Of a stretch of DNA of 64,000 nucleotides, positions 1-64,000 are shown one piece after another; position 1 is the stretch's first letter, and the number at the start of each line of letters is the position of its first letter. Position numbers and translations under genes: made by a program. This DNA comes from Akkermansia sp. Its GTDB lineage: Bacteria > Verrucomicrobiota > Verrucomicrobiia > Verrucomicrobiales > Akkermansiaceae. The notes under the pieces are model-generated. The model did not search any database. It was not told the DNA's origin and saw only the letters and a list, made by a program, of their open reading frames with translations. The stretch lies in assembly GCF_020860705.1 (NCBI RefSeq), contig NZ_JAJBTT010000024.1:1-64000 (forward strand). The letters run 5' to 3'.

Positions 1-274
1 GTTCTTTGGCTTGCGGCTCTGTTGACGGCTCATCCACCGATTTTGATGAAGAGCCGAAATATGCCGATCCATTGCCGGGAAGATGGTTCCTCCCTTCCCT
101 CTTTACCCCATGTTACTCTATTCTTTAATGATTTTTTCCGGTCTCCCGGATTGCCCACTGACAGGGATTTTATCTTTTCGCATTTCCTCCTTAACTACAT
201 GAAAATATCACGTTTAAAACAGGGCCATGAGCATATATGCTTCATTACTTTCTCCGATATTATAGAATCCCTCC

Positions 275-823
275 ATGCAGAACAGCAGTGCAGGATTTGA
301 ATGGCCGCAGGACTGGACCCCGGACATCCTCGCCACCTTGATGTTTGTGGTGCAGGACGGCCAGATTTTGTTGATCCGCAAGAAGAGGGGGATCGGAGCG
401 GGAAAGGTGAACGGCCCCGGAGGAAAGTTTGAGCCGGGGGAGACGGCTCTCCAATGCGTCCTGAGGGAAGTCCGGGAGGAACTCCAAATTGACGTGACGG
501 ACGCCCGGGAGATGGGCGTGCTGAATTTTTCCTTTGCCTGCGGCACCATTCCGGAAATCCGCTGCCATGTGTTCATGGCTTCCTCCTTCACGGGCACTCC
601 TTCGGAAACGCCGGAGGCGGAGCCATTCTGGTGCCCGGTGGACAGGATTCCCTACCATCAGATGTGGCAGGATGACCGGTACTGGCTTCCCGCCATGCTT
701 GACGGAAAACAGTTTGAGGCGTTTTTCACGTTTGAGGGGGACCGGATGCTGGAGTTTTTCCTGAAGACCGGAGATTGTTCCGGCGGGGAAAACCACTCTC
801 CTGCGACTACCCCTTCCCGCTAA
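275..823 (+). CDS. Nudix hydrolase (MutT-like, 8-oxo-dGTPase type)
   Basis: A 182-residue Nudix protein. The Nudix box begins at about residue 48 (GPGGKFEPGETALQ) and continues through REVREEL, giving the G-x5-E-x7-REVxEE pattern that binds the metal and the diphosphate. Family knowledge points to hydrolysis of a nucleoside diphosphate linked to another group; the size and overall layout resemble 8-oxo-dGTP diphosphatases, but the substrate is inferred. No signal peptide is visible, so it should be cytoplasmic. The ATG at 275 has no clear Shine-Dalgarno. The gene converges on the barrel-protein gene that follows on the other strand. The 274 bases before it hold only an open frame (22-300) that resembles no known protein. 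Confidence 0.88.
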   Translation: MQNSSAGFEWPQDWTPDILATLMFVVQDGQILLIRKKRGIGAGKVNGPGGKFEPGETALQCVLREVREELQIDVTDAREMGVLNFSFACGTIPEIRCHVFMASSFTGTPSETPEAEPFWCPVDRIPYHQMWQDDRYWLPAMLDGKQFEAFFTFEGDRMLEFFLKTGDCSGGENHSPATTPSR

Positions 824-881
824 GCCATCCGGGGGCAAGCCGCACGCTTTCCGCACGGCCTGTCCCTGGCGGCCTCAAGGT

Positions 882-2033
882 TCAGAAGGAGATGGAAAGG
901 CCCAGCGCCGCCTGGTGCTCCAGGAACGATTCCCGGAAATGCGCCTGATAGGAGGCGAACACGGAACACCTGTCATTGAAGGCTATTCTGGACAGCAGTT
1001 TGACCTTGAAAGACTGCCTTCCGGGAGAATAGCCCTTCCCCTTGTACCGGGATTCATAGTATTCATCCCCTTCCCACCAGCCGTCCCTGAACGTGTAATG
1101 GGGATCGTTCCGGCAGATGTCCGGACAGTAGCTCCCGGACAGGGCATTGATCCATACGGTGTTTCCGGAAAAACGGATGACATGTTCCAGCGTTACCCCC
1201 ATCGCCAGGGACAGGTTGTCAAACGTGCCCCGGTTGTCCCAGCGCCGGCTGTCGTCATCGTCATCCCAGTCGTCATCGTCCCACCAGAAATCCTCCCACC
1301 AGGAGGAACCGCCGGACCCACCCCTGCCGTCTTTTTTCACCTTGTTGGAGCCGTGCACATACGTTATTCCGGCAAAGGGAATAACGCTGAAGGAGCTCGT
1401 CACCTGGTAGCGCCAGGAGGCGGAAAGACCTATATTGAACGTTTCCGAGTCCCACTTGGAGGCATTCCCCCATTCATCGCTGTGATTGCATTTGTTCTCC
1501 ATGCTGCCGAAGGCGATGTTTGCGGAAAGAAGGAGGTTGGACCGCGGCCCCGTTTCCCGGAAACAGGCGCCGTACAGGTTGGCCATCCACGCAAACTGGC
1601 GGAACCGGTCTCCTTCAATGGGGCCGTCCGGATAGTCCGGCATCCCCTGGATGTTCTGATGCCCGAACAGCTGTCCGAACGACAGCCCCAGAAGGGCGCC
1701 TGATTTTTCTCCATAGGTGCCGTAGTCATACCCCAGCGCATACCCGGCTGCAGAGTAGTCAAAGGAAGGCTGGCTGTTCCGGACGCCGGCATCGCCAAAA
1801 CTGCCCAGGGCGCCCGCCCACAGGTTGGAAGCCCCCCTTTGCTGGAAACGGGAAATGTCTATCTGTGCGGAGGAGGCTTCCACCAGCGTCTGCACATAGG
1901 CGGCGGACGCCCACAGGGAGTTCAGCGTGGTTTCGGGACCGCTTTCCGGGAACTGGTTCCAGGATTCGGCGCGCACGGCAGGAAAGCATCCTGCCAGGGT
2001 CAGGCTCCATAAGGAAATACGGGATAAGTTCAT
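882..2033 (-). CDS. Outer-membrane autotransporter-type beta-barrel protein
   Basis: A protein of 383 residues when started at the ATG at 2033, which places a signal peptide at the N terminus (MNLSRISLWSLTLAGCF, cleavage near AVRA). An in-frame ATG at 2123 would add 30 non-signal residues and is less likely. The rest alternates Gly, aromatic and polar residues in beta-strand style, has the motif SxGYxLGYDYG, and ends ALGLSISF with a C-terminal Phe, as expected of an autotransporter-type barrel. There is almost no passenger region, so it is close to a barrel alone. One predicted loop (about 1250-1320) is extremely rich in Trp and Asp. Cargo and function are unknown. Confidence 0.8.
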   Translation of the reverse strand: MNLSRISLWSLTLAGCFPAVRAESWNQFPESGPETTLNSLWASAAYVQTLVEASSAQIDISRFQQRGASNLWAGALGSFGDAGVRNSQPSFDYSAAGYALGYDYGTYGEKSGALLGLSFGQLFGHQNIQGMPDYPDGPIEGDRFRQFAWMANLYGACFRETGPRSNLLLSANIAFGSMENKCNHSDEWGNASKWDSETFNIGLSASWRYQVTSSFSVIPFAGITYVHGSNKVKKDGRGGSGGSSWWEDFWWDDDDWDDDDDSRRWDNRGTFDNLSLAMGVTLEHVIRFSGNTVWINALSGSYCPDICRNDPHYTFRDGWWEGDEYYESRYKGKGYSPGRQSFKVKLLSRIAFNDRCSVFASYQAHFRESFLEHQAALGLSISF

Positions 2034-2425
2034 GATCGGGTATGATGGTTCAATGGCCGGAGGTAGGAACCGGCCCTCACTGTTCAAGCGCGTCAGGACG
2101 CCCGTTTTGTGTATCAAATGCATGTTTCTTCATCCGGAGGCCGTCCTTTCCCTTTTCTCAAGTTTGCTCCTGCGTTCCGGCCTCTCGGGGATTCTCCCGC
2201 CCTACCGTTTTTCTTTCAGGGAAGGCGCGCTTCCGGTCCTTGTTCATCCCTTTTACAGCGGGATGAAAAGATATTCTCCCCTCCCCGGGGCCGTCCGCTC
2301 CCACCCCTCAAGTTGTGTTCTTTAAGCTTTTCTTCACGGCACAATAATGATAGGTTGCGGGAGCAATCGTGTGATCCTTGATCGTTCACTTGCTGGCTAT
2401 TTCAATTCATATTCCATTATTCGAC
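2034..2425. other. Intergenic region between divergent genes
   Basis: This stretch of 392 bases separates the divergent barrel-protein and kbl genes and should carry both promoters. I could not pick a convincing -35/-10 pair on either strand; the best AT-rich candidate on the plus side lies around 2330-2425. Open frames crossing it resemble no known protein, and no RNA gene was recognised. Confidence 0.4.
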
Positions 2426-3625
2426 ATGTATACCCCCGAATTCAAAAAGATCCTCACTTCCACCCTGGACGGACTGCGCGCGGAAGGACTGTACAAGGAA
2501 GAACGCTTCATCGCTTCTCAGCAGTATTCCCAGGTGACGCTGAAGGACGGCCGTTCCGTCATCAACATGTGCGCCAATAATTACCTGGGCCTCGCCAATA
2601 ATCCGGAAGTGATGGAAGCCGCCAAGAAAGCCATTGACCAGTGGGGCTTCGGCATGGCTTCCGTGCGTTTCATCTGCGGCACCCAGACCCTGCACCGCCA
2701 GCTGGAGGAACGCCTTTCCCAGTTCCTCGGCACGGAAGATACGATTCTGTTCCCCTCCTGCTTTGACGCGAACGGCGGCTTGTTTGAAGGCCTTCTGACC
2801 GCGGACGACGCTATCATTTCCGATTCCCTGAACCACGCCTCCATCATTGACGGCGTGCGCCTCTGCAAGGCCAAGCGCTACCGCTACGCCAACAACGACA
2901 TGGCGGACCTGGAAGCCAAGCTCCAGGAAGCGGACGCCGCCGGCGCACGCGTGAAGCTGATTTCCACGGACGGCGTATTTTCCATGGACGGCATCATCGC
3001 CCAGCTGGACAAGATCCATGAACTGGCCGCCAAGTATAACGCCATCGTCCACTTTGACGACTGCCACGCCACAGGCTTCCTGGGCAGCCGCGGCCGCGGC
3101 ACGCATGAATACCGCGGCCTGTTCGGCAACATAGACATCACTACGGGCACCCTGGGCAAGGCCCTGGGCGGCGCTTCCGGCGGCTACGTTTCCGGCCCGA
3201 AGGAAGTCGTGGACGTCCTGCGCCAGAAGGCACGCCCGTACCTGTTCTCCAACAGCGTGGCCCCCGCCATCGTGGCCGCCTCCATCAAGGTGCTGGACCT
3301 GCTGGAACAGTCCACGGAAGCCCGCGACCGCGTGGAAGCCAATACCAAGTACTTCCGTGACGCCATGACCGGCGCCGGCTTCACCATCGGCGGCAAGGAC
3401 CACCCCATTTCCCCGGTTATGCTGGGAGACGCCAAGCTGTCCCAGGATTTCTCCGCCCAGCTGCTGGATGAAGGCGTGTACGCCGTCGGCTTCTTCTATC
3501 CCGTCGTTCCCAAGGGCCAGGCCCGCATCCGCACGCAGATCTCCGCCGCCCACACCCGTGAACAGCTGGACAAGGCGATTGAGGCTTTCTGCAAGGTAGG
3601 CAAGAACCTGGGAGTTATTTCCTGA
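2426..3625 (+). CDS. kbl: Glycine C-acetyltransferase (2-amino-3-ketobutyrate CoA ligase)
   Basis: A 399-residue PLP enzyme of the alpha-oxoamine synthase family. It converts 2-amino-3-ketobutyrate and CoA to glycine and acetyl-CoA, the second step of threonine breakdown, in the cytoplasm. It follows the Kbl pattern along its whole length: [12 protein letters not shown] near the N terminus, [42 protein letters not shown], and the PLP-lysine region [14 protein letters not shown]. The ATG at 2426 ([10 protein letters not shown]) is preferred over an in-frame start 48 bases upstream because it matches the usual N terminus. No threonine dehydrogenase gene (tdh) lies beside it, so the source of its substrate is not visible here. 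Confidence 0.96.
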
Positions 3626-3639
3626 TTCCCGCACCTTCC

Positions 3640-6279
3640 ATGACTTCGGACGCATCACCCATGCCCGGCGGCCATCTGCCGACGCTGCCCGTCAAGCGGG
3701 TGGTGCGTCCCACTCCTTCCATTCCGGACCATGAGGTCGTGCGCCAGATAGGCAGCGGCGCTTACGGGGAGGTCTGGCTGGCCAGGTCCCTGACCGGGGC
3801 GTGGCGCGCCGTTAAAATCGTCTGGAGGGAGGACTTTGAAGATGAACGCACGTTCAACCGGGAGTTTGAGGGCATCCTGCAATATGAACCCATCGCCCGC
3901 AACCATCCGGGGCTGGTCCACATCCTGCACGTAGGCCGCCATGACCAGGATTCCCCCTTTTACTATTACGTCATGGAGCTGGGCGACGATGCCCGCACCG
4001 GCGTTCACATCACGCCGGACGAGTATATTCCGCGCACGCTTCAGACGGACAAGAAGTTTTCCGGCAACAAGCCCCTGCCGCTGGATTACTGCCTGGAGGT
4101 AGGCAGCCAGCTGGCCCACGCCCTGCTGTACCTGCACAGCAAGAACCTGACGCACCGGGACATCAAGCCGGCGAACGTCATTTTCGTCAACGGCCGCCCC
4201 AAGCTGGCGGACATCGGCCTGGTGGCCCATCTGGACCAGCGCAGCTTCGTGGGGACGGAGGGGTTCATTCCCCCGGACGGCCCCGGCACCCGGCGGGCGG
4301 ACGTGTACGCGCTGGCCAAGGTGCTGTATGAGATCAGCACGGGCAAGGACCGCATGGATTTTCCCGAGCTCCCGGACGAGCTCCCGGAAGGCACCGTGCG
4401 CAAGAAGTGGCAGGCGTTCAACACCATCATCTGCCAGGCGGCGGAACCCCGCGTGGAGGAGTGCACCATAGATTCCGCGGAAGAGCTGGCGGAAAAGATT
4501 GACGCCCTCCGGGGCTATGAAGTGCCCTCCCGTTTCCGCATCCAAAAGAAAAAGAAGCGCCGCCAGCTCCGGCGCACCCTCCAACTGCTGGCCGCTGCCG
4601 TCGCCGGCGCCCTGACCGCCTACTGGGGGGCCCTGTGGCTCAACAACAGCCAGCATCCCCCGGAGGAACCAGCGGCGGACGTCCACGCAGAATCCCGCGC
4701 CTCCGCGCCGGAAGAAGAATCCCGGACCGGTTACGTGCTGGTGACCAGTTCCCCGGCGGGAGCTTCCGTCTACGATGCGGACGGCAATTACCTGGATGAA
4801 ACGCCCTACGGTCCCATTGAACTGCCCTCCGGCGCTTCCGTGGCCTACACCATTAAAAAATCAGGCTTTGCGGACAAGGAAGAGGCGGGAACCGTGAAAG
4901 GCGGCTCCACGCTGGCGCTGGGCGGTATGCTGAAAGAATACCATCCACCCACGGACAGCCAGCCGTGGAAGGATACGGAAGGCGTTACCTACATGCCCGC
5001 GGAAACGCGCCATGTGGCGCAAGGCCCCCTCACCGCGGCCCTGTTTAACAAATTCCTGAAGGAAGACCGCCAGCAGGGGAACTACCAGATGAAGCGGGAA
5101 CAGATGGAACCGGGCCACCCGGAGAAGGATGCGGCCCTGCTCACGCAGGACGGCATCACCGCCTACCTGGCGTGGCTGAACAAGAAATGCGAACGGGAGG
5201 GACTGCTGGGCAAGGAATTCTCCATCAACGCGGATCCCCTGCCGCAAACGTCCGGACGCACGGATGGTCACAGCGCGTACGTCCTGAACGTCACCCGCGT
5301 GTTCCAGGTTCCCATCACCGTCATCACCAATCCCCCCGGAGCCAGCGTGTTTTTCAATAACAGGCTGATCGGCCGCACCCCCATTGAAGAATACGTCAAC
5401 CAGGTGCCCTACGTAATTGAAATCAAACTGCCGGGACACGCCACCATGCGGCGCAGGGGGCTGGACCCGCAGGATTTATACCTTTCCCTCCAGCTGGAGC
5501 CGGACAAATCCGTGATCTTCGGCTCGCCCTGGACCAACAGCCTGGGCATGGATCTGGCGCCCGTGGGCGGCAACACCCTGGTGATGGCCCATGAAGTGCG
5601 CGTCAAGGATTTCCAGCAGTTCCTGAAAGCCACGGGGAGGAAAGCCCCGGCCAGGCCAGGCTTCCCCCAGGAGGAAAACCACCCGGTGGTCAATGTCAGC
5701 AGGCAGGATGCGCGCGCCTTTGCCAAGTGGCTCACCAACAAGGAACGGAGCCAGGGCCTGATTGACCAGCACGACTCCTACCGGCTGCCCAAGGACGAGG
5801 AATGGAGTTCATGGGTGCGCCTGACGGATGAAAAGGGGGACTCCCCTTATGAAAAGACGCTGCCCCATGAAAATTCCCGGGAAGTATTTCCCTGGGGGTT
5901 CTCCTGGCCGCCGCCGGATAAAACGGGCAACTTCGCGGACCAGTCCGCCCTGATTTACCTGCCTTCCTCCCGCGTCATTGTGGGGTATGAGGACGAACAG
6001 CCCTATACGGCCCCTGTCAAGACCTTTCCGCCCAACCACCTGGGCTTGTACGACCTGGAAGGGAACGTCATGGAATGGGTGGACGATTCCTATGGGGGGC
6101 CGGATTCCCTTCCCATCCGCAACTACGGCGTGGCCCGCGGCGGCAGTTACCTGTCCTTCCGCCCCAAGCAGCTCACCACCTCCATCCGCACCCCCCTGCC
6201 GGAAAGCACGCGGGATGACGCGCTGGGCTTCCGCCTCGTCCTCTCCTCCGACCGCCCCGCCATCCCCAAGGCTCCCTGA
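3640..6279 (+). CDS. Membrane Ser/Thr kinase with PEGA repeats and SUMF1-like domain
   Basis: An 879-residue protein. The N-terminal kinase domain (about 30-300) has the glycine loop GSGAYGEVW, a VAIK-like lysine (WRAVKIV) and the catalytic loop HRDIKPANV; the metal-binding DFG is DIG here. A basic stretch (KKKKRR) is followed by one transmembrane helix at about 311-331, so the kinase faces the cytoplasm and the rest the periplasm. Two PEGA modules follow (about 365-410 and 557-600; SSPAGASVYDADG and TNPPGASVFFNN), then a formylglycine-generating-enzyme-like domain from about 626 ending LGFRLVLSS. In such fusions that domain is often a binding rather than a catalytic module. It starts 14 bases after kbl and may be co-transcribed with it. 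Confidence 0.9.
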   Translation: MTSDASPMPGGHLPTLPVKRVVRPTPSIPDHEVVRQIGSGAYGEVWLARSLTGAWRAVKIVWREDFEDERTFNREFEGILQYEPIARNHPGLVHILHVGRHDQDSPFYYYVMELGDDARTGVHITPDEYIPRTLQTDKKFSGNKPLPLDYCLEVGSQLAHALLYLHSKNLTHRDIKPANVIFVNGRPKLADIGLVAHLDQRSFVGTEGFIPPDGPGTRRADVYALAKVLYEISTGKDRMDFPELPDELPEGTVRKKWQAFNTIICQAAEPRVEECTIDSAEELAEKIDALRGYEVPSRFRIQKKKKRRQLRRTLQLLAAAVAGALTAYWGALWLNNSQHPPEEPAADVHAESRASAPEEESRTGYVLVTSSPAGASVYDADGNYLDETPYGPIELPSGASVAYTIKKSGFADKEEAGTVKGGSTLALGGMLKEYHPPTDSQPWKDTEGVTYMPAETRHVAQGPLTAALFNKFLKEDRQQGNYQMKREQMEPGHPEKDAALLTQDGITAYLAWLNKKCEREGLLGKEFSINADPLPQTSGRTDGHSAYVLNVTRVFQVPITVITNPPGASVFFNNRLIGRTPIEEYVNQVPYVIEIKLPGHATMRRRGLDPQDLYLSLQLEPDKSVIFGSPWTNSLGMDLAPVGGNTLVMAHEVRVKDFQQFLKATGRKAPARPGFPQEENHPVVNVSRQDARAFAKWLTNKERSQGLIDQHDSYRLPKDEEWSSWVRLTDEKGDSPYEKTLPHENSREVFPWGFSWPPPDKTGNFADQSALIYLPSSRVIVGYEDEQPYTAPVKTFPPNHLGLYDLEGNVMEWVDDSYGGPDSLPIRNYGVARGGSYLSFRPKQLTTSIRTPLPESTRDDALGFRLVLSSDRPAIPKAP

Positions 6280-6454
6280 CACCGCAGGCCTGCGACCTCC
6301 GGAACAACGGCTTTCTCCTGTTCCCTCGCACTCTGCAACGGGCTACTCCCGAACGGGGAATAACCGCCGGGGCGTCCGGGCTGCCTTCTTCCTCCAGGAA
6401 AATGGTTGAAAGGGTCCTCCGTTATGCTACCTTTTCCCCGCACCCTTTTCCCGA

Positions 6455-7225
6455 ATGAAAATCATCGCCATCGCCAACCAGAAGGGGGGAGTGGGAAAAA
6501 CCACCACGGCCATCAACCTGGCCGCCGCCCTGGCCCAGCTGAAGAAGAAAATCCTTGTCATTGACCTGGACCCCCAGGCCAATGCCACCAGCGGACTGGG
6601 CATGGAAGGGAAAGACATGACCAGCCTGTATCCGGCCCTACTCGGCCAGCTTCCGGCGGAAGAGTGCATCCTGCCTTCCGGCAGAAAACGGCTGGACATC
6701 ATCCCCTCCACCATGGACCTGGCCGGCGTGGAAATAGAACTGGCCCGGTCCGGCAACCACCTGACCCGGCTCCGGGAAACGCTCGCCCCCCTGCGGGAGT
6801 CGGAAGCGTATGACTACTGCATCATGGACACGCCGCCTTCCCTGGGCGTCCTGATGACCTCCGCCCTGGCCGCCTGTGACGAAGTGCTGACGCCTCTTCA
6901 ATGCGAATGGTTCGGGCTGGAAGGGCTGGCTAAAATCCTGCACGTGACGGCCCAGATCTGCGCCAGCGGAGCCAACCCGCGCATCAGGCATGAAGGCGTG
7001 CTCATGACCATGTATGACGGCCGCACCAATCTTTCCCGCCAGGTCATTGACCAGGTGGAGCAGCACCTGCCCCAGATGCTGTACAAGACTGTCATCCCCC
7101 GCTCCATCCGGCTGGGGGAAGCGCCCAGCTTCGGCCACACCATCTTTGAACACGATCCTTCCGGCACGGCGGCGGACGCCTACCTGAAAGCCGCACGGGA
7201 ATTCATCAGGCGCCACAAGTCCTGA
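6455..7225 (+). CDS. ParA/Soj-family ATPase
   Basis: A 256-residue ParA-type P-loop ATPase. It starts [20 protein letters not shown], a deviant Walker A with the signature lysine, followed by [22 protein letters not shown] (Walker B region) and [15 protein letters not shown]. These match chromosomal Soj/ParA proteins, which form ATP-dependent dimers on DNA and position chromosomes or cell-surface machines. No parB or parS site is adjacent. The gene sits alone between two membrane-kinase genes, so a role tied to that block is possible. It could be the chromosomal ParA or an orphan; the sequence does not decide. Confidence 0.92.
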
Positions 7226-7710
7226 TTCCCGCCCCCGTCACAGGGAAAAGGAGAGCCGCACCTGGAAAACGGCAACAACGGGAGCCTTCAGTCCCAGGGA
7301 GAGAACGTGAAGAATAGACAGGGCTTTAAAATGCGGCTGTCTTGATCCCGGCCCTTTTCCCATGAAGCCGCCTTCCTCATTCCTGGCACGCTTCACTTCC
7401 ACGTCCATCTTTTCTCCTTCCTCCACGGCTTGCCCCCTCCTTCTTCCGGCAACCTTCTCCGAGTGTTGCCCCGTTTTTCCGCCTCCCTTTTTGCCTGGTT
7501 TTCCCGGCCGGTCTAACCGGCCGCTTCCAACGGCATCTTTCGTGCCGCTGGCCATGGCAGGGAGGTTTTTCTCTCCTTGTACTCCGCTTTTTTGTCCAAA
7601 ATAGGATCAACACTTCCCGGAACGGACGCGAAGGAAAACAGGCATTCACCTTGACTTGCAGCACCCGGCATATAAGAATGCCACCAGCTCCGCTTCAGGA
7701 ATTTTCCCTC
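7226..7710 (+). other. Intergenic region with candidate kinase promoter
   Basis: About 485 bases without a convincing gene. Open frames on both strands are Pro/Ser/Arg-rich and match nothing known. A perfect 7-bp inverted repeat lies at 7505-7523 (CGGCCGG / CCGGCCG) without a T-run. Near the right end, TTGACT (7651-7656) and TATAAG (7671-7676) look like a promoter with short spacing. A promoter there would fit the kinase start at 7711 rather than the upstream in-frame ATG at 7651. Confidence 0.4.
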
Positions 7711-10464
7711 ATGCCAGCAAAAGAAGGCCAGACCGATGACCAGCCCCGGACGAGCGGGCAAGTGCCGCCTCCCGCACCGTCGACAGGCCTGGAACAGATT
7801 CTGCCCGGCCGCCCCCCTCTGCCGCATGCGGAAGAAAAAGGGGCCTTCTTCGTTTACCAGCGGGAGCTGGCGCCCGGCACGCGCCTGGAACAGTATGAAA
7901 TTGTCCGGGTTCTGGGCAGCGGTGGCTTCGGCATCACTTATCTGGCCAAGGACCTGTTCCTGAACCGCAATGTGGTCATCAAGGAAAACTTTCCCTCCAG
8001 CTGCTCCTACCGGGATCCGCTGACCGGCCATATCCGGCCCAACAACGAACACGACCTGGAAAACTACACCTGGGCTCTGAAAAGCTTCCTGAGCGAGGCC
8101 CAGACGCTGGCGGAACTCAACCACCCAGGCATCGTCAGGATCCTGTCCGTCTTTGAAGCCAACGGCACCGCCTACTTCGCCATGGAGAACATCACGGGGC
8201 TTTCCCTGGATTACCTGGGGGAAAAGCTTCACAGTACCGGCCACCGCTATACGGAAGACGAGCTGAAGGGCCTGCTGACGCGGCTGCTCCGGATTCTGGA
8301 CTACCTCCATTCCAGACATATCTACCACCGGGACATCAAGCCCGGCAACATCCTGCTGACGGAGGAAGGCACGCCCGTGCTGATCGACTTCGGCGCAGCG
8401 CGCCATGCCCTGAAGCTGCACGCCGCCACTGTCCTGACCACCCAGGGATATTCCTCCCCGGAACAGGCGCTGGGGAAAACGAACATCGGTCCCTGGAGCG
8501 ACCTTTACTCCGTGGGAGCCACCTTTTACGCCCTGCTCACGGGCCATCCGCCGGAACGGGCGGAAGTGCGCCTGGCGGAGGACGGCATGCCGCCGCTGCA
8601 CAGTGATCCCGTGCTCACCCGCTACTACTCACGGCAGTTCCTGCTGTCCCTGGACAAGGCGCTTGCCCCCCAGATCAATTGCCGCTACCAGAACGCCCGG
8701 GAATGGATCCGCGACATCTGCGCCATCTCCGGAGAGGAATCCTCCGCCACCATCCAGATTTCCCCGGCGGACATCGGCCACATTCATCCGGAAGGAATGC
8801 CGCGCCCCTGCGCCGAGAAAAATTCCGGAAACAGGAAGGCCACCGCCCATCCGCACGACCTCCATACCTCCTCGCGCAGGCTGTCCGCGCGCACCCTCCG
8901 CCGCAACCGCCACATGATGTTTCTGATGGTAGGGAGCGCCGTCACCCTCCTGCTGGGCGCAGGGGCCTTCTACCTGCTGGACTACGTGAAAAAAGCCCCC
9001 ATGGGCACCACTATCAATACCATCAAGGACGCCATCCAGCAGCCTTCCCCCACTGGAAACGGCAGGGAAACGGCAGGCCCCATCCGGGATCTGGCGGACA
9101 TCCGCATCCCGGAACTGAAAATGACGGAAGACGCGGCGCTGGAACCGCGGACGCTGCCGGATTTCCACCTGCGCCTTGACGATACGATTCTAACCCGCTC
9201 CGGCCTTCCCTCCCCCCTGCCGGAAAAACTGCGCATCTCCTGCATTTACCTTCAGATCACGCCGCCTGCCTCCGGTGGGGAGGAACTGCACCTGACCATC
9301 AGGGACTCCAACGGAGCCCTCGTGGACCGTTCCATCAACGCCGTTCCTTCCTTCACGGCGCCGGGGCAGTCCATCACCACATTCTTCTTCCCGGCCCTTC
9401 CGGAGCTGTCCACGGACCGCAATTACACCTACACCTTTGAAAACGCCGCCCACAAGGCCGTGCCCATGCAAATGGCCTGTTTCAAAAGCGATACGAAACG
9501 CACGGAAGAAATCTTCCCCAAAATCCGCTTCATCACAGCCCCTGCCGGACCGGAACCGGCCATCATGCATGACCCGGCCTACAAAAAACTGGTGAAGGCA
9601 GTCACCGCACCCGTTCCGGGGCATGGAAACATCCTCAGCCGCATAGGCATCACGCCGGACATGCTGGCGGCTCTGGAACAACTGGCTAAAGCGGGTTATC
9701 CGATTGCCCAGCAGGTACTGGGGAAAACCCTCATGTCTGCGGACTGCCCGGGAGGCCCCAGGCCGGAAGAAGGGGTGGAATGGCTCTACCGTTCCGCCTC
9801 CGGAGGATGCTATGAAGCCATGAAGGCGCTGGGCATCCTGCTCATGGACATCCCCTCCTATTTCCCCCGGCTGCCCCAGCAGCCCCCACTGGCTTCCCGG
9901 GATTACGCCCAGGCCGCGCGGTTCCTGAGAATGGCGGTCCAGTACCGGGACCAGGAAGCCCTGTACCTGCTCTCCCTGATGTACTCCCAGGGCTGGGGCG
10001 TGCCCGCCTCCCCGGAGCTTTCCAGCCTGATGATGGAACGCCTCAACGGGACCGCCTATCTCACGGACAGCCTGAATCCCAACGCGGACATTACGGCATA
10101 CTGGCTTCCCCTGCCGATTGCCGCCGGAAAATCCACCATCCTGCGGTTCACCATTCCGGGGCCGTTCGCTCCGTCCCAGCTCAAAGGCGTCACGCTGCAC
10201 AATACCGGGATGAAAGACGCCTTCTCCATCAGTAAAATCAACATTCTCCAGCACGGCCGCCTCATTCTGGACATCATTTCACCTCAGGAAGTGCTGCCCG
10301 GCAAAAGCTCCGCGCCCATCGGCATCTCCATCCCGGAAGGACTGCTGGCGGATACCACCCTCCCCCTGGAGGTGGAAATCCTGCTGACTCCCGGAGCCAG
10401 CAGCGGCGTAGTGGAAATGCCTTCCCCTGCGGAGAAAAAGCGTTCCAGAAATGGAACTAACTGA
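7711..10464 (+). CDS. Membrane Ser/Thr protein kinase with Sel1-like region
   Basis: A protein of 917 residues from the ATG at 7711, chosen because AGGA lies about 10 bases upstream and a promoter-like sequence overlaps the earlier in-frame ATGs. The kinase domain has GSGGFGITYLAKD, the ATP-binding lysine in VVIKENFPSS, HRDIKPGNILL and an intact DFGAARHA, so it should be active. A transmembrane helix at about 400-425 (MFLMVGSAVTLLLGAGAFYL) leads to a large periplasmic region. Part of that region (about residues 650-780) has Sel1/TPR-like helical repeats (GYPIAQQVLGKTL, ALYLLSLMYSQGWG). The extracytoplasmic part is unlike that of the kinase at 3640, so the two probably sense different things. 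Targets are unknown. Confidence 0.88.
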   Translation: MPAKEGQTDDQPRTSGQVPPPAPSTGLEQILPGRPPLPHAEEKGAFFVYQRELAPGTRLEQYEIVRVLGSGGFGITYLAKDLFLNRNVVIKENFPSSCSYRDPLTGHIRPNNEHDLENYTWALKSFLSEAQTLAELNHPGIVRILSVFEANGTAYFAMENITGLSLDYLGEKLHSTGHRYTEDELKGLLTRLLRILDYLHSRHIYHRDIKPGNILLTEEGTPVLIDFGAARHALKLHAATVLTTQGYSSPEQALGKTNIGPWSDLYSVGATFYALLTGHPPERAEVRLAEDGMPPLHSDPVLTRYYSRQFLLSLDKALAPQINCRYQNAREWIRDICAISGEESSATIQISPADIGHIHPEGMPRPCAEKNSGNRKATAHPHDLHTSSRRLSARTLRRNRHMMFLMVGSAVTLLLGAGAFYLLDYVKKAPMGTTINTIKDAIQQPSPTGNGRETAGPIRDLADIRIPELKMTEDAALEPRTLPDFHLRLDDTILTRSGLPSPLPEKLRISCIYLQITPPASGGEELHLTIRDSNGALVDRSINAVPSFTAPGQSITTFFFPALPELSTDRNYTYTFENAAHKAVPMQMACFKSDTKRTEEIFPKIRFITAPAGPEPAIMHDPAYKKLVKAVTAPVPGHGNILSRIGITPDMLAALEQLAKAGYPIAQQVLGKTLMSADCPGGPRPEEGVEWLYRSASGGCYEAMKALGILLMDIPSYFPRLPQQPPLASRDYAQAARFLRMAVQYRDQEALYLLSLMYSQGWGVPASPELSSLMMERLNGTAYLTDSLNPNADITAYWLPLPIAAGKSTILRFTIPGPFAPSQLKGVTLHNTGMKDAFSISKINILQHGRLILDIISPQEVLPGKSSAPIGISIPEGLLADTTLPLEVEILLTPGASSGVVEMPSPAEKKRSRNGTN

Positions 10465-10550
10465 CGTTCAACATTTTTTCATTCATCCCCGGCAGCCGGA
10501 AATTCGTAAAACATCCTTGCTTCCCCTCCCGGAGGTGCTACAAAGGAAGC

Positions 10551-11129
10551 ATGACTACCGTTGCCCTGCTACGCCGCGCGCTCCCCGTACTGGCGGCTTT
10601 TCTGATGGCCTCCTGCGGTGATCCCACCGTCTCCTACTGGAAAAAGGCGGCGGACATCAATGCGGAATACTCCGAAAAAAGCGACGCCCTGGTGGAACGG
10701 CTCCTGAAGCTGAAAAAGAACCCCACTCTTCCGGGTCTGGCGGAAAGCAGCAAACAGGCGGCGGACCTGCTGCGGGAACGGGATGAAGAACTGGCGGACC
10801 TCAGCACGAAGGATGTGGACCCTGCTGTCGTCGCGTATGTGGAAGAAGACCGCAAGCTTTTCGCCAGGGGAAGGGAGCTGGCGGAACATTACCAGCAATA
10901 CTTTGAAAAATACCTCAAGGGAGGGCCTGAATTGACGCCGGACCCGTCCCGGGCCGTCTCCCACATAGGACGCGGACGCCAGGAAATACGCAAAATCCTC
11001 GCTTCCGCCCGGAAACTGGAAGAACGGGCGGAAGCACTGAGGAAAGAAAAATCAGCCGCTTTTGAAGAAGAACTCCCCCCGCTTCACTTCCGACTTCCGG
11101 AGATGAAACAATTGCTGTCCAACCGCTGA
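10551..11129 (+). CDS. Predicted lipoprotein, helical, unknown function
   Basis: A protein of 192 residues. The N terminus has a hydrophobic stretch and a lipobox (LMASC, Cys at about residue 22), so it should be lipid-anchored. The mature part is charged and predicted helical, with heptad-like stretches (DALVERLLKLKKN, DLLRERDEELADL, ARKLEERAEALRKEKSAA) that suggest coiled coil. I do not recognise a family. It follows the membrane kinase by 86 bases on the same strand and could be transcribed with it. The next gene starts 70 bases downstream. Confidence 0.72.
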   Translation: MTTVALLRRALPVLAAFLMASCGDPTVSYWKKAADINAEYSEKSDALVERLLKLKKNPTLPGLAESSKQAADLLRERDEELADLSTKDVDPAVVAYVEEDRKLFARGRELAEHYQQYFEKYLKGGPELTPDPSRAVSHIGRGRQEIRKILASARKLEERAEALRKEKSAAFEEELPPLHFRLPEMKQLLSNR

Positions 11130-11199
11130 AACGGCCATGAACCGTCTTTCCAGTGCCGGCTTTGCACGCAAGGCGCTTCTTTTCATTCATCCGCCATCC

Positions 11200-12015
11200 A
11201 TGAAGATTCTTGCGGCGCTTCTCCTCCTGCTTACCCCGGCCCTTTCCAGGGGGGAGCAGCATGAAACATTCTGCAAAAAGGCCATCAAGCTTCAAATAAC
11301 CGATTTCTTTCCCCGATTCCATTATTTCCTTTTCACCGGCCATTACACTTCTCCCCTCGCAGTACTTTCCACAGATGTAAATATAACGGGGCTGGATATC
11401 AGAAATAGAGACGGAATTTCTCCGAAAGACATGTCCGTAAGTATTTCCTTCCATTCCTATGAACCGGAAACAGGAAAAGGCATGTTCTGCCTGGGCCTTC
11501 TGATCAAGGACAGGCCCTTTCCCCAAGACGGAAGAATTCAGATCAAGGGAAAAGTGCCGGTGAAATGCGCCCAGCTGGCCTCCCTTCCGGAAACGGAAAT
11601 TGATCTCCGTCCGAATGCTGAGTATTCCATCCCCCTCTACATCACCTCCTTCCTTGAGGAAGAAACGGATGTAGCCAATCTGGAAAAATGCCCGTATCTG
11701 GACATACGAGTGAGTCCGGAGCCGGAAACCAATGCATGGAACTTCGGGCTCACTTATCCTGTAAGCTTCCCCTATGTAAGTATGGTATTCCTTGACCGTC
11801 AGGGGCGCAGGATTCCTGTGGAAACAGAGATGGCGCGATGTCGTTCAGGCTCGATAGAATTCCACCCCTTTACCTGTACCTTCCCGGAAAAATATGATCG
11901 CGTCCGCCTTGTCATTCAATACGCGGAAAATCAGAAGATCAGAAGCTTGCCCATCAAGGCTGCCGTCTCCCGGGAAGACGCAATCAAAGCAATGCCGTAC
12001 CCATCCGGAACGTGA
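11200..12015 (+). CDS. Predicted secreted protein, unknown function
   Basis: A protein of 271 residues from the ATG at 11200, which begins directly with a signal peptide (MKILAALLLLLTPALSRG). An in-frame ATG at 11137 would add 21 residues in front of it. The mature part is rich in beta-type segments with Pro/Tyr and scattered Cys (TFCKKA, VKCAQL, EKCPYL, ARCRSG, PFTCTF), suggesting a folded exported domain possibly with disulfides. No family was recognised. Base composition is lower in GC than in the neighbouring genes. It is the last gene before the tRNA pair. Confidence 0.6.
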   Translation: MKILAALLLLLTPALSRGEQHETFCKKAIKLQITDFFPRFHYFLFTGHYTSPLAVLSTDVNITGLDIRNRDGISPKDMSVSISFHSYEPETGKGMFCLGLLIKDRPFPQDGRIQIKGKVPVKCAQLASLPETEIDLRPNAEYSIPLYITSFLEEETDVANLEKCPYLDIRVSPEPETNAWNFGLTYPVSFPYVSMVFLDRQGRRIPVETEMARCRSGSIEFHPFTCTFPEKYDRVRLVIQYAENQKIRSLPIKAAVSREDAIKAMPYPSGT

Positions 12016-12069
12016 CCGGATTCCCTAACAGCCTTCCGCAGAAACAGCGCATCTTTTCCAAAAACGAGA

Positions 12070-12098
12070 TTGACACCCGCGGTTCTTTCCCCTAGTAT
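12070..12098 (+). promoter_or_regulatory. Promoter of the tRNA-Cys/tRNA-Glu unit
   Basis: TTGACA (12070-12075), 17 bases, then TAGTAT (12093-12098): a near-consensus housekeeping promoter. Transcription would start at about 12105, just before tRNA-Cys at 12116. It is the strongest promoter match seen in the window. Confidence 0.75.
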
Positions 12099-12115
12099 CC
12101 GCGCACAACATCAGC

Positions 12116-12190
12116 GGCGGGGTAGCCAAGTGGTAAGGCGACGGTCTGCAAAATCGTTATTCGCGGGTTCGATTCCCGCTCCCGCCTCCA
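12116..12190 (+). tRNA. tRNA-Cys (GCA)
   Basis: The sequence folds as a cloverleaf. The 7-bp acceptor is GGCGGGG with TCCCGCC (the last pair G-U), the T arm is GCGGG-TTCGATT-CCCGC, and the anticodon loop CTGCAAA contains GCA. The discriminator base is T, the usual identity element of tRNA-Cys. CCA is encoded (12188-12190). Confidence 0.95.
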
Positions 12191-12213
12191 AGATGTTGCA
12201 AAAACCGGTTCAA

Positions 12214-12289
12214 GTCGCGTTCGTCTAGCGGTCTAGGACTCCCGCCTTTCACGCGGGCAACACGGGTTCGAGTCCCGTACGCGATGCCA
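12214..12289 (+). tRNA. tRNA-Glu (TTC)
   Basis: The cloverleaf has acceptor GTCGCGT paired with ACGCGAT (first pair G-U), D arm GTCTAGCGGTCTAGGAC, anticodon stem CCCGC/GCGGG with loop CTTTCAC (anticodon TTC), T arm ACGGG-TTCGAGT-CCCGT, discriminator G and encoded CCA. It lies 23 bases after tRNA-Cys and is presumably processed from the same transcript. Confidence 0.95.
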
Positions 12290-12393
12290 GTTTTTCTTTT
12301 TTGCCTCCTCCGCCTTGAACCGGGATCTTTTTACGCCATCCCCAAGGTATGTTTCTGGATTCTTTCTCCCCTTGTGGTATCATGATCCCCGCC

Positions 12394-12606
12394 ATGGCAG
12401 CCCAGAACGACATCATGCTGAACGGAGCCCCGTATGGACTGGCGGAACCCTGTTCCGTTTCCCGGCTTCTGAAACTCTTGAACATGAACGGCCAGCCCGT
12501 CGTGGTGGAACACAACGGCTCCGCCCTCCTGCCGCAGGATTTTTCCCGGGTAACGGTCTCTCCCGGCGACCGGGTGGAAATCGTTTCCATCGTCGCGGGC
12601 GGTTAA
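12394..12606 (+). CDS. thiS: ThiS sulfur-carrier protein
   Basis: A protein of about 70 residues (MAAQNDIMLNGAP... ending IVSIVAGG) with the beta-grasp ThiS pattern. It has LNG near the start, a central VVEHNGSALL, and VSPGDRVEIVSIVAGG at the end. The C-terminal Gly-Gly is adenylated and thiocarboxylated to carry sulfur for the thiazole ring of thiamine. The start is uncertain: in-frame ATGs also occur at 12349, 12382 and 12415. No other thi gene is adjacent; mutL follows 42 bases later on the same strand. Confidence 0.85.
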   Translation: MAAQNDIMLNGAPYGLAEPCSVSRLLKLLNMNGQPVVVEHNGSALLPQDFSRVTVSPGDRVEIVSIVAGG

Positions 12607-12648
12607 TTTCCCGCTTTCCGGCATTTCCTTTCCCCCTCCGTTACCGCC

Positions 12649-14514
12649 ATGCCCTCCATCCACGTCATGTCTCCCACTCTTGCCAGCCAGGTGGCGGCGG
12701 GCGAAGTGGTGGAACGCCCTGCCTCCGTCGTGAAGGAGCTGGTGGAAAACAGCCTGGACGCGGGCGCCAAATCCGTGCGGGTGGAGATACGCCGCGGGGG
12801 CGTGGGGCTGATCAAGGTGACGGACGACGGCTGCGGCATGTCCCGGGAAGACGCGCAGCTGTGCGTCAAGAGGCATGCCACCAGCAAGCTTTCCTCCCTG
12901 GAGGACCTTTTTGAAATCACGCACCTGGGCTTCCGGGGAGAGGCCATCCCCAGCATTGCCAGCGTCTCCCGCTTCAAGCTCTGCACCAGGCGGCAGCAGG
13001 CGCTGGAAGGCTGGGAAATACGCATTGACGGCGGCCTGGAGCACGAACCGGGAAGTTCCGGCGTTTCCCCCGGCACCGCCATTGAAGTCTCCGACCTGTT
13101 TTACAACACCCCGGCGCGCCGCAAGTTCCTGAAATCCGCAGAGACGGAGGCCTCCCATGTGGAGCACCAGATACGCCTGCACGCCCTGGCCTACCCGCAG
13201 GTGCGCTTTATCTACAAGCGGGATGACCAGCTCATTTTTGACCTGCCGGCCACGGCGGACCTGCGCGTTCGCATTTCCGCCCTGACGGACGCGGCCACGG
13301 CGGCAGCCCTGATTCCGATAGAAACGACCATCGGCCCCGGTATTTCCGTCACGGGCTTCCTGCTCCCGCTTTCCGAGGCCAGGCGGACCAGAAAGGGGCA
13401 GTACGTTTTCATGAACACCCGGCCCGTGGACGACCAGCTCATCAACCGGGCCATCCGGGACGGGTACGGCGGCTTCCCCACCGGGCTGCATCCGGCGCTG
13501 TTCCTCTACATGGAGGTGGAGCCTGCACTGGTGGACGTGAACGTGCACCCCGCCAAGAAGGAAGTGAGGTTCCGCCGTTCCGCGGACGTGGTGAACACCA
13601 TTGTGGAGGCGATCGCCAACACCCTCCAGAAACACGCCCGGCAGGAGATTCACGCTCCCGCCACCGCCCCGGAACCGGATGAACGCCTTCCGGAGCCGCC
13701 CTCTCCCGCGCCCCGCGGGAAAACGCCTTCCCGGGCGAACAATCCCCTTCCCGCTTTTCCGGAAAAAGCGCGTACTGCTTCCGCTCCTTCCCCCGCTCTT
13801 CCTCCTGCCGCTACCCTCCGCCCCATTCCCCTGAAGCAGGTTCCCGCCACCCAGGGACGGCTGGATTTTCAGGACAAAGCGCCGGAAGGCGGCTCCCCAC
13901 GGAGTGCCTGCGGAAAGGCAGCCCCGGAGAAGGACGCGTCCGCCGGGTTCACCTACATGGGGACCCTCCGCCAGCAATTCGCCCTGTTTGAAACGCCGGA
14001 AGGCCTGGTGCTGATGCATCCCAGGGCAGCCCGGGAGCGCATCATCTTTGAACGGCTGCGCGCGCACCGGGAAGCCCCCATGCCGTCCCAGCAACTGCTG
14101 GACCCGGTGATGCTGGACCTTGATCCCCGGGATTTTGCCGTTATCCAGCAGTTTGCCCCCCACTTTGACCAGGCCGGCATGACGGTCACCCCCTTCGGGC
14201 AGAACACCATCAGGATAGAATCCCTGCCCGCCCTGCTGGAGCTGGACAATGCCCGCTCCTTCCTGCTGGAACTGGTGGACCGTCTCACCCAGTCCGAATT
14301 CAGCCGGAACGCCAAACGCATGGCTTATGAAACCTTCATCGGAGAAATTGCCAGAAAATCAGCCTGGAAGGAACATATCTCCCCGCACCGCGCCCCGGCC
14401 ATCCTGAAAGAACTGCTGGCATGCGAGGTGCCCTACTGCACGCCGGGCGGCAAACCCACCCTGGTCAATTATTCCATTCCGGAGATCAAGCGCAAATTCG
14501 GCATCCAGGCCTGA
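12649..14514 (+). CDS. mutL: DNA mismatch repair protein MutL
   Basis: A 621-residue GHKL ATPase. The N-terminal domain (about 1-330) has the MutL motifs AAGEVVERPASVVKELVENS (catalytic Glu and Asn), DDGCGM, TSKLSSLEDL and GFRGEA, and further on NVHPAKKEVRF. A Pro/Ala-rich linker (about 340-420) leads to the C-terminal dimerisation domain. In endonuclease-type MutL that domain carries DQHAxxE. Here the matching place reads MHPRAARER, so the metal-binding motif is missing and nicking activity is not expected (inference). The protein links MutS recognition to downstream repair; no mutS is in this window. Confidence 0.95.
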   Translation: MPSIHVMSPTLASQVAAGEVVERPASVVKELVENSLDAGAKSVRVEIRRGGVGLIKVTDDGCGMSREDAQLCVKRHATSKLSSLEDLFEITHLGFRGEAIPSIASVSRFKLCTRRQQALEGWEIRIDGGLEHEPGSSGVSPGTAIEVSDLFYNTPARRKFLKSAETEASHVEHQIRLHALAYPQVRFIYKRDDQLIFDLPATADLRVRISALTDAATAAALIPIETTIGPGISVTGFLLPLSEARRTRKGQYVFMNTRPVDDQLINRAIRDGYGGFPTGLHPALFLYMEVEPALVDVNVHPAKKEVRFRRSADVVNTIVEAIANTLQKHARQEIHAPATAPEPDERLPEPPSPAPRGKTPSRANNPLPAFPEKARTASAPSPALPPAATLRPIPLKQVPATQGRLDFQDKAPEGGSPRSACGKAAPEKDASAGFTYMGTLRQQFALFETPEGLVLMHPRAARERIIFERLRAHREAPMPSQQLLDPVMLDLDPRDFAVIQQFAPHFDQAGMTVTPFGQNTIRIESLPALLELDNARSFLLELVDRLTQSEFSRNAKRMAYETFIGEIARKSAWKEHISPHRAPAILKELLACEVPYCTPGGKPTLVNYSIPEIKRKFGIQA

Positions 14515-14610
14515 CGGACCGGAAAAGCAAGAGGCTGGCTCCTTTGCCTTATCACCGCCCCGCCCTGTCCGTTTCTCCGGGGTCTCCCCCTGTTCTCCCA
14601 ACCTGGAACG

Positions 14611-14637
14611 GAAGACCGGAAGGAGCGTCTTCTTTTT
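14611..14637 (+). terminator. Rho-independent terminator after mutL
   Basis: GAAGAC (14611-14616) pairs with GTCTTC (14627-14632) around a 10-base loop, followed by five T. It sits about 100 bases after the mutL stop. The stem is short, so strength is uncertain. Confidence 0.5.
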
Positions 14638-14737
14638 AAAAACGGGGTAGTGCATGTCATCCTTTCATTCCTTCAAACCCACCCGGTTTTAAGGCCAGAA
14701 CCTCCCCGCCTATCCCATCCTGCACGGAAGCTTGCTC

Positions 14738-14766
14738 TTGGCAAGGGAGTTTCCTGCGTCTATACT
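14738..14766 (+). promoter_or_regulatory. Promoter of the O-antigen-ligase-like gene
   Basis: TTGGCA (14738-14743), 17 bases, TATACT (14761-14766): a good housekeeping promoter, 36 bases before the ATG at 14802. Confidence 0.65.
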
Positions 14767-14801
14767 GTGGCGGTCTTTCTCCCATCCAGCCTATTCCAGC
14801 C

Positions 14802-16751
14802 ATGCCAGACCCCACCGCCAGCAAGCCTTCCGCGCCCCGCATTGCTGAAACCGTCGCCGGAAAGACGCTGATGGCGCTGCTGGCCCTTTTTTACATTTCC
14901 CTGGCTACCACGGCAGCGGGGGGAGAATGGCACACCCTTTTCCTTCCTTCCTGTCTTTTGGCAGCCTCCCTCCTGCTCTTCTGCTTCTGCGTCATCCGGG
15001 GAGACAAGATCCCCAGCCCCGGCCTGGCGGGATGGCTGGCGCTCGGGCTGGGAGGCGGCTATTTCTTCCTCAGGGCCTGGTTCTCACCCTGGTTTTATTA
15101 TGAGAGCGTGGCGGAACTGGGCCTCATCGTCACGGCCATGGTCATGTTCATGGCAGGGGCGTATGCAGGAGCGGGGAACGGGAAAAAAAGCGTTCTTCCC
15201 CTGCTGGCGGCGGCCCTCGGGCTGCTGAACGCCCTGCTGTGGGGGTATCAGAACATGACGGGAACGGAAGCCTCCTGGTTCAGGCCGGATTATTCCCTGT
15301 TTGGAACGGAGCTGCACAACATCGGCCTGTTCGGGTACAAGAACTTTTCCGCCCATTTTCTTTCCATTACGGGATTTTTCCTTTGCGCCTACAGCATGGC
15401 TTCTTCCAGAAAATGGGGTCTCAGCCTGTTCACGGGGCTGGCGCTCATCCTCGTTTCCTTCACCTGCAGCTCCCGATCCGCCTTCCCGAACGCCCTGACT
15501 GGCGTCACCCTCTGCTTTTTCATTTATACCTCCAGCGTTTTCCGCAATAATAAAAAATTCTATGCGGCGGCCATCCTGTTCATTCTTCTTCTTTTTTTCG
15601 GAGCGGCATACGTCGTGCTGAACCTGGCCAATGGGGCTGGAAAGCTGAGTTCCGTGCTGGATACGTTCTCCTTCGGCAACCGCCTGGACCTGTCCCGGCT
15701 GGCGTGGGCCCTGGCGGACCAGGCGCCTCTGTTCGGCCACGGCAGCCGGATGTTCACCAATCTTTCCACGGAATTTTTCACCGGCTCCAACCTGCCCAAT
15801 TTTGCGCACCATGAATACGCCCAGGCCGCCTGCGACTACGGCTATATCGGCCTGGCGCTGATGCTGGTCCTGCTGTCCCTGTTCCTCGTTGCAGGCTTCC
15901 GCAGCGTGCTCAGGCTGGCGGGAGAGCGCCAGCGGGACAATCCCCTGGGCCCGGCGGCCTTCTGCGTGCTGTGCATCGCCGCCTTCCATGCCTACGGGGA
16001 GTTTATCTGGCACAATCCGGCATTAATAGGAGCCAGCGCCCTGTGCTGCGGCATCACCTGCACCGCCTCCATCGCCAAAGTAAAAGCTTCACGCCGCGCC
16101 GGACGCTGGGCCCAGGCCTCCGCAGCCTTCCTGCTGGCGGCCCTGGCCGTCTGTTACGCCGTGCTGGCTTTCCCAGTCTGGAAGGCCTCCCTGCACGCCA
16201 CTCCACCCTCCTCCGGCGGACGGCTTCCCATGCTGGAAGAAGCCGCTTCCGCCAGTCTGGACCCGGATCTGGTACGGCGCAATATCCTTCATGCCGTGGG
16301 CAGTTCCCCGGCTCCGGATCAGGCCCGGCTCAGGGAACTGGAACGGCAGGAGGAAGCGGCGGAACTTCTCAGTCCCGGCAACCACGGCATGGTGGCGGCC
16401 AAAGGACTCCTTTATATCAGCCAGGGACGCTATACGGAGGCGGAGCGGGTGCTGCGCCCCTATGTGAATTCCGGCAGGTTTGACGACCACATGTTCGCCT
16501 GGACCACCATTTATAACAACATGCTGTATTCCTGGAGCGTGGCGGTCGCCGCCCATTCCCCGGGACAGGCTCTTTCCATGGCCCTGACAGCACAGCAATT
16601 GATGTCCGCCCAAACCAACCAATGGCTGTTTTACAGAGCCCTGGATCCTGCCGTCAGAAAAGAACACCACCAGCGCCTCAACGAGCTCAAGATGCTCATC
16701 CTGACCTTGCAATCCCGCGGAGCAGTTCCCGACCCCTCCTGGCAGCAGTAG
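14802..16751 (+). CDS. O-antigen ligase-like (Wzy_C family) membrane protein
   Basis: A 649-residue integral membrane protein with about ten to twelve hydrophobic segments (first at about residue 25, then through about 460). A long outside loop includes FGHGSRMFTNLS and HHEYAQAACDYG, the region that carries the family's conserved Arg and His. A soluble C-terminal part (about 480-649) has TPR-like helices (AKGLLYISQGRYTEAERVL). This layout is typical of Wzy_C/WaaL-type proteins, which join or polymerise lipid-linked glycans at the periplasmic face. The exact acceptor (lipopolysaccharide core, protein or capsule) cannot be told from sequence. It has its own promoter and stands apart from other glycan genes. 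Confidence 0.8.
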   Translation: MPDPTASKPSAPRIAETVAGKTLMALLALFYISLATTAAGGEWHTLFLPSCLLAASLLLFCFCVIRGDKIPSPGLAGWLALGLGGGYFFLRAWFSPWFYYESVAELGLIVTAMVMFMAGAYAGAGNGKKSVLPLLAAALGLLNALLWGYQNMTGTEASWFRPDYSLFGTELHNIGLFGYKNFSAHFLSITGFFLCAYSMASSRKWGLSLFTGLALILVSFTCSSRSAFPNALTGVTLCFFIYTSSVFRNNKKFYAAAILFILLLFFGAAYVVLNLANGAGKLSSVLDTFSFGNRLDLSRLAWALADQAPLFGHGSRMFTNLSTEFFTGSNLPNFAHHEYAQAACDYGYIGLALMLVLLSLFLVAGFRSVLRLAGERQRDNPLGPAAFCVLCIAAFHAYGEFIWHNPALIGASALCCGITCTASIAKVKASRRAGRWAQASAAFLLAALAVCYAVLAFPVWKASLHATPPSSGGRLPMLEEAASASLDPDLVRRNILHAVGSSPAPDQARLRELERQEEAAELLSPGNHGMVAAKGLLYISQGRYTEAERVLRPYVNSGRFDDHMFAWTTIYNNMLYSWSVAVAAHSPGQALSMALTAQQLMSAQTNQWLFYRALDPAVRKEHHQRLNELKMLILTLQSRGAVPDPSWQQ

Positions 16752-17340
16752 AATTCCGGGCCGGGTCAACACCGTTTTAAGGCGGTATTCCTATTCTCCG
16801 GAGAACCATTGCCTGCGGGAAAAACCCCAGGCAGGCCTTGTACGGACATTCTTTTTCCTGCCATGGAAAAGGGTTCCCGGAGAGACGGCAGCGGAAGGAG
16901 TCTTCGGAGAGGTTCTTGAGAGAGCGGCAGGCTCCACGCTGACCGCCCGGGAGCGTGATTTAAACGGCCATGACGTTCCCTGCGGCCAGACTCCACCTCA
17001 TGGTTGCGGGAGGTACGGCGAGGGCCGCCCACAAGGCCTCCATCAACCTGAGCAACAGCGCTTTTACCGAGAACAACGCTTCCTGTACCGCTGCCCTGAC
17101 AGGTGCAGTACATGATGCGGCGCATGGTCCCGGACATCCGGAGCATCCGGCATGCCCGCCTCCTGCATTTTCCCGCCGTCTGCTGTGCTTTCCGGCCGGG
17201 GCCGCCTTTCCGTTTTACCCCCCTTTTTCTTTCCCGCCGCCGCCCCGCAGCGCATGCCACAGTGGGGCCGCATGACCTGCACCAGCTCAACAGATGCATG
17301 CATAGAAGTCTCTATTTCCTTAATAAAACTATTTTTTAAC
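16752..17340. other. Long intergenic region, no supported gene
   Basis: About 589 bases. Open frames exist on both strands (for example 16970-17275 plus and 16766-17299 minus), but their products are low-complexity, Pro/Arg-rich and resemble nothing known. The 17290-17340 segment is AT-rich and probably holds the DUF488 gene promoter. No RNA gene or riboswitch was recognised. Confidence 0.4.
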
Positions 17341-17697
17341 ATGAAGATAGCCATCAAACGCATTTACGATGCGCAAGACGCCGAAGACGGATACCGCGTG
17401 CTGGTGGACCGCCTTTGGCCGAGGGGCATTTCCAAGGAAAAGGCCTCCTGGGATGAATGGGTCAAAAATGTGGCGCCTTCCACCAGGCTGCGCCAGTGGT
17501 TTGCCCATGACGAAACCAAATGGGACACTTTCCGACAGAGATATTTTGAAGAGCTGGATAAGAACACAGAAGCCGTTTCCCACCTGCTCCAGCTCTCCCG
17601 CCAGGGAAAACTCACGCTGCTGTATTCCGCCAGAAACACGGAACACAATGAAGCCGCTGCGCTAAAGGAATATCTTCTCCGCAAGACGTCTTCCTGA
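17341..17697 (+). CDS. DUF488 family protein
   Basis: A 118-residue protein of the DUF488 family. It has the characteristic start (KIAIKRIYD), the hallmark VLVDRLWPRGISKEKA, then DEWVKNVAPSTRLRQWFAHD and a closing LLYSARNTEHNEA. The family is widespread and its function is not established. The ATG at 17341 matches the usual N terminus; the reading frame is open further upstream but that part is low-complexity. It is transcribed alone on the plus strand. Confidence 0.9.
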   Translation: MKIAIKRIYDAQDAEDGYRVLVDRLWPRGISKEKASWDEWVKNVAPSTRLRQWFAHDETKWDTFRQRYFEELDKNTEAVSHLLQLSRQGKLTLLYSARNTEHNEAAALKEYLLRKTSS

Positions 17698-17826
17698 TGC
17701 GGAGCCTGTTTTTGCACAGGGCACGGCCGGCACTCCCAAACGCTGTATACGGGGACCTATGAGATGGAAAGGTTTCTTCTCTCGTTCATGCACAAGTGAA
17801 GAAAATGGAAAGGAGGTGAATATAAC

Positions 17827-17997
17827 ATGGCAAGTAGTTCCCACACGGGTGGAAATCATAAGGGCAGTTCCAAGGGACGCTCTGAAACCACCACGAACAA
17901 GACCGGGCAGCGCGTTAAACGCGATGCTTCAACAGGGCAGTTTATGAGTGAAAAGCATAGCTCCAGCTCTAAGGAAAGTCACAAGGAAAAACGCTAA
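17827..17997 (+). CDS. Small basic Ser/Lys-rich protein, 56 residues
   Basis: A reading frame of 56 codons plus stop with an excellent Shine-Dalgarno (AAGGAGGTG, ending 8 bases before the ATG), by far the clearest in this window, and a perfect terminator 27 bases after the stop. The product is Ser-, Lys- and Thr-rich with no hydrophobic core (SSSHTGGNHKGSSKGRSE) and contains KRDASTGQFM, similar to the RDAxTGxF motif seen in many small bacterial proteins of unknown role. It is probably disordered and may bind nucleic acid (inference). The expression signals argue that it is a real and well-translated gene. Confidence 0.72.
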   Translation: MASSSHTGGNHKGSSKGRSETTTNKTGQRVKRDASTGQFMSEKHSSSSKESHKEKR

Positions 17998-18024
17998 TCT
18001 CCCTTGCGCTTTCTGCCTAATTCA

Positions 18025-18054
18025 GGTTCCGGATAAACTCCGGAACCTTTTTTT
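18025..18054 (+). terminator. Rho-independent terminator
   Basis: A perfect 9-bp stem GGTTCCGGA / TCCGGAACC with loop TAAAC, followed by seven T (18048-18054). It terminates the 56-residue gene. On the minus strand the stem could also slow transcription leaving hemC, but there is no T-run on that side. Confidence 0.88.
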
Positions 18055-18094
18055 ATACAGGAGTCGCGTGAAGTCCGGGAATGGGGAAACTTCC

Positions 18095-19030
18095 TCACTC
18101 TGCCCCCAGCCTTTCAAAAGCCAAGCGGCCCAGCGCTGCGGGATCTTTCCCGTTCCCGCGGACGACGGTGGAAAAAGGCTCTTCCCGTCCGGGCGCGTAG
18201 TAGGAGGCTCTCAGCACCAGTTCGTTCCCTTCCAGGCAGGCATGCACGCCCACGGGCGTGGAACAGCTGGCTCCCAGAAGAACCAGGAAGGTGCGCTCCG
18301 CCAGGGCGCAGGCACGGGAGGCCGGATCATTGATGCCTTCCAGGATATCCGCCGTCTCCCTGTCGGAACTGCGGCACTCCATGCCTACAATGCCCTGCCC
18401 CACGGCGGGAATGAAGGCTTCCACCGGAAGGGGGCGCATGTAAAGTTTTCTTCCCTCCACCACTGTTTCCGCGGCATACAGCCCCAGGCGCTCCAGACCG
18501 GCCTTCGCCAGAATCACGGCGTCCCAGCCGGGATGCTCCACCAGCTTCGCCAGACGCGTGGGCACGTTGCCCCGGAGGTCCTCAAACCGGAGGCCGGCCC
18601 CCCAGTATGTACGCGCCATGAGACGGCGGCGCACGCTTCCCGTCGCCAGAGTTCCGGTGCCGTTCCAGTCTGGCTCTTTCGTAATAAGCACGTCCTCCAC
18701 GGAGGCGCGGGGAAGAACGGCTGCCAGCGTGAAGCCGGGAGCCAGTTCACTCGGTACGTCCTTGAGGCTGTGCACCGCCACGTCAATGCGGCCTTCCTGC
18801 AGGGCGGATTCCAGTTCCTTGATGAAAATTCCCTTGTCCACCACGCCGGAAACGCGGGCTACGTCTGCCAGCGGCACGTCCGTACGGCGGTCTCCGGTGG
18901 TATGGATGATTTCACGGCGCACCTCCAGTTCCGGATAACGGAGGGCCAGGGCGGCCCGGACCATGTCCGCCTGGGCCAGAGCCAGCGCGCTCCCGCGGGT
19001 GCCGATGATGAGGGTATTTTTACTGGTCAT
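18095..19030 (-). CDS. hemC: Hydroxymethylbilane synthase (porphobilinogen deaminase)
   Basis: A 311-residue enzyme that joins four porphobilinogen units into hydroxymethylbilane, a cytoplasmic step of tetrapyrrole synthesis. Motifs include IIGTRGSALALAQADMV at the N terminus, HTTGDRR, GIFIKELESALQEGRIDVA, HSLKDVPSE and RGNVPTRLAKL. The dipyrromethane-cofactor Cys is in LLGASCSTPVG. The ATG at 19030 gives the normal N terminus; the frame is open to 19216 but overlaps hemA. It overlaps the end of hemA by 11 bases, so translation is probably coupled. Last gene of a minus-strand tetrapyrrole group. Confidence 0.96.
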   Translation of the reverse strand: MTSKNTLIIGTRGSALALAQADMVRAALALRYPELEVRREIIHTTGDRRTDVPLADVARVSGVVDKGIFIKELESALQEGRIDVAVHSLKDVPSELAPGFTLAAVLPRASVEDVLITKEPDWNGTGTLATGSVRRRLMARTYWGAGLRFEDLRGNVPTRLAKLVEHPGWDAVILAKAGLERLGLYAAETVVEGRKLYMRPLPVEAFIPAVGQGIVGMECRSSDRETADILEGINDPASRACALAERTFLVLLGASCSTPVGVHACLEGNELVLRASYYAPGREEPFSTVVRGNGKDPAALGRLAFERLGAE

Positions 19031-20042
19031 AAAGAGCGGAGTCCGGAAAGTGCCTGGAAATGTTGTCCTGGATGATGGCCTCGCAGCGGGAGACCTCCTG
19101 CTCCCGGTTGCGCTTGGCTTCATCCGCCAGCTGGGTAAGGGTATCAATATCGTAGAGATACACCTCGTCAATATCCGCCACGTCCGGAGAAATGTTGCGC
19201 GGTACGGAAATGTCAATCAGGAAGAGGGAGCGGTATTTGCGGGAGGCGCGCAGCGGCAGCAGCGTCTCCCGGGTAATGATGCAGTGGGGCGCGGCGGTGG
19301 CGGCCACGACGACGTCAATATCCTTGAGGTAGTCGCCCCACACGTCGTACCGGATGGCCTGCCCGCCGATCATGCCCGCCAGTTCCACCGCCCGGTCAAA
19401 GGAGCGGTTGGCCACATAGATGCCTTCCGCCCCGCGCGCGTGCAGGGCGCGGCCCGTGACGCGGCTCATATCCCCCGCTCCCAGAATAAGGACGCGGGTG
19501 CCGGAAAGGTCGCCGAAGATTTGTTCCGCCAGCTCCACGGCCACGGACCCCACGGACGTGGCCCCGGCGTGAATCTGGCTGTCCGTCCGCACCCTCTTGC
19601 CGATGGCGAAGGCTTTCTGGAAGGTCTTGTTGGCGCAGGCCGCGGTCACTCCGGCATCCAGCGCCATCTGGTAGGCCGTTTTCACCTGCCCGAAGATTTC
19701 CGTTTCACCCAGCACCATGGAGTCCAGCCCGCTCAGGACGCGGCAGAGGTGTTCCAGGGCGGCCGCCCCCAGATGGCTGTAAAAGTGGGAGGCCATGTCC
19801 ACATTCCCGCGCCCCGCCCCCAGGAAATGGGACAGGATGTGTTCCTGCGCGTTTTCCGGCCGGTCGGACCAGTAGTAGATTTCCATCCGGTTGCAGGTGG
19901 AAAGCACCACGCACTGCTCCACGTCCGGCAGGGAGCGGATGCACCGGCCCTCCTCCTGGAGCCTGTGGGACGGCACGGCAAACCGCTCACGTATTTCCAC
20001 GGGAGCGGTCCGGTGATTCAAGCCTAAACAAACCATTCTCAT
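19020..20042 (-). CDS. hemA: Glutamyl-tRNA reductase, short form
   Basis: A 340-residue enzyme that reduces glutamyl-tRNA to glutamate-1-semialdehyde, the committed step of C5 tetrapyrrole synthesis. Seen: CLGLNHRTAPVEIRERF, the catalytic Cys in VVLSTCNRMEIYY, HLCRVLSGLDSMVLGE and a Rossmann NADPH site (VLILGAGDMSR). It ends soon after the NADPH domain (DEAKRNREQEV), so most of the C-terminal dimerisation domain of the usual roughly 420-residue enzyme is absent. The ATG at 20042 overlaps the preceding stop as TGATG, suggesting translational coupling; an ATG at 20036 is also possible. Confidence 0.95.
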   Translation of the reverse strand: MRMVCLGLNHRTAPVEIRERFAVPSHRLQEEGRCIRSLPDVEQCVVLSTCNRMEIYYWSDRPENAQEHILSHFLGAGRGNVDMASHFYSHLGAAALEHLCRVLSGLDSMVLGETEIFGQVKTAYQMALDAGVTAACANKTFQKAFAIGKRVRTDSQIHAGATSVGSVAVELAEQIFGDLSGTRVLILGAGDMSRVTGRALHARGAEGIYVANRSFDRAVELAGMIGGQAIRYDVWGDYLKDIDVVVAATAAPHCIITRETLLPLRASRKYRSLFLIDISVPRNISPDVADIDEVYLYDIDTLTQLADEAKRNREQEVSRCEAIIQDNISRHFPDSALYDQ

Positions 20043-20800
20043 CAGCTTACCAGGAAAATGCTCATGGATGCAAGAAACAGGGCCACGCAGCAGTAGGCCA
20101 GAACTTTCCCCGGCATGCCGCGGCGGTAGCTGAACCACAGCAGAACGGCGTAAGCCAGCGTCAGCAGGATGACGATGGCGGTCTTGGCCCCGTTGATGGG
20201 GAGATGCCGCTGCCAGCCGAGCCATTCCCCGGCCAGAAGCAGGAGGAACGCTACCAGGACCAGGCGCTTCATGCTGGCTTCCAGCGTGCGGATGGGGGGC
20301 AGAAGACGGCAGGTGCCGGGAATCTGGCGCCTTTTAAGACAATCATTCTGCATGAAGAACGCCACGCCCGCAGCGGCAGCCAGCGCGCCGGCCCCGTAGG
20401 ACATCATGGCTACTCCCACGTGCGCCGTCACCCAGAAGTCATGCGCGCCCTGGACGTCTGCGCCGGACAGGCCGACCAACAGGGAAAGAGCCGTCAGCAC
20501 GGCTATGGCCGGGGCGGTGAAGATGCCCAGGATGGACATGCGGTAGGCACGCCCCAGCAGGAGATAAAAGAGGTTGATGGTCCAGGAGAGGAAAAAGAGC
20601 ACCTCCGAACCGCCGCGGATGGGGCACATTCCCGTCTGGTACGCCTTCACGCAAAGAGCCCCCGTCTGGAGCGCCAGCAGGCACACCATCCAGAGATGGG
20701 CATACAAAAAACGGCGCCCGGAAGCCAGCAGCCGCCATCCCAGCCCCGTAAAAGCCAGGGACAGGATGAGAGATGCAATGGCCCACCAGTTGTCGTTCAT
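20042..20800 (-). CDS. HemX/CcsA-type cytochrome c assembly family protein
   Basis: A membrane protein of 252 residues with about eight transmembrane segments. Family features include the RGGSEVLFFLSW region and a conserved His in a helix (AHVGVAMMSYG) that could bind haem. Two roles are known in this family: cytochrome c maturation (CcsA) and, when next to hemA, control of glutamyl-tRNA reductase level (HemX). Its position directly before hemA, with a one-base overlap, favours the HemX-like role, as in Firmicutes; this is inference. The start at 20800 was chosen because the N terminus there runs straight into the first membrane helix. Confidence 0.8.
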   Translation of the reverse strand: MNDNWWAIASLILSLAFTGLGWRLLASGRRFLYAHLWMVCLLALQTGALCVKAYQTGMCPIRGGSEVLFFLSWTINLFYLLLGRAYRMSILGIFTAPAIAVLTALSLLVGLSGADVQGAHDFWVTAHVGVAMMSYGAGALAAAAGVAFFMQNDCLKRRQIPGTCRLLPPIRTLEASMKRLVLVAFLLLLAGEWLGWQRHLPINGAKTAIVILLTLAYAVLLWFSYRRGMPGKVLAYCCVALFLASMSIFLVS

Positions 20801-20822
20801 GAGTCCGGTACGGGAAAACAAT

Positions 20823-21617
20823 TCAGGAGCGCAGGTCGCGCTCAATGACGGCGTATGCCTGGTGGTTGTGGATGGATTCAAAGTTTTCCGCCTCCACCCG
20901 GTACCAGCTGAAGGCGGAATGGCTCTGCGTTCTCAGCGCCACGTTGCGCACCAGGTCTTCCACAAAAACGGGGTTTTCATAAGCCTTTTCCGTCACCCAT
21001 TTTTCATCCGGCCTTTTAAGCACACTGTACAGGGAACAGCTGGCGCAGGATTCCACCAGGTCAATCAGGTCTTCAATCCAAACGGGCTTGGAGGCGAAGC
21101 GCACGGAATAGCTTACCAGCCCGCGCTGGTTATGCGCTCCATACGCGCTCATGGCCTTGGAACAGGGACAGAGCGTCGTCACGGGGACGACCACGGTCAG
21201 CTTGAAATCCGCCAGCCTGTTATCCGCTTCCGCCTCCATCTCAAACCGGACGACGTAGTCCATCAGTCCTTCAATTCCGGTCACGGGAGCGTTCTTGGCG
21301 CGGAAGAACGGGAACTCCATTTCCACATGGGAGCGGCGCGCGGACAGGCGGCGCAGCAGTTCCCGGGGAATGGCCAGCGCCGTGTGCACATCCAGCAGGG
21401 GGCCATGCTGGTGCAGGGCCTCCACAAAACGGCTCATGTGCGTGCCCTTGAATTCCTCCGGCAGGTCCACCGCCAGGGAAACCGTTGCCACGGTGGACTG
21501 GATGCGGTTGAGTTTGTCCTGAATCTGGATGGGGAAGCGCAGCCCCTTGACGCCCACCCGGTCAATGGAAATATTACGCGTATCCGTCTCGGACTGGGTA
21601 TCTTTCAGTTCCTGCAT
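20823..21617 (-). CDS. folE2: GTP cyclohydrolase I, type IB (FolE2)
   Basis: A 264-residue enzyme that converts GTP to 7,8-dihydroneopterin triphosphate, the first step of folate and queuosine precursor synthesis. The N terminus (NISIDRVGVKGLRFPI) and the metal-binding region (VTTLCPCSKAMSAYGAHNQR, with the conserved Cys) are diagnostic for the metal-flexible FolE2 rather than the zinc-only FolE. Residues EGLMDYVVRFEME and SCASCSLYSVLKRPDEK also fit. It lies between rpsR and the tetrapyrrole genes; a hairpin in the 107-base gap after rpsR suggests partial separation of transcripts. Confidence 0.95.
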   Translation of the reverse strand: MQELKDTQSETDTRNISIDRVGVKGLRFPIQIQDKLNRIQSTVATVSLAVDLPEEFKGTHMSRFVEALHQHGPLLDVHTALAIPRELLRRLSARRSHVEMEFPFFRAKNAPVTGIEGLMDYVVRFEMEAEADNRLADFKLTVVVPVTTLCPCSKAMSAYGAHNQRGLVSYSVRFASKPVWIEDLIDLVESCASCSLYSVLKRPDEKWVTEKAYENPVFVEDLVRNVALRTQSHSAFSWYRVEAENFESIHNHQAYAVIERDLRS

Positions 21618-21646
21618 GGGGAAAGAGGATGATGGCTGGAAATGAA

Positions 21647-21681
21647 GCGGGAGTTTGCCCCGTTACCGTACAAACTCCCGC
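21647..21681 (-). terminator. Hairpin after rpsR, possible weak terminator
   Basis: A perfect 11-bp stem (GCGGGAGTTTG / CAAACTCCCGC) with a 13-base loop in the rpsR-folE2 gap. On the minus strand it is followed by TTCATTT, a weak T-run, so termination may be partial. Confidence 0.5.
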
Positions 21682-21724
21682 CTGCAAAGACAATTTCTAC
21701 CGAAAGAGATTTCCTTGGGGCTTG

Positions 21725-21970
21725 TTACGGCAGAAGGTTGATCGAACGGGCCCGCTTGATTTCACGGGTGACCTTGCGGTGCATCTTGGCGGACAGCCCG
21801 GTCACGCGGCGGGGAAGGATCTTGCCGGTTTCAGAAGTGAACTTGGACAGGAAATCGGGGTTGAGCAGATCGACCTGATCCATCGGGATGTCGAGACGAC
21901 GGCGCGGCATCTGGCGATTGCACGTGCGGAAACGAATACGACGTTCTACAGTCTTGGGTTCAGTGGACAT
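21725..21970 (-). CDS. rpsR: 30S ribosomal protein S18
   Basis: An 81-residue S18. It has the typical central region ([20 protein letters not shown], then [17 protein letters not shown]) and ends [14 protein letters not shown], matching S18 closely. The protein sits on the 30S platform and pairs with S6. It follows rpmG by 32 bases; this pairing rather than the rpsF-ssb-rpsR order is the local context. The N terminus has NRQMPRR and a single Cys, so no zinc-binding set is present. Confidence 0.96.
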
Positions 21971-22002
21971 AATAATAAAGATAATCGATGGCTGGCCCGT
22001 AA

Positions 22003-22176
22003 TTAACGCATTTCACGATGAAGCGTGCGGCGCTTCAGGAAAGGATTGTACTTAACCTTTTCCAGGCGGCCGGGGGTACGCAGGCTCTTTTTGTTGCGCG
22101 TGGTGACGTAGCGGGACGTGGGCTTTCCTTCGGCTTTAGCCTCGGTGCATTCGAGGATGATGATGTCTCTAGGCAT
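22003..22176 (-). CDS. rpmG: 50S ribosomal protein L33
   Basis: A 57-residue reading frame from the ATG at 22176. It begins [19 protein letters not shown] and continues [35 protein letters not shown]. This is the L33 pattern; the usual CxxC pairs are reduced to a single Cys, so it is a zinc-free type. It follows the dksA-like gene by 33 bases and precedes rpsR, so the three probably share a transcript. Confidence 0.95.
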
Positions 22177-22209
22177 GATGAAAATGTGTTACGGGGGAGG
22201 ATTTATACA

Positions 22210-23034
22210 CTATTCTTCATCATCGTCAAGAGAAACAGATAAATCTACATCATTTTGTCCTCCCGCAAAGCCCAGGGCCACTCTGGGGCGGAACCGGGCG
22301 TTCTGCCCCTTTTCCTTTTCCCACTGGGCCTGGCATTCCACGGTAAGCCGCGCAAAGGGAATAGCCTCCAGGCGCAGGATGGGAATGACCTTGTATGACA
22401 TTTCACAAATGCCGTACGTTCCGTTGTCAATGCGGGCAAGCGCCTGCTCGATCTCATACAGGCCGTCCTGTTCCTTGGAAAGCAGGCTGAGCGCAAAGTC
22501 ACGGTCATAGGCATCGCTGCCGGCGTCCGCCTGGTGTTCTCCGGAGCCGGAGGCTTCGCTGCCTTCCGGATGGTTCCGGAGGGTGTCGCGGGCCACGCCG
22601 CTCATGTTGTCCAGAGCCCTGTCGCGCAGGTCCATCAAATGCTGGCGCTGCATCAGCACAAAGGGTTCCCAGTCCGGATTGGCGGCCAGTTCCGCCTTGG
22701 CGGCGGCGATGGCTTCCGTCTGTTCGTCCGTCAATTCATTCTTTGCGGGAGCAGGGGCCGGAGAGGCGGGAGCGGGAGCGGCTTTTTTAGCCGGGGCCTT
22801 CCTGGCCGTTTTCGGTTCCGGCTTCTTTTCCACGGCAGCCGCGGAGGCGGTTGCTTTCTTGGCCGGCTTGGCGGCCTTTTCCGGTTCAGCGGCCTTTTTC
22901 CTGCAGCACTTCTTTTTAGCGGGAGCCTCTTGCTCTACAGCGGGCTTGCAGGCGGATTTCCCGCAGGTCTTCTTTTTGGGAGCCGGCGTTGCCTTGGCGG
23001 CGGTCTTGCTATCGGTTTTCTTGGGAGTAGGCAT
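22210..23034 (-). CDS. TraR/DksA-family protein with Lys/Ala-rich N-terminal extension
   Basis: A 274-residue protein from the ATG at 23034. The first half is a low-complexity Lys/Ala/Pro tail resembling histone H1-like tails (KKAAEPEKAAKPAKKATAS) with Cys clusters (KKTCGKSACKP, KKKCCRKK). The C-terminal half (about 135-274) is DksA/TraR-like: a helical stretch, RDFALSLLSKEQDGLYEIEQ, ARIDNGTYGICEMSYKVIP, RLEAIPFARLTVECQ. The normal four-Cys zinc finger is reduced to two Cys. Family role: binds the RNA polymerase secondary channel; the basic tail may bind nucleic acid (inference). It heads the rpmG-rpsR group. Confidence 0.82.
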   Translation of the reverse strand: MPTPKKTDSKTAAKATPAPKKKTCGKSACKPAVEQEAPAKKKCCRKKAAEPEKAAKPAKKATASAAAVEKKPEPKTARKAPAKKAAPAPASPAPAPAKNELTDEQTEAIAAAKAELAANPDWEPFVLMQRQHLMDLRDRALDNMSGVARDTLRNHPEGSEASGSGEHQADAGSDAYDRDFALSLLSKEQDGLYEIEQALARIDNGTYGICEMSYKVIPILRLEAIPFARLTVECQAQWEKEKGQNARFRPRVALGFAGGQNDVDLSVSLDDDEE

Positions 23035-23259
23035 ATGAGGTGTCTCTATGGGCTGAGGTTGACGATATTTCACGAACAGCGGGCGAGACCGCCCAACTGA
23101 CTAGACTATGAGACACTACAAGCATCCAAATGTTCATTCAAGAAAATTCAGCAATGAAACAAGTCATTTTTTCCCCGTTCCAGCCTGCCGTTTTTTTAAC
23201 GGAAGCATACTTCTTTTAACCTTTTCATCGACCGGTAAAGTTTTATATATTGAATTTAT

Positions 23260-24219
23260 ATGACAGCTTCAACCATCACCTCCATCGGCATTGATTTCGG
23301 GGGCACCTCCATCAAGCTGGGGGTCATCAGGGGCACGGAAGTGATTGAACACGCGCCTTCCATCGCCACCCAGGAATATGGCAATCCGGACCAGCTGATT
23401 GAAGCCATCGCCCAATTCGTGAATCTGCTGCGGATGAACCATCCGGAAGTGCAGGCCGTCGGCATGGGCATGCCGGGATTCGTCAATTTTTATGAGGGTA
23501 CCGTTTACACGCTCACCAACGTGCCCGGCTGGAACAACGTTCCGGTGCGCGACATGCTCCAGGCCGCCTGCGGGCTGCCCGTGTACGTGGAGAACGACGC
23601 CAACTGCATGGCGTACGCGGAATGGAAACTGGGAGCCGGAAAGGGAAAGAGGCACCTGGTCTGCCTGACCCTGGGCACGGGCGTGGGGAGCGGACTCATC
23701 GTGAACGGGGAACTCCTGCGCGGGGCTACCTGTTCCGCCGGGGAGCTGGGGCAAACCAGCATTGACTACCGGGGGCGGCTGGGCCATTACGGCAACCGCG
23801 GCGCCCTGGAGGACTACGTGGGCAACCGGGAAATAGCGGCGGACGCCCGCACCCTGTACGCCGCCCACGGCATTGACAAGGCCATTGTGGACTGCAACCC
23901 CATCGCCCTGGAACGGGCGGCGCTGGCGGGGGACGAAGTGGCCGCGCAGGTATGGCGCGACCTGGCCGTAAAGCTTTCCTGCGCCCTGATGAACTGCTGC
24001 TACCTCCTGAACCCGGAAGCCATCATCATCGGCGGCGGCGTAGCGAAGGCCAAGACCCTGCTCTTCCAGCCCCTGCAGGAGATCATGAAAAACCAGCTCG
24101 CCGGACCGCTTGCGGAACAGCTGGAAATCCTTCCTGCCCAGTTCGGTACGGAAGCGGGCATCCTGGGGGCCGCCAATCTGGCGACCAACACCCACTTCGG
24201 TGAAACATTCCGGGTTTGA
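23260..24219 (+). CDS. ROK-family sugar kinase (glucokinase-like)
   Basis: A 319-residue ROK protein. The phosphate-binding loop is IGIDFGGTSIKLGV, the sugar-binding region contains GMGMPGFVNF and VENDANCMAYAEWK, then LGTGVGSGLIVNG and CSAGELGQTSID, and near the C terminus IIIGGGVAKAK. The zinc-binding CxCxxxC motif of many ROK kinases and repressors is absent; no DNA-binding domain is present, so it should be an enzyme phosphorylating glucose or a related hexose. It begins an apparent four-gene plus-strand operon; the next gene starts 4 bases after its stop if GTG is used. Confidence 0.9.
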   Translation: MTASTITSIGIDFGGTSIKLGVIRGTEVIEHAPSIATQEYGNPDQLIEAIAQFVNLLRMNHPEVQAVGMGMPGFVNFYEGTVYTLTNVPGWNNVPVRDMLQAACGLPVYVENDANCMAYAEWKLGAGKGKRHLVCLTLGTGVGSGLIVNGELLRGATCSAGELGQTSIDYRGRLGHYGNRGALEDYVGNREIAADARTLYAAHGIDKAIVDCNPIALERAALAGDEVAAQVWRDLAVKLSCALMNCCYLLNPEAIIIGGGVAKAKTLLFQPLQEIMKNQLAGPLAEQLEILPAQFGTEAGILGAANLATNTHFGETFRV

Positions 24220-24223
24220 TTCC

Positions 24224-25192
24224 GTGTCTTCCTCTCAAATACTCAGACTTACCCGCAAGCTGGAACTGACTCCGGCACAGGAACAGGATTTTCTGGATGC
24301 CACGCAGGCCGGAGACCGATCCAGAAGCGCGCTGGTCATCACGCCGAAGGCTCCGGAAGGCTACATCCCGCCCCTGCCGGCGGATGAGTCCCCGCGGGAC
24401 TGGGGGCATCCGGCCGTCATCGCGCTTCCGGAAGGGGAGCCGGAAACCAAACCAGGCGCCCTGCCGGATTATGAACGCGGATATTACTACCCCCTGGACC
24501 TCTCTTCCGTCTGGGAAACGGCTCCCCTGGAGCAGCTGCCTTTCCGGCCGGAACGCTGCCTGGACATGTGCGCGGCGCCCGGAGGAAAAAGCATCCTGGC
24601 ACAGACGCGGATAGCTCCGCGGGAACACGTCTCCAACGAAGTGCACCCGAAGCGCCTGGGCATCCTGCGCCACAACCTGCTGCGCTGCGGCTTCACGGGC
24701 CTGTACACCCAGCGCCTGCGCCCGGACCAGTGGGCGGAGCTCGCCCCCGCCTGTTTTGACCTCATTCTGGCGGACGCCCCATGCAGCGGGCAGTCCCTGC
24801 TGGCCAAAGGCATTCCCAACCCCGGCTGCTTCAATCCCTCCGTCACCGGAGGAAACGCCAAGCGGCAGCGGGGCATTCTGCTGGCGGCGGTACGGTGCCT
24901 GGCGCCCGGAGGCTGTCTGCTGTACACCACGTGCACGTACGCCCCGGAGGAAAACGAACGCAACATCCTGTACCTGCTGAAACGCTGTCCGGAACTGCAC
25001 ACCGTAGCCGTTCCTGAATTAGAGCCTTTTCGCTCCTCCCTGACGCAGGAGGCCTGCTACCGTCTCATGCCTTTCCACGGCGCAGGGGCGGGAGGCTTCA
25101 CCTGCCTGCTGCGCAGGGAGGGGGAACGTGCGCAGCTGCCTCCCCTGCCGGAAGAATTGCTGGCGTGGCCCATCCATGCCATGACCCTCTGA
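24224..25192 (+). CDS. RNA cytosine-C5 methyltransferase (NOL1/NOP2/Sun, RsmB/RsmF-like)
   Basis: A protein of 322 residues if started at the GTG at 24224; the frame is open back to an ATG at 24110 inside the ROK gene, but that part reads as a shadow. The SAM site is CLDMCAAPGGKSILAQ, followed by NEVHPKRLGILRHNL. The two catalytic-type cysteines of m5C methyltransferases are present in ADAPCSGQ and TTCTYAPEEN. It methylates cytosine C5 in rRNA or tRNA; which base is not clear. N-terminal RNA-binding parts are short compared with RsmB. Confidence 0.88.
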   Translation: MSSSQILRLTRKLELTPAQEQDFLDATQAGDRSRSALVITPKAPEGYIPPLPADESPRDWGHPAVIALPEGEPETKPGALPDYERGYYYPLDLSSVWETAPLEQLPFRPERCLDMCAAPGGKSILAQTRIAPREHVSNEVHPKRLGILRHNLLRCGFTGLYTQRLRPDQWAELAPACFDLILADAPCSGQSLLAKGIPNPGCFNPSVTGGNAKRQRGILLAAVRCLAPGGCLLYTTCTYAPEENERNILYLLKRCPELHTVAVPELEPFRSSLTQEACYRLMPFHGAGAGGFTCLLRREGERAQLPPLPEELLAWPIHAMTL

Positions 25193-25197
25193 ACACC

Positions 25198-25707
25198 ATG
25201 AAAATAGGCATTTTTTCAGACATGCACGACCGTACGGACCATCTGGAGCTGGCCATGCACCAGATGCGCCTGCTGGACTGCGGACACTTTATTTTCCTGG
25301 GGGACTGCACCACCCCGGAAAGCTTCCTGCGCCTGATAGAACTGACCGGAGGCCTGCCTCTGGACGCCGTCCCGGGCAATAATGACTACGATCTGGACGC
25401 CATGCGCCGGATGGCCGCCAACTCCCCGGCGGCGCGCCTGCATCCGGAGCATGCTCTCATCACCAGGTACGGCATGAAGTTTTCCCTCTCCCATTATCCC
25501 AGATACGCCATGCAGGAAGCGCGGAACGGGAAGGTGGACGCCGCCCTGTACGGCCATACCCACCAGCCCGTGAGGGAAATAATCGGCGGCTGCCTGCTTG
25601 CCAATCCGGGGGAACTCCAGGGAAGGACCGGGCGCATCGGCTTTGGCATCCTGGATACGGATTCCCGCCTCATGAACCTGAACTCACTGGATTTCAACGC
25701 CTCATGA
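25198..25707 (+). CDS. YfcE/MJ0936-family metallophosphoesterase
   Basis: A 169-residue phosphodiesterase of the calcineurin-like fold. Metal-binding motifs appear in order: IFSDMHDR, LGDCTTPES, VPGNNDYD, the HYPRYA segment and YGHTHQP. The closing NPGELQGRTGRIGFGILD also fits YfcE proteins. Physiological substrate unknown; family members hydrolyse phosphodiesters in vitro with Mn. The ATG at 25198 is 5 bases after the upstream stop, and its own end overlaps the next start as ATGA, so the genes are probably co-translated. Confidence 0.88.
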   Translation: MKIGIFSDMHDRTDHLELAMHQMRLLDCGHFIFLGDCTTPESFLRLIELTGGLPLDAVPGNNDYDLDAMRRMAANSPAARLHPEHALITRYGMKFSLSHYPRYAMQEARNGKVDAALYGHTHQPVREIIGGCLLANPGELQGRTGRIGFGILDTDSRLMNLNSLDFNAS

Positions 25708-26111
25708 ACACCCTGGACGTCTGCTGCGCCCTGATTGAACTGCCCTCCGCCCGGGGCCCCCTGCTCCTGGCCGCCAAAAAGGCCGCCGGGCAGTCAAACG
25801 GGCTTCTTTATGAATTTCCCGGCGGAAAACTGGAACCCGGGGAGAACGCGCAGAACGCCGTCATCCGGGAAATACGGGAGGAACTGGGATGCGCCATCCG
25901 GCCTGTCCGCATGCTCACCCCCGTCCGGCACCGGGAAGGGGAACGCGTCATCCGCCTCATCCCATTCCTGTGCCGCCTGGAACCCTGCACCCTGCCCCGG
26001 CCCCTGGAACATGAAAGCCTGGGCTTCTTCTCCCGCCGCAGGCTGGAAGAACTGCCCTGGGCGCCCGCAGACCGTCCCATTTTACGGCAGTGGCTGGAAG
26101 AAAAATCCTGA
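25704..26111 (+). CDS. Nudix hydrolase (MutT family)
   Basis: A 135-residue Nudix protein with the box FPGGKLEPGENAQNAVIREI then REELGC, which binds Mg and the pyrophosphate. The short length and the arrangement (CCALIELPS at the start, RRLEELPWAPADRPIL near the end) resemble MutT/NudG-type enzymes that remove oxidised or modified dNTPs. It overlaps the phosphodiesterase gene by four bases (ATGA) and is the last gene of this operon. It is distinct from the longer Nudix protein at the left edge of the window. Confidence 0.9.
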   Translation: MNTLDVCCALIELPSARGPLLLAAKKAAGQSNGLLYEFPGGKLEPGENAQNAVIREIREELGCAIRPVRMLTPVRHREGERVIRLIPFLCRLEPCTLPRPLEHESLGFFSRRRLEELPWAPADRPILRQWLEEKS

Positions 26112-26188
26112 CGGAACAGAAGTCCGTTCAGCCTCAATCACTCTGCGGAGGATGACCCTCGCATGTCTGAAAAGATTCTAAAAACACC

Positions 26189-26217
26189 TTGGATCATTCG
26201 CCATCATGCAGTATATA
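26189..26217 (+). promoter_or_regulatory. Promoter of 6S RNA
   Basis: TTGGAT (26189-26194), 17 bases, TATATA (26212-26217). Predicted start about 26224, exactly where the closing stem of the 6S RNA begins. Confidence 0.7.
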
Positions 26218-26223
26218 AGGTGT

Positions 26224-26408
26224 TGGCTGCTGCACTCGTCACTACCTGGCAAAGTGGCCCGAACCGATATTACAACCTAATGGGGGCAGCCCCGACGCAG
26301 GGCTGACTACGTCCTATACCGGAAAAGTCAAAACAGCGGCGGAAGTCCCCGCTCTATTGAGGCACGGGAACGTGGCTCACTGCCAGAGACGGTGCAGCGG
26401 TGTCTTTT
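26224..26408 (+). ncRNA. ssrS: 6S RNA
   Basis: About 185 nt, the usual size. A long closing stem forms between GCTGCTGCAC (26226-26235) and GTGCAGCGGT (26392-26401), continued by CGTC/GACG, CTGGC/GCCAG, AGTG/CACU-type and CCCG/CGGG pairs, giving a rod interrupted by a central open region. The 5' side reads GGCCCGAACCGATATT, close to GAGCCGATATTT of the E. coli molecule, and the 3' side has AAAACAGCGGCGGAAG where E. coli has AAAACUGCGACGACAC. A T-run (26404-26408) ends it. 6S RNA mimics an open promoter and holds sigma-70 RNA polymerase in stationary phase. The call rests on structure and these motifs; a covariance search was not possible. Confidence 0.85.
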
Positions 26409-26570
26409 TCTTTCCCCCCGCAGCCGGGAAGACGGCCGGGAAACCGTTTCCTGAAGGCTCCGCCCTGAACGTGCGGCGTGGCCGCCCATTTCCCCGGTGC
26501 GGCATTCCAGCCCCGGCTTTGTCCTGCCTCTTTGCGCTCCGCAGCATATCCGGACAGGAAGCGCACGTGC

Positions 26571-26723
26571 TCAAAAGGAACGCATGCGCGCATGGGCGGC
26601 CATGGACTTCAAGTACTTCACCGCCTTCCGCTCACGTTCCTTCTCGTCCCTGCCCGGCCGGGAGGAACGGCAGAAGGAATGGAGCAGCTTGAACATCAAG
26701 TCAAATAAATCGTGCTTGTACAT
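26571..26723 (-). CDS. Possible small basic protein, 50 residues
   Basis: A minus-strand reading frame starting MYKHDLFDLMFKLLHSF and ending in a charged helix (RDEKERERKAVKYLKSMAAH). Composition is more protein-like than that of the other frames in this gap: a hydrophobic N-terminal half and an Arg/Lys/Glu-rich amphipathic C-terminal half. No clear Shine-Dalgarno is seen and no homologue is recognised. It lies between the 6S RNA and the export operon, pointing back toward the 6S gene. Real or chance cannot be decided from one sequence. Confidence 0.35.
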   Translation of the reverse strand: MYKHDLFDLMFKLLHSFCRSSRPGRDEKERERKAVKYLKSMAAHARMRSF

Positions 26724-27051
26724 ACGTTTGATTGGCTATTTCCGGATCTCTTGATCCTTCACCTCTTATTCAGCAAAGATCGTGCCAATTTTTCTCCACA
26801 GCCCAAACACAATGGTTATCAACCCATTGTATCCCTGCACCCTTAAAAACGATTCTACCGCCCCCTTACAAATCCGTAAAAAAGAGACAGGGTATTACGA
26901 TAATGTAATATTATTAGTTGCTATATAATAACTGTTAATAAACGCAATAAACCCTTAGACATTTCCGGAAATAATGGTAGGATCACGCCCCGTTACGAAA
27001 AAGTTTTAACATCTGTGCAACTTTTTCATTATTACGAAGTATATTATAGTC
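26724..27051. promoter_or_regulatory. AT-rich regulatory region before the export operon
   Basis: About 330 bases, clearly lower in GC than the surroundings and without a gene. It contains an inverted repeat ATTAC-GATAAT-GTAAT (26894-26909), a plausible operator, and several -10-like TATAAT/TATATT sequences, one of them (about 27038-27044) only a few bases before the GTG start at 27052. Confidence 0.45.
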
Positions 27052-28443
27052 GTGAAGGGATTTATCAAACTCATCATCGTCATTGCCGTTCTTGGAGGCG
27101 TCTGGTTCGCCTGGGAACTGTGGAAAGGAAACGAAGCGATCCAGGTGGACTACCAGACAGAACCCCTTGAAAAGGGGGATCTGATGATCACCATTGACGC
27201 CACCGGCGTCACGGAACCTGATGAACTGGTGGACGTGGGCGCCCAGGTCAGCGGCATCATCATGGAGTTCGGCAAGGATCTGAACGGCAAGGTGGTGGAT
27301 TACTCCAGCCCGGTGAAGGCGGGCCAGATGCTCGCGGAAATCGATAAACTGCCCGTGCAGCTGGACGTGCAGCGGGCGGAAGCCTCCAAGGCGCAGGCCA
27401 GCGCCGGAATCGCCCGTGCCAAGGCGGACATCCAGCAGGCGAAGGCCAAGCACCACCAGGCCCGGCTGGACCGGGAACGCGCGGAAAAGCTGGGGCCGGG
27501 GGATGCCCTGTCCAAATCCAGCTATGACCAGTACATTGCGGATGAAGAAACCGCCCGCGCCAACGTGGCCGTGGCGGAAGCCTCCCTGCTGGAAGCGGAA
27601 GCCTCCCTGAAACAGGCAGAAGCCGCGCTGAAAAAGGAAATGCGCAACCTGGAATACACCACCATCCAATCTCCCGTGGACGGCGTGGTGGTCAAGCGCC
27701 TGGTCAACATAGGCCAGACGGTGGTTTCCAGCATGAGCGCCTCCAGCCTGTTCTACATCGCCACGGACCTTTCCAAGCTGAAAATCTGGGCCGCCGTGAA
27801 TGAGGCGGACATCGGCAGCATCCGCAAGGGGCAGGACGTCCTGTTCACCGTAGACGCCTTCTCAGGCCGCAAATTCAAGGGAACGGTGGACAAGATACGG
27901 CTGGACGCCACCATGACCTCCAACGTGGTCACCTACATCGTGGACATTGACGTGCCCAACCCGGACAAGCTCCTCATCCCCTACCTGACGGCCAACGTCC
28001 AGTTTGTGGTGGAGGACATCCGGAACGCCTTCCTCGTCTCCAACGCCGCTCTCCGCTTCCGTCCGGAAATGGAACTCATCAGCGCCGAGCAGAAAACGGT
28101 CTTTGAACAGATGCAGCCGGAACTGGCAGCTCCCGCACAAAACAGTAAAGAGAAAAAAGCCGTGGTATGGGAACTGCGGGACAACCTTCTTTACCCCCAT
28201 CTGGTCACCAGGGGGGAAAGCAACGGCATGCTGACGGCCATTAAGGGGGAAACGCTCCGGGAAGGCATGGAAATCGTTTCCACGGCACAGATCCTGAACC
28301 GTTCCAGAAACTCGGAAGACGGGGCGTCCGCCTCTGCCGGCGGGGAAAACCCGTTCGCGCCCAAGATGCCGCCGCGCCGCAAACCGAGCACGGGCAACAC
28401 GAAGGCCCCGGCCGGCAACGGCGGACCGCCTCCGCGCCCCTGA
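27052..28443 (+). CDS. MacA-like periplasmic adaptor (membrane fusion protein)
   Basis: A 463-residue adaptor starting with GTG. An N-terminal membrane anchor (KLIIVIAVLGGVWFAWEL) is followed by the first lipoyl half (GVTEPDELVDVGAQVSGII), a long Ala/Gln/Glu-rich helical hairpin (about 105-205), the second lipoyl half (TTIQSPVDGVVVKRLVNIGQ), and beta-barrel and membrane-proximal domains. The C-terminal tail is Pro/Gly/Asn-rich and probably disordered. It should link the ABC permease in the inner membrane with the outer-membrane channel encoded downstream. The four genes 27052-31967 form a complete MacAB-TolC type exporter operon. Confidence 0.9.
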   Translation: MKGFIKLIIVIAVLGGVWFAWELWKGNEAIQVDYQTEPLEKGDLMITIDATGVTEPDELVDVGAQVSGIIMEFGKDLNGKVVDYSSPVKAGQMLAEIDKLPVQLDVQRAEASKAQASAGIARAKADIQQAKAKHHQARLDRERAEKLGPGDALSKSSYDQYIADEETARANVAVAEASLLEAEASLKQAEAALKKEMRNLEYTTIQSPVDGVVVKRLVNIGQTVVSSMSASSLFYIATDLSKLKIWAAVNEADIGSIRKGQDVLFTVDAFSGRKFKGTVDKIRLDATMTSNVVTYIVDIDVPNPDKLLIPYLTANVQFVVEDIRNAFLVSNAALRFRPEMELISAEQKTVFEQMQPELAAPAQNSKEKKAVVWELRDNLLYPHLVTRGESNGMLTAIKGETLREGMEIVSTAQILNRSRNSEDGASASAGGENPFAPKMPPRRKPSTGNTKAPAGNGGPPPRP

Positions 28444-28452
28444 TCCGGGGGA

Positions 28453-29211
28453 ATGCCTCCGCTCGCCTCATCATCCTTTTTTTACCGCTTCAAGCACTAC
28501 AACAACGTGATCCGCTTACGTGACATAACCAAGGTGTACCACCTGGGAGAAATAGATCTTCAAGTGCTCAAGGGCATCACCCTGGACATCAAGGAAGGGG
28601 AATTCGTTTCCCTCACCGGGGCCTCCGGCTCCGGAAAGTCCACCCTGATGAACATCCTGGGCTGTCTGGACCGCCCCAGCTCCGGCCATTACTACATTGC
28701 CGGGGAAGACGTAGCCACATTCAACGCGGCAGAGCGCGCCACGCTCCGGAACAAGCGCATCGGCTTCGTCTTCCAGAACTTCAACCTGCTCTCCCGCACC
28801 ACCGCCCTGGAAAACGTGATGATGCCTGCCGTATATGCACATCCCACCCTCACCATGAAAGCCATGCGTGAGCGCTCCGTGGAACTGCTGAACCTGGTGG
28901 GCCTTTCCGACCGCATGGACCACACCCCGGCCCAGCTCTCCGGAGGCCAGCAGCAACGCGTGGCCATCGCCCGCTCCCTCATCAACAACCCCAGCATCCT
29001 GCTGGCGGACGAGCCCACGGGCAACCTGGACTCCACCACCTCCAAGGAAGTGCTGCACATGTTCAAGGATCTGAACCGCCAGAAAGGAATCACGGTCATC
29101 CTGGTGACGCATGATCCCAAAATAGCCGCCTTCACGGACCGGGCCATCAACATGGCGGACGGCCTCATCTGCGAAGGGATTTCCGACACGCTAAGCAAAG
29201 ACGACGTATGA
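28453..29211 (+). CDS. MacB-type ABC transporter ATP-binding protein
   Basis: A 252-residue ABC ATPase of the LolD/MacB class. Walker A is GASGSGKST, the Q-loop FVFQNFNLL, signature LSGGQQQRVAIARSL, Walker B ILLADEPTGNLD, and the H-loop VTHDP. It powers the FtsX-like permease encoded next. The first 18 residues are atypical; an in-frame GTG at 28507 (VIRLRDITKVYHLGE) gives the standard N terminus and is an equally good start. The permease ATG overlaps its stop (ATGA). Unlike E. coli MacB, ATPase and permease are separate polypeptides. Confidence 0.92.
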   Translation: MPPLASSSFFYRFKHYNNVIRLRDITKVYHLGEIDLQVLKGITLDIKEGEFVSLTGASGSGKSTLMNILGCLDRPSSGHYYIAGEDVATFNAAERATLRNKRIGFVFQNFNLLSRTTALENVMMPAVYAHPTLTMKAMRERSVELLNLVGLSDRMDHTPAQLSGGQQQRVAIARSLINNPSILLADEPTGNLDSTTSKEVLHMFKDLNRQKGITVILVTHDPKIAAFTDRAINMADGLICEGISDTLSKDDV

Positions 29212-30572
29212 AATTCCTTCCCCTCCTCAAAACCTGCATCAAGGCCCTGGTGCGCAACCCCATGCGCGCGGCGCTCACCATCCTGGGCATCATCATCGGC
29301 ATCGCCGCGGTGATCGCCATGGTGGAAATCGGCCAGGGGTCCACGCTCCAGATTAAAAACACCATCGCCTCCATGGGGGCGGACACGCTGAACATCCGCC
29401 CCGGCGCCATCTCCAAAAGCGGGGTCAACACCGGCGCCGGCGGCAGGGCCTCCCTGACCAATGCGGACTGCGAGGCCATCGCGCAGGACTGTCCCATGGT
29501 CCTGCGAGCCACGCCCGTGGTGCGCGCCAGCGGCCAGGTCATTTACGGCAACAAGAACTGGAGCCCGGAAACCGTGGAAGGCGGCTCCGTGGAATACCTG
29601 AAAATCAAAAACTGGTATGACATGGACCGCGGACAGCCCTTCTCCGAAGAAGACGTGGAGCAGGCCAGGCGCGTGTGCGTCATCGGCCAGACAGTAGCCA
29701 AGGAACTCTTTGGGGACGAAGACCCGCTGGGCAAGGACATCCGCATCAAGAACGTCATGTTCAAGGTCATCGGCATCCTCCAGAAAAAGGGGGCCAACAT
29801 GATGGGCCGCGACCAGGACGACTCCATCATCCTGCCCTGGACGAGCATCCGCTACCGCCTGCAGGGGCTGGGCGGCGGCTCCTCCTCTTCCTCCTCCGGC
29901 AAATCCACCACCACCTTTAACCGGGCGGACAAATACACGTCATCTTCCGTGGCCTACTACACGGAAACCACGGACCAGCCCTATACGGACGCCCCCCATC
30001 CGCGCCGCTTCAACAACATTGATTTCATCATGGCGCAGATCGCGGACCCGGAACGCTCCTCCGAGGCCATTGACCAGATCACGGAAGTCATCCGCGCCAA
30101 GCACAACCTCAAGGACGGCCAGCTGGACGACTTCCGGGTATGGGACATGGCTGAAATGTCCCGGGCCATGAGCAGCACCACGGAAGTCATGACCAACCTG
30201 CTGATGATCGTGGCCATGATCTCCCTGGTCGTGGGCGGCGTGGGCATCATGAACATCATGCTCGTCTCCGTCACGGAACGCACCAAGGAAATCGGCCTCC
30301 GCATGGCGGTGGGCGCCCGGCCGCAGGACATCATGCGCCAGTTCCTGCTGGAAGCGGTGCTGCTCTGCGTGGTGGGCGGCGCGCTGGGCATCATGCTCGG
30401 CAAGGCCATCTCCATCATCGTCAGCCGCACCATGAACTGGGCCACCGCCTCCTCTCCGGAAGCCATGGCCCTGGCCGTGGGCGTCTCCGTGTTCATTGGC
30501 CTGGCCTTCGGATGGTACCCGTCCTGGAAGGCGTCCAGAATGGACCCTATTGACGCCCTGCGTCACGAATAA
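29208..30572 (+). CDS. MacB-type ABC transporter permease
   Basis: A 454-residue FtsX/MacB permease. TM1 is at about residues 22-45 (ALTILGIIIGIAAVIAMVEIG), then a large periplasmic domain with the SMGADTLNIRPG motif typical of MacB, then three more helices near the C terminus (about 325-440) including VVGGVGIMNIMLVSVTERTKEIGLRMAVGA, cited here as two halves of one conserved block. A Ser-rich insertion (GGGSSSSSSGKST) lies at about residues 222-236 in the periplasmic domain. MacB works by mechanotransmission, driving substrate from the periplasm through MacA and TolC. Confidence 0.92.
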   Translation: MKFLPLLKTCIKALVRNPMRAALTILGIIIGIAAVIAMVEIGQGSTLQIKNTIASMGADTLNIRPGAISKSGVNTGAGGRASLTNADCEAIAQDCPMVLRATPVVRASGQVIYGNKNWSPETVEGGSVEYLKIKNWYDMDRGQPFSEEDVEQARRVCVIGQTVAKELFGDEDPLGKDIRIKNVMFKVIGILQKKGANMMGRDQDDSIILPWTSIRYRLQGLGGGSSSSSSGKSTTTFNRADKYTSSSVAYYTETTDQPYTDAPHPRRFNNIDFIMAQIADPERSSEAIDQITEVIRAKHNLKDGQLDDFRVWDMAEMSRAMSSTTEVMTNLLMIVAMISLVVGGVGIMNIMLVSVTERTKEIGLRMAVGARPQDIMRQFLLEAVLLCVVGGALGIMLGKAISIIVSRTMNWATASSPEAMALAVGVSVFIGLAFGWYPSWKASRMDPIDALRHE

Positions 30573-30593
30573 CGTTTTACTCTTCTTTCTCCC

Positions 30594-31967
30594 ATGTCAT
30601 CCATGTTCAAACATCTCCCCCTTCTGGCCGCCTGCTGCCTGAGCTCCTGCATGGTAGGCCCGGACTTCCGGCAACCTGCCCATGACCTCCCCGCCTCCTG
30701 GACGGAGGCAAAGCCCCCCCGCAGCTCGGACAAGGACCTGCGCTCCTGGTGGAACATCTTCGGGGACCCCCAGCTCAACCGCCTCGTCTCCACCTCCCTG
30801 AACAACAATCCGGATATGAAGGTGGCCCTGCTCCGCATCCGGGAATCCAGGGAAAGGCTGCGCATCTCGCAGGCCTCCCTCCTGCCCTCCGCGGACGCCA
30901 GCGCCGGCTGGAGCCTCTCTCCGGACCGGGGATTCCGGAGTTCCACCTCCCAGGACTTCTCCCTGGGGGCCTCCACCTCCTGGGAACTGGACCTCTTCGG
31001 CGGCAACCGCCGCTCCATTGAGGCCTACCGCGCCTCCCTCATGTCCACGGAAGCCTCCGCCTGCGCCGTCCGCACCGCCCTGCTGGCGGACGTCGCCACC
31101 GTCTACTTTGAGTGGATCACCGCCTGCGAACAGCTCCGCATCGCCCGGGAACAGCTGGAAATCCAGAAAAACACCCTTACCATTGCGGAAAAGCGCCATA
31201 AATCGGAATTCGCCCCCCGTCTGGACGTGGAGCAGGCCATCTCCACCGTCGCCTCCACGGAAAGCCGCATTCCGGCACTGGAAGCCCAGGTGGCTTCCGC
31301 TAAAAACCAGCTCTCCGTGCTGCTGGGCACGTACAACTCCCGCGTGGAACTGACGCTACCCAAAGCCTCCGTCTTTGAAAAAACGCCCGTCGTTCCGGTG
31401 GGCCTCCCCTCCGAGCTCCTGCGGAGAAGGCCTGACGTCATCGCGGCGGAGGCGGATCTGCACGTAGCCGTGGCCAACGTAGGCGTCGCCGTGGCGGACC
31501 TGTACCCGCGCTTCAGCCTGACGGGGTCTCTCTCCAGCCGCGGCGGAGACTTCGGCCAGCTCTTCCGGGAAAACAACAACGCGTGGTCCCTGGGCGGAAA
31601 CCTGCTCCAGCCCCTGTTCCAGGGCGGCGCCCTGAGAGCCGCGGTACGCGCCCAGAAAGCGGCGGCGGAACAAGCCGCGGAAACCTACCGCAAGACGCTC
31701 ATCACCGCCGTTTCCGAGGTGGAAGACGCCCTGATCGCCTACGGCAACTACACCTCCCAGATGCAATACCTGCACAAGGAAAACAACGCCAACAAGGAGG
31801 CCTTCCTGCTCTCCCGCACCCTGTACATCAATGGCCAGACGGACTTCCTGAACGTCATTACTGCCCAGCGCTCCTGGCTCAGCTCGGAGGAATCCCTGGT
31901 CACCATGAAGCAGAACATCCGCAAGGCCGTCGTGCAGCTCGCACGCGCCCTGGGCGGCGGATGGTAA
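30594..31967 (+). CDS. TolC/NodT-type outer-membrane efflux lipoprotein
   Basis: A 457-residue outer-membrane factor. A signal peptide with lipobox (LSSCMVGPDF) is followed by the family start PAHDLPASW and two repeats of the long helical barrel: SWELDLFGGNRRSIEAYRAS, the RIPALEAQVASAKNQLSVLLG region, LPSELLRRRPDVIAAEADLH and the closing LVTMKQNIRKAVVQLARALG. It forms the channel through the outer membrane for the MacAB-like genes upstream and might also serve the RND pump further on, which has no channel gene of its own (inference). It starts 21 bases after the permease. Confidence 0.93.
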   Translation: MSSMFKHLPLLAACCLSSCMVGPDFRQPAHDLPASWTEAKPPRSSDKDLRSWWNIFGDPQLNRLVSTSLNNNPDMKVALLRIRESRERLRISQASLLPSADASAGWSLSPDRGFRSSTSQDFSLGASTSWELDLFGGNRRSIEAYRASLMSTEASACAVRTALLADVATVYFEWITACEQLRIAREQLEIQKNTLTIAEKRHKSEFAPRLDVEQAISTVASTESRIPALEAQVASAKNQLSVLLGTYNSRVELTLPKASVFEKTPVVPVGLPSELLRRRPDVIAAEADLHVAVANVGVAVADLYPRFSLTGSLSSRGGDFGQLFRENNNAWSLGGNLLQPLFQGGALRAAVRAQKAAAEQAAETYRKTLITAVSEVEDALIAYGNYTSQMQYLHKENNANKEAFLLSRTLYINGQTDFLNVITAQRSWLSSEESLVTMKQNIRKAVVQLARALGGGW

Positions 31968-32170
31968 AAACCTGCGGACTCTCCAAAACGGAAAACATTC
32001 CCCGTTAAAACGGTGGAGTCTCTACTGCTGCACCTCGCCGCATCTCCCTGCGCTGTCCCTTGCGGATGGCAGCGAGATGGTTTTACATATCGGAAAGCAT
32101 CAAGACATGCTGCCGGAAAACAATGACCAGCATTGGATTTTTCATCATCCCATCCCCGTTTGAAAGAAGC

Positions 32171-32713
32171 ATGAATAACTGTCTTACAAATATCACTATT
32201 GTTCTCCTCGCTGCCATCTCACTCGTTGAAGGGAGCATTATCTGGCATGAAAAGAGCATCCACCGCGATTCTCAAAAGGCTGGAACGGAGGAAAAAAGCG
32301 GACGGGCTAACTATAGAGATGATGATTTCGTCCCGGATATTTCTTCCCAGTTTCCCCATCTCTATTTCAAAATTCAGGAAACACAGGACTCTCTATCTGC
32401 TGAAGGAGGAACTCTTATTATTGAAAGAACCCAATCCAGGCAATCCGCTGGAAATAGGGAATATGCCGAGACGGAAACACATTTTATCAATCCTAATGAA
32501 ACCGCTCATCTTCCTCCGGAAATAAAAAATACGTCTGTCTTCTCCATTCTCTGGACATCCGACTCCGTCACCACCAAAACGGAAGAGAATTCTCTTTCCA
32601 TGGAAATCGGCAAAAAATCATTATCCCCCTTGAAACTAACACTCACTTTAAGAGCCAAAGATGGAATGGGCCGGGAATGGAAACTGGCATGGGTGAGAGC
32701 AAATGAGGATTAA
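32171..32713 (+). CDS. Predicted exported protein, unknown function
   Basis: A protein of 180 residues from the ATG at 32171, where a hydrophobic signal or anchor begins (NITIVLLAAISLVEGS); the frame is open back to 32060. The remainder is polar, Ser/Thr/Glu-rich and probably beta-structured. No family was recognised. Base composition is noticeably lower in GC than the export operon before it and the hydrolase after it, suggesting a different history. Its stop overlaps the beginning of the broken SH3 gene. Confidence 0.5.
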   Translation: MNNCLTNITIVLLAAISLVEGSIIWHEKSIHRDSQKAGTEEKSGRANYRDDDFVPDISSQFPHLYFKIQETQDSLSAEGGTLIIERTQSRQSAGNREYAETETHFINPNETAHLPPEIKNTSVFSILWTSDSVTTKTEENSLSMEIGKKSLSPLKLTLTLRAKDGMGREWKLAWVRANED

Positions 32714-33209
32714 CAAGATATCCGCCGCATCAGGGATACCAATTCCCGTCAAATCATGCCACAACCACTTGAGAGCGAACAAGACTCTATTACCGTACGG
32801 AAAAGATCAATTACATACATATAAGAATGGAAACTTTAAAACGATAGCTTCACACAGGACGGAATATGAACATCCCCTCAAACTGGAAACGGGGGAAAGC
32901 GTTACGCTGGGAGAAAGAGCGCCGGAGGAAAACCGGAAGGACTGGATTTGGGGGAAAACAAACGTGGCCATGGAGGCTGGGTTCCCGTTCAATTGATTGA
33001 CTGTCCGGGAGACGAGGATGAGGGGAAGTGTGCTGGAAGATTACAGCGCCAGGGAACTGGTCGTAGACCGAGGGGAAGATATCGTCAAAATCAAGACGCT
33101 GAATGGATGGACGTGGGTCAGGAGAACAAACGACGGAGAGGAAGGCTGGATACCCGATGAGGCCATTGGAGAGGGAGCGACGCTAGCCCCTGAAAATAGA
33201 CGCCCCTGA
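32703..33209 (+). pseudogene. Two-SH3-domain protein, broken by two frameshifts
   Basis: Translating across three frames restores a protein of the tandem bacterial SH3 family. Frame 1 reads HRTEYEHPLKLETGESVTLG and RKDWIWG up to about 32951. After one base is lost in the G-run at 32950-32954, the next frame gives RGHGGWVPVQLID. After one extra base near 33036, the third frame gives VLEDYSARELVVDRGEDI, GWTWVRRTNDGEEGWIPDEA. Each module ends with the SH3-type GWVP/GWIP motif. The first in-frame ATG (32703) overlaps the upstream gene by 11 bases; the first 50 residues look unrelated. The loss appears recent because both halves remain readable. Confidence 0.75.
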
Positions 33210-33294
33210 AAGACGTAGCTCATACGAAAATCCACCCTTACTCAGGAAGAACGGTTTTTCTTCCCCTGCCCTCCGGTTCTTTCCGGGAGAAAGC

Positions 33295-34434
33295 TCAGGC
33301 CTCCGGCTTTTCCTCCATTTCCTTCATCACTGCGTCAATGAGACGGCGCGTCTTCACGCCGGGCAGTACGTTCAGGTCCATGCGGTTCATGGCATAGCCG
33401 AAGGAGAGGCCGTGGGCCGGGTCCGCAAAGGCATGGGAGCCGCCTGCCCCGGCGTGGCCGAAACCGTTTAATCCGAACAGATGCCGCAGCTTGCGGCCCG
33501 TGGCGGGGTCCGCAGGGTCATGCATGAAGCCGCAGGAAAAGGCGGTGGGCGTTTTCAGCGTCAGGTCCGGCCCGTCAATGACGACGTTCCGCATCCAGCT
33601 CCGCACGGTTTCCGGAAAAACCTGAAGTTCATCCAGCCCCAGGCAGGCCTGGTAAAATTGCGCCATGCCGCGGGCGGAAGCCACCCCGCCGAAGGCAGGC
33701 GCCCCGGAGGTCCACGCCTCCGGCGTGTTCATCTGCCGCACGCTGTTCAGTCCCATAAGCGTATTGAAGGCACGGTTCACGGGCGTGCCTTTTTTCATGT
33801 ATTCCAGATAAAACGGCGTGCCCATGTTGGACATGTCCATCTTGCCGGGGTACAAGGTCGCCACCCGGCCGAATTCGGATTCAGGCAGGTTGATGTAAAA
33901 ATCCAGATCCAGCGGCTTGCGGATGTATTCATCCCAGTACGCCCAGAGGCGTTCCCCCGTCAGGCGGATCATGAGTTCGTCCAGCATTACGCCATAGGTA
34001 TGCGGATGGTAGCCGTGCTCCGGGGGCTGCCACGCCGGAACGGTTTCTTCCAGGGCACGCACGCAATCCTCATGATCAAACACGCTGGCTGTTCTGGAAA
34101 AGGCCGCCAAGCCGCACTGGTGAGACATCATTTGCGCGATGGAAGCATAAGGCAGCGGGAATTCCGGCCACAGTTCCCCCATGCTCATCTCCGGGGAAGC
34201 TCCCTGCTGGTGCAGGGCCAGCAGCAGGGCGGCGGAAGCGGGGCCCTTGGTAGCGGAGTAAACGGGCACCAGGGAACGTTCCGTCCACGGGCGCGTTTCA
34301 TCCGCCACGGCAAATCCGGAATGCAGGGAAACAATTTCCCGCCCTTCCTTCCAGACGGAAACGGACGCACCCAGTTCCCCGTAATCACGGAAGTTTTTTT
34401 CAAACGCTTCAGTTATGTACCGCTCGCCTTTCAT
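33295..34434 (-). CDS. Serine hydrolase (class C beta-lactamase / esterase EstB family)
   Basis: A 379-residue protein of the beta-lactamase-like serine hydrolase family. The nucleophile motif SxxK is in VPVYSATKGPASAALLLAL; a Tyr motif follows in EHGYHPHTYGVMLDE, and near the C terminus FGHAGAGGSHAFADP supplies the third (HxG-like) motif. No signal peptide is visible from the ATG at 34434 (Shine-Dalgarno AGAGGA just upstream), so it is likely cytoplasmic. Family members are mostly esterases, transesterases or peptidases, not true beta-lactamases; the substrate is unknown. Confidence 0.85.
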   Translation of the reverse strand: MKGERYITEAFEKNFRDYGELGASVSVWKEGREIVSLHSGFAVADETRPWTERSLVPVYSATKGPASAALLLALHQQGASPEMSMGELWPEFPLPYASIAQMMSHQCGLAAFSRTASVFDHEDCVRALEETVPAWQPPEHGYHPHTYGVMLDELMIRLTGERLWAYWDEYIRKPLDLDFYINLPESEFGRVATLYPGKMDMSNMGTPFYLEYMKKGTPVNRAFNTLMGLNSVRQMNTPEAWTSGAPAFGGVASARGMAQFYQACLGLDELQVFPETVRSWMRNVVIDGPDLTLKTPTAFSCGFMHDPADPATGRKLRHLFGLNGFGHAGAGGSHAFADPAHGLSFGYAMNRMDLNVLPGVKTRRLIDAVMKEMEEKPEA

Positions 34435-34576
34435 TCCTCTCAACCGGGCAGGAACACCTTTCCCGCCTTCACGGGAAAGTTTACCCCCCGCTTTCCGGGA
34501 AGGCAAGCACGGCACGGTTCATGCCCCGGCCGCCGCCTGAATCCCGTTTATTAACGCCGTCCGCAGGAGCATTCAC

Positions 34577-34615
34577 GGAAAAAATTCCCCCCGCCGGACT
34601 ACCGGACGGGGGGAA
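34577..34615 (-). terminator. Rho-independent terminator of the RND operon
   Basis: On the minus strand a 9-bp stem (TTCCCCCCG / CGGGGGGAA), with a nested CCGG/CCGG, is followed by six T. It lies 57 bases after the pump gene stop and before the hydrolase gene. Confidence 0.82.
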
Positions 34616-34671
34616 AGAAACCGTATTCCCCCTTTCCCCGGGAGGAACACGGCAGGGCGTTACTTTTCCCG

Positions 34672-37600
34672 TCAGCTTCCGGGCGCGTCATTCTTGTGCG
34701 CGGCCAGGTATTCCCGGGCTCCCGCTTCATCCGGGTCCTCCTTGAGTTCATTCAGGGAGAATCTGATGCGGAACAGTTTCATGATAAACACATAGGAACA
34801 TGGGATCAGAAAGACGCCCACCAGCGTAGCCACCCCCATGCCGATGACTACCACCGTACCGATGGCGTTGCGCGCCAGCGCGCCGGACCCGGAGGAAAGC
34901 ATCAACGGAATGCAGCCCAGGATGAAGGCCAGGGAGGTCATCAGGATGGGCCGCAGACGCAGCCGGGCGGCGGCCAGGGTGGCCTCCATCAGCCCCCTGC
35001 CGCGCTGCATTTCCAGATTGGCGAATTCCACAATCAGGATGGCGTTCTTGGCCGCCAGCCCCACCAGCATCACCAGACCGATCTGCGCGTAAAGCGTCAG
35101 CTCCATGCCCTGCCAGTACAGCCCTGCGTAAGCCCCCAGCACGGCAATGGGCACCGTGAGGAAGACCGCCAGGGGCAAGGACCATTTTTCATAGAGAGCC
35201 ACCAGAATGAGGAAGGCGAAGATGGCGGACATGGTGAAGATGGCCCCCAGGCCGATGCTGTTGCGCACCTTGTTTTCCTGGAAGCTCATGTCCTGGTAGT
35301 CAAAGCCCACCTTCGTGGGGTCCATCGTCTGCCGGAACACTTCCTCCAGGGCGTCCATCACCTGCTGGGTGGAATAGCCGGGCCTGGGCATCACGTTCAG
35401 CTTGGCAGCGTTATAGATGTTGTGGTGCATCACGAATTCCGTGTCCTCAATTTCCCTGATATCCACCAGGGCGGACAGGGGGACGCGGGCGCCGTCCGCG
35501 TTCGTGACGAAAAAGCCGTCCATCTTTTCCAAACTGGCGCGGTCTTCTCCCTGCGCCTGGATGTATACCTGCCACTGCTGGCCGAAGGCGTTGAAGTAGT
35601 TGATGAAGGAGGAACCGTTGTAGGCGGCCAGAATGCCGTTGGCTACGTCAATGTCCACCTTGTGGAATTTGCACTTTTCCTTGTCCAGGTTCACGTACTT
35701 CTGCGGCATGTCTGCCATCATCATGTCCATGCACAGGGCTATTTCCGGACGCCGGGAAGCCGCGGCCTGGAATTGCTGCACCTGTTCATGCAGGTAGGCC
35801 ACGCCCTGCCCTTCCAGGTCTTCCAGCACCATCGTCACGCCGTTGGCGGTGCCCACGCCGGGAATGGCCGGAGGTTCCAGCACCATCCCCATGCCGTCCA
35901 GCCCGGCCTGCGCCAGTTTGCCTTGAAGCTTCCGGGCCAGCTCCGCGGAGGTTTCCGGCCGTTCGCTCCAGTCCTTGAGTTCGATGAAGGCGATGCAGGC
36001 CCCGGGAGTCTGCACGCTGTTGAGGATATTGAGGCCCACAACGGTAGTCAGATTTTTCACGGCAGGATCCTGAAGGGCCGCTTCAAATTTCTTGTCCTGC
36101 TCATAGGCCACCTGCAGGGAGGTATTCGGCTTCAGGATCAGGCAGGCCAGCAGAAAGCCCTGGTCCTCGTCCGGAAGAAAGCCGCCGGGCACGCGTTCCG
36201 ACACGGGGACCACGGCCCCCCAGAATAAAAACAGGAGGGGGATGGAAATCACCAGCTTGCGAGCCAGGCTTCCGCACACGCGGGTGTAGCCGCTGGCGGC
36301 GCGGCCATAGCATCGGTTGAACAGGCGGTGGAACGGGGAGAAAATGCTCTTGCGTTCCGCACTCTTGGGTTTCAGCAGCAGGGCGCACAGCGCCGGGGAA
36401 AGCGTCAGCGCGTTAAAGGCGGAAATGAGCATGGAAATGGCGATGGTCACGGCGAACTGCTTGAACAGCGTGCCTGTAATTCCTTCCAGCAGCAGGGAAG
36501 GCAGGAACACCGCCGCCAGCACCAGCGCAATGGCGATGACGGGACCGGACACTTCCTGCATGGCTGCGAAGGAGGCCATGCGCGGATTCAGTCCCTTGTC
36601 AATGTGCTCCTGCACGGCCTCCACCACCACAATGGCGTCATCCACCACCAGGCCGATAGCCAGCACCATGCCCAGCAGGGAGATGGTGTTCAGCGAAAAC
36701 CCCAGCACGGGAAACAGGCAGAAGGTGGAGATCAGGGACACCGGCACGGCAATCAGCGGAATGAGGGTGGCGCGCCAGTTCTGCAGGAAGATGTACACGA
36801 CCAGGGCCACCAGGATGACGGCTTCAATGAAGGTGTGCTTGATTTCCTCAATGGAATAGCGCACCGCCGTGGTCGTATCCAGGGAAACGCGGCCGGCAAT
36901 GCCTTCCGGCATCAGCGGGGCCTTGGCGTTCAGCAGCTTTTCCACACGGTCAGCCGTGGCGATGGCGTTGGAGCCCGGAGACTGGAAGATGACGATGGCC
37001 GCGGAAACCTCCCCGTTCAGGCGTCCGGTGGCGGAATAATCCTCCGCCCCCAGCTCCACCTTGGCAATGTCTTTCAGGTACAGGATTTCATCCCCGTCCT
37101 GGCGGATGATGATGTCTTCAAATTCATGCGGTTCCGACAGCCGCCCCTGGGTACGTACGGTAATGGTCTGCTCCTGCCCGTCCGGCACGGGGTCCGCCCC
37201 GATCTTGCCGCCTGGGTTGGTGGTGTTCTGGGCGGAGATGGCGCCGCGCACTTCGTTGACGGAAACGCCGTAGTGGGTCATTTTGGACGTATCCAGCCAA
37301 ATGCGGATGGCGTAGCGCCCCGCGCCGTACACCTGCACTTCCCCCACGCCTTCCACGCGCTTGAGTTCGTCAATGAGCTTGACCTGGGCATAGTTCGCCA
37401 GGTCCACGGAATTGTAGCTGCCGTCCGGGGACGTCAGGGAATAAATCATGAGCGGGAGGCCCGGCTGCTGCTTGATGGTCACGCCCGTGCTCTGCACTTC
37501 CTGCGGAAGCTGGGAGGAGGCCTGCCCGTAGCGCATGTTGGTCAGCACCTGGTCAATATCCGTATCGGACCCCGGTTCAAAGATCACGGACAGGTTGTAC

Positions 37601-37860
37601 ACGCCGTTGTTGGAGGAAACGGACGTCATGTAGTCCATGCCCTGCACGCCGGAAATCTGGCGTTCCAGCGGCGTCCCCACGGAGTCCGCCACCGCCTGCG
37701 CGTTGGCCCCCGGGAACATGGCCTGCAACTGGATGGTGCGCGGCGTGATTTCCGGATACTGGGAGATGGGCAGGTTGAACATGCAGACCAGCCCCAGCAG
37801 CGTAGTCACGATGGCGATCACGGCCGCGATCGCGGGATGCTTGATGAAAAAGGCGCTCAT
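34672..37860 (-). CDS. RND multidrug efflux transporter (AcrB/MexB, HAE1 family)
   Basis: A 1062-residue inner-membrane pump of normal length. It starts MSAFFIKHPAIAAVIAIVTT, has the porter-domain QLPQEVQSTGV, the TM4 proton-relay Asp pair in LAIGLVVDDAIVVVEAV, a second set of helices with GLAAKNAILIVEFA, and GGFLPDEDQGFLLA at the start of the second half. The expected twelve helices fall in two blocks at about 340-540 and 870-1040. Driven by protons, it expels lipophilic compounds from periplasm and membrane with the adaptor encoded 3 bases upstream. No outer-membrane channel gene is linked. Confidence 0.95.
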   Translation of the reverse strand: MSAFFIKHPAIAAVIAIVTTLLGLVCMFNLPISQYPEITPRTIQLQAMFPGANAQAVADSVGTPLERQISGVQGMDYMTSVSSNNGVYNLSVIFEPGSDTDIDQVLTNMRYGQASSQLPQEVQSTGVTIKQQPGLPLMIYSLTSPDGSYNSVDLANYAQVKLIDELKRVEGVGEVQVYGAGRYAIRIWLDTSKMTHYGVSVNEVRGAISAQNTTNPGGKIGADPVPDGQEQTITVRTQGRLSEPHEFEDIIIRQDGDEILYLKDIAKVELGAEDYSATGRLNGEVSAAIVIFQSPGSNAIATADRVEKLLNAKAPLMPEGIAGRVSLDTTTAVRYSIEEIKHTFIEAVILVALVVYIFLQNWRATLIPLIAVPVSLISTFCLFPVLGFSLNTISLLGMVLAIGLVVDDAIVVVEAVQEHIDKGLNPRMASFAAMQEVSGPVIAIALVLAAVFLPSLLLEGITGTLFKQFAVTIAISMLISAFNALTLSPALCALLLKPKSAERKSIFSPFHRLFNRCYGRAASGYTRVCGSLARKLVISIPLLFLFWGAVVPVSERVPGGFLPDEDQGFLLACLILKPNTSLQVAYEQDKKFEAALQDPAVKNLTTVVGLNILNSVQTPGACIAFIELKDWSERPETSAELARKLQGKLAQAGLDGMGMVLEPPAIPGVGTANGVTMVLEDLEGQGVAYLHEQVQQFQAAASRRPEIALCMDMMMADMPQKYVNLDKEKCKFHKVDIDVANGILAAYNGSSFINYFNAFGQQWQVYIQAQGEDRASLEKMDGFFVTNADGARVPLSALVDIREIEDTEFVMHHNIYNAAKLNVMPRPGYSTQQVMDALEEVFRQTMDPTKVGFDYQDMSFQENKVRNSIGLGAIFTMSAIFAFLILVALYEKWSLPLAVFLTVPIAVLGAYAGLYWQGMELTLYAQIGLVMLVGLAAKNAILIVEFANLEMQRGRGLMEATLAAARLRLRPILMTSLAFILGCIPLMLSSGSGALARNAIGTVVVIGMGVATLVGVFLIPCSYVFIMKLFRIRFSLNELKEDPDEAGAREYLAAHKNDAPGS

Positions 37861-37863
37861 GGC

Positions 37864-39204
37864 TTACTTGGCGGTTACGGAAGGAGTGGTGGAAACGGGC
37901 GCGGTATAAACAAAGGGGGCGGGAACGACCGTTCCGAATCCTTCCGCAAGCCCGTGTTCCCGCATCAGGCTGTTCGCCTTGGAATACTGGGCGGCCATCA
38001 TGCCGCCTTCCACGATGACCGGAGCGTCCGCCGGCCTGTCATAGCCCATTTCCTTCAGGGATTCCGCAAGGGGCTTGACCGTCCCCGTCACGATCTGCAT
38101 CAGCATGGGGGCCGTGCCCCCGGCGCCGTCCGGCATGTCAAGCACCACGGTTTCTCCCGGCTGCACGTCAATGCGGCGCGGCGTGTTGTCCGGCGCCACC
38201 ACCATGATGTTGCGGTGGTTCATGGAGGAGAGGAGAGCCCGGGCAGGCACCAGCAGGGCGTCCTTTTCCGTTCCCGTCACGGCGCGCACACGCACCGCCA
38301 TGCCGGAACGCAGCTTCAGGTCCGGGTTGGGAACGTGGCCGATGAAATTCACGGTGCCTGTCGCGCGGCTCACTTCACTGTCCACGGAAACCACTTTTCC
38401 CTTTTTCTCAAAGACGGAGCCGTCTTCCAGAATCAGTTCAAAATCCGGCATGTCTCCCATGCGTCCGGTTTTCACGTTCACGGTGCCGTCCATCAAGCGG
38501 CTGAGCACCTGCTTGCCCGTCACGGAAAAATCCACCCGGATGGGGTCGATGGAAGACATGGTGGTGAGCGGGGAACCGCTGGCGGAAATCAGGTCCCCCA
38601 CGCTGGCCGTCGCCTTGGAAGCCAGCCCCCGGAACGGCGCGCGTACCTTCGTGCGGTCCAGGTTGATCCGGGCATTCTCCAGGGAAGCCTCCGCTTGCTT
38701 GATGCCCGCTTCCGCCTGTTCCAGGGAAGCCTGCATCTCCTTCAGGTTCTGCTGCGCATCCGTCAGGTTTTTCACGGAGATGGCTCCCGTCTTAATCAGC
38801 TTGTCATAACGGTCCAGGTCCTTCCGGACCCTGTCCATGGAGGCTTCCGCCTGGAGCTTGACGGCGCGCGCCGTAGCCAGATTGGCCTCTTCCCGGTCCA
38901 CCGCAGCCTGGTAGGAGGCCGGATCAATTTCAAAAAGCAGTTCCCCCTTGTCGCAAATGGAGCCGTCCCAGTATACCTGCCGGACCAGCGTGCCGGAGAC
39001 CTGGGGCCTGATGTCCGCCTGCTCCACCCCCCGCAGATGCCCGAACCATGAGGATTTCAGTTCCACCGTCCTCTGTTCCATGTTCATAACGGAAACCTTG
39101 AGCGGGGGCATTTCCCTCCGGTTCACGGCATCCGCCGTTTTGCCTCCGTCCCGGCATCCCGCCAGCCCGCACAGGGCCGCTATCATTATATGGTGTACTT
39201 TCAT
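37864..39204 (-). CDS. RND efflux adaptor lipoprotein (AcrA/MexA family)
   Basis: A 446-residue adaptor with a lipoprotein signal (IAALCGLAGC, Cys at about residue 17). Order of domains: lipoyl half GHLRGVEQADIRPQVSGTL, helical hairpin (about 105-180), second lipoyl half RTKVRAPFRGLASKATASVG, and beta-barrel with SIDPIRVDFSV. The C terminus is somewhat extended beyond the usual end. It bridges the RND pump and an outer-membrane channel. It starts 75 bases after marR with a MarR-type palindrome in the gap, so it can be repressed both from the marR promoter and locally. Confidence 0.93.
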   Translation of the reverse strand: MKVHHIMIAALCGLAGCRDGGKTADAVNRREMPPLKVSVMNMEQRTVELKSSWFGHLRGVEQADIRPQVSGTLVRQVYWDGSICDKGELLFEIDPASYQAAVDREEANLATARAVKLQAEASMDRVRKDLDRYDKLIKTGAISVKNLTDAQQNLKEMQASLEQAEAGIKQAEASLENARINLDRTKVRAPFRGLASKATASVGDLISASGSPLTTMSSIDPIRVDFSVTGKQVLSRLMDGTVNVKTGRMGDMPDFELILEDGSVFEKKGKVVSVDSEVSRATGTVNFIGHVPNPDLKLRSGMAVRVRAVTGTEKDALLVPARALLSSMNHRNIMVVAPDNTPRRIDVQPGETVVLDMPDGAGGTAPMLMQIVTGTVKPLAESLKEMGYDRPADAPVIVEGGMMAAQYSKANSLMREHGLAEGFGTVVPAPFVYTAPVSTTPSVTAK

Positions 39205-39224
39205 GTTGTTGATTAAATCATTAT

Positions 39225-39238
39225 TGAAGCATGCTTCA
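39225..39238. promoter_or_regulatory. MarR operator 1 (before adaptor gene)
   Basis: A perfect 14-bp palindrome TGAAGCATGCTTCA, 20 bases before the adaptor start. The same sequence occurs in front of marR at 39712-39727, so both are very likely binding sites of the MarR protein encoded between them. Confidence 0.78.
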
Positions 39239-39279
39239 TATTTTCCGGTATCGCATTTCCGGAAGGCCCAGTGGGACTT

Positions 39280-39708
39280 TTATTTAATGTTGTCGTACAT
39301 GCGCTTCAGCAGTTCCCTCAGGCAACGGCGGTCTTTTTCCTCCACCCCGGCAAGGAGCGCATCCTCAATCACGCTGATCTGCTGGCTGATGGTCTCATGA
39401 AAGCTGCGGCTCGTATCCGTCAGATACACGTTTTTCAATCTCCCGTCTTCATTGTCAAAGGCCGTGGTCACCCACCCCTTCTGTTCCAGACGCTGGACGA
39501 TTCCCTTGGCCGTAGTATGGGAGACGCCCAGATACTGCTCAATGTCCTTCTGGGAAACCGGTTCACCGTCACGGGAGATCAGGTAGGCCAGCACCCGCCC
39601 CTGGGAAGCCGTCACCTGCTCCAGAGCCAGCCCCCGCGTGATCATCGTGTCCACGCGGTCCGTGATCATTTTCATCAGAAACGAGATGGTAAACAAATTC
39701 TCCTCCAT
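39280..39708 (-). CDS. MarR-family repressor of the RND operon
   Basis: A winged-helix regulator of 142 residues from the ATG at 39708 (an ATG at 39720 lies within the palindrome and is less likely). Motifs: TASQGRVLAYLISRDGEPVS, KDIEQYLGVSHTTAKGIVQ as recognition helix region, then the wing LEQKGWVTTAFDNEDGR and VYLTDTSRS. MarR dimers usually bind short palindromes and release on binding lipophilic ligands. Two copies of an identical palindrome flank this gene, supporting control of itself and of the pump genes. Confidence 0.92.
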   Translation of the reverse strand: MEENLFTISFLMKMITDRVDTMITRGLALEQVTASQGRVLAYLISRDGEPVSQKDIEQYLGVSHTTAKGIVQRLEQKGWVTTAFDNEDGRLKNVYLTDTSRSFHETISQQISVIEDALLAGVEEKDRRCLRELLKRMYDNIK

Positions 39709-39711
39709 ATT

Positions 39712-39727
39712 ATGAAGCATGCTTCAT
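39712..39727. promoter_or_regulatory. MarR operator 2 (before marR)
   Basis: A perfect 16-bp palindrome ATGAAGCATGCTTCAT immediately upstream of the marR start, containing the 14-bp core found before the adaptor gene. Its position fits autoregulation. Confidence 0.8.
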
Positions 39728-39961
39728 GAGTTCCATGAAAATTACGCACATCCCGGGATCAAGTCAAGCGGAATCCCAACGGAGCCGCCACGGGGAAAGA
39801 AGATTGGGGGAATGCGGAAAAAGGCATGCTCATCATTTATGCCCCATTTTAAATTCACCAGAAAACTAACGGAGAAACATTTCCTACGCCCATCCGGTGC
39901 GGAACAGCAGAACCAGCCTTTCCCGAACGCCGCCCTTCCGGCAATACAAAAGGAATATGCC

Positions 39962-40630
39962 TTATTTCCTTTCCAGGGAAAGCACATGCAGGCGGCCTTT
40001 TTCCACCCGGAATTTTACCTCCCAGCCGGAGAACAGCAGGCCGTAAATCCGTTCCGGGTCATCCTGGTACTGCGGGCGCGGGTCCAGGGCCAGCGTATCC
40101 GCCAGCGCTTCCAGCTCCTCCGGCGGCAGGGAACCGCCCAGGGAAGCGGGGATTTCCACTTCCAGCCGCTCATAGGGAGAAGCGGTGAACCCCTCGGAAG
40201 CCTCCGGAATGCAGTCCGCCAGCGGGACGTAGGGCTTGATGTCCAGAATGGGCGTGCCATCCACCAGATCCACTCCGGAAAGGTGCAGCACCGGGCCGTC
40301 CTGCGGATGCAGCTCCACCTTTTCCAGCCTGACGGCGGAGAGGCCGATGGGGTTGGGCCGGAACGGCGCACGCGTGGCGAACACCCCCATGCGCACGTTG
40401 CCGCCCAGGCGGGGAGGCCGGACCGTCGGGTTCCATCCTTCCCGCAGGTTTTCACTGAATACCCAGATCAGCCACAGGTGGGAAAAGCCTTCCAGCCCGC
40501 GGACGGCGTCCGGGTTGCGGAACGGCGGTTCAAATACCAGCCTCGCCCGCGCGCCCGGCACCAGGCCGCTCTGGCGCGGTACGCCGAACTTGTCCGGATA
40601 ACACGTGCTGACGCGGGCGACAGGCTGCAA
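39962..40630 (-). CDS. trmO: tRNA (t6A37) N6-methyltransferase TrmO (TsaA/YaeB family)
   Basis: A 222-residue protein matching YaeB/TrmO. Seen: PDKFGVPRQSGLVP, then FSHLWLIWVFSEN, the SAM-binding GVFATRAPFRPNPIGLSAV, SGVDLVDGTPILDIKPYVP, and a C-terminal YGLLFSGWEVKFRV region. In E. coli the enzyme uses SAM to methylate N6 of threonylcarbamoyladenosine at position 37 of tRNA-Thr. It follows the dihydroorotase-like gene with a 53-base gap containing AT-rich repeats. About 240 bases beyond its end (39721-39961) hold no supported gene. Confidence 0.93.
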   Translation of the reverse strand: MQPVARVSTCYPDKFGVPRQSGLVPGARARLVFEPPFRNPDAVRGLEGFSHLWLIWVFSENLREGWNPTVRPPRLGGNVRMGVFATRAPFRPNPIGLSAVRLEKVELHPQDGPVLHLSGVDLVDGTPILDIKPYVPLADCIPEASEGFTASPYERLEVEIPASLGGSLPPEELEALADTLALDPRPQYQDDPERIYGLLFSGWEVKFRVEKGRLHVLSLERK

Positions 40631-40640
40631 GAAGAAAGGG

Positions 40641-40676
40641 AGTTAACAGTTAATAACGAAAAGTTAATAGTTAACA
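40641..40676. repeat. AT-rich GTTAA repeat cluster
   Basis: GTTAAC / GTTAAT / GTTAAT / GTTAAC follow each other in 36 bases between trmO and the dihydroorotase-like gene, forming both direct repeats and an imperfect palindrome. This is unlike the GC-rich surroundings. It could be a binding site or a decayed simple repeat. Confidence 0.5.
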
Positions 40677-40683
40677 GGGAATG

Positions 40684-41958
40684 CTAAAAGCTGTAAACCT
40701 CGTTCCCGAGCACCACGGCTTCCACCTTCCCCTTCAGGGTTTTGCCCAGGAAGGGGGTGTTGCGGGCGCGGCTGCGGAGCGTTTCATTCGTGACGGGCGT
40801 TTCCCCTGCCGGATCGAACACCACCAGATTGGCCGGAGCGCCTTCCTCCATGGAGACGGGAGCCATGCCCATAAGCCTGCGGGGAGCGTCACTGCACGCG
40901 CGCACCACCGTCTGCCAGGACATTTTTCCGGGCTCCACCAGGTATTGGTAAATGGCGGGAAGGAACGTATCCAGCGCAATCATGCCCTGGGGCGCCACTA
41001 CGAAATCCTGAAGCTTGGAGAACGGCGTGCAGGGCGTGTGGTCGGAGACGATGCAGTCAATGGTGCCGTCATTCACTGCGGCGATCAGGGCGTCCACGTC
41101 AGACTGGTCGCGCAGGGGGGGGAGGGTCTTGTAACTGGTATCGTAACGGCCCACTTCCTCATGCGTGAACAGAAGATGGTGAAGGGCCGCTTCCGCGCTC
41201 AGACCGGCGGTTTTCGGCTTGCAGCGGCGCAGGATGTCCACGCTGCCGGCGGTGGAAACGGTCTGCACGTGCAGGGAATTGCCCGTATCCACGGAAAGGC
41301 GGATGATGGTTTCCATTCCTATTTCCTCCGCACAGGAGGGGGAACCCGTCAGCCCCAGGCGGTAGGAGGTGGTGCCGGGGTGCATGGTGGCCTTTGCCGT
41401 CAGGGACGGAACGTCCCCGCGCAGCGCGAAGGTGAGGTTCAGGTTACTGGCGTACTGCATGGCGCGGTACAGCAGCAGCATGTTGTCTGGCGCGCGGTCC
41501 CCGTCCGTGATAAAGCGCACCCCCTTGGCGCGCAGGGAGTCATAGGAGGCCTGCTCTTCCCCGCCGTCACCCTTGGTCAGGCAACCGGAAGGGATAACCT
41601 CCACCAGGGCGTCCGTGCGGCAGATTTCCATGAACGTGGTGATCTGGGCGGCATTGTCCATCACGGGATCGGTATCCGGCATCGCCATCAGGCCCGTCAC
41701 GCCGCCATGCAGGGCGGCGGCCGTAGCCGTGGCCACACGCTCCTTGTCTTCCCGGCCAGGCTGGCACAGGTGGGCGTGAATGTCAAACAGGCCGGGCAGC
41801 ACCAGCTTTCCGGAGGCGTCCAGCACCTTCTCTGCGGAATCCGCAGGCAGCGTTCCGGCGGGGGCCTTTCCGGCGATCACCCCTCCGGAAACCAGAAAAT
41901 CCACCGGAGCGGAACCGTCCGCCAGCCGGGCATTACGAATAAGTACGGAAGTTTTCAT
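40684..41958 (-). CDS. Dihydroorotase homologue, probably non-catalytic
   Basis: A 424-residue amidohydrolase with full-length similarity to class I dihydroorotase, which closes carbamoyl-aspartate to dihydroorotate. The first metal pair is kept (DIHAHL), as are SDHTP and the ITDG region. But HLRDPG is HLCQPG (substrate Arg lost), MPNT is MPDT (substrate Asn to Asp), the HCED metal ligand is LRGD, and QHVST is QTVST (second metal His lost). It therefore resembles the inactive PyrC' (PyrX) that supports aspartate transcarbamoylase in pseudomonads. It starts 6 bases after pyrB, fitting that role. Inactivity is inferred from residues only. Confidence 0.85.
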   Translation of the reverse strand: MKTSVLIRNARLADGSAPVDFLVSGGVIAGKAPAGTLPADSAEKVLDASGKLVLPGLFDIHAHLCQPGREDKERVATATAAALHGGVTGLMAMPDTDPVMDNAAQITTFMEICRTDALVEVIPSGCLTKGDGGEEQASYDSLRAKGVRFITDGDRAPDNMLLLYRAMQYASNLNLTFALRGDVPSLTAKATMHPGTTSYRLGLTGSPSCAEEIGMETIIRLSVDTGNSLHVQTVSTAGSVDILRRCKPKTAGLSAEAALHHLLFTHEEVGRYDTSYKTLPPLRDQSDVDALIAAVNDGTIDCIVSDHTPCTPFSKLQDFVVAPQGMIALDTFLPAIYQYLVEPGKMSWQTVVRACSDAPRRLMGMAPVSMEEGAPANLVVFDPAGETPVTNETLRSRARNTPFLGKTLKGKVEAVVLGNEVYSF

Positions 41959-41964
41959 GAACGA

Positions 41965-42891
41965 TCAGTGCTGGGTTTGCGGGGTGAGATGGTAAAGGAT
42001 GGACATGCGGCAGGCGATGCCGTTTTCCACCTGGCGGTTGATCAGGCAGCGTTCGTAATCCATCGCCAGGTCGCAGATTTCCACGCCGCGGTTGACCGGT
42101 CCGGGGTGCATGATGTACAGGCCTTCATCGGAAATGCGCTTCAGGCGCTCCTCCGTAACGCCGTAAATCTTGTTGTATTCCCGGGCGCTGGGGAAGAAGG
42201 GGGCGTCCTGCCTCTCCTTCTGTACGCGCAGCAGGTAAATCACGTCCGGTTTCCAGGCGAACGCCTCGTTGAAATCGGAAAAGCGGGGAATGCCGGAATG
42301 CTCCGTGCGCGGCACCAGGGACCCCGGCCCCAGGTAGGCCACTTCCATCCCCAGCCTCTTCATCAGGAGGGAAGTGGAGCGGGCCACGCGGGAATGAAGG
42401 ATGTCCCCCACGATCAGCACGCGCTTTCCCCTCACGTCCGGAAACACCTCCCGGATGGTGAAGGAGTCCAGGAGGGCCTGGGAGGGATGGGCGTGCGCGC
42501 CGTCCCCCGCATTGATCACGCTGGCGCAGGTATGGCGCGCAATCACGTTCGGCAGGCCGCTGTTGTAATGGCGCACGATCACGTAATCCACCTTCATGGC
42601 CTGGAGCGTGGCTATCGTATCCTGCACGGATTCCCCCTTCACGACGGAAGAGGTGGACACCGTAAAGTTGGTCACGTCCGCAGACAGGCGTTCCGCCGCC
42701 ACTTCAAAGGAGGAGCGGGTGCGGGTGCTTGGTTCATAAAAAAGCGTCAAAACGGACTTCCCTTTCAGGGCTGGCACCTTTTTGACGCTTTTGGTAAAGA
42801 GCTCTTTCATCGGACCGGCCGAATCCAGCAGCGTATGAATTTCCTCGTCGGTCAACGAGGAGATGTTAAGTAGGTCCTTGCGGGGATTCAT
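41965..42891 (-). CDS. pyrB: Aspartate carbamoyltransferase catalytic subunit
   Basis: A 308-residue ATCase that joins carbamoyl phosphate and aspartate, the second step of pyrimidine synthesis. The carbamoyl-phosphate motif is FYEPSTRTRSSFEVAAERL; also seen are VKGESVQDTI, NAGDGAHAHPSQALLDSFT, RVLIVGDILHSRVARS, and the aspartate-side PGPVNRGVEI. No regulatory pyrI is present. It lies between pyrR and the dihydroorotase homologue, with 27- and 6-base gaps, in one apparent operon. Confidence 0.97.
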   Translation of the reverse strand: MNPRKDLLNISSLTDEEIHTLLDSAGPMKELFTKSVKKVPALKGKSVLTLFYEPSTRTRSSFEVAAERLSADVTNFTVSTSSVVKGESVQDTIATLQAMKVDYVIVRHYNSGLPNVIARHTCASVINAGDGAHAHPSQALLDSFTIREVFPDVRGKRVLIVGDILHSRVARSTSLLMKRLGMEVAYLGPGSLVPRTEHSGIPRFSDFNEAFAWKPDVIYLLRVQKERQDAPFFPSAREYNKIYGVTEERLKRISDEGLYIMHPGPVNRGVEICDLAMDYERCLINRQVENGIACRMSILYHLTPQTQH

Positions 42892-42918
42892 GAAAGTCAG
42901 GGGGTGAATTAAAACTGT

Positions 42919-43452
42919 CTATTTGCCGGAAATGATCACGCGGTCCTCGCCGTCGGCCTCCTTCATGCTTACGATCACCTTGGCCCCGGCGTGGTCCAGC
43001 ACATGGCCCGTGTAATCCGGCTGGATGGGAACCTCCCGCCCTCCGCGGTCAACCAGGCACGCCAGCTCAATGCGGGCCGGGCGGCCATAGTCAAAGAGGG
43101 CGTTCAGGGCCGCGCGCACGGTGCGGCCCGTGTAAAGAACGTCGTCCACCAGCACCACCCTCATGTCGTCCGTGGAAAACGGGAGGTTGGAGGAGCGGAG
43201 GGACGGGCGGGCTTCCAGCTTGTAAATGTCATCCCGGTACAGGGAAATGTCAATGGCTCCGTACTGGGCTTCCACGCCCAGTTCCTTCACCTTGTCCACC
43301 AGCCTCCGGGCGATGATGTCCCCCTGGCTAAGCAGGCCCACAATGGCGAGCGGTTCCCCGGGAAAGCGGGCCACGATGCCGTGGGCCATGCGCTCCAGCG
43401 CACGGGAAATCCCCGGGCCGTCCAACACGATTTCCTGTGACGGAGGAGTCAT
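42919..43452 (-). CDS. pyrR: PyrR pyrimidine operon regulator / uracil phosphoribosyltransferase
   Basis: A 177-residue type I phosphoribosyltransferase. The PRPP loop is VVLVDDVLYTGRTVRAALNAL; the N-terminal RMAHGIVAR and GLLSQGDIIARRL and the C-terminal PIQPDYTGHVLDHAGAKVIV match PyrR. In Firmicutes PyrR binds nascent pyr mRNA and causes termination when UMP is high. Position as first pyr gene fits regulation, but no anti-terminator/terminator pair was recognised in the 26 bases between purE and pyrR, so here it may act only as an enzyme or upstream of purE. Confidence 0.94.
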   Translation of the reverse strand: MTPPSQEIVLDGPGISRALERMAHGIVARFPGEPLAIVGLLSQGDIIARRLVDKVKELGVEAQYGAIDISLYRDDIYKLEARPSLRSSNLPFSTDDMRVVLVDDVLYTGRTVRAALNALFDYGRPARIELACLVDRGGREVPIQPDYTGHVLDHAGAKVIVSMKEADGEDRVIISGK

Positions 43453-43478
43453 CTGCCGAATGGGAAAAGAGTGAAAGG

Positions 43479-43889
43479 TTACAGGCCCGCCAGTTTCAGA
43501 ATGCGGTGGGCGGCCATGGCGGCGTTAACGGGGGTCTTCTTGTGCAGGCCCACCGTGGTGCAGGGCACGCCGCCCGGGCACTGGGCGATGGCCAGCAGGG
43601 CGTCAATGCCGTTCAGGGGGCCGCCGGGAACGGGCACGCCGATGACGGGAAGGGAGCAGCTCATGACCACCACTCCGGGAAGGGCCGCGGACAGGCCGGC
43701 CACAGCCAGAATAACGGCCTTTTCCCCGCTGGCTTCCAGGTCGCCCAGGAACTTGACCAGTTCCGGAAGGTCGCGGTGGGCGGACAGGACGGTTTCTTCA
43801 TACGGAACATTCTCCTGCGCAAAATACTCGCGGGCCGGTTCCATAAAGGGCTTATCATTCGGGCTTCCGTAGATGACGATGACTTTCAT
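43479..43889 (-). CDS. purE: PurE-like N5-CAIR mutase / AIR carboxylase
   Basis: A 136-residue protein, somewhat shorter than usual PurE (about 160). It has YGSPNDKPFM in place of the usual GSxSD, the conserved LSAHRDLPELVKF, AGLSAALPGVVVMSCSLPVI and GVPVPGGPLNGIDALLAIAQ. Family function: interconversion of N5-CAIR and CAIR (class I) or carboxylation of AIR (class II) in purine synthesis. Ser to Asn in the first motif is unusual and class assignment is unsure. It begins the minus-strand nucleotide cluster; pyrR follows after 26 bases. Confidence 0.85.
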   Translation of the reverse strand: MKVIVIYGSPNDKPFMEPAREYFAQENVPYEETVLSAHRDLPELVKFLGDLEASGEKAVILAVAGLSAALPGVVVMSCSLPVIGVPVPGGPLNGIDALLAIAQCPGGVPCTTVGLHKKTPVNAAMAAHRILKLAGL

Positions 43890-44016
43890 GGCAGTGTGTG
43901 CGGTTGTGAAACTTGCAGATTATGGCCCCAAGCCCCCTGCCCTGGCAAGACTTAACGTGAAAAAAAGGCAGTCCATCCCGAAATCCGTCACGGCAGACGC
44001 CCACGCCCGAATATGG

Positions 44017-44787
44017 TCAGAAGAAGGAGTCGTCATCCTTATCCTTTTCCCCACTCATGCCGAAGACGTACCAGAGCATCACATTGGCGTCATCATCTGT
44101 CACCGTTTCGTAATCCCTGTCGTTCACGCCTTCATCCTCCGGCCTTCCCATCCTCCTGTTCAAATCCCGGACCATCTCCTTTTCAACCTCCACCGTCCAG
44201 GCCAGCATCTCCTCTACGGAAGGCAGCGGAGGCGTTCCTGTCTCAAGCCGGGAGCGGAAATCAGCAGCCCGCCTGCGCCACTCCTTTTCGTCCGGATGGG
44301 CCACATTTTCCGGATTCAGCACATTCATTACAAAAAACAGCGGGGCCGAAGAAGCTACAAACCGCTGTAGATCATACCTGACCAGCTGCTCCCTGATACG
44401 AATCTCCACCTTTTCCAGCTCTTCCGGAGACAGCTTCCTCATGGGAATTTTTCTCCCGGCGCACCAAGACAGCACATCCTTCCAGATTATCCGGAACTCC
44501 TCCGGACACTTTTTTAAAGCCTCCGCCGGGAAAGATTCCTGCTCACGCTTCATGGCAGCCGCATCACCGATGGAAAAGCCCCCGGTCCATTTGATAATCA
44601 TTTGCTCCATCATAATCCACAAGATGAAACTGCGAATCGCTTCGCGCTCCTTCATCTGCCGCCCATCCAAACGCACTGGAACGGATCCGCCCGGTCTGTC
44701 CGTATTCTTCCCATCCCGGCCCCAGGCAGGTCCCAGGGAACACCAAACGACCAGAACCGTCAAAGGAATCCAACTCAACGTCTTCAT
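44017..44787 (-). CDS. Secreted paralogue A of the 44-50 kb array (most diverged)
   Basis: A protein of 256 residues from the ATG at 44787, with a signal peptide (MKTLSWIPLTVLVVWCSLG). It shares the family core: a charged start leading to KEREAIRSFILWIMMEQMI and then FPAEALKKCPEEFRIIW, the CPxxFR signature. It lacks the SGK..P C-terminal motif of the others and instead carries about 70 extra residues ending in an acidic tail (GEKDKDDDSFF). It is the last gene of the array in the direction of transcription. Function unknown; predicted helical, exported to periplasm or surface. Confidence 0.68.
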   Translation of the reverse strand: MKTLSWIPLTVLVVWCSLGPAWGRDGKNTDRPGGSVPVRLDGRQMKEREAIRSFILWIMMEQMIIKWTGGFSIGDAAAMKREQESFPAEALKKCPEEFRIIWKDVLSWCAGRKIPMRKLSPEELEKVEIRIREQLVRYDLQRFVASSAPLFFVMNVLNPENVAHPDEKEWRRRAADFRSRLETGTPPLPSVEEMLAWTVEVEKEMVRDLNRRMGRPEDEGVNDRDYETVTDDDANVMLWYVFGMSGEKDKDDDSFF

Positions 44788-44951
44788 TCTTCCCGCCATT
44801 CTAACATTTCCAGACGAGCAGTCCATCTTTCACTGCTGCGCATTTTCCATCAAAAAACTACTTCCCTGTTTTTCATGAGCCCACCTTTTTAACAGGGACC
44901 GGGATTCCTTCTCCCTGAATTCCTTCCCTGCCCCATAGTGCATCGACCTCT

Positions 44952-45572
44952 TTAATGATACGCCACTCGAAAAGCATCTTCCCTATTCTGCTGTTCAATA
45001 TCCCCCCCCTCCGGAGGCTTCCCGGCATCATCCGGAATGACCGCCCTGCCTGACTCAAGCTCTTTTTTCCACTGTTCAAGACGCTTCAGGAGTTCCTCGT
45101 TGCTTTCATTCTGCCTCTTCATGGTCTGCCGGTCCAGCCACTCAATCAAACCCAGCATGGAGCGATCCAAATCATACTGATGGTGAAACCGTTTCCTGGC
45201 ATCGTCCAGCCTGGACTGCATTTCCGGCCCTTCCGGCTTACCGCTTCTCAGGCATTCATCCATCATGTTCAGCACATCAATGTACGAGTGCCGGAAATCG
45301 GGCGGACATTCCTTCTCAAATCTTTCAGGCATCAGGCCAGTCCCTATCCCATTATTCTTCCTCCCATGCACCTGCCCTTCCAGAGAAACAATTTCACAAC
45401 ACAATTCAAGCAGAACGCAATACCTGAGAATGGCCGCACGGTCTTTCCTGAACTGCTGCATCTCCAAATCCACGTTCACCATGGACGATTCCGCAACGTC
45501 CTGCCCCCGGGACGAGCCAAGGCAGCACCCCCATGCCAGGCACGCTATGGAAAACCAGTTGGACAGTTTCAT
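44952..45572 (-). CDS. Secreted paralogue B of the array
   Basis: A protein of 206 residues from the ATG at 45572. The signal peptide (MKLSNWFSIACLAWGCCLG, then SSRGQDVA) is followed by SMVNVDLE, DRAAILRYCVLLELCCEI, the ECPPDFRHSYIDVL signature and LEQWKKELESGRAVIP near the end. These are the four landmarks of the array: QDVxxPxMPNVDLET, ExxAxxRY, CPxxFR and LKxxLxSGK..P. Its signal peptide and about 50 bases upstream are nearly the same as those of copy C, although the mature parts differ strongly. Function unknown. Confidence 0.68.
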   Translation of the reverse strand: MKLSNWFSIACLAWGCCLGSSRGQDVAESSMVNVDLEMQQFRKDRAAILRYCVLLELCCEIVSLEGQVHGRKNNGIGTGLMPERFEKECPPDFRHSYIDVLNMMDECLRSGKPEGPEMQSRLDDARKRFHHQYDLDRSMLGLIEWLDRQTMKRQNESNEELLKRLEQWKKELESGRAVIPDDAGKPPEGGDIEQQNREDAFRVAYH

Positions 45573-45620
45573 GGTCTTTTCATTGGTTAAGAGAAAGGAT
45601 TCCCGCTTTTTTCCTTTTCC
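45573..45620 (-). repeat. Upstream segment duplicated between copies B and C
   Basis: The 48 bases before the start of copy B align with 46263-46310 before copy C with only a few differences (shared CTTTTCATTGG, GGATTCCCGCTTTTTT). The match extends into both signal-peptide regions. It probably carries the leader and ribosome-binding region. Confidence 0.7.
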
Positions 45621-45644
45621 CGTACCGAACATACGGAGGGATCT

Positions 45645-46262
45645 TCAGTCTACAGCCTCTTCACCAGCTCCTGCGCAAAGACATTCTACAGGAACAGTCC
45701 TTTTTCCGGACTCAAGATCATTCTTCAACCGGAACAGTTTCTCCAGTACCATCTCCGGCGGAGCTTGCCCGTGATCCTCCACCTCCTCATCAAGCCACTT
45801 AGTTGACACGCTTATCATCTTTTTCAACCCATATGGCTCCGCCAGATGTTTCATCGCTTTCTTCACCGCTTCCATCTGCTTCTTTCCTTCAGGAGTCTTC
45901 ACCCAATCCGGATTTTCATTCAAGGCGGTTTTTATTTTCTCGAAAGGGGCTATATGTAGTTTCCGGAATTCTTCCGGGCACCCGGCTGAAACATTTTCCG
46001 GCATCAGGTCCAGTATCCGTTTAAGAGTCAGGCTCCCTTTGATATTCCCCTGTATATCCGATTCCAGAAAAGCAATCGAGCAGCATAAAGTCCAGAAAAA
46101 CATGTACCTGGCTACCGCCTCCCGTTCCCCGGCCAATTCCGGCGTCTGCCGGTCATCAACCACGTTCGGCATAGGGGGTGCGGCCACATCCTGCCCCCTG
46201 GATGCGCCAAGGCAGCAGCTCCATGCCATGCATGCTATAGGAAACCATTGGCACAGTCTCAT
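45645..46262 (-). CDS. Secreted paralogue C of the array (mosaic of B and D)
   Basis: A protein of 205 residues with signal peptide MRLCQWFPIACMAWSCCLG. Its N terminus and leader match copy B, while the mature part from RQTPELAGEREAVARYMFFW onward matches copy D, including TPEGKKQMEA, LMPEN, GCPEEFRK and the end LESGKRTVPVE. This points to unequal exchange or gene conversion between neighbours. Two Cys lie in the central helix (LCCSI) and one in the CP motif, so disulfides are possible. Function unknown. Confidence 0.7.
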   Translation of the reverse strand: MRLCQWFPIACMAWSCCLGASRGQDVAAPPMPNVVDDRQTPELAGEREAVARYMFFWTLCCSIAFLESDIQGNIKGSLTLKRILDLMPENVSAGCPEEFRKLHIAPFEKIKTALNENPDWVKTPEGKKQMEAVKKAMKHLAEPYGLKKMISVSTKWLDEEVEDHGQAPPEMVLEKLFRLKNDLESGKRTVPVECLCAGAGEEAVD

Positions 46263-46310
46263 CGTCTTTTCATTGGCTAAGGGAAGGGATTCCCGCTTTT
46301 TTCCTTTCCC
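46263..46310 (-). repeat. Upstream segment duplicated between copies C and B
   Basis: Second copy of the 48-base leader segment at 45573-45620, in the same position relative to its gene, 690 bases away. Confidence 0.7.
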
Positions 46311-46333
46311 CTACAGGAAATGAGGAAAAACGT

Positions 46334-46942
46334 TCAATCCACAGTATTTCCATCAACTCCTGCACGCAAATATTCCACCGGAACAGCCACTTTCCCGGAC
46401 TCAACATCACTTTTCAACTGGAGCACATCCTTCAAGACTTTCTCCGGAGAATCTTCCTTTCTGAATCCCAGCCTGTTATTGAGCCACTCCCTTGACAAAC
46501 GCACCATCTGCGTCACCCCATAGGGCTCCTCCAAACATTTCATCGCTTTCTCCATCGCTTCCATCTGTTTCTTTCCTTCAGGAGTTTCCGCCCATTCCTC
46601 ATTTTTATTCAAGGCGGTTTTTATTTTTTCAGAAGGCTCCAGCCATACTTTCCGGAATACTTCCGGACACCCGGCCGCACTATTTTCAGGCATCAGGTTC
46701 AACAGGCGTTTGACGACCGCCCCCGGAGACTGGTCCGGCTGCCTATCCGATTCCAGAAGGACAATGCGTTCGCACAAGGTCCAGAAAAACATGTACCGTG
46801 CAACGGCCTCCCGTTCCCTGGCCAATTCCGGCGTCTGCCTGGAATGATCCATATCCGGCATGGATGACGGCGTCATCTCCTGCCCCTGGGCCATTCCCAG
46901 CCAGCAGCTCATTACCCCCAACATTAAAACCAATTTAATCAT
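46334..46942 (-). CDS. Secreted paralogue D of the array
   Basis: A protein of 202 residues from the ATG at 46942 (signal peptide MIKLVLMLGVMSCWLGMAQG). It is the closest relative of copy C: RQTPELAREREAVARYMFFW, SEKIKTALNKNEEW, TPEGKKQMEAMEKAMK, and the C-terminal LKSDVESGKVAVPVE. The CP signature is GCPEVFRK. The alternative ATG at 46966 would add eight non-hydrophobic residues before the signal peptide. About 190 bases separate it from copy E; a 39-codon frame there (46982-47101) is not supported. Confidence 0.7.
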   Translation of the reverse strand: MIKLVLMLGVMSCWLGMAQGQEMTPSSMPDMDHSRQTPELAREREAVARYMFFWTLCERIVLLESDRQPDQSPGAVVKRLLNLMPENSAAGCPEVFRKVWLEPSEKIKTALNKNEEWAETPEGKKQMEAMEKAMKCLEEPYGVTQMVRLSREWLNNRLGFRKEDSPEKVLKDVLQLKSDVESGKVAVPVEYLRAGVDGNTVD

Positions 46943-47134
46943 CAGCTCATGATAAGCCTCCGCCAAGGTGAAAGTCCATCCTTATCTCCACTTCTTCCCC
47001 TTCCGCCCGGATGATTTGTTCCTCCGGAACGGCTGCACCCTGGCTCCGTGCCATTCCGGCGCAACCCGTACGCGGCAGAGCCATTTGGAAATCAAATCCA
47101 TTAGTCCGTCACTCGAAATCAATCCAGGCTTTTC

Positions 47135-47734
47135 TTACAGCTTTTCACTTTCTTCAGGAATTTTCAGCTTTCCAGAGAGGATATCCTTCTTGATCCGATA
47201 AAGAACTTTCAGACTTCCCGCTTTGTCCAATCCTTTTGTTTCCCGCCTTAAAAAAGAAAAAAACTGCATGGCGCATGTTTCCAGCTGGTACTTCTTCATG
47301 ATCCCGGCTCCCATTTTCATGCATTCGGCCCCGTGTTTTTCATAGGCTTCCATGAACCGGTCATAATCCATCTTCTCTTTTTCCACCCGTTCCAGCAATT
47401 CCTTTGATCCCTTAATGATGTTCAGATGCATATCCCGGTAATCGGAAGGGCATTGATCCAGGGTTTTCAACCATTCGGGAGACTCAACATACTTGAGCAT
47501 CGCCATCAGCATCTCCCTCCGCCCCATTTCCCCCATTTCCCCCTCGATGATGTACGAACAGACGAAACCCAGCCACAGATGCCTCTCTACCGCCTCTTGA
47601 TACGCCGCCATTTTTTTCCCCTCCTCCGTCTCCAAATCCACATTAACCATAGAGGGTTCCACCACATCCTGGGCCATGGCGGGGAACATCATCAGAAGAA
47701 CGGGAAGCACCCATAGCCAGAACTGCCTTATCAT
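47135..47734 (-). CDS. Secreted paralogue E of the array
   Basis: A protein of 199 residues with signal peptide MIRQFWLWVLPVLLMMFPAM ending AQ. The mature part opens DVVEPSMVNVDLETEEGKK, then AVERHLWLGFVCSYII, the signature QCPSDYRDMHL (Tyr for Phe), and the C-terminal KKDILSGKLKIPEE. It keeps all four family landmarks but is otherwise divergent from its neighbours, with a Met/Glu-rich central part. Predicted helical and exported. Function unknown. Confidence 0.7.
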   Translation of the reverse strand: MIRQFWLWVLPVLLMMFPAMAQDVVEPSMVNVDLETEEGKKMAAYQEAVERHLWLGFVCSYIIEGEMGEMGRREMLMAMLKYVESPEWLKTLDQCPSDYRDMHLNIIKGSKELLERVEKEKMDYDRFMEAYEKHGAECMKMGAGIMKKYQLETCAMQFFSFLRRETKGLDKAGSLKVLYRIKKDILSGKLKIPEESEKL

Positions 47735-47876
47735 GAACCCACGTTACAGGGGCCTTTCATGCATGGTCAACATTATTCTCCCTTCCAGGCTGACGACGGA
47801 ACAGCCGCCATGCCCGCATCAGCAGACAGTCCATGCGGCACAGCCGTCCTTACCCCTGAATTCCATTGCCCTGAAT

Positions 47877-48486
47877 TTATTGATTCCCCTGCCGTATCAC
47901 CTCCTCAGGAAGAGCCACTTCTCCGGTAGCCAGCTTTTCCTTTAGCGCCTTAAGGCGGCCAATGGCTTTCCTTGCCTCTTTGAGCCCATCTCCCGCCAAC
48001 GGAGAGAATCCGGTTTCCTTCGCTACCCAAATCATCCATGGCGTAGAAGTTTTCCGGACCATGTATTTTTTCAACAACAATTTCATGTGCCTGTTCATGC
48101 TCCTCCGCGTTTCATCAGAAATCACCCCGGATTCCTGAATGTCTTTCCTGCACGTATCCATCCACCGCCGCACGGCCTGCCTGAAATCTTCCGGACAGAG
48201 GGAAAGAGCCTGCTCCGGAAAGAGCCTGCTCCGGAATGGAATCCAAGGCATGCTTCATCATCGCCTGTTCATCCATCCCATTTTCCTCTTCCGCCATCCA
48301 TATGATTTGTTCCAGAGATTCCAAGGCCAAAAACTTGCATATGGCGGCGCGGCCCTCCCCTATTTTTCCGCCGGCCTCCGTAGTTAAATCAACGTTCGGC
48401 CTTGCCGGAGATGCAGCATCATCCGCACGGGAAGAAAAAGGGCACGCCCCGCATAACAATAAACCAATCATTAAAAACCGACTCAT
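47877..48486 (-). pseudogene. Secreted paralogue F, broken by a 16-bp tandem duplication
   Basis: The N-terminal half reads from the ATG at 48486 (MSRFLMIGLLLCGACPFSSR, then PARPNVDLTTEAGGK, AAICKFLALESLEQII, DSIPEQALS) and then goes out of frame. The C-terminal half continues in another frame (PEQALSLCPEDFRQAVRRW, ending KEKLATGEVALPEE). The break is exactly a duplicated 16-base unit at 48203-48234. Removing one unit restores a single reading frame of about 197 codons with all four family landmarks. No other damage is seen, so the event is recent or reversible by slippage. Confidence 0.85.
48203..48234. repeat. 16-bp perfect tandem duplication inside paralogue F
   Basis: AAAGAGCCTGCTCCGG occurs twice head to tail (48203-48218 and 48219-48234). 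Sixteen is not a multiple of three, so it shifts the frame of the gene. Confidence 0.95.
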
Positions 48487-48715
48487 GCCAGCCATGCGCG
48501 CAATATACCACAAAACCGTTCTCAGGCAATGAGTTTTCACCATTTTCCATACATTTATCCCGCTTTCTTTCGTGTTCCCAGCTGCCCCTGTCTGGAAGCC
48601 GTTTCTTTCCCCAACTCCTGCCGGACGGCGGGAAATCACTTCTTCCCCGCCTCCCCTTGTCATCCGCCGGGTACCATCAGCGCCGGACAATGCCGGGGAC
48701 TCCTTGTTCCCGGAT

Positions 48716-49285
48716 TCACTCTTCCACCATCTCCGGCATCACCTGGCGGCCTGAACGGACGTTATCGCGGAACTGCCGGAATGCCTGGATAAAAGTTTCC
48801 TGATCCATGCCGCCGCGGGTGTTGATTTCCCGTTCCATCCAGTCCATGACCTGCGGACACAAGTCCTCCATCCCGTACTCCGCCAGAAAAGCCAGAATCT
48901 CAGGATCCTCAGGATCAAACGGGCCAGACTCCAATTTCTTCTTCCCCTCCGCAGCGTCCTTCAGTTCCTGCACCCTGGCATTCATCAGCTTCCGGAGCTT
49001 CTGCGGACACGCCTTCAGTTCCTTTCCGGGAAAAGCCGCCAGGATCCGGGGATAGAGGTCTTCCTCCCTGCACATGCCGTCACGGTTTTCCAGGGCAGGC
49101 AGAAGAACGGATAAATAAAGCAGCACGAAAAACTTGCGGATGGATGCCTTTTCCGCCGCCAGCTTTTGCCCGGAAGGCGTTTCCAAATCCACATTCGGCA
49201 TGCCGGGAGCCCCGATATCCTGCGCCGCGCCGGGCAGCACGAAAAGCGCGGGGCACAGCAATAACAACATCCGGGGCGTTCTCAT
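48716..49285 (-). CDS. Secreted paralogue G of the array
   Basis: A protein of 189 residues with signal peptide MRTPRMLLLLCPALFVLPGA, then AQDIGAPGMPNVDLETPSGQ, the best example of the shared post-signal motif. It continues KASIRKFFVLLYLSVLLPAL, the signature ACPQKLRKLM (Leu-Arg for Phe-Arg), a long charged middle, and FRQFRDNVRSGRQVMPEM near the end. Predicted helical and exported. Function unknown. Confidence 0.7.
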   Translation of the reverse strand: MRTPRMLLLLCPALFVLPGAAQDIGAPGMPNVDLETPSGQKLAAEKASIRKFFVLLYLSVLLPALENRDGMCREEDLYPRILAAFPGKELKACPQKLRKLMNARVQELKDAAEGKKKLESGPFDPEDPEILAFLAEYGMEDLCPQVMDWMEREINTRGGMDQETFIQAFRQFRDNVRSGRQVMPEMVEE

Positions 49286-49539
49286 GGTTCATTTTTGGAC
49301 AGCCGAACACCCCGATCGTTCGAAATCTGCGGGAATCCCCTCTTCCCCCATTATTTTTCTCTCTCCGGCTGTTTTTCACCTGGAAAATTTTAAAAACCTC
49401 CATTTTTCAGAATGAAAACGTCAGGGGAGAATATTTCCTTTCCCTTCTTCTTCATACAGCTCCCGGCGGAAGAAGGCCTTTTCCATCCCCCTACAGGGCT
49501 AAAACGGAGTCTCTCCGCTTCTTCCTCCCCCATGACTGC

Positions 49540-50121
49540 CTACATTTCTTCTTCAATCTCCTCAAAATCCATGGGAACCTTGATTTTTCCCGCCTCTATA
49601 TCCTCCTTCAATTCACGCATCCGCTGGGCTTTGAACGCAGGCGTGTCCTCATCCCCGAAGTTCAACGTTACCGCCGTCCATTGTGAAATCAGCATTTCCT
49701 CTCCCTTCAAGCCGTACTTGAACAACAGGGAGGAAACTTCCTCATCTTCCGCATAGGGCCAGACAATGTCCGTTTTAATGCCGTCAAGGTATGCCTGGAT
49801 TTCCCTCTTTTTTAAAGCGATCACTTCCTGGAAATCCGGAGGGCAGCGCTTCAGGGCGCTTTCAGGAAATTCCTCCAGCATCACCTGATAAAACTCCGTG
49901 ACCAGCCCCTTGGCGCCCCTGATGACCAATTCAGCGGACGGCAAGTTCCGGGCAACGCAGATCTGGGCAAGAAAGCTCCGGATATTCTCACGATCCTTCT
50001 CCTGCAACCTTCCTTCTTCCGTGCCCTCCTTCAAGTCCGGCACGGCGGGAGGCGCAACATCCTGGGCGCATGCCATGCCCCACAAGCATGCCAAGAGCGG
50101 AAAACGGGCCAGGTTTTTCAT
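49540..50121 (-). CDS. Secreted paralogue H of the array (first transcribed)
   Basis: A protein of 193 residues with signal peptide MKNLARFPLLACLWGMACA, then QDVAPPAVPDLKEG, ENIRSFLAQICVARNL, FPESALKRCPPDFQEV and LKEDIEAGKIKVPMD, so all four landmarks are present with some drift. The tail is acidic (FEEIEEEM). It is the first gene of the array in transcription order; the promoter should lie in the roughly 200 bases between it and the oxidoreductase gene end at 50325, where none was recognised. Confidence 0.68.
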   Translation of the reverse strand: MKNLARFPLLACLWGMACAQDVAPPAVPDLKEGTEEGRLQEKDRENIRSFLAQICVARNLPSAELVIRGAKGLVTEFYQVMLEEFPESALKRCPPDFQEVIALKKREIQAYLDGIKTDIVWPYAEDEEVSSLLFKYGLKGEEMLISQWTAVTLNFGDEDTPAFKAQRMRELKEDIEAGKIKVPMDFEEIEEEM

Positions 50122-50324
50122 GAAAGCATCATACCAGAAAAGAGCCTTCCGGCAATGCCGTTCATGCCGGACCGCGGCCTTCCGCCCCCCATGCCCTAAT
50201 CACCTCCGGAACGAAAGGCAGCTCTTATAAGGACAAAAACCGGAAATCCGGATTTACCCGGCAAAGTTTGAAAACCTTCATGGAGAGCCGCAGCTCCCTG
50301 CGAGATCCTGACGGCCGGGAAAAA

Positions 50325-51917
50325 TCAACGGGACACCTGCTGCGCCATGGCCTCCGCACAGCGGCGGCCATCCAGGGCTGCGGAAACAATGCCGCCGGCA
50401 TACCCGGCCCCTTCCCCGCAGGGATACAGCCCTTCCAGCCCGGGATGCTCCAGCGTGGCGGGATCCCGCGGAATGCGCACGGGCGAACTGGTGCGCGTCT
50501 CACAGCCGATGAGCTGGGCGGAAGCCCCGGCAAACCCGCGCCATTTGCGGTCAAACTGCCGCAATCCCTCCCGCATGCGCCAGACAACTTCCCCCGGAAG
50601 CAGTTCATGCAAGGGATGGGATACAATGCCGGGATGGTAGCTGGTGGGAAGCAGGGAGGTGGAAACGCGGCCTTTCAGGAAGTCCTCCACCTTCTGGGCA
50701 GGGGCTTTCTGCATCCCTCCTCCGGCGCGGCTGGAAGCCGTTTCCAGTGCCTTCTGGTAGGCCACGCCCGCCAGCACACCGTGTTCCCTGCGGAAAGATT
50801 CCGTATCTTCCGGATGCACGCTGACCACAAAGCCCGCGTTGGCAAAGGGGGAATCCCGGCGGGCCAGAGACATACCGTTGACCACCACCTCGTCATTCTC
50901 CGTGGCGGCGGGAACAATAAAGCCGCCGGGACACATGCAGAAGGAGTGGACGCCGCGGTCCTGGATGGTGGCCGTCACGGAATAGCGCGCCGCCGGCAGC
51001 TGTTCCGGGCGTTTCCGGCCCGGGCGCAGATGGTACTGCTGCGCATCCACGAACGCCTGGGGATGTTCAATGCGCACCCCCACGGCAAAAGGCTTCTGTT
51101 CCAGTTCCAGCCCCTCCGCCAGCATCATGCGGTACACGTCCCGCGCACTGTGCCCGGTAGCCAGCAGAACGGCATCCGCCGCAAATTCCCGGCCATCCGC
51201 ACAGGCCGCGCCGCGGATGCGCCGTCCGTCCGCAGAACGGAGCAGATGCTCCACACGGGCATTGAAATGGATTTCCCCGCCCGCGCGCAGGATGGATTCC
51301 CGGATGGCCTTGACCACGTTGGGCAGCAGGTTGGAGCCGATGTGGGGATGGGCGTCCGTCAGAATTTTCCCCGGTGCGCCGTGAGCCACGAATATCTCAT
51401 AAATCTCCCGTACCGGACCGCGCTTGGTAGCGCGCGTAAACAGCTTGCCGTCCGAGAACGTGCCCGCGCCGCCTTCTCCAAAGCAGTAATTGGAATCCTC
51501 CATCACGATGCCCTGCCGCAGGATGGGAGCCAGGTCAAACCGGCGGGAAGAGACATCCTTCCCCCGTTCCAGCACCACGGGTTTCATCCCCAGTTCCAGG
51601 CAACGGAGGGCGGCGAACATCCCCGCCGGACCAAATCCCACGATCAGCGCCACCGGCGCGCCCGGCCTGACGGGCGGATAGTCCCGGGAGGGAAGATGTT
51701 CCGGAGGCAGTGCTTCATCCACCCCGGCCAGAAAACGCAACTGGAACAGAATGTTCCTCTGCCGGGAATCAATGGACTCCTTCACCAGCCGCAATTCCCG
51801 GATGCGGGAGGGGGAAACGCCCAGCTTTTCCGCCACGGCGGCGCGGCGCGCGCGCTCGTCCCCGGCTTTCTCCATCGGCAGAATCACATCCACCGTCACG
51901 CCTTCCCCGCCGCTCAT
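50325..51917 (-). CDS. FAD-dependent oxidoreductase (NAD(P)/FAD-dependent, COG2509-type)
   Basis: A protein of 530 residues from the ATG at 51917, which overlaps the end of aguA as ATGA. The FAD-binding site is ALIVGFGPAGMFAALRCLEL with VVLERG at the end of the second strand. Further typical segments are NYCFGEGGAGTFSDGKL, AVLLATGHSARDVYRMM, FCMCPGGFIVPAATEND and the closing GLYPCGEGAGYAGGIVSAAL. The N-terminal part (ERARRAAVAEKLGVSPSRI) is a small extra domain found in this group. Substrate unknown. Cytoplasmic. Confidence 0.88.
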   Translation of the reverse strand: MSGGEGVTVDVILPMEKAGDERARRAAVAEKLGVSPSRIRELRLVKESIDSRQRNILFQLRFLAGVDEALPPEHLPSRDYPPVRPGAPVALIVGFGPAGMFAALRCLELGMKPVVLERGKDVSSRRFDLAPILRQGIVMEDSNYCFGEGGAGTFSDGKLFTRATKRGPVREIYEIFVAHGAPGKILTDAHPHIGSNLLPNVVKAIRESILRAGGEIHFNARVEHLLRSADGRRIRGAACADGREFAADAVLLATGHSARDVYRMMLAEGLELEQKPFAVGVRIEHPQAFVDAQQYHLRPGRKRPEQLPAARYSVTATIQDRGVHSFCMCPGGFIVPAATENDEVVVNGMSLARRDSPFANAGFVVSVHPEDTESFRREHGVLAGVAYQKALETASSRAGGGMQKAPAQKVEDFLKGRVSTSLLPTSYHPGIVSHPLHELLPGEVVWRMREGLRQFDRKWRGFAGASAQLIGCETRTSSPVRIPRDPATLEHPGLEGLYPCGEGAGYAGGIVSAALDGRRCAEAMAQQVSR

Positions 51918-52969
51918 GGGACCTCCTTCCGCGACTGGGGCTGCTGCTGGGTGATGCAGTGGATGGCACCGCCTTCCAGCACCAGCTTGCGGGCATCCAC
52001 ACCGACTACCTGCTTTCCGCTGAAGCATTCCCGCAGAATGCCCAGGGCGCGGTCGTCATTCCGGGGCTGGTTGAACACGGGAACGATCACGGCATCATTC
52101 ACGATCAGGAAATTGGCGTAACTGGCCGGCAGCTGGTCCAGCCGCCAGTCCTGCGCACGAAGGGGGTCCGGCATGGGCAGGGGAATGACTTCCACGCCGG
52201 AGCCGTCCACACATTTCAAATCCTGCAGGCGTTCATTATTCTCCGCCAGGGCGCGGTAATGGGGGGAGGAAGAATCCGGCTCCACGATGGAGACTATGGC
52301 ATCCCGGCATACAAAGCGCACCATGTCGTCAATATGGCCGTCCGTATCATCCCCCTCAATGCCGGAACCGAGCCAGAAAACGGACCTGACGCCCAGCATG
52401 CGCCGCAGTTCCTCCTCAATCATGGTCCGGCTCCATTCCGGATTCCGGTTGGGATTCAGCAGCACGGACTCCGTCGTCACCAGCAGGCCGTCTCCGTTGC
52501 CTTCAATGGCGCCCCCTTCCAGAATCATGGAGGAGCTGCGCACGGGAAGCCCGAGAGCGGAGCCGATCAGGGCAGGAATGCCGTTGTCCAGGTCCCACGG
52601 GGCAAACTTGCCGCCCCACGCGTTAAACTGCCAGTCCGCCAGTATCAGGGAGCCGTCCTCCACATCCTGCACGAAGACGGGGCCATGGTCCCGGCACCAG
52701 ACGTCGTTGGCCGGATGGTTGAACAGGCGGTACTGTTCCTCCCGCACCCCGGCATGCTGCATCGCCTGCCTGATGCCCGGGTGAAGAGCTTCCGCAGCAT
52801 TCACGCACACGAGGGCATGCGGTGCAATGGCGGCGGACACGCATCCGTAGGTCTGCTGCAGCTCATCCAGGCCGCCCTGCCACAAATCCCGGCGGTGAGG
52901 CCAGGAAAGCCACACGGCATCCTGCGGTTCCCATTCAGCGGGCCAGCGTACGTCAGGTTCCTTGCTCAT
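51914..52969 (-). CDS. aguA: Agmatine deiminase
   Basis: A 351-residue enzyme of the guanidino-group-modifying family that turns agmatine into N-carbamoylputrescine and ammonia, on the route from arginine to putrescine. Catalytic and binding motifs: NDVWCRDHGPVFV, NAWGGKFAPWDLDN, ILEGGAIEGNGDG, GDDTDGHIDDMVRFV (Asp and His) and the nucleophilic Cys in LEGGAIHCITQQQP. The N-carbamoylputrescine amidase gene usually found nearby is not in this window. It starts 15 bases after the Minf_1886-type gene. Confidence 0.95.
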   Translation of the reverse strand: MSKEPDVRWPAEWEPQDAVWLSWPHRRDLWQGGLDELQQTYGCVSAAIAPHALVCVNAAEALHPGIRQAMQHAGVREEQYRLFNHPANDVWCRDHGPVFVQDVEDGSLILADWQFNAWGGKFAPWDLDNGIPALIGSALGLPVRSSSMILEGGAIEGNGDGLLVTTESVLLNPNRNPEWSRTMIEEELRRMLGVRSVFWLGSGIEGDDTDGHIDDMVRFVCRDAIVSIVEPDSSSPHYRALAENNERLQDLKCVDGSGVEVIPLPMPDPLRAQDWRLDQLPASYANFLIVNDAVIVPVFNQPRNDDRALGILRECFSGKQVVGVDARKLVLEGGAIHCITQQQPQSRKEVP

Positions 52970-52984
52970 GGCGGTATGGGATGG

Positions 52985-53380
52985 TCAACTGGGCTGATCC
53001 TGAAACTCGAACGGGTCTTCAAACGCCCTGCGAAAACTCATGAACCCCTTGAAATCGTCCAGGGAATCTTCCGGCTGCTTGGAAAACACATCTTCCTCAA
53101 TCAGTAAAAAAACCATCTCCCCCACATTCTTTCCGTTCCGCAGCCCCCACTCCCTCAAGACGGTGGAGGCCATGGGCCCGAACTGGTTCAGGGCGTAATC
53201 CCGGAATCCCTCCAGCAATTCCTGTCCGCTGACATGGCGCTGGGAGCCGTCTTCCTGTTCTTCAATACGCTGCATGGTGAAATCCAGCGCATCTTTCAGA
53301 AAGGCATACGCCCGTTCCGAAAAACGGGGGTCTTTCCGCACAATGCGGCTCACGGCATCTTCAAACGTAGGGATGGTCAT
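52985..53380 (-). CDS. Minf_1886-type conserved protein of Verrucomicrobiota/Planctomycetes
   Basis: A 131-residue protein of a family largely confined to Verrucomicrobiota and Planctomycetes. Its hallmarks are visible: FEDAVSRIVRKDPRFSERAY, then AYAFLKDALDFTM, HVSGQELLEGFRDYALNQF, LREWGLRNGKNVGEMVFLLI. Function unknown; small, acidic and cytoplasmic. It is a useful marker for the phylum. It sits between serpin and aguA with 64- and 15-base gaps and probably shares their transcript. Confidence 0.85.
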   Translation of the reverse strand: MTIPTFEDAVSRIVRKDPRFSERAYAFLKDALDFTMQRIEEQEDGSQRHVSGQELLEGFRDYALNQFGPMASTVLREWGLRNGKNVGEMVFLLIEEDVFSKQPEDSLDDFKGFMSFRRAFEDPFEFQDQPS

Positions 53381-53444
53381 AACGGCTCTCCCCTACCCTA
53401 TACGGACCCTTGCGGAAATCAAGATTTTTGGCAGCGCGCAAGCT

Positions 53445-54737
53445 TCATGCACTTCCGGCTTTTTTCCCGCCCTCCGGCCCTGCATAAGTTCCCATGAACA
53501 GCACGGCACGGTCCTCCGGGCTGTAAATGAGCCACAGGAAAGGGCGGTTGAATTCTATCTCCGGCCCCTTTCCCAGAGGAAGAGGCCCCGCAAACGGATC
53601 CATATCTCCGGCGGAGGAGGCCGCGGCTTCCAAGCCATCCTCACACACCCTGATTGCGCATTTCTGGTACACGTCATGGATTTTCAAAGGTTCCGATGAA
53701 CAGCTTCCCATGCGTGAAAAATCAGCGCGGCCGGTAAAAGCGTCTTTCATTCCCAGCGTCTCCAGGGCTTCTTTCAGGGAGAGCGTGGGGGGAGAGATGG
53801 AAAAACGGGGAAGACGCAAATGGTATCTGGAATACTGCTCCAGAGGTTTTCTTCCGCGCTGCCCCTTCTCTTCCGCAGCAGCACGGACGGACAGGGAGGA
53901 CAGGAGGCCGTTCCATTCCTCCGCAGTCATGCCGGCAATAAATTGTTTAAGTTTCTTCCCCTCCGGGGGCAGCACGGCCATCAACACGGGAGCCCCCTTT
54001 CCACCCGCCAGGAACAGGCTGGCCCCGCGCACCCCATTCTTTTCACCATACATTCCTCCCTGCCTGGGCCAGGAGCTTCCCTCCATGAAAACCTGCTGCT
54101 TCATCATGGGAACCTTGCAGGAAGTGCCGTCCTCCCGGACAAACACCCTTCCCACCGTATCCTTCCCTTCAAATTTACTTTCCCAGAACGCCCTCATGTA
54201 CATGGCATTAACCAGTACAAGCACCGTCCGGTCACTCATCACCTGCGGATCCAGAAGCTGCCGTATCCTGTTTTTCGTATTCCTTGCCGCCCAGGAATTC
54301 ACCAGCCGCACGGCTTCCGGCATGTTCTCCCGGAAAGGCGCCGGGCTCACATACTCCGGACCCACGGTCCTTTGATAGGCTTCTTTCAGCTTCACGGACC
54401 GGTCCGCGAAAATGCGGTTGGCGGAATAACAGCGCAGCGACCGGGAAAAATCATCCGATAAAAAAATCCAGTCTTTTCTGATACCCCCGTCTCCGGGCAA
54501 TACAGCCCTCATCTGCCTCTCCGTTTCTCCCGCCGCCCCCGGAAGCATGTAACGGAGAACTTCATACAGGGAAAAAGGAGAAACCATTACACTGCCGGAG
54601 CTTTTCTCCACGCATGCCCGGAGAAGGCGCAGCTCCGGAGGGTCGGAAACACCGGGAACCGGCGGTGCAGGAACAGCAGCCCATGACAAGGATCCAAGAA
54701 AAACCGCACACGCCAATAATCTGAATATCATGCTCAT
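53445..54737 (-). CDS. Secreted serpin
   Basis: A 430-residue serpin with a signal peptide (MIFRLLACAVFLGSLSWA). Serpin landmarks include VMVSPFSLYEVLRYMLPGA, VNSWAARNTKNRIRQLL, LVLVNAMYMRAFWESKF and the closing FNRPFLWLIYS, VLFMGTYAGP. The reactive-loop hinge EDGLEAAASSAG (from residue 366) has the small residues needed for loop insertion, so an inhibitor of serine proteases is plausible. The loop is about 6 residues longer than in alpha-1-antitrypsin: counting from the hinge puts Phe at P1, counting back from FNRPF puts Leu there. Either suggests chymotrypsin- or elastase-like targets (inference). Confidence 0.92.
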   Translation of the reverse strand: MSMIFRLLACAVFLGSLSWAAVPAPPVPGVSDPPELRLLRACVEKSSGSVMVSPFSLYEVLRYMLPGAAGETERQMRAVLPGDGGIRKDWIFLSDDFSRSLRCYSANRIFADRSVKLKEAYQRTVGPEYVSPAPFRENMPEAVRLVNSWAARNTKNRIRQLLDPQVMSDRTVLVLVNAMYMRAFWESKFEGKDTVGRVFVREDGTSCKVPMMKQQVFMEGSSWPRQGGMYGEKNGVRGASLFLAGGKGAPVLMAVLPPEGKKLKQFIAGMTAEEWNGLLSSLSVRAAAEEKGQRGRKPLEQYSRYHLRLPRFSISPPTLSLKEALETLGMKDAFTGRADFSRMGSCSSEPLKIHDVYQKCAIRVCEDGLEAAASSAGDMDPFAGPLPLGKGPEIEFNRPFLWLIYSPEDRAVLFMGTYAGPEGGKKAGSA

Positions 54738-54814
54738 ACCTTATCAAATTCTTGCGCCGCTACAAGTTTTACAGGTTAATGCCGTCAAAAAGCCCCCGAA
54801 GCAGGAAGGAAACC

Positions 54815-54843
54815 TTGCAAGCCTCTGGTCTGTTTGTTATGAA
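54815..54843 (+). promoter_or_regulatory. Candidate promoter of the aspartic-protease-like lipoprotein
   Basis: TTGCAA (54815-54820), 17 bases, TATGAA (54838-54843). Transcription would start only about 5 bases before the ATG at 54855, a near-leaderless message. Confidence 0.5.
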
Positions 54844-54854
54844 TCGAATGCTTT

Positions 54855-56147
54855 ATGTTCCGTTCCTCCATCTTGCTTCTGGCAACCATGCTGTGCGCCT
54901 CCTGCGTATCGCACCGGCCCATCCAGGACAGCAGTTCGCCGCCCATTGACGCGGCCAACCCGCTGGACGGCACTCCTGTGGCCCTGGCCTGGAGTTCCGG
55001 CACCCAGCTGATGATGGGGGTGGATACGGGAGCCGTCCAGACCTCCCTTCTTTTTTCCCCTGCGGTGGAATCCATCGGCGCACGCCTGCGCGGCAGGGGC
55101 GCCATGCGCACGGCCAATGTTCCCGTCTCCCTGAAGGAGGACGGAGAACCCATCTCCCGGAAGCAGGACGTGGTGATGGTGGACCAGGCGCCGTATGACG
55201 GATTGCTGGGCTGGGAGTGCATCCGCAAATACGTGTGGAACATCAACTATCCCAAGCGTTCCCACCGCTTTTTCAACAAGCTGCCCTCCAAAATACGGAG
55301 CTGGCACAAGCTGGCCCTGATCCCCGGTTCCGACTACCCGCAGATTGCGGACAAACACGGACGGCGCATCATTCTGGATACGGGCGCGCCCCACGCCGTC
55401 TATATCTCCAAAAAACGCTGGAACGCCATCAAGCAGGCTTATCCGGATGCATTTGTCAGCGTCTATTCCGGCTACAGCCCTGCCGCAGGCGGGTTTTACG
55501 CCCATGAATGCATGCATGTGAGCTCCTTCCAGCTCGGCCCCCTGGAATTGAAAAACATCCTGCTCTGTGAAAGCTTTGCCAATCCGGAGGTGATGGGCAT
55601 TCCCAATGACATTGACATTATCCTGGGCTATGGCGCGCTGGTCGGGCGGCAGTTCTGGCTGGACGGCCCGGGAAACGCCCTTTATTTCAGTTCCACCAGC
55701 CACCGGATGCCCGCCCCCTCCTCCTTCAACCTGATGGGCGGAACCTTCATCCAGGATCGCAACGGAAACGGTCCCATGAAGGCATACGTGGCTGAATGGT
55801 CGCCTGCCTGGGACGCCGGCCTCAGAACGGGGGACGTGCTCGTTTCCATCAATGGAAGAAAGAATCCGTATCCTGACCTCGTAGAATATGTTACCACCCA
55901 GCGGGGGGCTCAGGCGAACGTCGTGGTCCAGCGCAGGAACAAGCTGGTGCGCATCCAGTGGGAAGTTCCGGATGCGCCTCCCGCCGGGGATTATTATCCC
56001 ACGCCCCAGGCCATTACAGAGCAGGAGTTTGAAAACCACGTGAAACAGCAGGAGGAAAAGCAACAGGCCCAGGACGCCGCCGGGGACCAGCCCTCCGCCT
56101 CTTCTCCCACGGAAGCTGCTCCGGAGGCATCCCCTCCCGCTGCCTGA
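54855..56147 (+). CDS. Lipoprotein with retropepsin-like aspartic protease and PDZ domains
   Basis: A 430-residue protein. A lipobox (MLCASC, Cys at about residue 17) anchors it. Two aspartic-protease half-sites appear: MGVDTGAVQTSLLF (about 55) and IILDTGAPHAVYIS (about 174), each with the catalytic D-T-G. A PDZ domain follows (about 310-375: VAEWSPAWDAGLRTGDVLVSINGRK). The C terminus is a low-complexity Gln/Glu/Ala/Pro tail. This arrangement suits a periplasmic or surface protease or peptide-binding protein; whether it forms an active site alone or as a dimer is not clear. It is divergent from the serpin gene. Confidence 0.82.
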   Translation: MFRSSILLLATMLCASCVSHRPIQDSSSPPIDAANPLDGTPVALAWSSGTQLMMGVDTGAVQTSLLFSPAVESIGARLRGRGAMRTANVPVSLKEDGEPISRKQDVVMVDQAPYDGLLGWECIRKYVWNINYPKRSHRFFNKLPSKIRSWHKLALIPGSDYPQIADKHGRRIILDTGAPHAVYISKKRWNAIKQAYPDAFVSVYSGYSPAAGGFYAHECMHVSSFQLGPLELKNILLCESFANPEVMGIPNDIDIILGYGALVGRQFWLDGPGNALYFSSTSHRMPAPSSFNLMGGTFIQDRNGNGPMKAYVAEWSPAWDAGLRTGDVLVSINGRKNPYPDLVEYVTTQRGAQANVVVQRRNKLVRIQWEVPDAPPAGDYYPTPQAITEQEFENHVKQQEEKQQAQDAAGDQPSASSPTEAAPEASPPAA

Positions 56148-56176
56148 AGCAGCCCCGCCATCTCTCTACAACTGGC

Positions 56177-57451
56177 ATGAATAACGCACCACAACAGAAT
56201 TCCAAGGACGCCAGGAACGTCGGCGGCATTCCCTCACCCTTCCAGAAAAAAACCTGCTGGTACGCCCTGACAGGCGTTGCCTTCCTGGTGATGCTGAGCA
56301 TGGCGGCCTTCGTCATTTTTGAGGTAGTGAACGTTCTGGGCTTTCTGGAACCCGTGCTCCTGCCCATCCTGATTGCCGCTGTCATCGCCTACCTGCTGGA
56401 ACCTATCGTCTCCTGGCTGGTGCACCTTAAATTCTCCCGCCCCTGGGCCGTGGTCACGGTGATGTTTGCAGCCCTGGCCATCCTGGTGGGCTTCGGCGCC
56501 ACCATCCTTCCGCCCCTGATCCGGCAGACGGATGAATTGATCGACAACCGGATGGAGCTCTGGGACAAGACTTCCGAACTGATCGATTCCACCATTGAAA
56601 TCCCCTTCATCTCCCGCACCATTGACAGCGTTTACAGCACCAGCCTGCGGGAGCTCAATACCCGCCATTATACGGATGAGGAAATCCAGGTCCTGAGAAA
56701 CGCCCAAACCGCCAGGGAAAAACTGGGAGCCTACATGACCATCAATTCCTCCTTTTACCAGGATAAGCTGATGAGCTGGCTCACTTCCGGAGGAAGGGCA
56801 CTCTACAGCACCATAGGCATCATGGTGAGCATTCTGATCACGCCCATTTTCGCTTTCTATTTCCTGCTGGAAGCGGACAAGATCAAGGAAAAATGGCCCA
56901 GCATCCTGCCGCTGAAAGCCTCCAAATTCAGAAAGGACGTGGTAGACACCATGGAAGAAATCAACGGGTACCTGATTTCCTTCTTCCGCGGCCAGATGCT
57001 GGTGAGCATTATTGAAGGCATCCTGATCGCCATCTGCCTGAAATTTCTGGGACTCCCTTATGCCGTCACCATCGGCGCGGCGGTCTGCGTGCTGGGCATT
57101 GTTCCCTACCTGGGCATCATCACCGCGTTCATTCCTGCGGTCCTGCTGGCCTGGTTTACGTGGGGAGACTTCCAGCACGTGCTGATCGTTTCCGGCATTT
57201 TCCTGGCCGTCAACCAGTTTGACGGCTGGGTCATCCAGCCGAAAATCGTGGGGGATTCCGTGGAACTTCATCCGCTTACGGTCATGTTCTCCGTGCTGAT
57301 CTGGACGCTCATCCTGGGCGGATTGATCGGCGCCCTGCTGGCCGTTCCCCTGACGGCAGCCATCAAGGTCCTCTACAAGCGGTACATCTGGCAGAATGCC
57401 AGCATGCGCCCCATGACGGAGCCTCTGCCTCCCCCGGACGAACCTCATTAA
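56177..57451 (+). CDS. AI-2E family membrane transporter
   Basis: A 424-residue protein of the AI-2E/YdiK/PerM family. Two N-terminal hydrophobic pairs (about 30-55, 55-100), a long polar helical section (115-210), then several helices (215-400) with the family pattern IYLISFFRGQMLVSIIEGIL-like segment, GIVPYLGIITAFIPAVLLAWF and FDGWVIQPKIVGDSVELHP. Family members export autoinducer-2 or act as Na/H antiporters or simply permeases; the true substrate here cannot be assigned. It starts 29 bases after the protease-like lipoprotein and may be in the same transcript. Confidence 0.9.
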   Translation: MNNAPQQNSKDARNVGGIPSPFQKKTCWYALTGVAFLVMLSMAAFVIFEVVNVLGFLEPVLLPILIAAVIAYLLEPIVSWLVHLKFSRPWAVVTVMFAALAILVGFGATILPPLIRQTDELIDNRMELWDKTSELIDSTIEIPFISRTIDSVYSTSLRELNTRHYTDEEIQVLRNAQTAREKLGAYMTINSSFYQDKLMSWLTSGGRALYSTIGIMVSILITPIFAFYFLLEADKIKEKWPSILPLKASKFRKDVVDTMEEINGYLISFFRGQMLVSIIEGILIAICLKFLGLPYAVTIGAAVCVLGIVPYLGIITAFIPAVLLAWFTWGDFQHVLIVSGIFLAVNQFDGWVIQPKIVGDSVELHPLTVMFSVLIWTLILGGLIGALLAVPLTAAIKVLYKRYIWQNASMRPMTEPLPPPDEPH

Positions 57452-57546
57452 AAACGCAGCCACATCAGGAAAAACACCCTCTGACAGAAACCAGACCAGC
57501 CCTACGACCATTTTCTAAGCACAAACAACCACACACACCTGATACC

Positions 57547-59127
57547 ATGAATAAACCCGCATTACACCTGATGCTCGCCCTGGCGGCGGCAGCGGCCTGC
57601 CCGGCCGCCACCACGCCCAAGGTCAAGCCGCCCAAGGCCATCGTCATGATTTACGCTGACGATCTTGGCTATGGAGACGTAGGCTGCTATGGAGCCAAGG
57701 GGATTCCCACCCCTTCCATTGACAAGCTTGCCAAGCAGGGTGTCCGCTTTACGGACGCCTATTCCACCACATCCGTCTGCACCCCCTCCCGCTATGCCCT
57801 GTTCACCGGAGAATACCCCTGGCGCAAGGAAGGCACGGGCATTCTTCCGGGAGACGCCGCCCTCATCATCGATACCAAGAAGCCCACGCTGCCCAAGATG
57901 CTCCAATCCCACGGCTACAAGACCTACATGGTCGGCAAGTGGCACCTGGGCCTGGGGGAAAAGGGAAAGAAAATCGACTGGAACAAGCATATCTCCCCCA
58001 GCCCGAATGAAATCGGCTTTGATGAAAGCTTCATCTTCGCCGCCACGGGCGACCGCGTTCCCTGCGTGGTTCTGGAAAACGGGAACGTCCGCAACCTGGA
58101 TCCGAACGACCCCATTGAAGTGTCCTACCAGCACAACTTTCCGGGGCTGCCCAACGGCAAGGACAACAAGGACCAGCTCAAGCTCATGTGGAGCCACGGC
58201 CACAACCAGGCCATTATTAACGGCATCGGCCGCATCGGCTTCATGAAGGGCGGGACCAGCGCCCTGTGGAAGGACGAAGAAAACGCGGACCTCATCACGA
58301 AAAAAGCCGTGGAATTCATCAACAAGAGCGCCAAGGCCAAGGAACCCTTCTTCCTGATGTTCGCCACGCACGACATCCACGTGCCGCGCTGCCCGGAAAA
58401 ACGCTTCGTGGGCAAGAGCTCGCACGGCGTGCGCGGTGACGTGACCGTGGAACTGGACGACTGCGTCAGCCGCATCACGGAAGCCCTGCAAAAAGCCGGC
58501 CTGGAAAAAGACACCCTGGTGATCTTCTCCAGCGACAACGGCCCGGTGCTTGACGACGGCTACAAGGATTTCGCCGTCAGGGACAATGCCACCCACTCCC
58601 CCGCCGGTCCCTTCCGCGCAGGCAAGTACAGCATTCTGGAAGGCGGATCCCGCATTCCATTCATCGTCAAATGGCCAGGAGTGGTCAAACCCGGAACCAC
58701 GAGCAAGGCCCTGTTCAACCAGATGGACCTGGCCGCGTCCCTGGAACAATTGCTGGAACCCGGCAAGGCCAACTCCTTCCGCGACTCTGAAAACGTGATG
58801 GCCGCCATCCTGGGCAAATCCGCCAAGGGCCGCGACTACCATGTCATCAACAGCACCGGCAAGGCGCTGGCCATCCGCCACGGCAAATGGAAGTTCATCC
58901 CTGCCGGCGTAGCCATCCGCGACGGAATCAACGGAGTAGTCGCAAAAATGAGCAAATCCCCGGAAGGCGGCAGCCTGTTTGACCTGGAAAAGGACCCGAA
59001 GGAACTCAACAACGTGGCCTCCCAGCATCCGGACATCTGCGAACAGCTGAAAGCCAAGCTGCAGGAAATCCGCCAAAGGCCGGAAACGAAGGCCGACCTG
59101 GTGGACCTGCTTCCGCTGGACGACTAA
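57547..59127 (+). CDS. Secreted sulfatase (formylglycine-dependent, arylsulfatase family)
   Basis: A 526-residue exported sulfatase with signal peptide MNKPALHLMLALAAAAACPA. The metal ligand pair is in MIYADDLGYGDVGCYG; the active-site signature is TTSVCTPSRYALFTGEYPW, with C-T-P-S-R whose Cys becomes formylglycine. Further ligands lie in VGKWHLG, FATHDIHVPRCP and VIFSSDNGP. It removes sulfate esters, in gut Verrucomicrobiota probably from mucin or glycosaminoglycans (inference). Sulfatases need a maturase; the SUMF1-like domain fused to the kinase at 3640 is not obviously one. The gene stands alone, not in a glycoside-hydrolase locus. Confidence 0.94.
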   Translation: MNKPALHLMLALAAAAACPAATTPKVKPPKAIVMIYADDLGYGDVGCYGAKGIPTPSIDKLAKQGVRFTDAYSTTSVCTPSRYALFTGEYPWRKEGTGILPGDAALIIDTKKPTLPKMLQSHGYKTYMVGKWHLGLGEKGKKIDWNKHISPSPNEIGFDESFIFAATGDRVPCVVLENGNVRNLDPNDPIEVSYQHNFPGLPNGKDNKDQLKLMWSHGHNQAIINGIGRIGFMKGGTSALWKDEENADLITKKAVEFINKSAKAKEPFFLMFATHDIHVPRCPEKRFVGKSSHGVRGDVTVELDDCVSRITEALQKAGLEKDTLVIFSSDNGPVLDDGYKDFAVRDNATHSPAGPFRAGKYSILEGGSRIPFIVKWPGVVKPGTTSKALFNQMDLAASLEQLLEPGKANSFRDSENVMAAILGKSAKGRDYHVINSTGKALAIRHGKWKFIPAGVAIRDGINGVVAKMSKSPEGGSLFDLEKDPKELNNVASQHPDICEQLKAKLQEIRQRPETKADLVDLLPLDD

Positions 59128-59146
59128 CAGCCATTCCTACTGAATC

Positions 59147-59632
59147 ATGAAAGAATCCGCCACATGCTCCCGGTGCGGGCACGGGTACACCTACCCGGCC
59201 GAACTGGAGGCAAAAGCCGGCATGCGCTGCACCTCCTGCGGCGCACTGATTCATGTTAAAACGGGGCTTCCCTTCGGGGAAGCCCCCTCTTCCGCCTCCG
59301 GGCAGGAGAAGGAAAACGCCATGAAAAAACCGGCTTCCCTACCACCCGTTAAAAGAAAACAGGCCTCCTCCGGAGGAGATGCTGAAGAGCGCAGGTCCGC
59401 GGAAAAACTCCGCAGGCAGCCCCTGGCCGCAGAATCCGGAAAACCCATTCCCGGCGTATCTTTCCTGGCATGGGGCCTGGCCCTGATTTCTCTGGTTATG
59501 GTTTTCCTCTTCCCTTCCTACGGGAACGACTCCACAGACCCGCTGTACATTCTCCAGTGGATACCCTCCATGATCTTCGGCTGCACGGCAGCCATTCTTT
59601 TTATTCAAGGGCTTGCAGCCATGCGCCGCTGA
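59147..59632 (+). CDS. Zinc-ribbon membrane protein, unknown function
   Basis: A 161-residue protein. The N terminus has two CxxC pairs about 20 residues apart (ATCSRCGHG and MRCTSCGAL), a zinc ribbon. A polar, Lys/Glu-rich middle leads to two transmembrane helices near the C terminus (PGVSFLAWGLALISLVMVFLF and SMIFGCTAAILFIQGLA). The family is not recognised; similar zinc-ribbon/two-helix proteins are common in Verrucomicrobiota and Planctomycetes. It starts 19 bases after the sulfatase and is probably co-transcribed. Confidence 0.7.
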   Translation: MKESATCSRCGHGYTYPAELEAKAGMRCTSCGALIHVKTGLPFGEAPSSASGQEKENAMKKPASLPPVKRKQASSGGDAEERRSAEKLRRQPLAAESGKPIPGVSFLAWGLALISLVMVFLFPSYGNDSTDPLYILQWIPSMIFGCTAAILFIQGLAAMRR

Positions 59633-59749
59633 CAGGAGGCCCCTTCCGGAACGCCGTGATGAACAATCCGGGAACGGGCCGGTTCAACGGATGCCTGCCC
59701 TGGCCGCACGCATTCCTGGCGCCTTCATGCAACGCCGGGCTTTTTAAGC

Positions 59750-59778
59750 TTGCCTGTCAAATTAGCAGGCTCTAAGTT
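59750..59778 (+). promoter_or_regulatory. Promoter of the FeoB-like gene
   Basis: TTGCCT (59750-59755), 17 bases, TAAGTT (59773-59778), ending 15 bases before the ATG at 59794, so the leader would be only about 9 bases long. Confidence 0.55.
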
Positions 59779-59793
59779 ATTCCCCGGTAACTT

Positions 59794-61044
59794 ATGGAAC
59801 GGGAGGCAGAGGCGCAGGACACCATGTGGAGAGCCAGACTGGACGCCGTCCTGATGCACAGGATATGGGGTTCCCTTATCTTCCTGTGCATTGTTTACCT
59901 CATCTTCTTTCTGAGCTTTGCCATTGGAGACCCTCTGGTCAAACTGATCCAGACGGGAACGCAAATGTTCAGCGTATGGGCGTGCCACCTGCTGGAACCC
60001 TGGCCCCGGCTGCAATCCCTGCTGGGGGAAGGCGTGGTGGGCGGCGTAGGGGGCGTGCTGGCTTTTCTGCCCAACGTGGTGCTGCTCTTCGGAGCCATCA
60101 CCCTGCTGGAAAACAGCGGGTACATGATGCGCGTTTCCCGTCTCATGAGCCGCATCATGAAAATCATGGGGCTGAACGGCAGCAGCTTCGCCCCTCTTCT
60201 GCTTGGCTTCGGCTGCTCGGTTCCCGCCATCCTGTCCACCAGAAGGATTGAAACGCGCAACGACCGGCTGGTCACCATCGCCGTGCTCCCCATGATGAGC
60301 TGCGCGGGACGCCTGCCGATTTACATGATGTTCGTCTCCGCCCTGTTTCCCACCCGCCTGCAGGCTACCGTGCTGTTCGGCATTTACGCCAGCGGCGTCC
60401 TTCTAGCCCTCTTCTGCGCGCGGCTCCTGAAAAATACGCTCTTCAAAACCGTGCAGAGGGATTCACCCCACCACATGAAGCGCCTGCGCCTCCCTTCCCT
60501 GCGGAAGGTGGGCGCCCTGATGTGGTCGCGGGCCTTCATGTACGTCCGGAAGGCGGGAACCTTCATCCTGGGCGCCTCCATCATCCTGTGGTTCCTCAAC
60601 ACCTACCCCAGGCCGGAGGAAGGCACGGCGCCCAATGCAGCCGCGGCCATGCAACATTCCTATGCCGGACAAATAGGCCAATGGATGGAACCCGTCACGC
60701 AAGTGGCCGGATTTGACTGGAAAATCAACTCCGCCCTCCTGGGCGCTTTTGCGGCCAAGGAAATCTTCGTCACCCAGATGGGCATCCTCTATGCCGTGCA
60801 GGACGGAGACTCCGGACCAGCGGCCCAGCAAACCCTGAATGCCCGCCTTAAAGCCAGCTACACCCCCCTGCAGGGTATCAGCATCATGATATTCTGCCTG
60901 ATTGCCCTCCCCTGCATCGGCACCGTCACCGTCGCCAAAAGGGAAGCGGGCACTTGGTGGTTTGCACTGGCGCAATTCGCAGGACTGACCTTGCTGGGAT
61001 TTCTGACGGCTACGCTGGTATATCAGACGGGGTTGCTCCTGTAA
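59794..61044 (+). CDS. FeoB-type membrane domain without G domain
   Basis: A 416-residue membrane protein matching the C-terminal transport half of the ferrous iron transporter FeoB. Two Gate (nucleoside-recognition) domains are visible: GVLAFLPNVVLLFGAITLLE with LLGFGCSVPAILSTR and CAGRLPIYMMF, then YVRKAGTFILGASIILWFL with LLGAFAAKEIFVTQMGILYA and ALPCIGTVTVAKRE. The Cys in GCSVPA and PCIGT fit the iron path. The usual N-terminal GTPase (with GxxxxGKS) is absent and not encoded upstream. It could be half of a split FeoB or a related divalent-metal or nucleoside carrier. Confidence 0.85.
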   Translation: MEREAEAQDTMWRARLDAVLMHRIWGSLIFLCIVYLIFFLSFAIGDPLVKLIQTGTQMFSVWACHLLEPWPRLQSLLGEGVVGGVGGVLAFLPNVVLLFGAITLLENSGYMMRVSRLMSRIMKIMGLNGSSFAPLLLGFGCSVPAILSTRRIETRNDRLVTIAVLPMMSCAGRLPIYMMFVSALFPTRLQATVLFGIYASGVLLALFCARLLKNTLFKTVQRDSPHHMKRLRLPSLRKVGALMWSRAFMYVRKAGTFILGASIILWFLNTYPRPEEGTAPNAAAAMQHSYAGQIGQWMEPVTQVAGFDWKINSALLGAFAAKEIFVTQMGILYAVQDGDSGPAAQQTLNARLKASYTPLQGISIMIFCLIALPCIGTVTVAKREAGTWWFALAQFAGLTLLGFLTATLVYQTGLLL

Positions 61045-61117
61045 GAACCGGACGTACAGAAAACGGTGGCAGGGAATATATCCGGCATCAGAAGCAGCGA
61101 GGGGAAAATCGGGGAAT

Positions 61118-61285
61118 AACGTATCCCCCGGTACATCCAGCTACCCAGTCTGGGAACGAAGGCCTCCCGGCCTTCGTAATTTGGGCTGTCCCACAGAACA
61201 GCGAAAGAGGATTTTCCCTCCTTCCCTTTCCCGCCAGAGTTTGCAAGGGGCGGGAGCCCCTTGCTCCCAGTAACGCGCCCACCAT
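61118..61285. repeat. Intergenic hairpin repeat, copy 1 (168 bp)
   Basis: First of two direct repeats between the FeoB-like gene and the next one. It contains two strong hairpins: ACGAAGGCC-TCCC-GGCCTTCGT (61156-61177) and GCAAGGGGC-GGGA-GCCCCTTGC (61243-61264). It resembles a composite extragenic palindromic element. Confidence 0.85.
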
Positions 61286-61300
61286 TAATCTCCGAAGAAG

Positions 61301-61466
61301 AACGTACCCCCGGTACGTCCAGCCGCCTTAACCTGGGAACGAAGGCCTCCCGGCCTTCGTAATTTGGACGGTTCCTCGGAACAGCGGGAGAGAATTTTCC
61401 TTCCCCCATTTCCCTCCATGGTTTGCAAGGGGCGGGAGCCCCTTGCTCCCAGCAACACGCCACCAT
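61301..61466. repeat. Intergenic hairpin repeat, copy 2 (166 bp)
   Basis: Second copy in the same orientation, 15 bases after copy 1, with the same two hairpins (61339-61360 and 61425-61446) perfectly preserved while the spacer bases differ, as expected if the structures are what is maintained. The rest of the gap (61467-61700) shows no gene. Confidence 0.85.
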
Positions 61467-61702
61467 GGACTTCCGGGTATTTTCCCATGAAGCGCCGCAG
61501 GCCTCTGCGACTTCTGAAAAACAGGCGGCCGAAGGACACTCCTCTTTCTGCCATCAGAAGCTTCTTTCTTTCCATTCCGTTCTCCCACTCACCGCTTTTT
61601 TTCCATTGCAGCAACGGCTTGCAGCGTTCCTGACATTTCAGCTCCGGCTTATACCGGAGGGGCAGGCCTCTTGTTTCCCGCAACAAAGGGTATTCCCGCC
61701 TA

Positions 61703-61736
61703 TAAAAAGAAACCGGAGGGATATTCTCCCTCCGGT
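61703..61736 (-). terminator. Rho-independent terminator of the right-edge gene
   Basis: On the minus strand, ACCGGAGGG and CCCTCCGGT form a perfect 9-bp stem with a 7-base loop, followed by TTCTTTTT. It begins 25 bases after the stop codon. Confidence 0.85.
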
Positions 61737-61760
61737 CCCGGCTACGGCTGGCAAAACCGT

Positions 61761-64000
61761 TTAAATCGTCTTAATCACGGAAGACTCATCGTCCTCCCGA
61801 TCATCACGGGAATCGGCCTTTTTGGTGGGAACAGGCGTCTTTTTAACCTTTTCCAAGGCCTTGTCCACGGCCGTAATTACCTTGTCTTCCCCGGTCTTCT
61901 GGCTGGCCAGATCATTATAAACCTTTTCCTTGGCTTCATAATCAGCCTTGGCGGCGGCATCGTTCGGGTTGGCCTTGAACTTGTCTTCCGCCTTGAACAG
62001 GGCTTCTTCCGCAGCCTGGAACTTGGGCTCCACCTTGTCCCTGTGGTCTTCCGCCGTCTGCTTGATCCGGCCGAGCAAACGAATCACATAGGGCCGGTTG
62101 CTCAGTCTCTTGAAGGCGGAAACCAGGAATTGGCGGCGCTCGCTCGTCTTGGCATCCTCAATCAGGGGCTCAAACAGTTTGAGCGTGGCATTGTCATCAC
62201 GGTCACGGTCCACGGACAACACACGGAGAATGGAGTCATGGGCCTGGGAGCGCACGCGTTCATGCAGGGATTCATCCTTCCACGCCTTGAACAGGTACGG
62301 GACGGCATCATCCGTATTCCAGTCTCCCCAGGCGGTGACGATGGCAAGAGCCTTTTTGGGATCTTCCTTGTAACTCTTTTCCATCATATCCAGCACCTTG
62401 GGATCACCGGTGCGGGCCAGAAGCTTATAGAGAATCTTGACGTTTTCCTCAGGCATGTTCTTCTGGTACTGCAACAGCTTGGAAGACAACGCTACGCGCC
62501 TGGCAGGAGGCGCCTCGTCAATCAGATAACGGGCCGTGCGGAAAGCGGAGGAAACCAGGTCCGCGGAAGCATCCTTCTGCTGGAGAATCTTCATGATATC
62601 GTCCAGGTCATCCAGCTTCAGGGAAAAGCGCATGTACTTGAGCACCACGGCCTGCTTATCCTGAATTTTCTTGTTCTTGCTCTCGCTGATGGAGGAGTAC
62701 AGGTCTTTCAGCAGATCCCGCATGACGGGGCTGGAAGATTTGGCCAGCAGCGTCACCATCATGGAATATTTTTCCTTGCTGTACTTGCCGACGTTCTTCT
62801 TCATATCTTCCACCACCTGGCGGGCGATGTTGTCGTCCATCTGGGCCATGATGGAAACCAGGTGCGCGGCTCCTGGCCAGTTATCCCGGTTTCCCTTGGT
62901 ACCCCTCACATTGGCCAGCAGCAGGGCGGCATCTTCCGCATTGGGCACAACTTTCACGTCCGGAACACGGCCAAGATTCTTGGAATCAAACAGTCGGCTG
63001 CGGCCCAGCTTGCCGCCTTCCATCACCAGCGTATTCAAGCGGGCATTTTCCCCTTCCACCTGGTCTTTCTTGCTGTTGGTGTGCCATGCATAAATCCCCA
63101 CGCCGCCTGCGGCAAGAACCAGAACGCATACCCCGTAAATCACGCCCCTCAGCAGGGATTTGGATTTATCCACGGAGGCGGCCATTTCACGGGCGGTTTC
63201 CGTACCGGCTGGCGGCTGGACGCCCCCTGCGCCCGCAAGCGGAACCCCGGTGGAGGGGGAAACAGCCGCGGCAGGCACGGGCTGGGAAGAAGCAGCGGAC
63301 GCCACGGAAGGAGCCGGAACGCTGCCAAGAGGAGATTTCAGCACTTTCAATTTGGACGCCGGGCTTTCACCAGAGGCGGCGGCAGATGCATCCGCCGCCT
63401 TGGCGGGAGCAGCAGCCGTCTTTAAAACTTTCAGTTTGGGAAGGCCGGCCGTGGGAGCAGGAGAAGGTTCCGGAACTGCCGGTTCAGGCGCCTGACCAGC
63501 GGAGGGGACTACGCCGGCGGCCTGCGCCATGGCAGCGGCCTGGGCGTCTGCAAGAGCCTTCTGGGCTGCCGCCACCTTGGCAAGGGCATCCTGAATCTGA
63601 GCTTCCACTCCGGCATCCGCCTGAGGCTTGGAGGCAGCCTCCTTTTCTTCCTGTTCTGCGGCAAGCCGTACTCTCTCCTCTTCCGCAGCCAGACGTGCCG
63701 CTTCCTTCTCCGCGGCAAGCCGCGCAGCTTCCTGTTCTTCCCTGATTCTGGCCGCTTCCTCTTCAGCGGCTGCTCTGGCCGCCTCTTTTTCCGCAGCAAT
63801 GCGGGCGGCTTCCTGCTCGGCAGCCGCCTTTTCCGCAGCGATCCTGTCCGCTTCCGCCTGCTCTGCGGCACGGCGGGCGGCTTCCTCCTGCTCCTGAACC
63901 AGCTTGGCCTGCAATTCCGGAGTAAGGAAACGCGGCTTGGCTACTTCCACTCCTTCCGCGGCGGGAGAAACAAACTTTACCTTGGGCGTCGCCGCAGGGG
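61761..64000 (-). CDS. Large Ala/Glu-rich single-pass membrane protein, partial
   Basis: The reading frame is open to the right edge of the window, so the N terminus is missing; at least 745 residues are visible. From the visible start: a short VKF-containing piece, a long Ala/Glu/Arg coiled-coil region (repeats of EEAARxAAEKEAAR type, about 130 residues), a Pro/Ala-rich linker with two KLKVLK motifs, a transmembrane helix (GVIYGVCVLVLAAGGVGIYA), and a helical, HEAT/TPR-like region of about 400 residues ending in a charged tail (RDDREDDESSVIKTI). I do not recognise a family. A GTG at 63950 could be a start, but codons before it remain in frame and similar in composition. Confidence 0.75.
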   Translation of the reverse strand, partial: PAATPKVKFVSPAAEGVEVAKPRFLTPELQAKLVQEQEEAARRAAEQAEADRIAAEKAAAEQEAARIAAEKEAARAAAEEEAARIREEQEAARLAAEKEAARLAAEEERVRLAAEQEEKEAASKPQADAGVEAQIQDALAKVAAAQKALADAQAAAMAQAAGVVPSAGQAPEPAVPEPSPAPTAGLPKLKVLKTAAAPAKAADASAAASGESPASKLKVLKSPLGSVPAPSVASAASSQPVPAAAVSPSTGVPLAGAGGVQPPAGTETAREMAASVDKSKSLLRGVIYGVCVLVLAAGGVGIYAWHTNSKKDQVEGENARLNTLVMEGGKLGRSRLFDSKNLGRVPDVKVVPNAEDAALLLANVRGTKGNRDNWPGAAHLVSIMAQMDDNIARQVVEDMKKNVGKYSKEKYSMMVTLLAKSSSPVMRDLLKDLYSSISESKNKKIQDKQAVVLKYMRFSLKLDDLDDIMKILQQKDASADLVSSAFRTARYLIDEAPPARRVALSSKLLQYQKNMPEENVKILYKLLARTGDPKVLDMMEKSYKEDPKKALAIVTAWGDWNTDDAVPYLFKAWKDESLHERVRSQAHDSILRVLSVDRDRDDNATLKLFEPLIEDAKTSERRQFLVSAFKRLSNRPYVIRLLGRIKQTAEDHRDKVEPKFQAAEEALFKAEDKFKANPNDAAAKADYEAKEKVYNDLASQKTGEDKVITAVDKALEKVKKTPVPTKKADSRDDREDDESSVIKTI

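Follow-up and report, generated by a model that had tools for sequence, protein, structure and literature searches.

A lineage-specific array of divergent exported paralogues with a constant tail and variable bodies in Akkermansia

The window analysed here, a stretch of 64,000 nucleotides from an Akkermansia contig, carries at positions 44017–50121 eight homologous genes, all on the minus strand, and raises the question of what kind of system such a run of divergent exported paralogues represents and what it might do. The A. muciniphila group attracts study as a candidate probiotic. Its strains differ in how they adhere, aggregate and stimulate the immune system, and these differences are, to our knowledge, incompletely explained. 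A sequence-only reading had described eight tandem paralogous genes; the number and orientation of the copies were borne out, but only seven are intact, one being broken. In a leave-one-out search of the 538 window ORFs, each intact copy was recovered by a profile of the other six with E values from 4e-11 to 8e-55, and the best and sole non-array match was an antisense ORF (E 6e-4), which ruled out chance similarity among the copies.

Copy 1 (p1; 49540–50121, minus strand, as are all the others; 193 aa), which encodes a signal peptide and a helical domain, occurs as two deeply diverged allelic types between species, and copy 2 (p2; 48716–49285; 189 aa) is the best-conserved orthologue, with 51–99% identity between species. 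Copy 3 (p3; 47877–48495) is a frameshifted pseudogene whose reading frame is split by an exact 16-bp tandem duplication at 48201–48232 (recorded without a strand; GGAGCAGGCTCTTTCC twice on the minus strand), lying between N- and C-terminal halves that both match the family. Copy 4 (p4; 47135–47734; 199 aa) represents the only lineage kept in two other genomes, G053 and G196. Copies 5 (p5; 46334–46942, likely start 46942) and 6 (p6; 45645–46262; 205 aa) share 74–78% DNA identity across blocks of 172–230 bp, which makes the evidence for tandem duplication direct, copy 5 being the recent duplicate. Copy 7 (p7; 44952–45572, likely start 45572) is intact, and copy 8 (p8; 44017–44787, likely start 44787) is the most divergent, recovered at E 4e-11, with a C-terminal extension and without the N-tail motif.

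Every intact copy begins with a typical signal peptide, and in most of them the cleavage context is [AGS]-x-[AG] before QD (both read by eye); no clear lipobox was recognized by eye in the intact copies, and no anchor was seen in the array proteins. The mature parts of the intact copies span 168–233 residues and are all acidic (pI 4.5–5.6). These lengths correct the earlier figure of about 180–230 residues for the helical domain. The window's RNA elements comprised two tRNAs only.

For copies 2 and 6, AlphaFold2 confidently predicted bodies made wholly of helices (pLDDT 82.1 and 82.7, respectively), with an identical main helix order rather than unrelated folds at about 21% sequence identity, in models that share one 17-sequence alignment and are not fully independent. 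Searches of Pfam, NCBIfam, PHROGs and PADLOC gave no match (best E 0.011) that reached a curated cut-off, for families that have one, a sequence search of solved structures in the PDB gave none, and Foldseek returned nothing at E≤0.001 with either model. The best VIA-align Z scores, 5.6 and 4.5 for the copy 2 and copy 6 models, were no higher than common helical arrangements give. Weak matches to the helical folds of CheA P1, FAT, Dps and PqqC/TenA, among PDB and viral models, were indistinguishable from such arrangements and were set aside; the absence of a fold match in the PDB and viral models is no proof of a new fold. No profile search placed the proteins in a known characterized family, and no published description of the cluster was found in the literature.

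Of 153 windows of 15 residues compared along the mature protein in 23 representative members, the best conserved was the very start, QDVxxPxMPNVDLET, with a column identity of 0.43, as compared with 0.25 for the mature protein in the same set. In copy 2 the tail, QDIGAPGMPNVDLET, is encoded at 49178–49222 (minus strand) and is predicted to be disordered at its start, the AlphaFold2 model placing putative disorder at residues 5–28, over much of the tail. The sequence-only reading had listed this motif as the first of a series of ordered landmarks; it is clear in most copies but weak in copy 5 and absent from copy 8, and the C-terminal motif, which it had placed in seven copies, occurs in a loose form in all eight. 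In the array members C-P and Y alone are invariant, G and P being nearly so, and all of these lie in the helical body and at the C-terminal end. A DNA pattern for the tail had no matches outside the array in its own genome (G000). Same-codon use in the tail was 0.625 against 0.526 expected, and since the adjacent signal peptide showed no same-codon excess, gene conversion probably explains just part of the conservation of the tail.

We compared the locus among 388 Verrucomicrobiota genomes, with one genome per species and a contig scan that used copy-2 orthologues as the profile. The family was present in 11 of them, all of one genus and belonging to the A. muciniphila group; related loci in other genomes came from A. 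muciniphila isolates and one Akkermansiaceae MAG. In all 11 genomes the array lay between its upstream border, the gene for an FAD-dependent dehydrogenase (50325–52028, minus strand; 88–95% identity with orthologues from other species), and purE-pyrR-pyrB-pyrC, of which purE (43479–43889, minus strand; 96–100% identical between species) forms the downstream border. The two border-gene searches covered one further closed genome of the genus, G015, in which about 1 megabase separates the border genes. Copy number ranged from one to eight between species, with loci counted, broken ones included, as follows: eight in G000, seven each in G004 and G017, six plus a remnant in G296, five in G037 (one truncated), four in G047, three each in G056 and G124, two in G049 and one each in G053 and G196. 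Larger arrays were found mostly in larger genomes. No family match was obtained in viral contigs, phages or plasmids, and a mobile-element origin was ruled out on this ground. The array is real, undescribed and lineage-specific, and its anatomy is that of a constant tail on a variable body.

Besides the array, the family loci in the searched genomes consisted of one singleton and one two-domain locus, both slow-evolving. The singleton (L047:4081-4710; also L049, L050, L120 and L121) matches the family profile at E 4e-14, carries a QDVA tail and was present in 8/8 clade genomes among the relatives; it evolves slowly, being 71–84% identical to that of G000 among the copies compared. Since such slow-evolving relatives exist outside the array, fast divergence is a property of the array and not of the family. 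The singleton sometimes adjoins a PA14-bearing sulfatase, and a functional link between the two was discarded, as the linkage was not seen in G053 and G004. The other relative, probably a two-domain protein (about 310 aa; loci L048, L051, L052, L053 and L122), is exported-looking, with two CPxDF-type halves, the first of which gave a weaker match to the family profile (94% probability). It occurs in 8 clade genomes and in G015, where no array was found, and is possibly an older form of the family.

Flanking genes were mostly 87–100% identical to those of the window, as compared with 24–88% for the array proteins, which are among its most divergent blocks; together with the database searches, this upheld the earlier proposal of an undescribed, clustered, exported and fast-diverging family. 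Between G000 and G017 the array proteins were 40–75% identical and the other window genes had a median of 92.6%, and between G000 and G004 the values were 27–54% and 87.6%, the medians being approximate, as the comparison genes were picked mechanically as ORFs, some of them wrong-frame. Global dN/dS was 0.3–0.4 against 0.1 in flanking genes, three to four times as high and spread evenly along the protein, indicating that the intact copies are still constrained. For copy 2, pairwise dS between well-separated species exceeded that of the flanks two- to threefold, which means that relaxed codon use or recombination accounts for part of the divergence. By our own grid method (kappa fixed, 5–9 sequences per gene), no site in p1, p2 or p4 had a posterior for dN>dS above 0.9, and no hypervariable patch was found along the protein. 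These results lend no specific support to the antigenic variation suggested by the sequence-only reading, with constraint relaxed evenly along the sequence. The array shares with variant surface-protein families its tandem, exported, divergent paralogues, its pseudogenes and signs of recombination, but it differs from them in that no expression site or cassette switching was seen, copy number goes down to one, and neither a hypervariable patch nor positive selection was detected.

In a tree of 48 members, some eight old lineages of paralogues were resolved; species differ in which of them they have kept, and gene order is largely conserved. Five genomes have broken copies, and the cause differs: G000 has the 16-bp duplication, G017 and G047 carry TAA stops, in G037 a copy is truncated and in G296 one was hit by an insertion. 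Phase variation through the 16-bp repeat, a possible slippage site, is disfavoured, other broken copies having ordinary nonsense stops. The G296 insertion (C1:2222900-2235500; L116 5900-12501 and L117 1-6500) lies inside the array, where it destroyed one array gene, and carries, besides a very large gene of Rhs type, glycosyltransferase-like genes and small ORFs that look secreted. The Rhs-type gene, recognized by its signature by eye, runs on the strand opposite to the array, and the part of it that was read encodes about 1,950 residues.

The copy-1 gene tree grouped G000 with G047, and G017 with G056 and G124, unlike eight flanking genes, which place G017 with G047. In an AU test on groups that were picked after viewing pairwise distances, the copy-1 and flanking trees rejected each other's arrangement (p of 3e-36 for the flanking arrangement on copy 1 and 2e-57 for the reverse). 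This conflict may reflect either allele exchange between species or the sorting of two old tandem copies, and the array as a whole has evolved by duplication, loss and decay, and apparently by allele exchange, among the approximately eight old lineages.

We propose that the locus is a paralogue reservoir, held at one fixed site, for lineage-specific, soluble, all-helical exported proteins. Each mature protein would consist of the shared flexible peptide followed by a six-helix body; export would take the Sec route, the tail would dock all paralogues to one common cell-envelope partner, and each body would bind a different and changing extracellular or periplasmic partner, with copies gained and lost as these partners come and go. 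Our leading guess for the partners would be incoming antibacterial proteins or enzymes, and such an immunity-like or inhibitor-like repertoire stands, as a guess, roughly level with host contact; inhibition of changing targets, put forward in the sequence-only reading, is a possible role. That the array is an exported binding-protein repertoire whose members have diversified bodies but a common docking tail, whatever the partner, is to us evenly poised between right and wrong, a judgement that covers the model as a whole, the rivals that name a partner being partly special cases of it. The fixed site, the one to eight copies, the flanks' higher identity, the old lineages differentially lost, the p1 conflict and the broken copies all fit this model, and further points for it are that the N-tail is the most conserved part although predicted to be disordered, with no DNA-pattern match outside the array in its own genome, that the intact copies remain constrained and that the relatives outside the array evolve slowly. 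Against it stand the lack of detected site-level positive selection, the tail-less copy 8, tail conservation that is partly at the DNA level and to which gene conversion may add, the elevated dS, and a p1 conflict that could come from sorting of old tandem copies. A more specific version, in which helical heads that vary in target specificity are presented on a constant, flexible docking peptide at the N-terminus, old alleles exchanged between Akkermansia species make up the repertoire, and the proteins protect against competitors or phages or mediate host contact, we regard as doubtful.

The repertoire model has to be weighed first against lineage-specific periplasmic accessory proteins, of the chaperone or assembly-factor type, that are under relaxed constraint with no arms race. 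The even relaxation along the sequence at an omega of 0.3–0.4, the frequent decay and the existence of conserved single-copy relatives argue for this explanation, but pure relaxation poorly accounts for eight retained lineages, for the conflict between the p1 allele and flank trees and for a tail more conserved than the fold, and we consider it somewhat unlikely.

Mobile immunity arrays are known from Bacteroidales, and the Akkermansia array could be an orphan-immunity array of exported proteins that neutralize competitors' toxins acting in the periplasm. Protection by orphan immunity genes has been documented (PMC10539506), and like the mobile arrays of Bacteroidales and the Rhs orphan immunity of Serratia (PMC10539506), the array is a strain-variable run of small, divergent genes without toxins; its products are helical and exported, copies are gained and lost, and a large Rhs-type gene, by eye, sits within the array of G296. 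However, it differs from those systems in its fixed chromosomal site, its single homologous family, its signal peptides throughout, and in that no recombinase was seen and no toxin pairs were found. In the neighbourhoods that were read, family members had no toxin gene next to them except in G296, where the only toxin-type gene, that of the disruptive Rhs insertion, is on the opposite strand and an array gene was destroyed. With one fixed site, and no array found outside the clade or on plasmids, phages or viral contigs, we judge this explanation unlikely.

An explanation of the same low probability is that the proteins are surface or secreted factors for host interaction, mediating mucin or epithelium adhesion or interacting with the immune system. 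They are exported and confined to gut bacteria of the A. muciniphila group, with larger arrays mostly in larger genomes, and the phylogroups differ in adhesion and TLR stimulation, AmIV strains adhering and aggregating more than the others (PMC8262928). Host contact merits testing on the strength of these differences, but capsule and many other genes confound the phylogroup link, the genomes compared here carry no phylogroup labels, and the array proteins showed no hypervariable patch, detectable positive selection or anchor.

Highly improbable is a role as secreted inhibitors of host enzymes in functional partnership with the nearby secreted serpin gene (53448–54737; PF00079, E 3.6e-62; 76–79% identical between species), which also diverges fast. 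In G000 this gene sits about 3.3 kb upstream, with a similar placement in G017, G056, G124 and G296; however, frame breaks interrupt it in G047 and G049, and the flank searched in G004, G037, G053 and G196 yielded no serpin, independently of array size. No inhibitor fold was matched in the array. Serpins share with the array proteins being exported, fast-evolving, loss-prone and close by; the array proteins are all-helical and of about 180 residues, differing in size and fold, with no Pfam match and no PF00079 domain.

The locus thus represents an undescribed exported family in one to eight copies, divergent though flanked by conserved housekeeping genes, and as a compact, deletable target it allows one to ask if exported repertoires have a part in how Verrucomicrobiota compete or make contact with their hosts. 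Elsewhere in the window, two genes at 34675–39204 resemble, by eye, an RND-type efflux pump and its adaptor; close counterparts are missing from the matching regions of G017 and G004, and the pair may be an accessory insertion.
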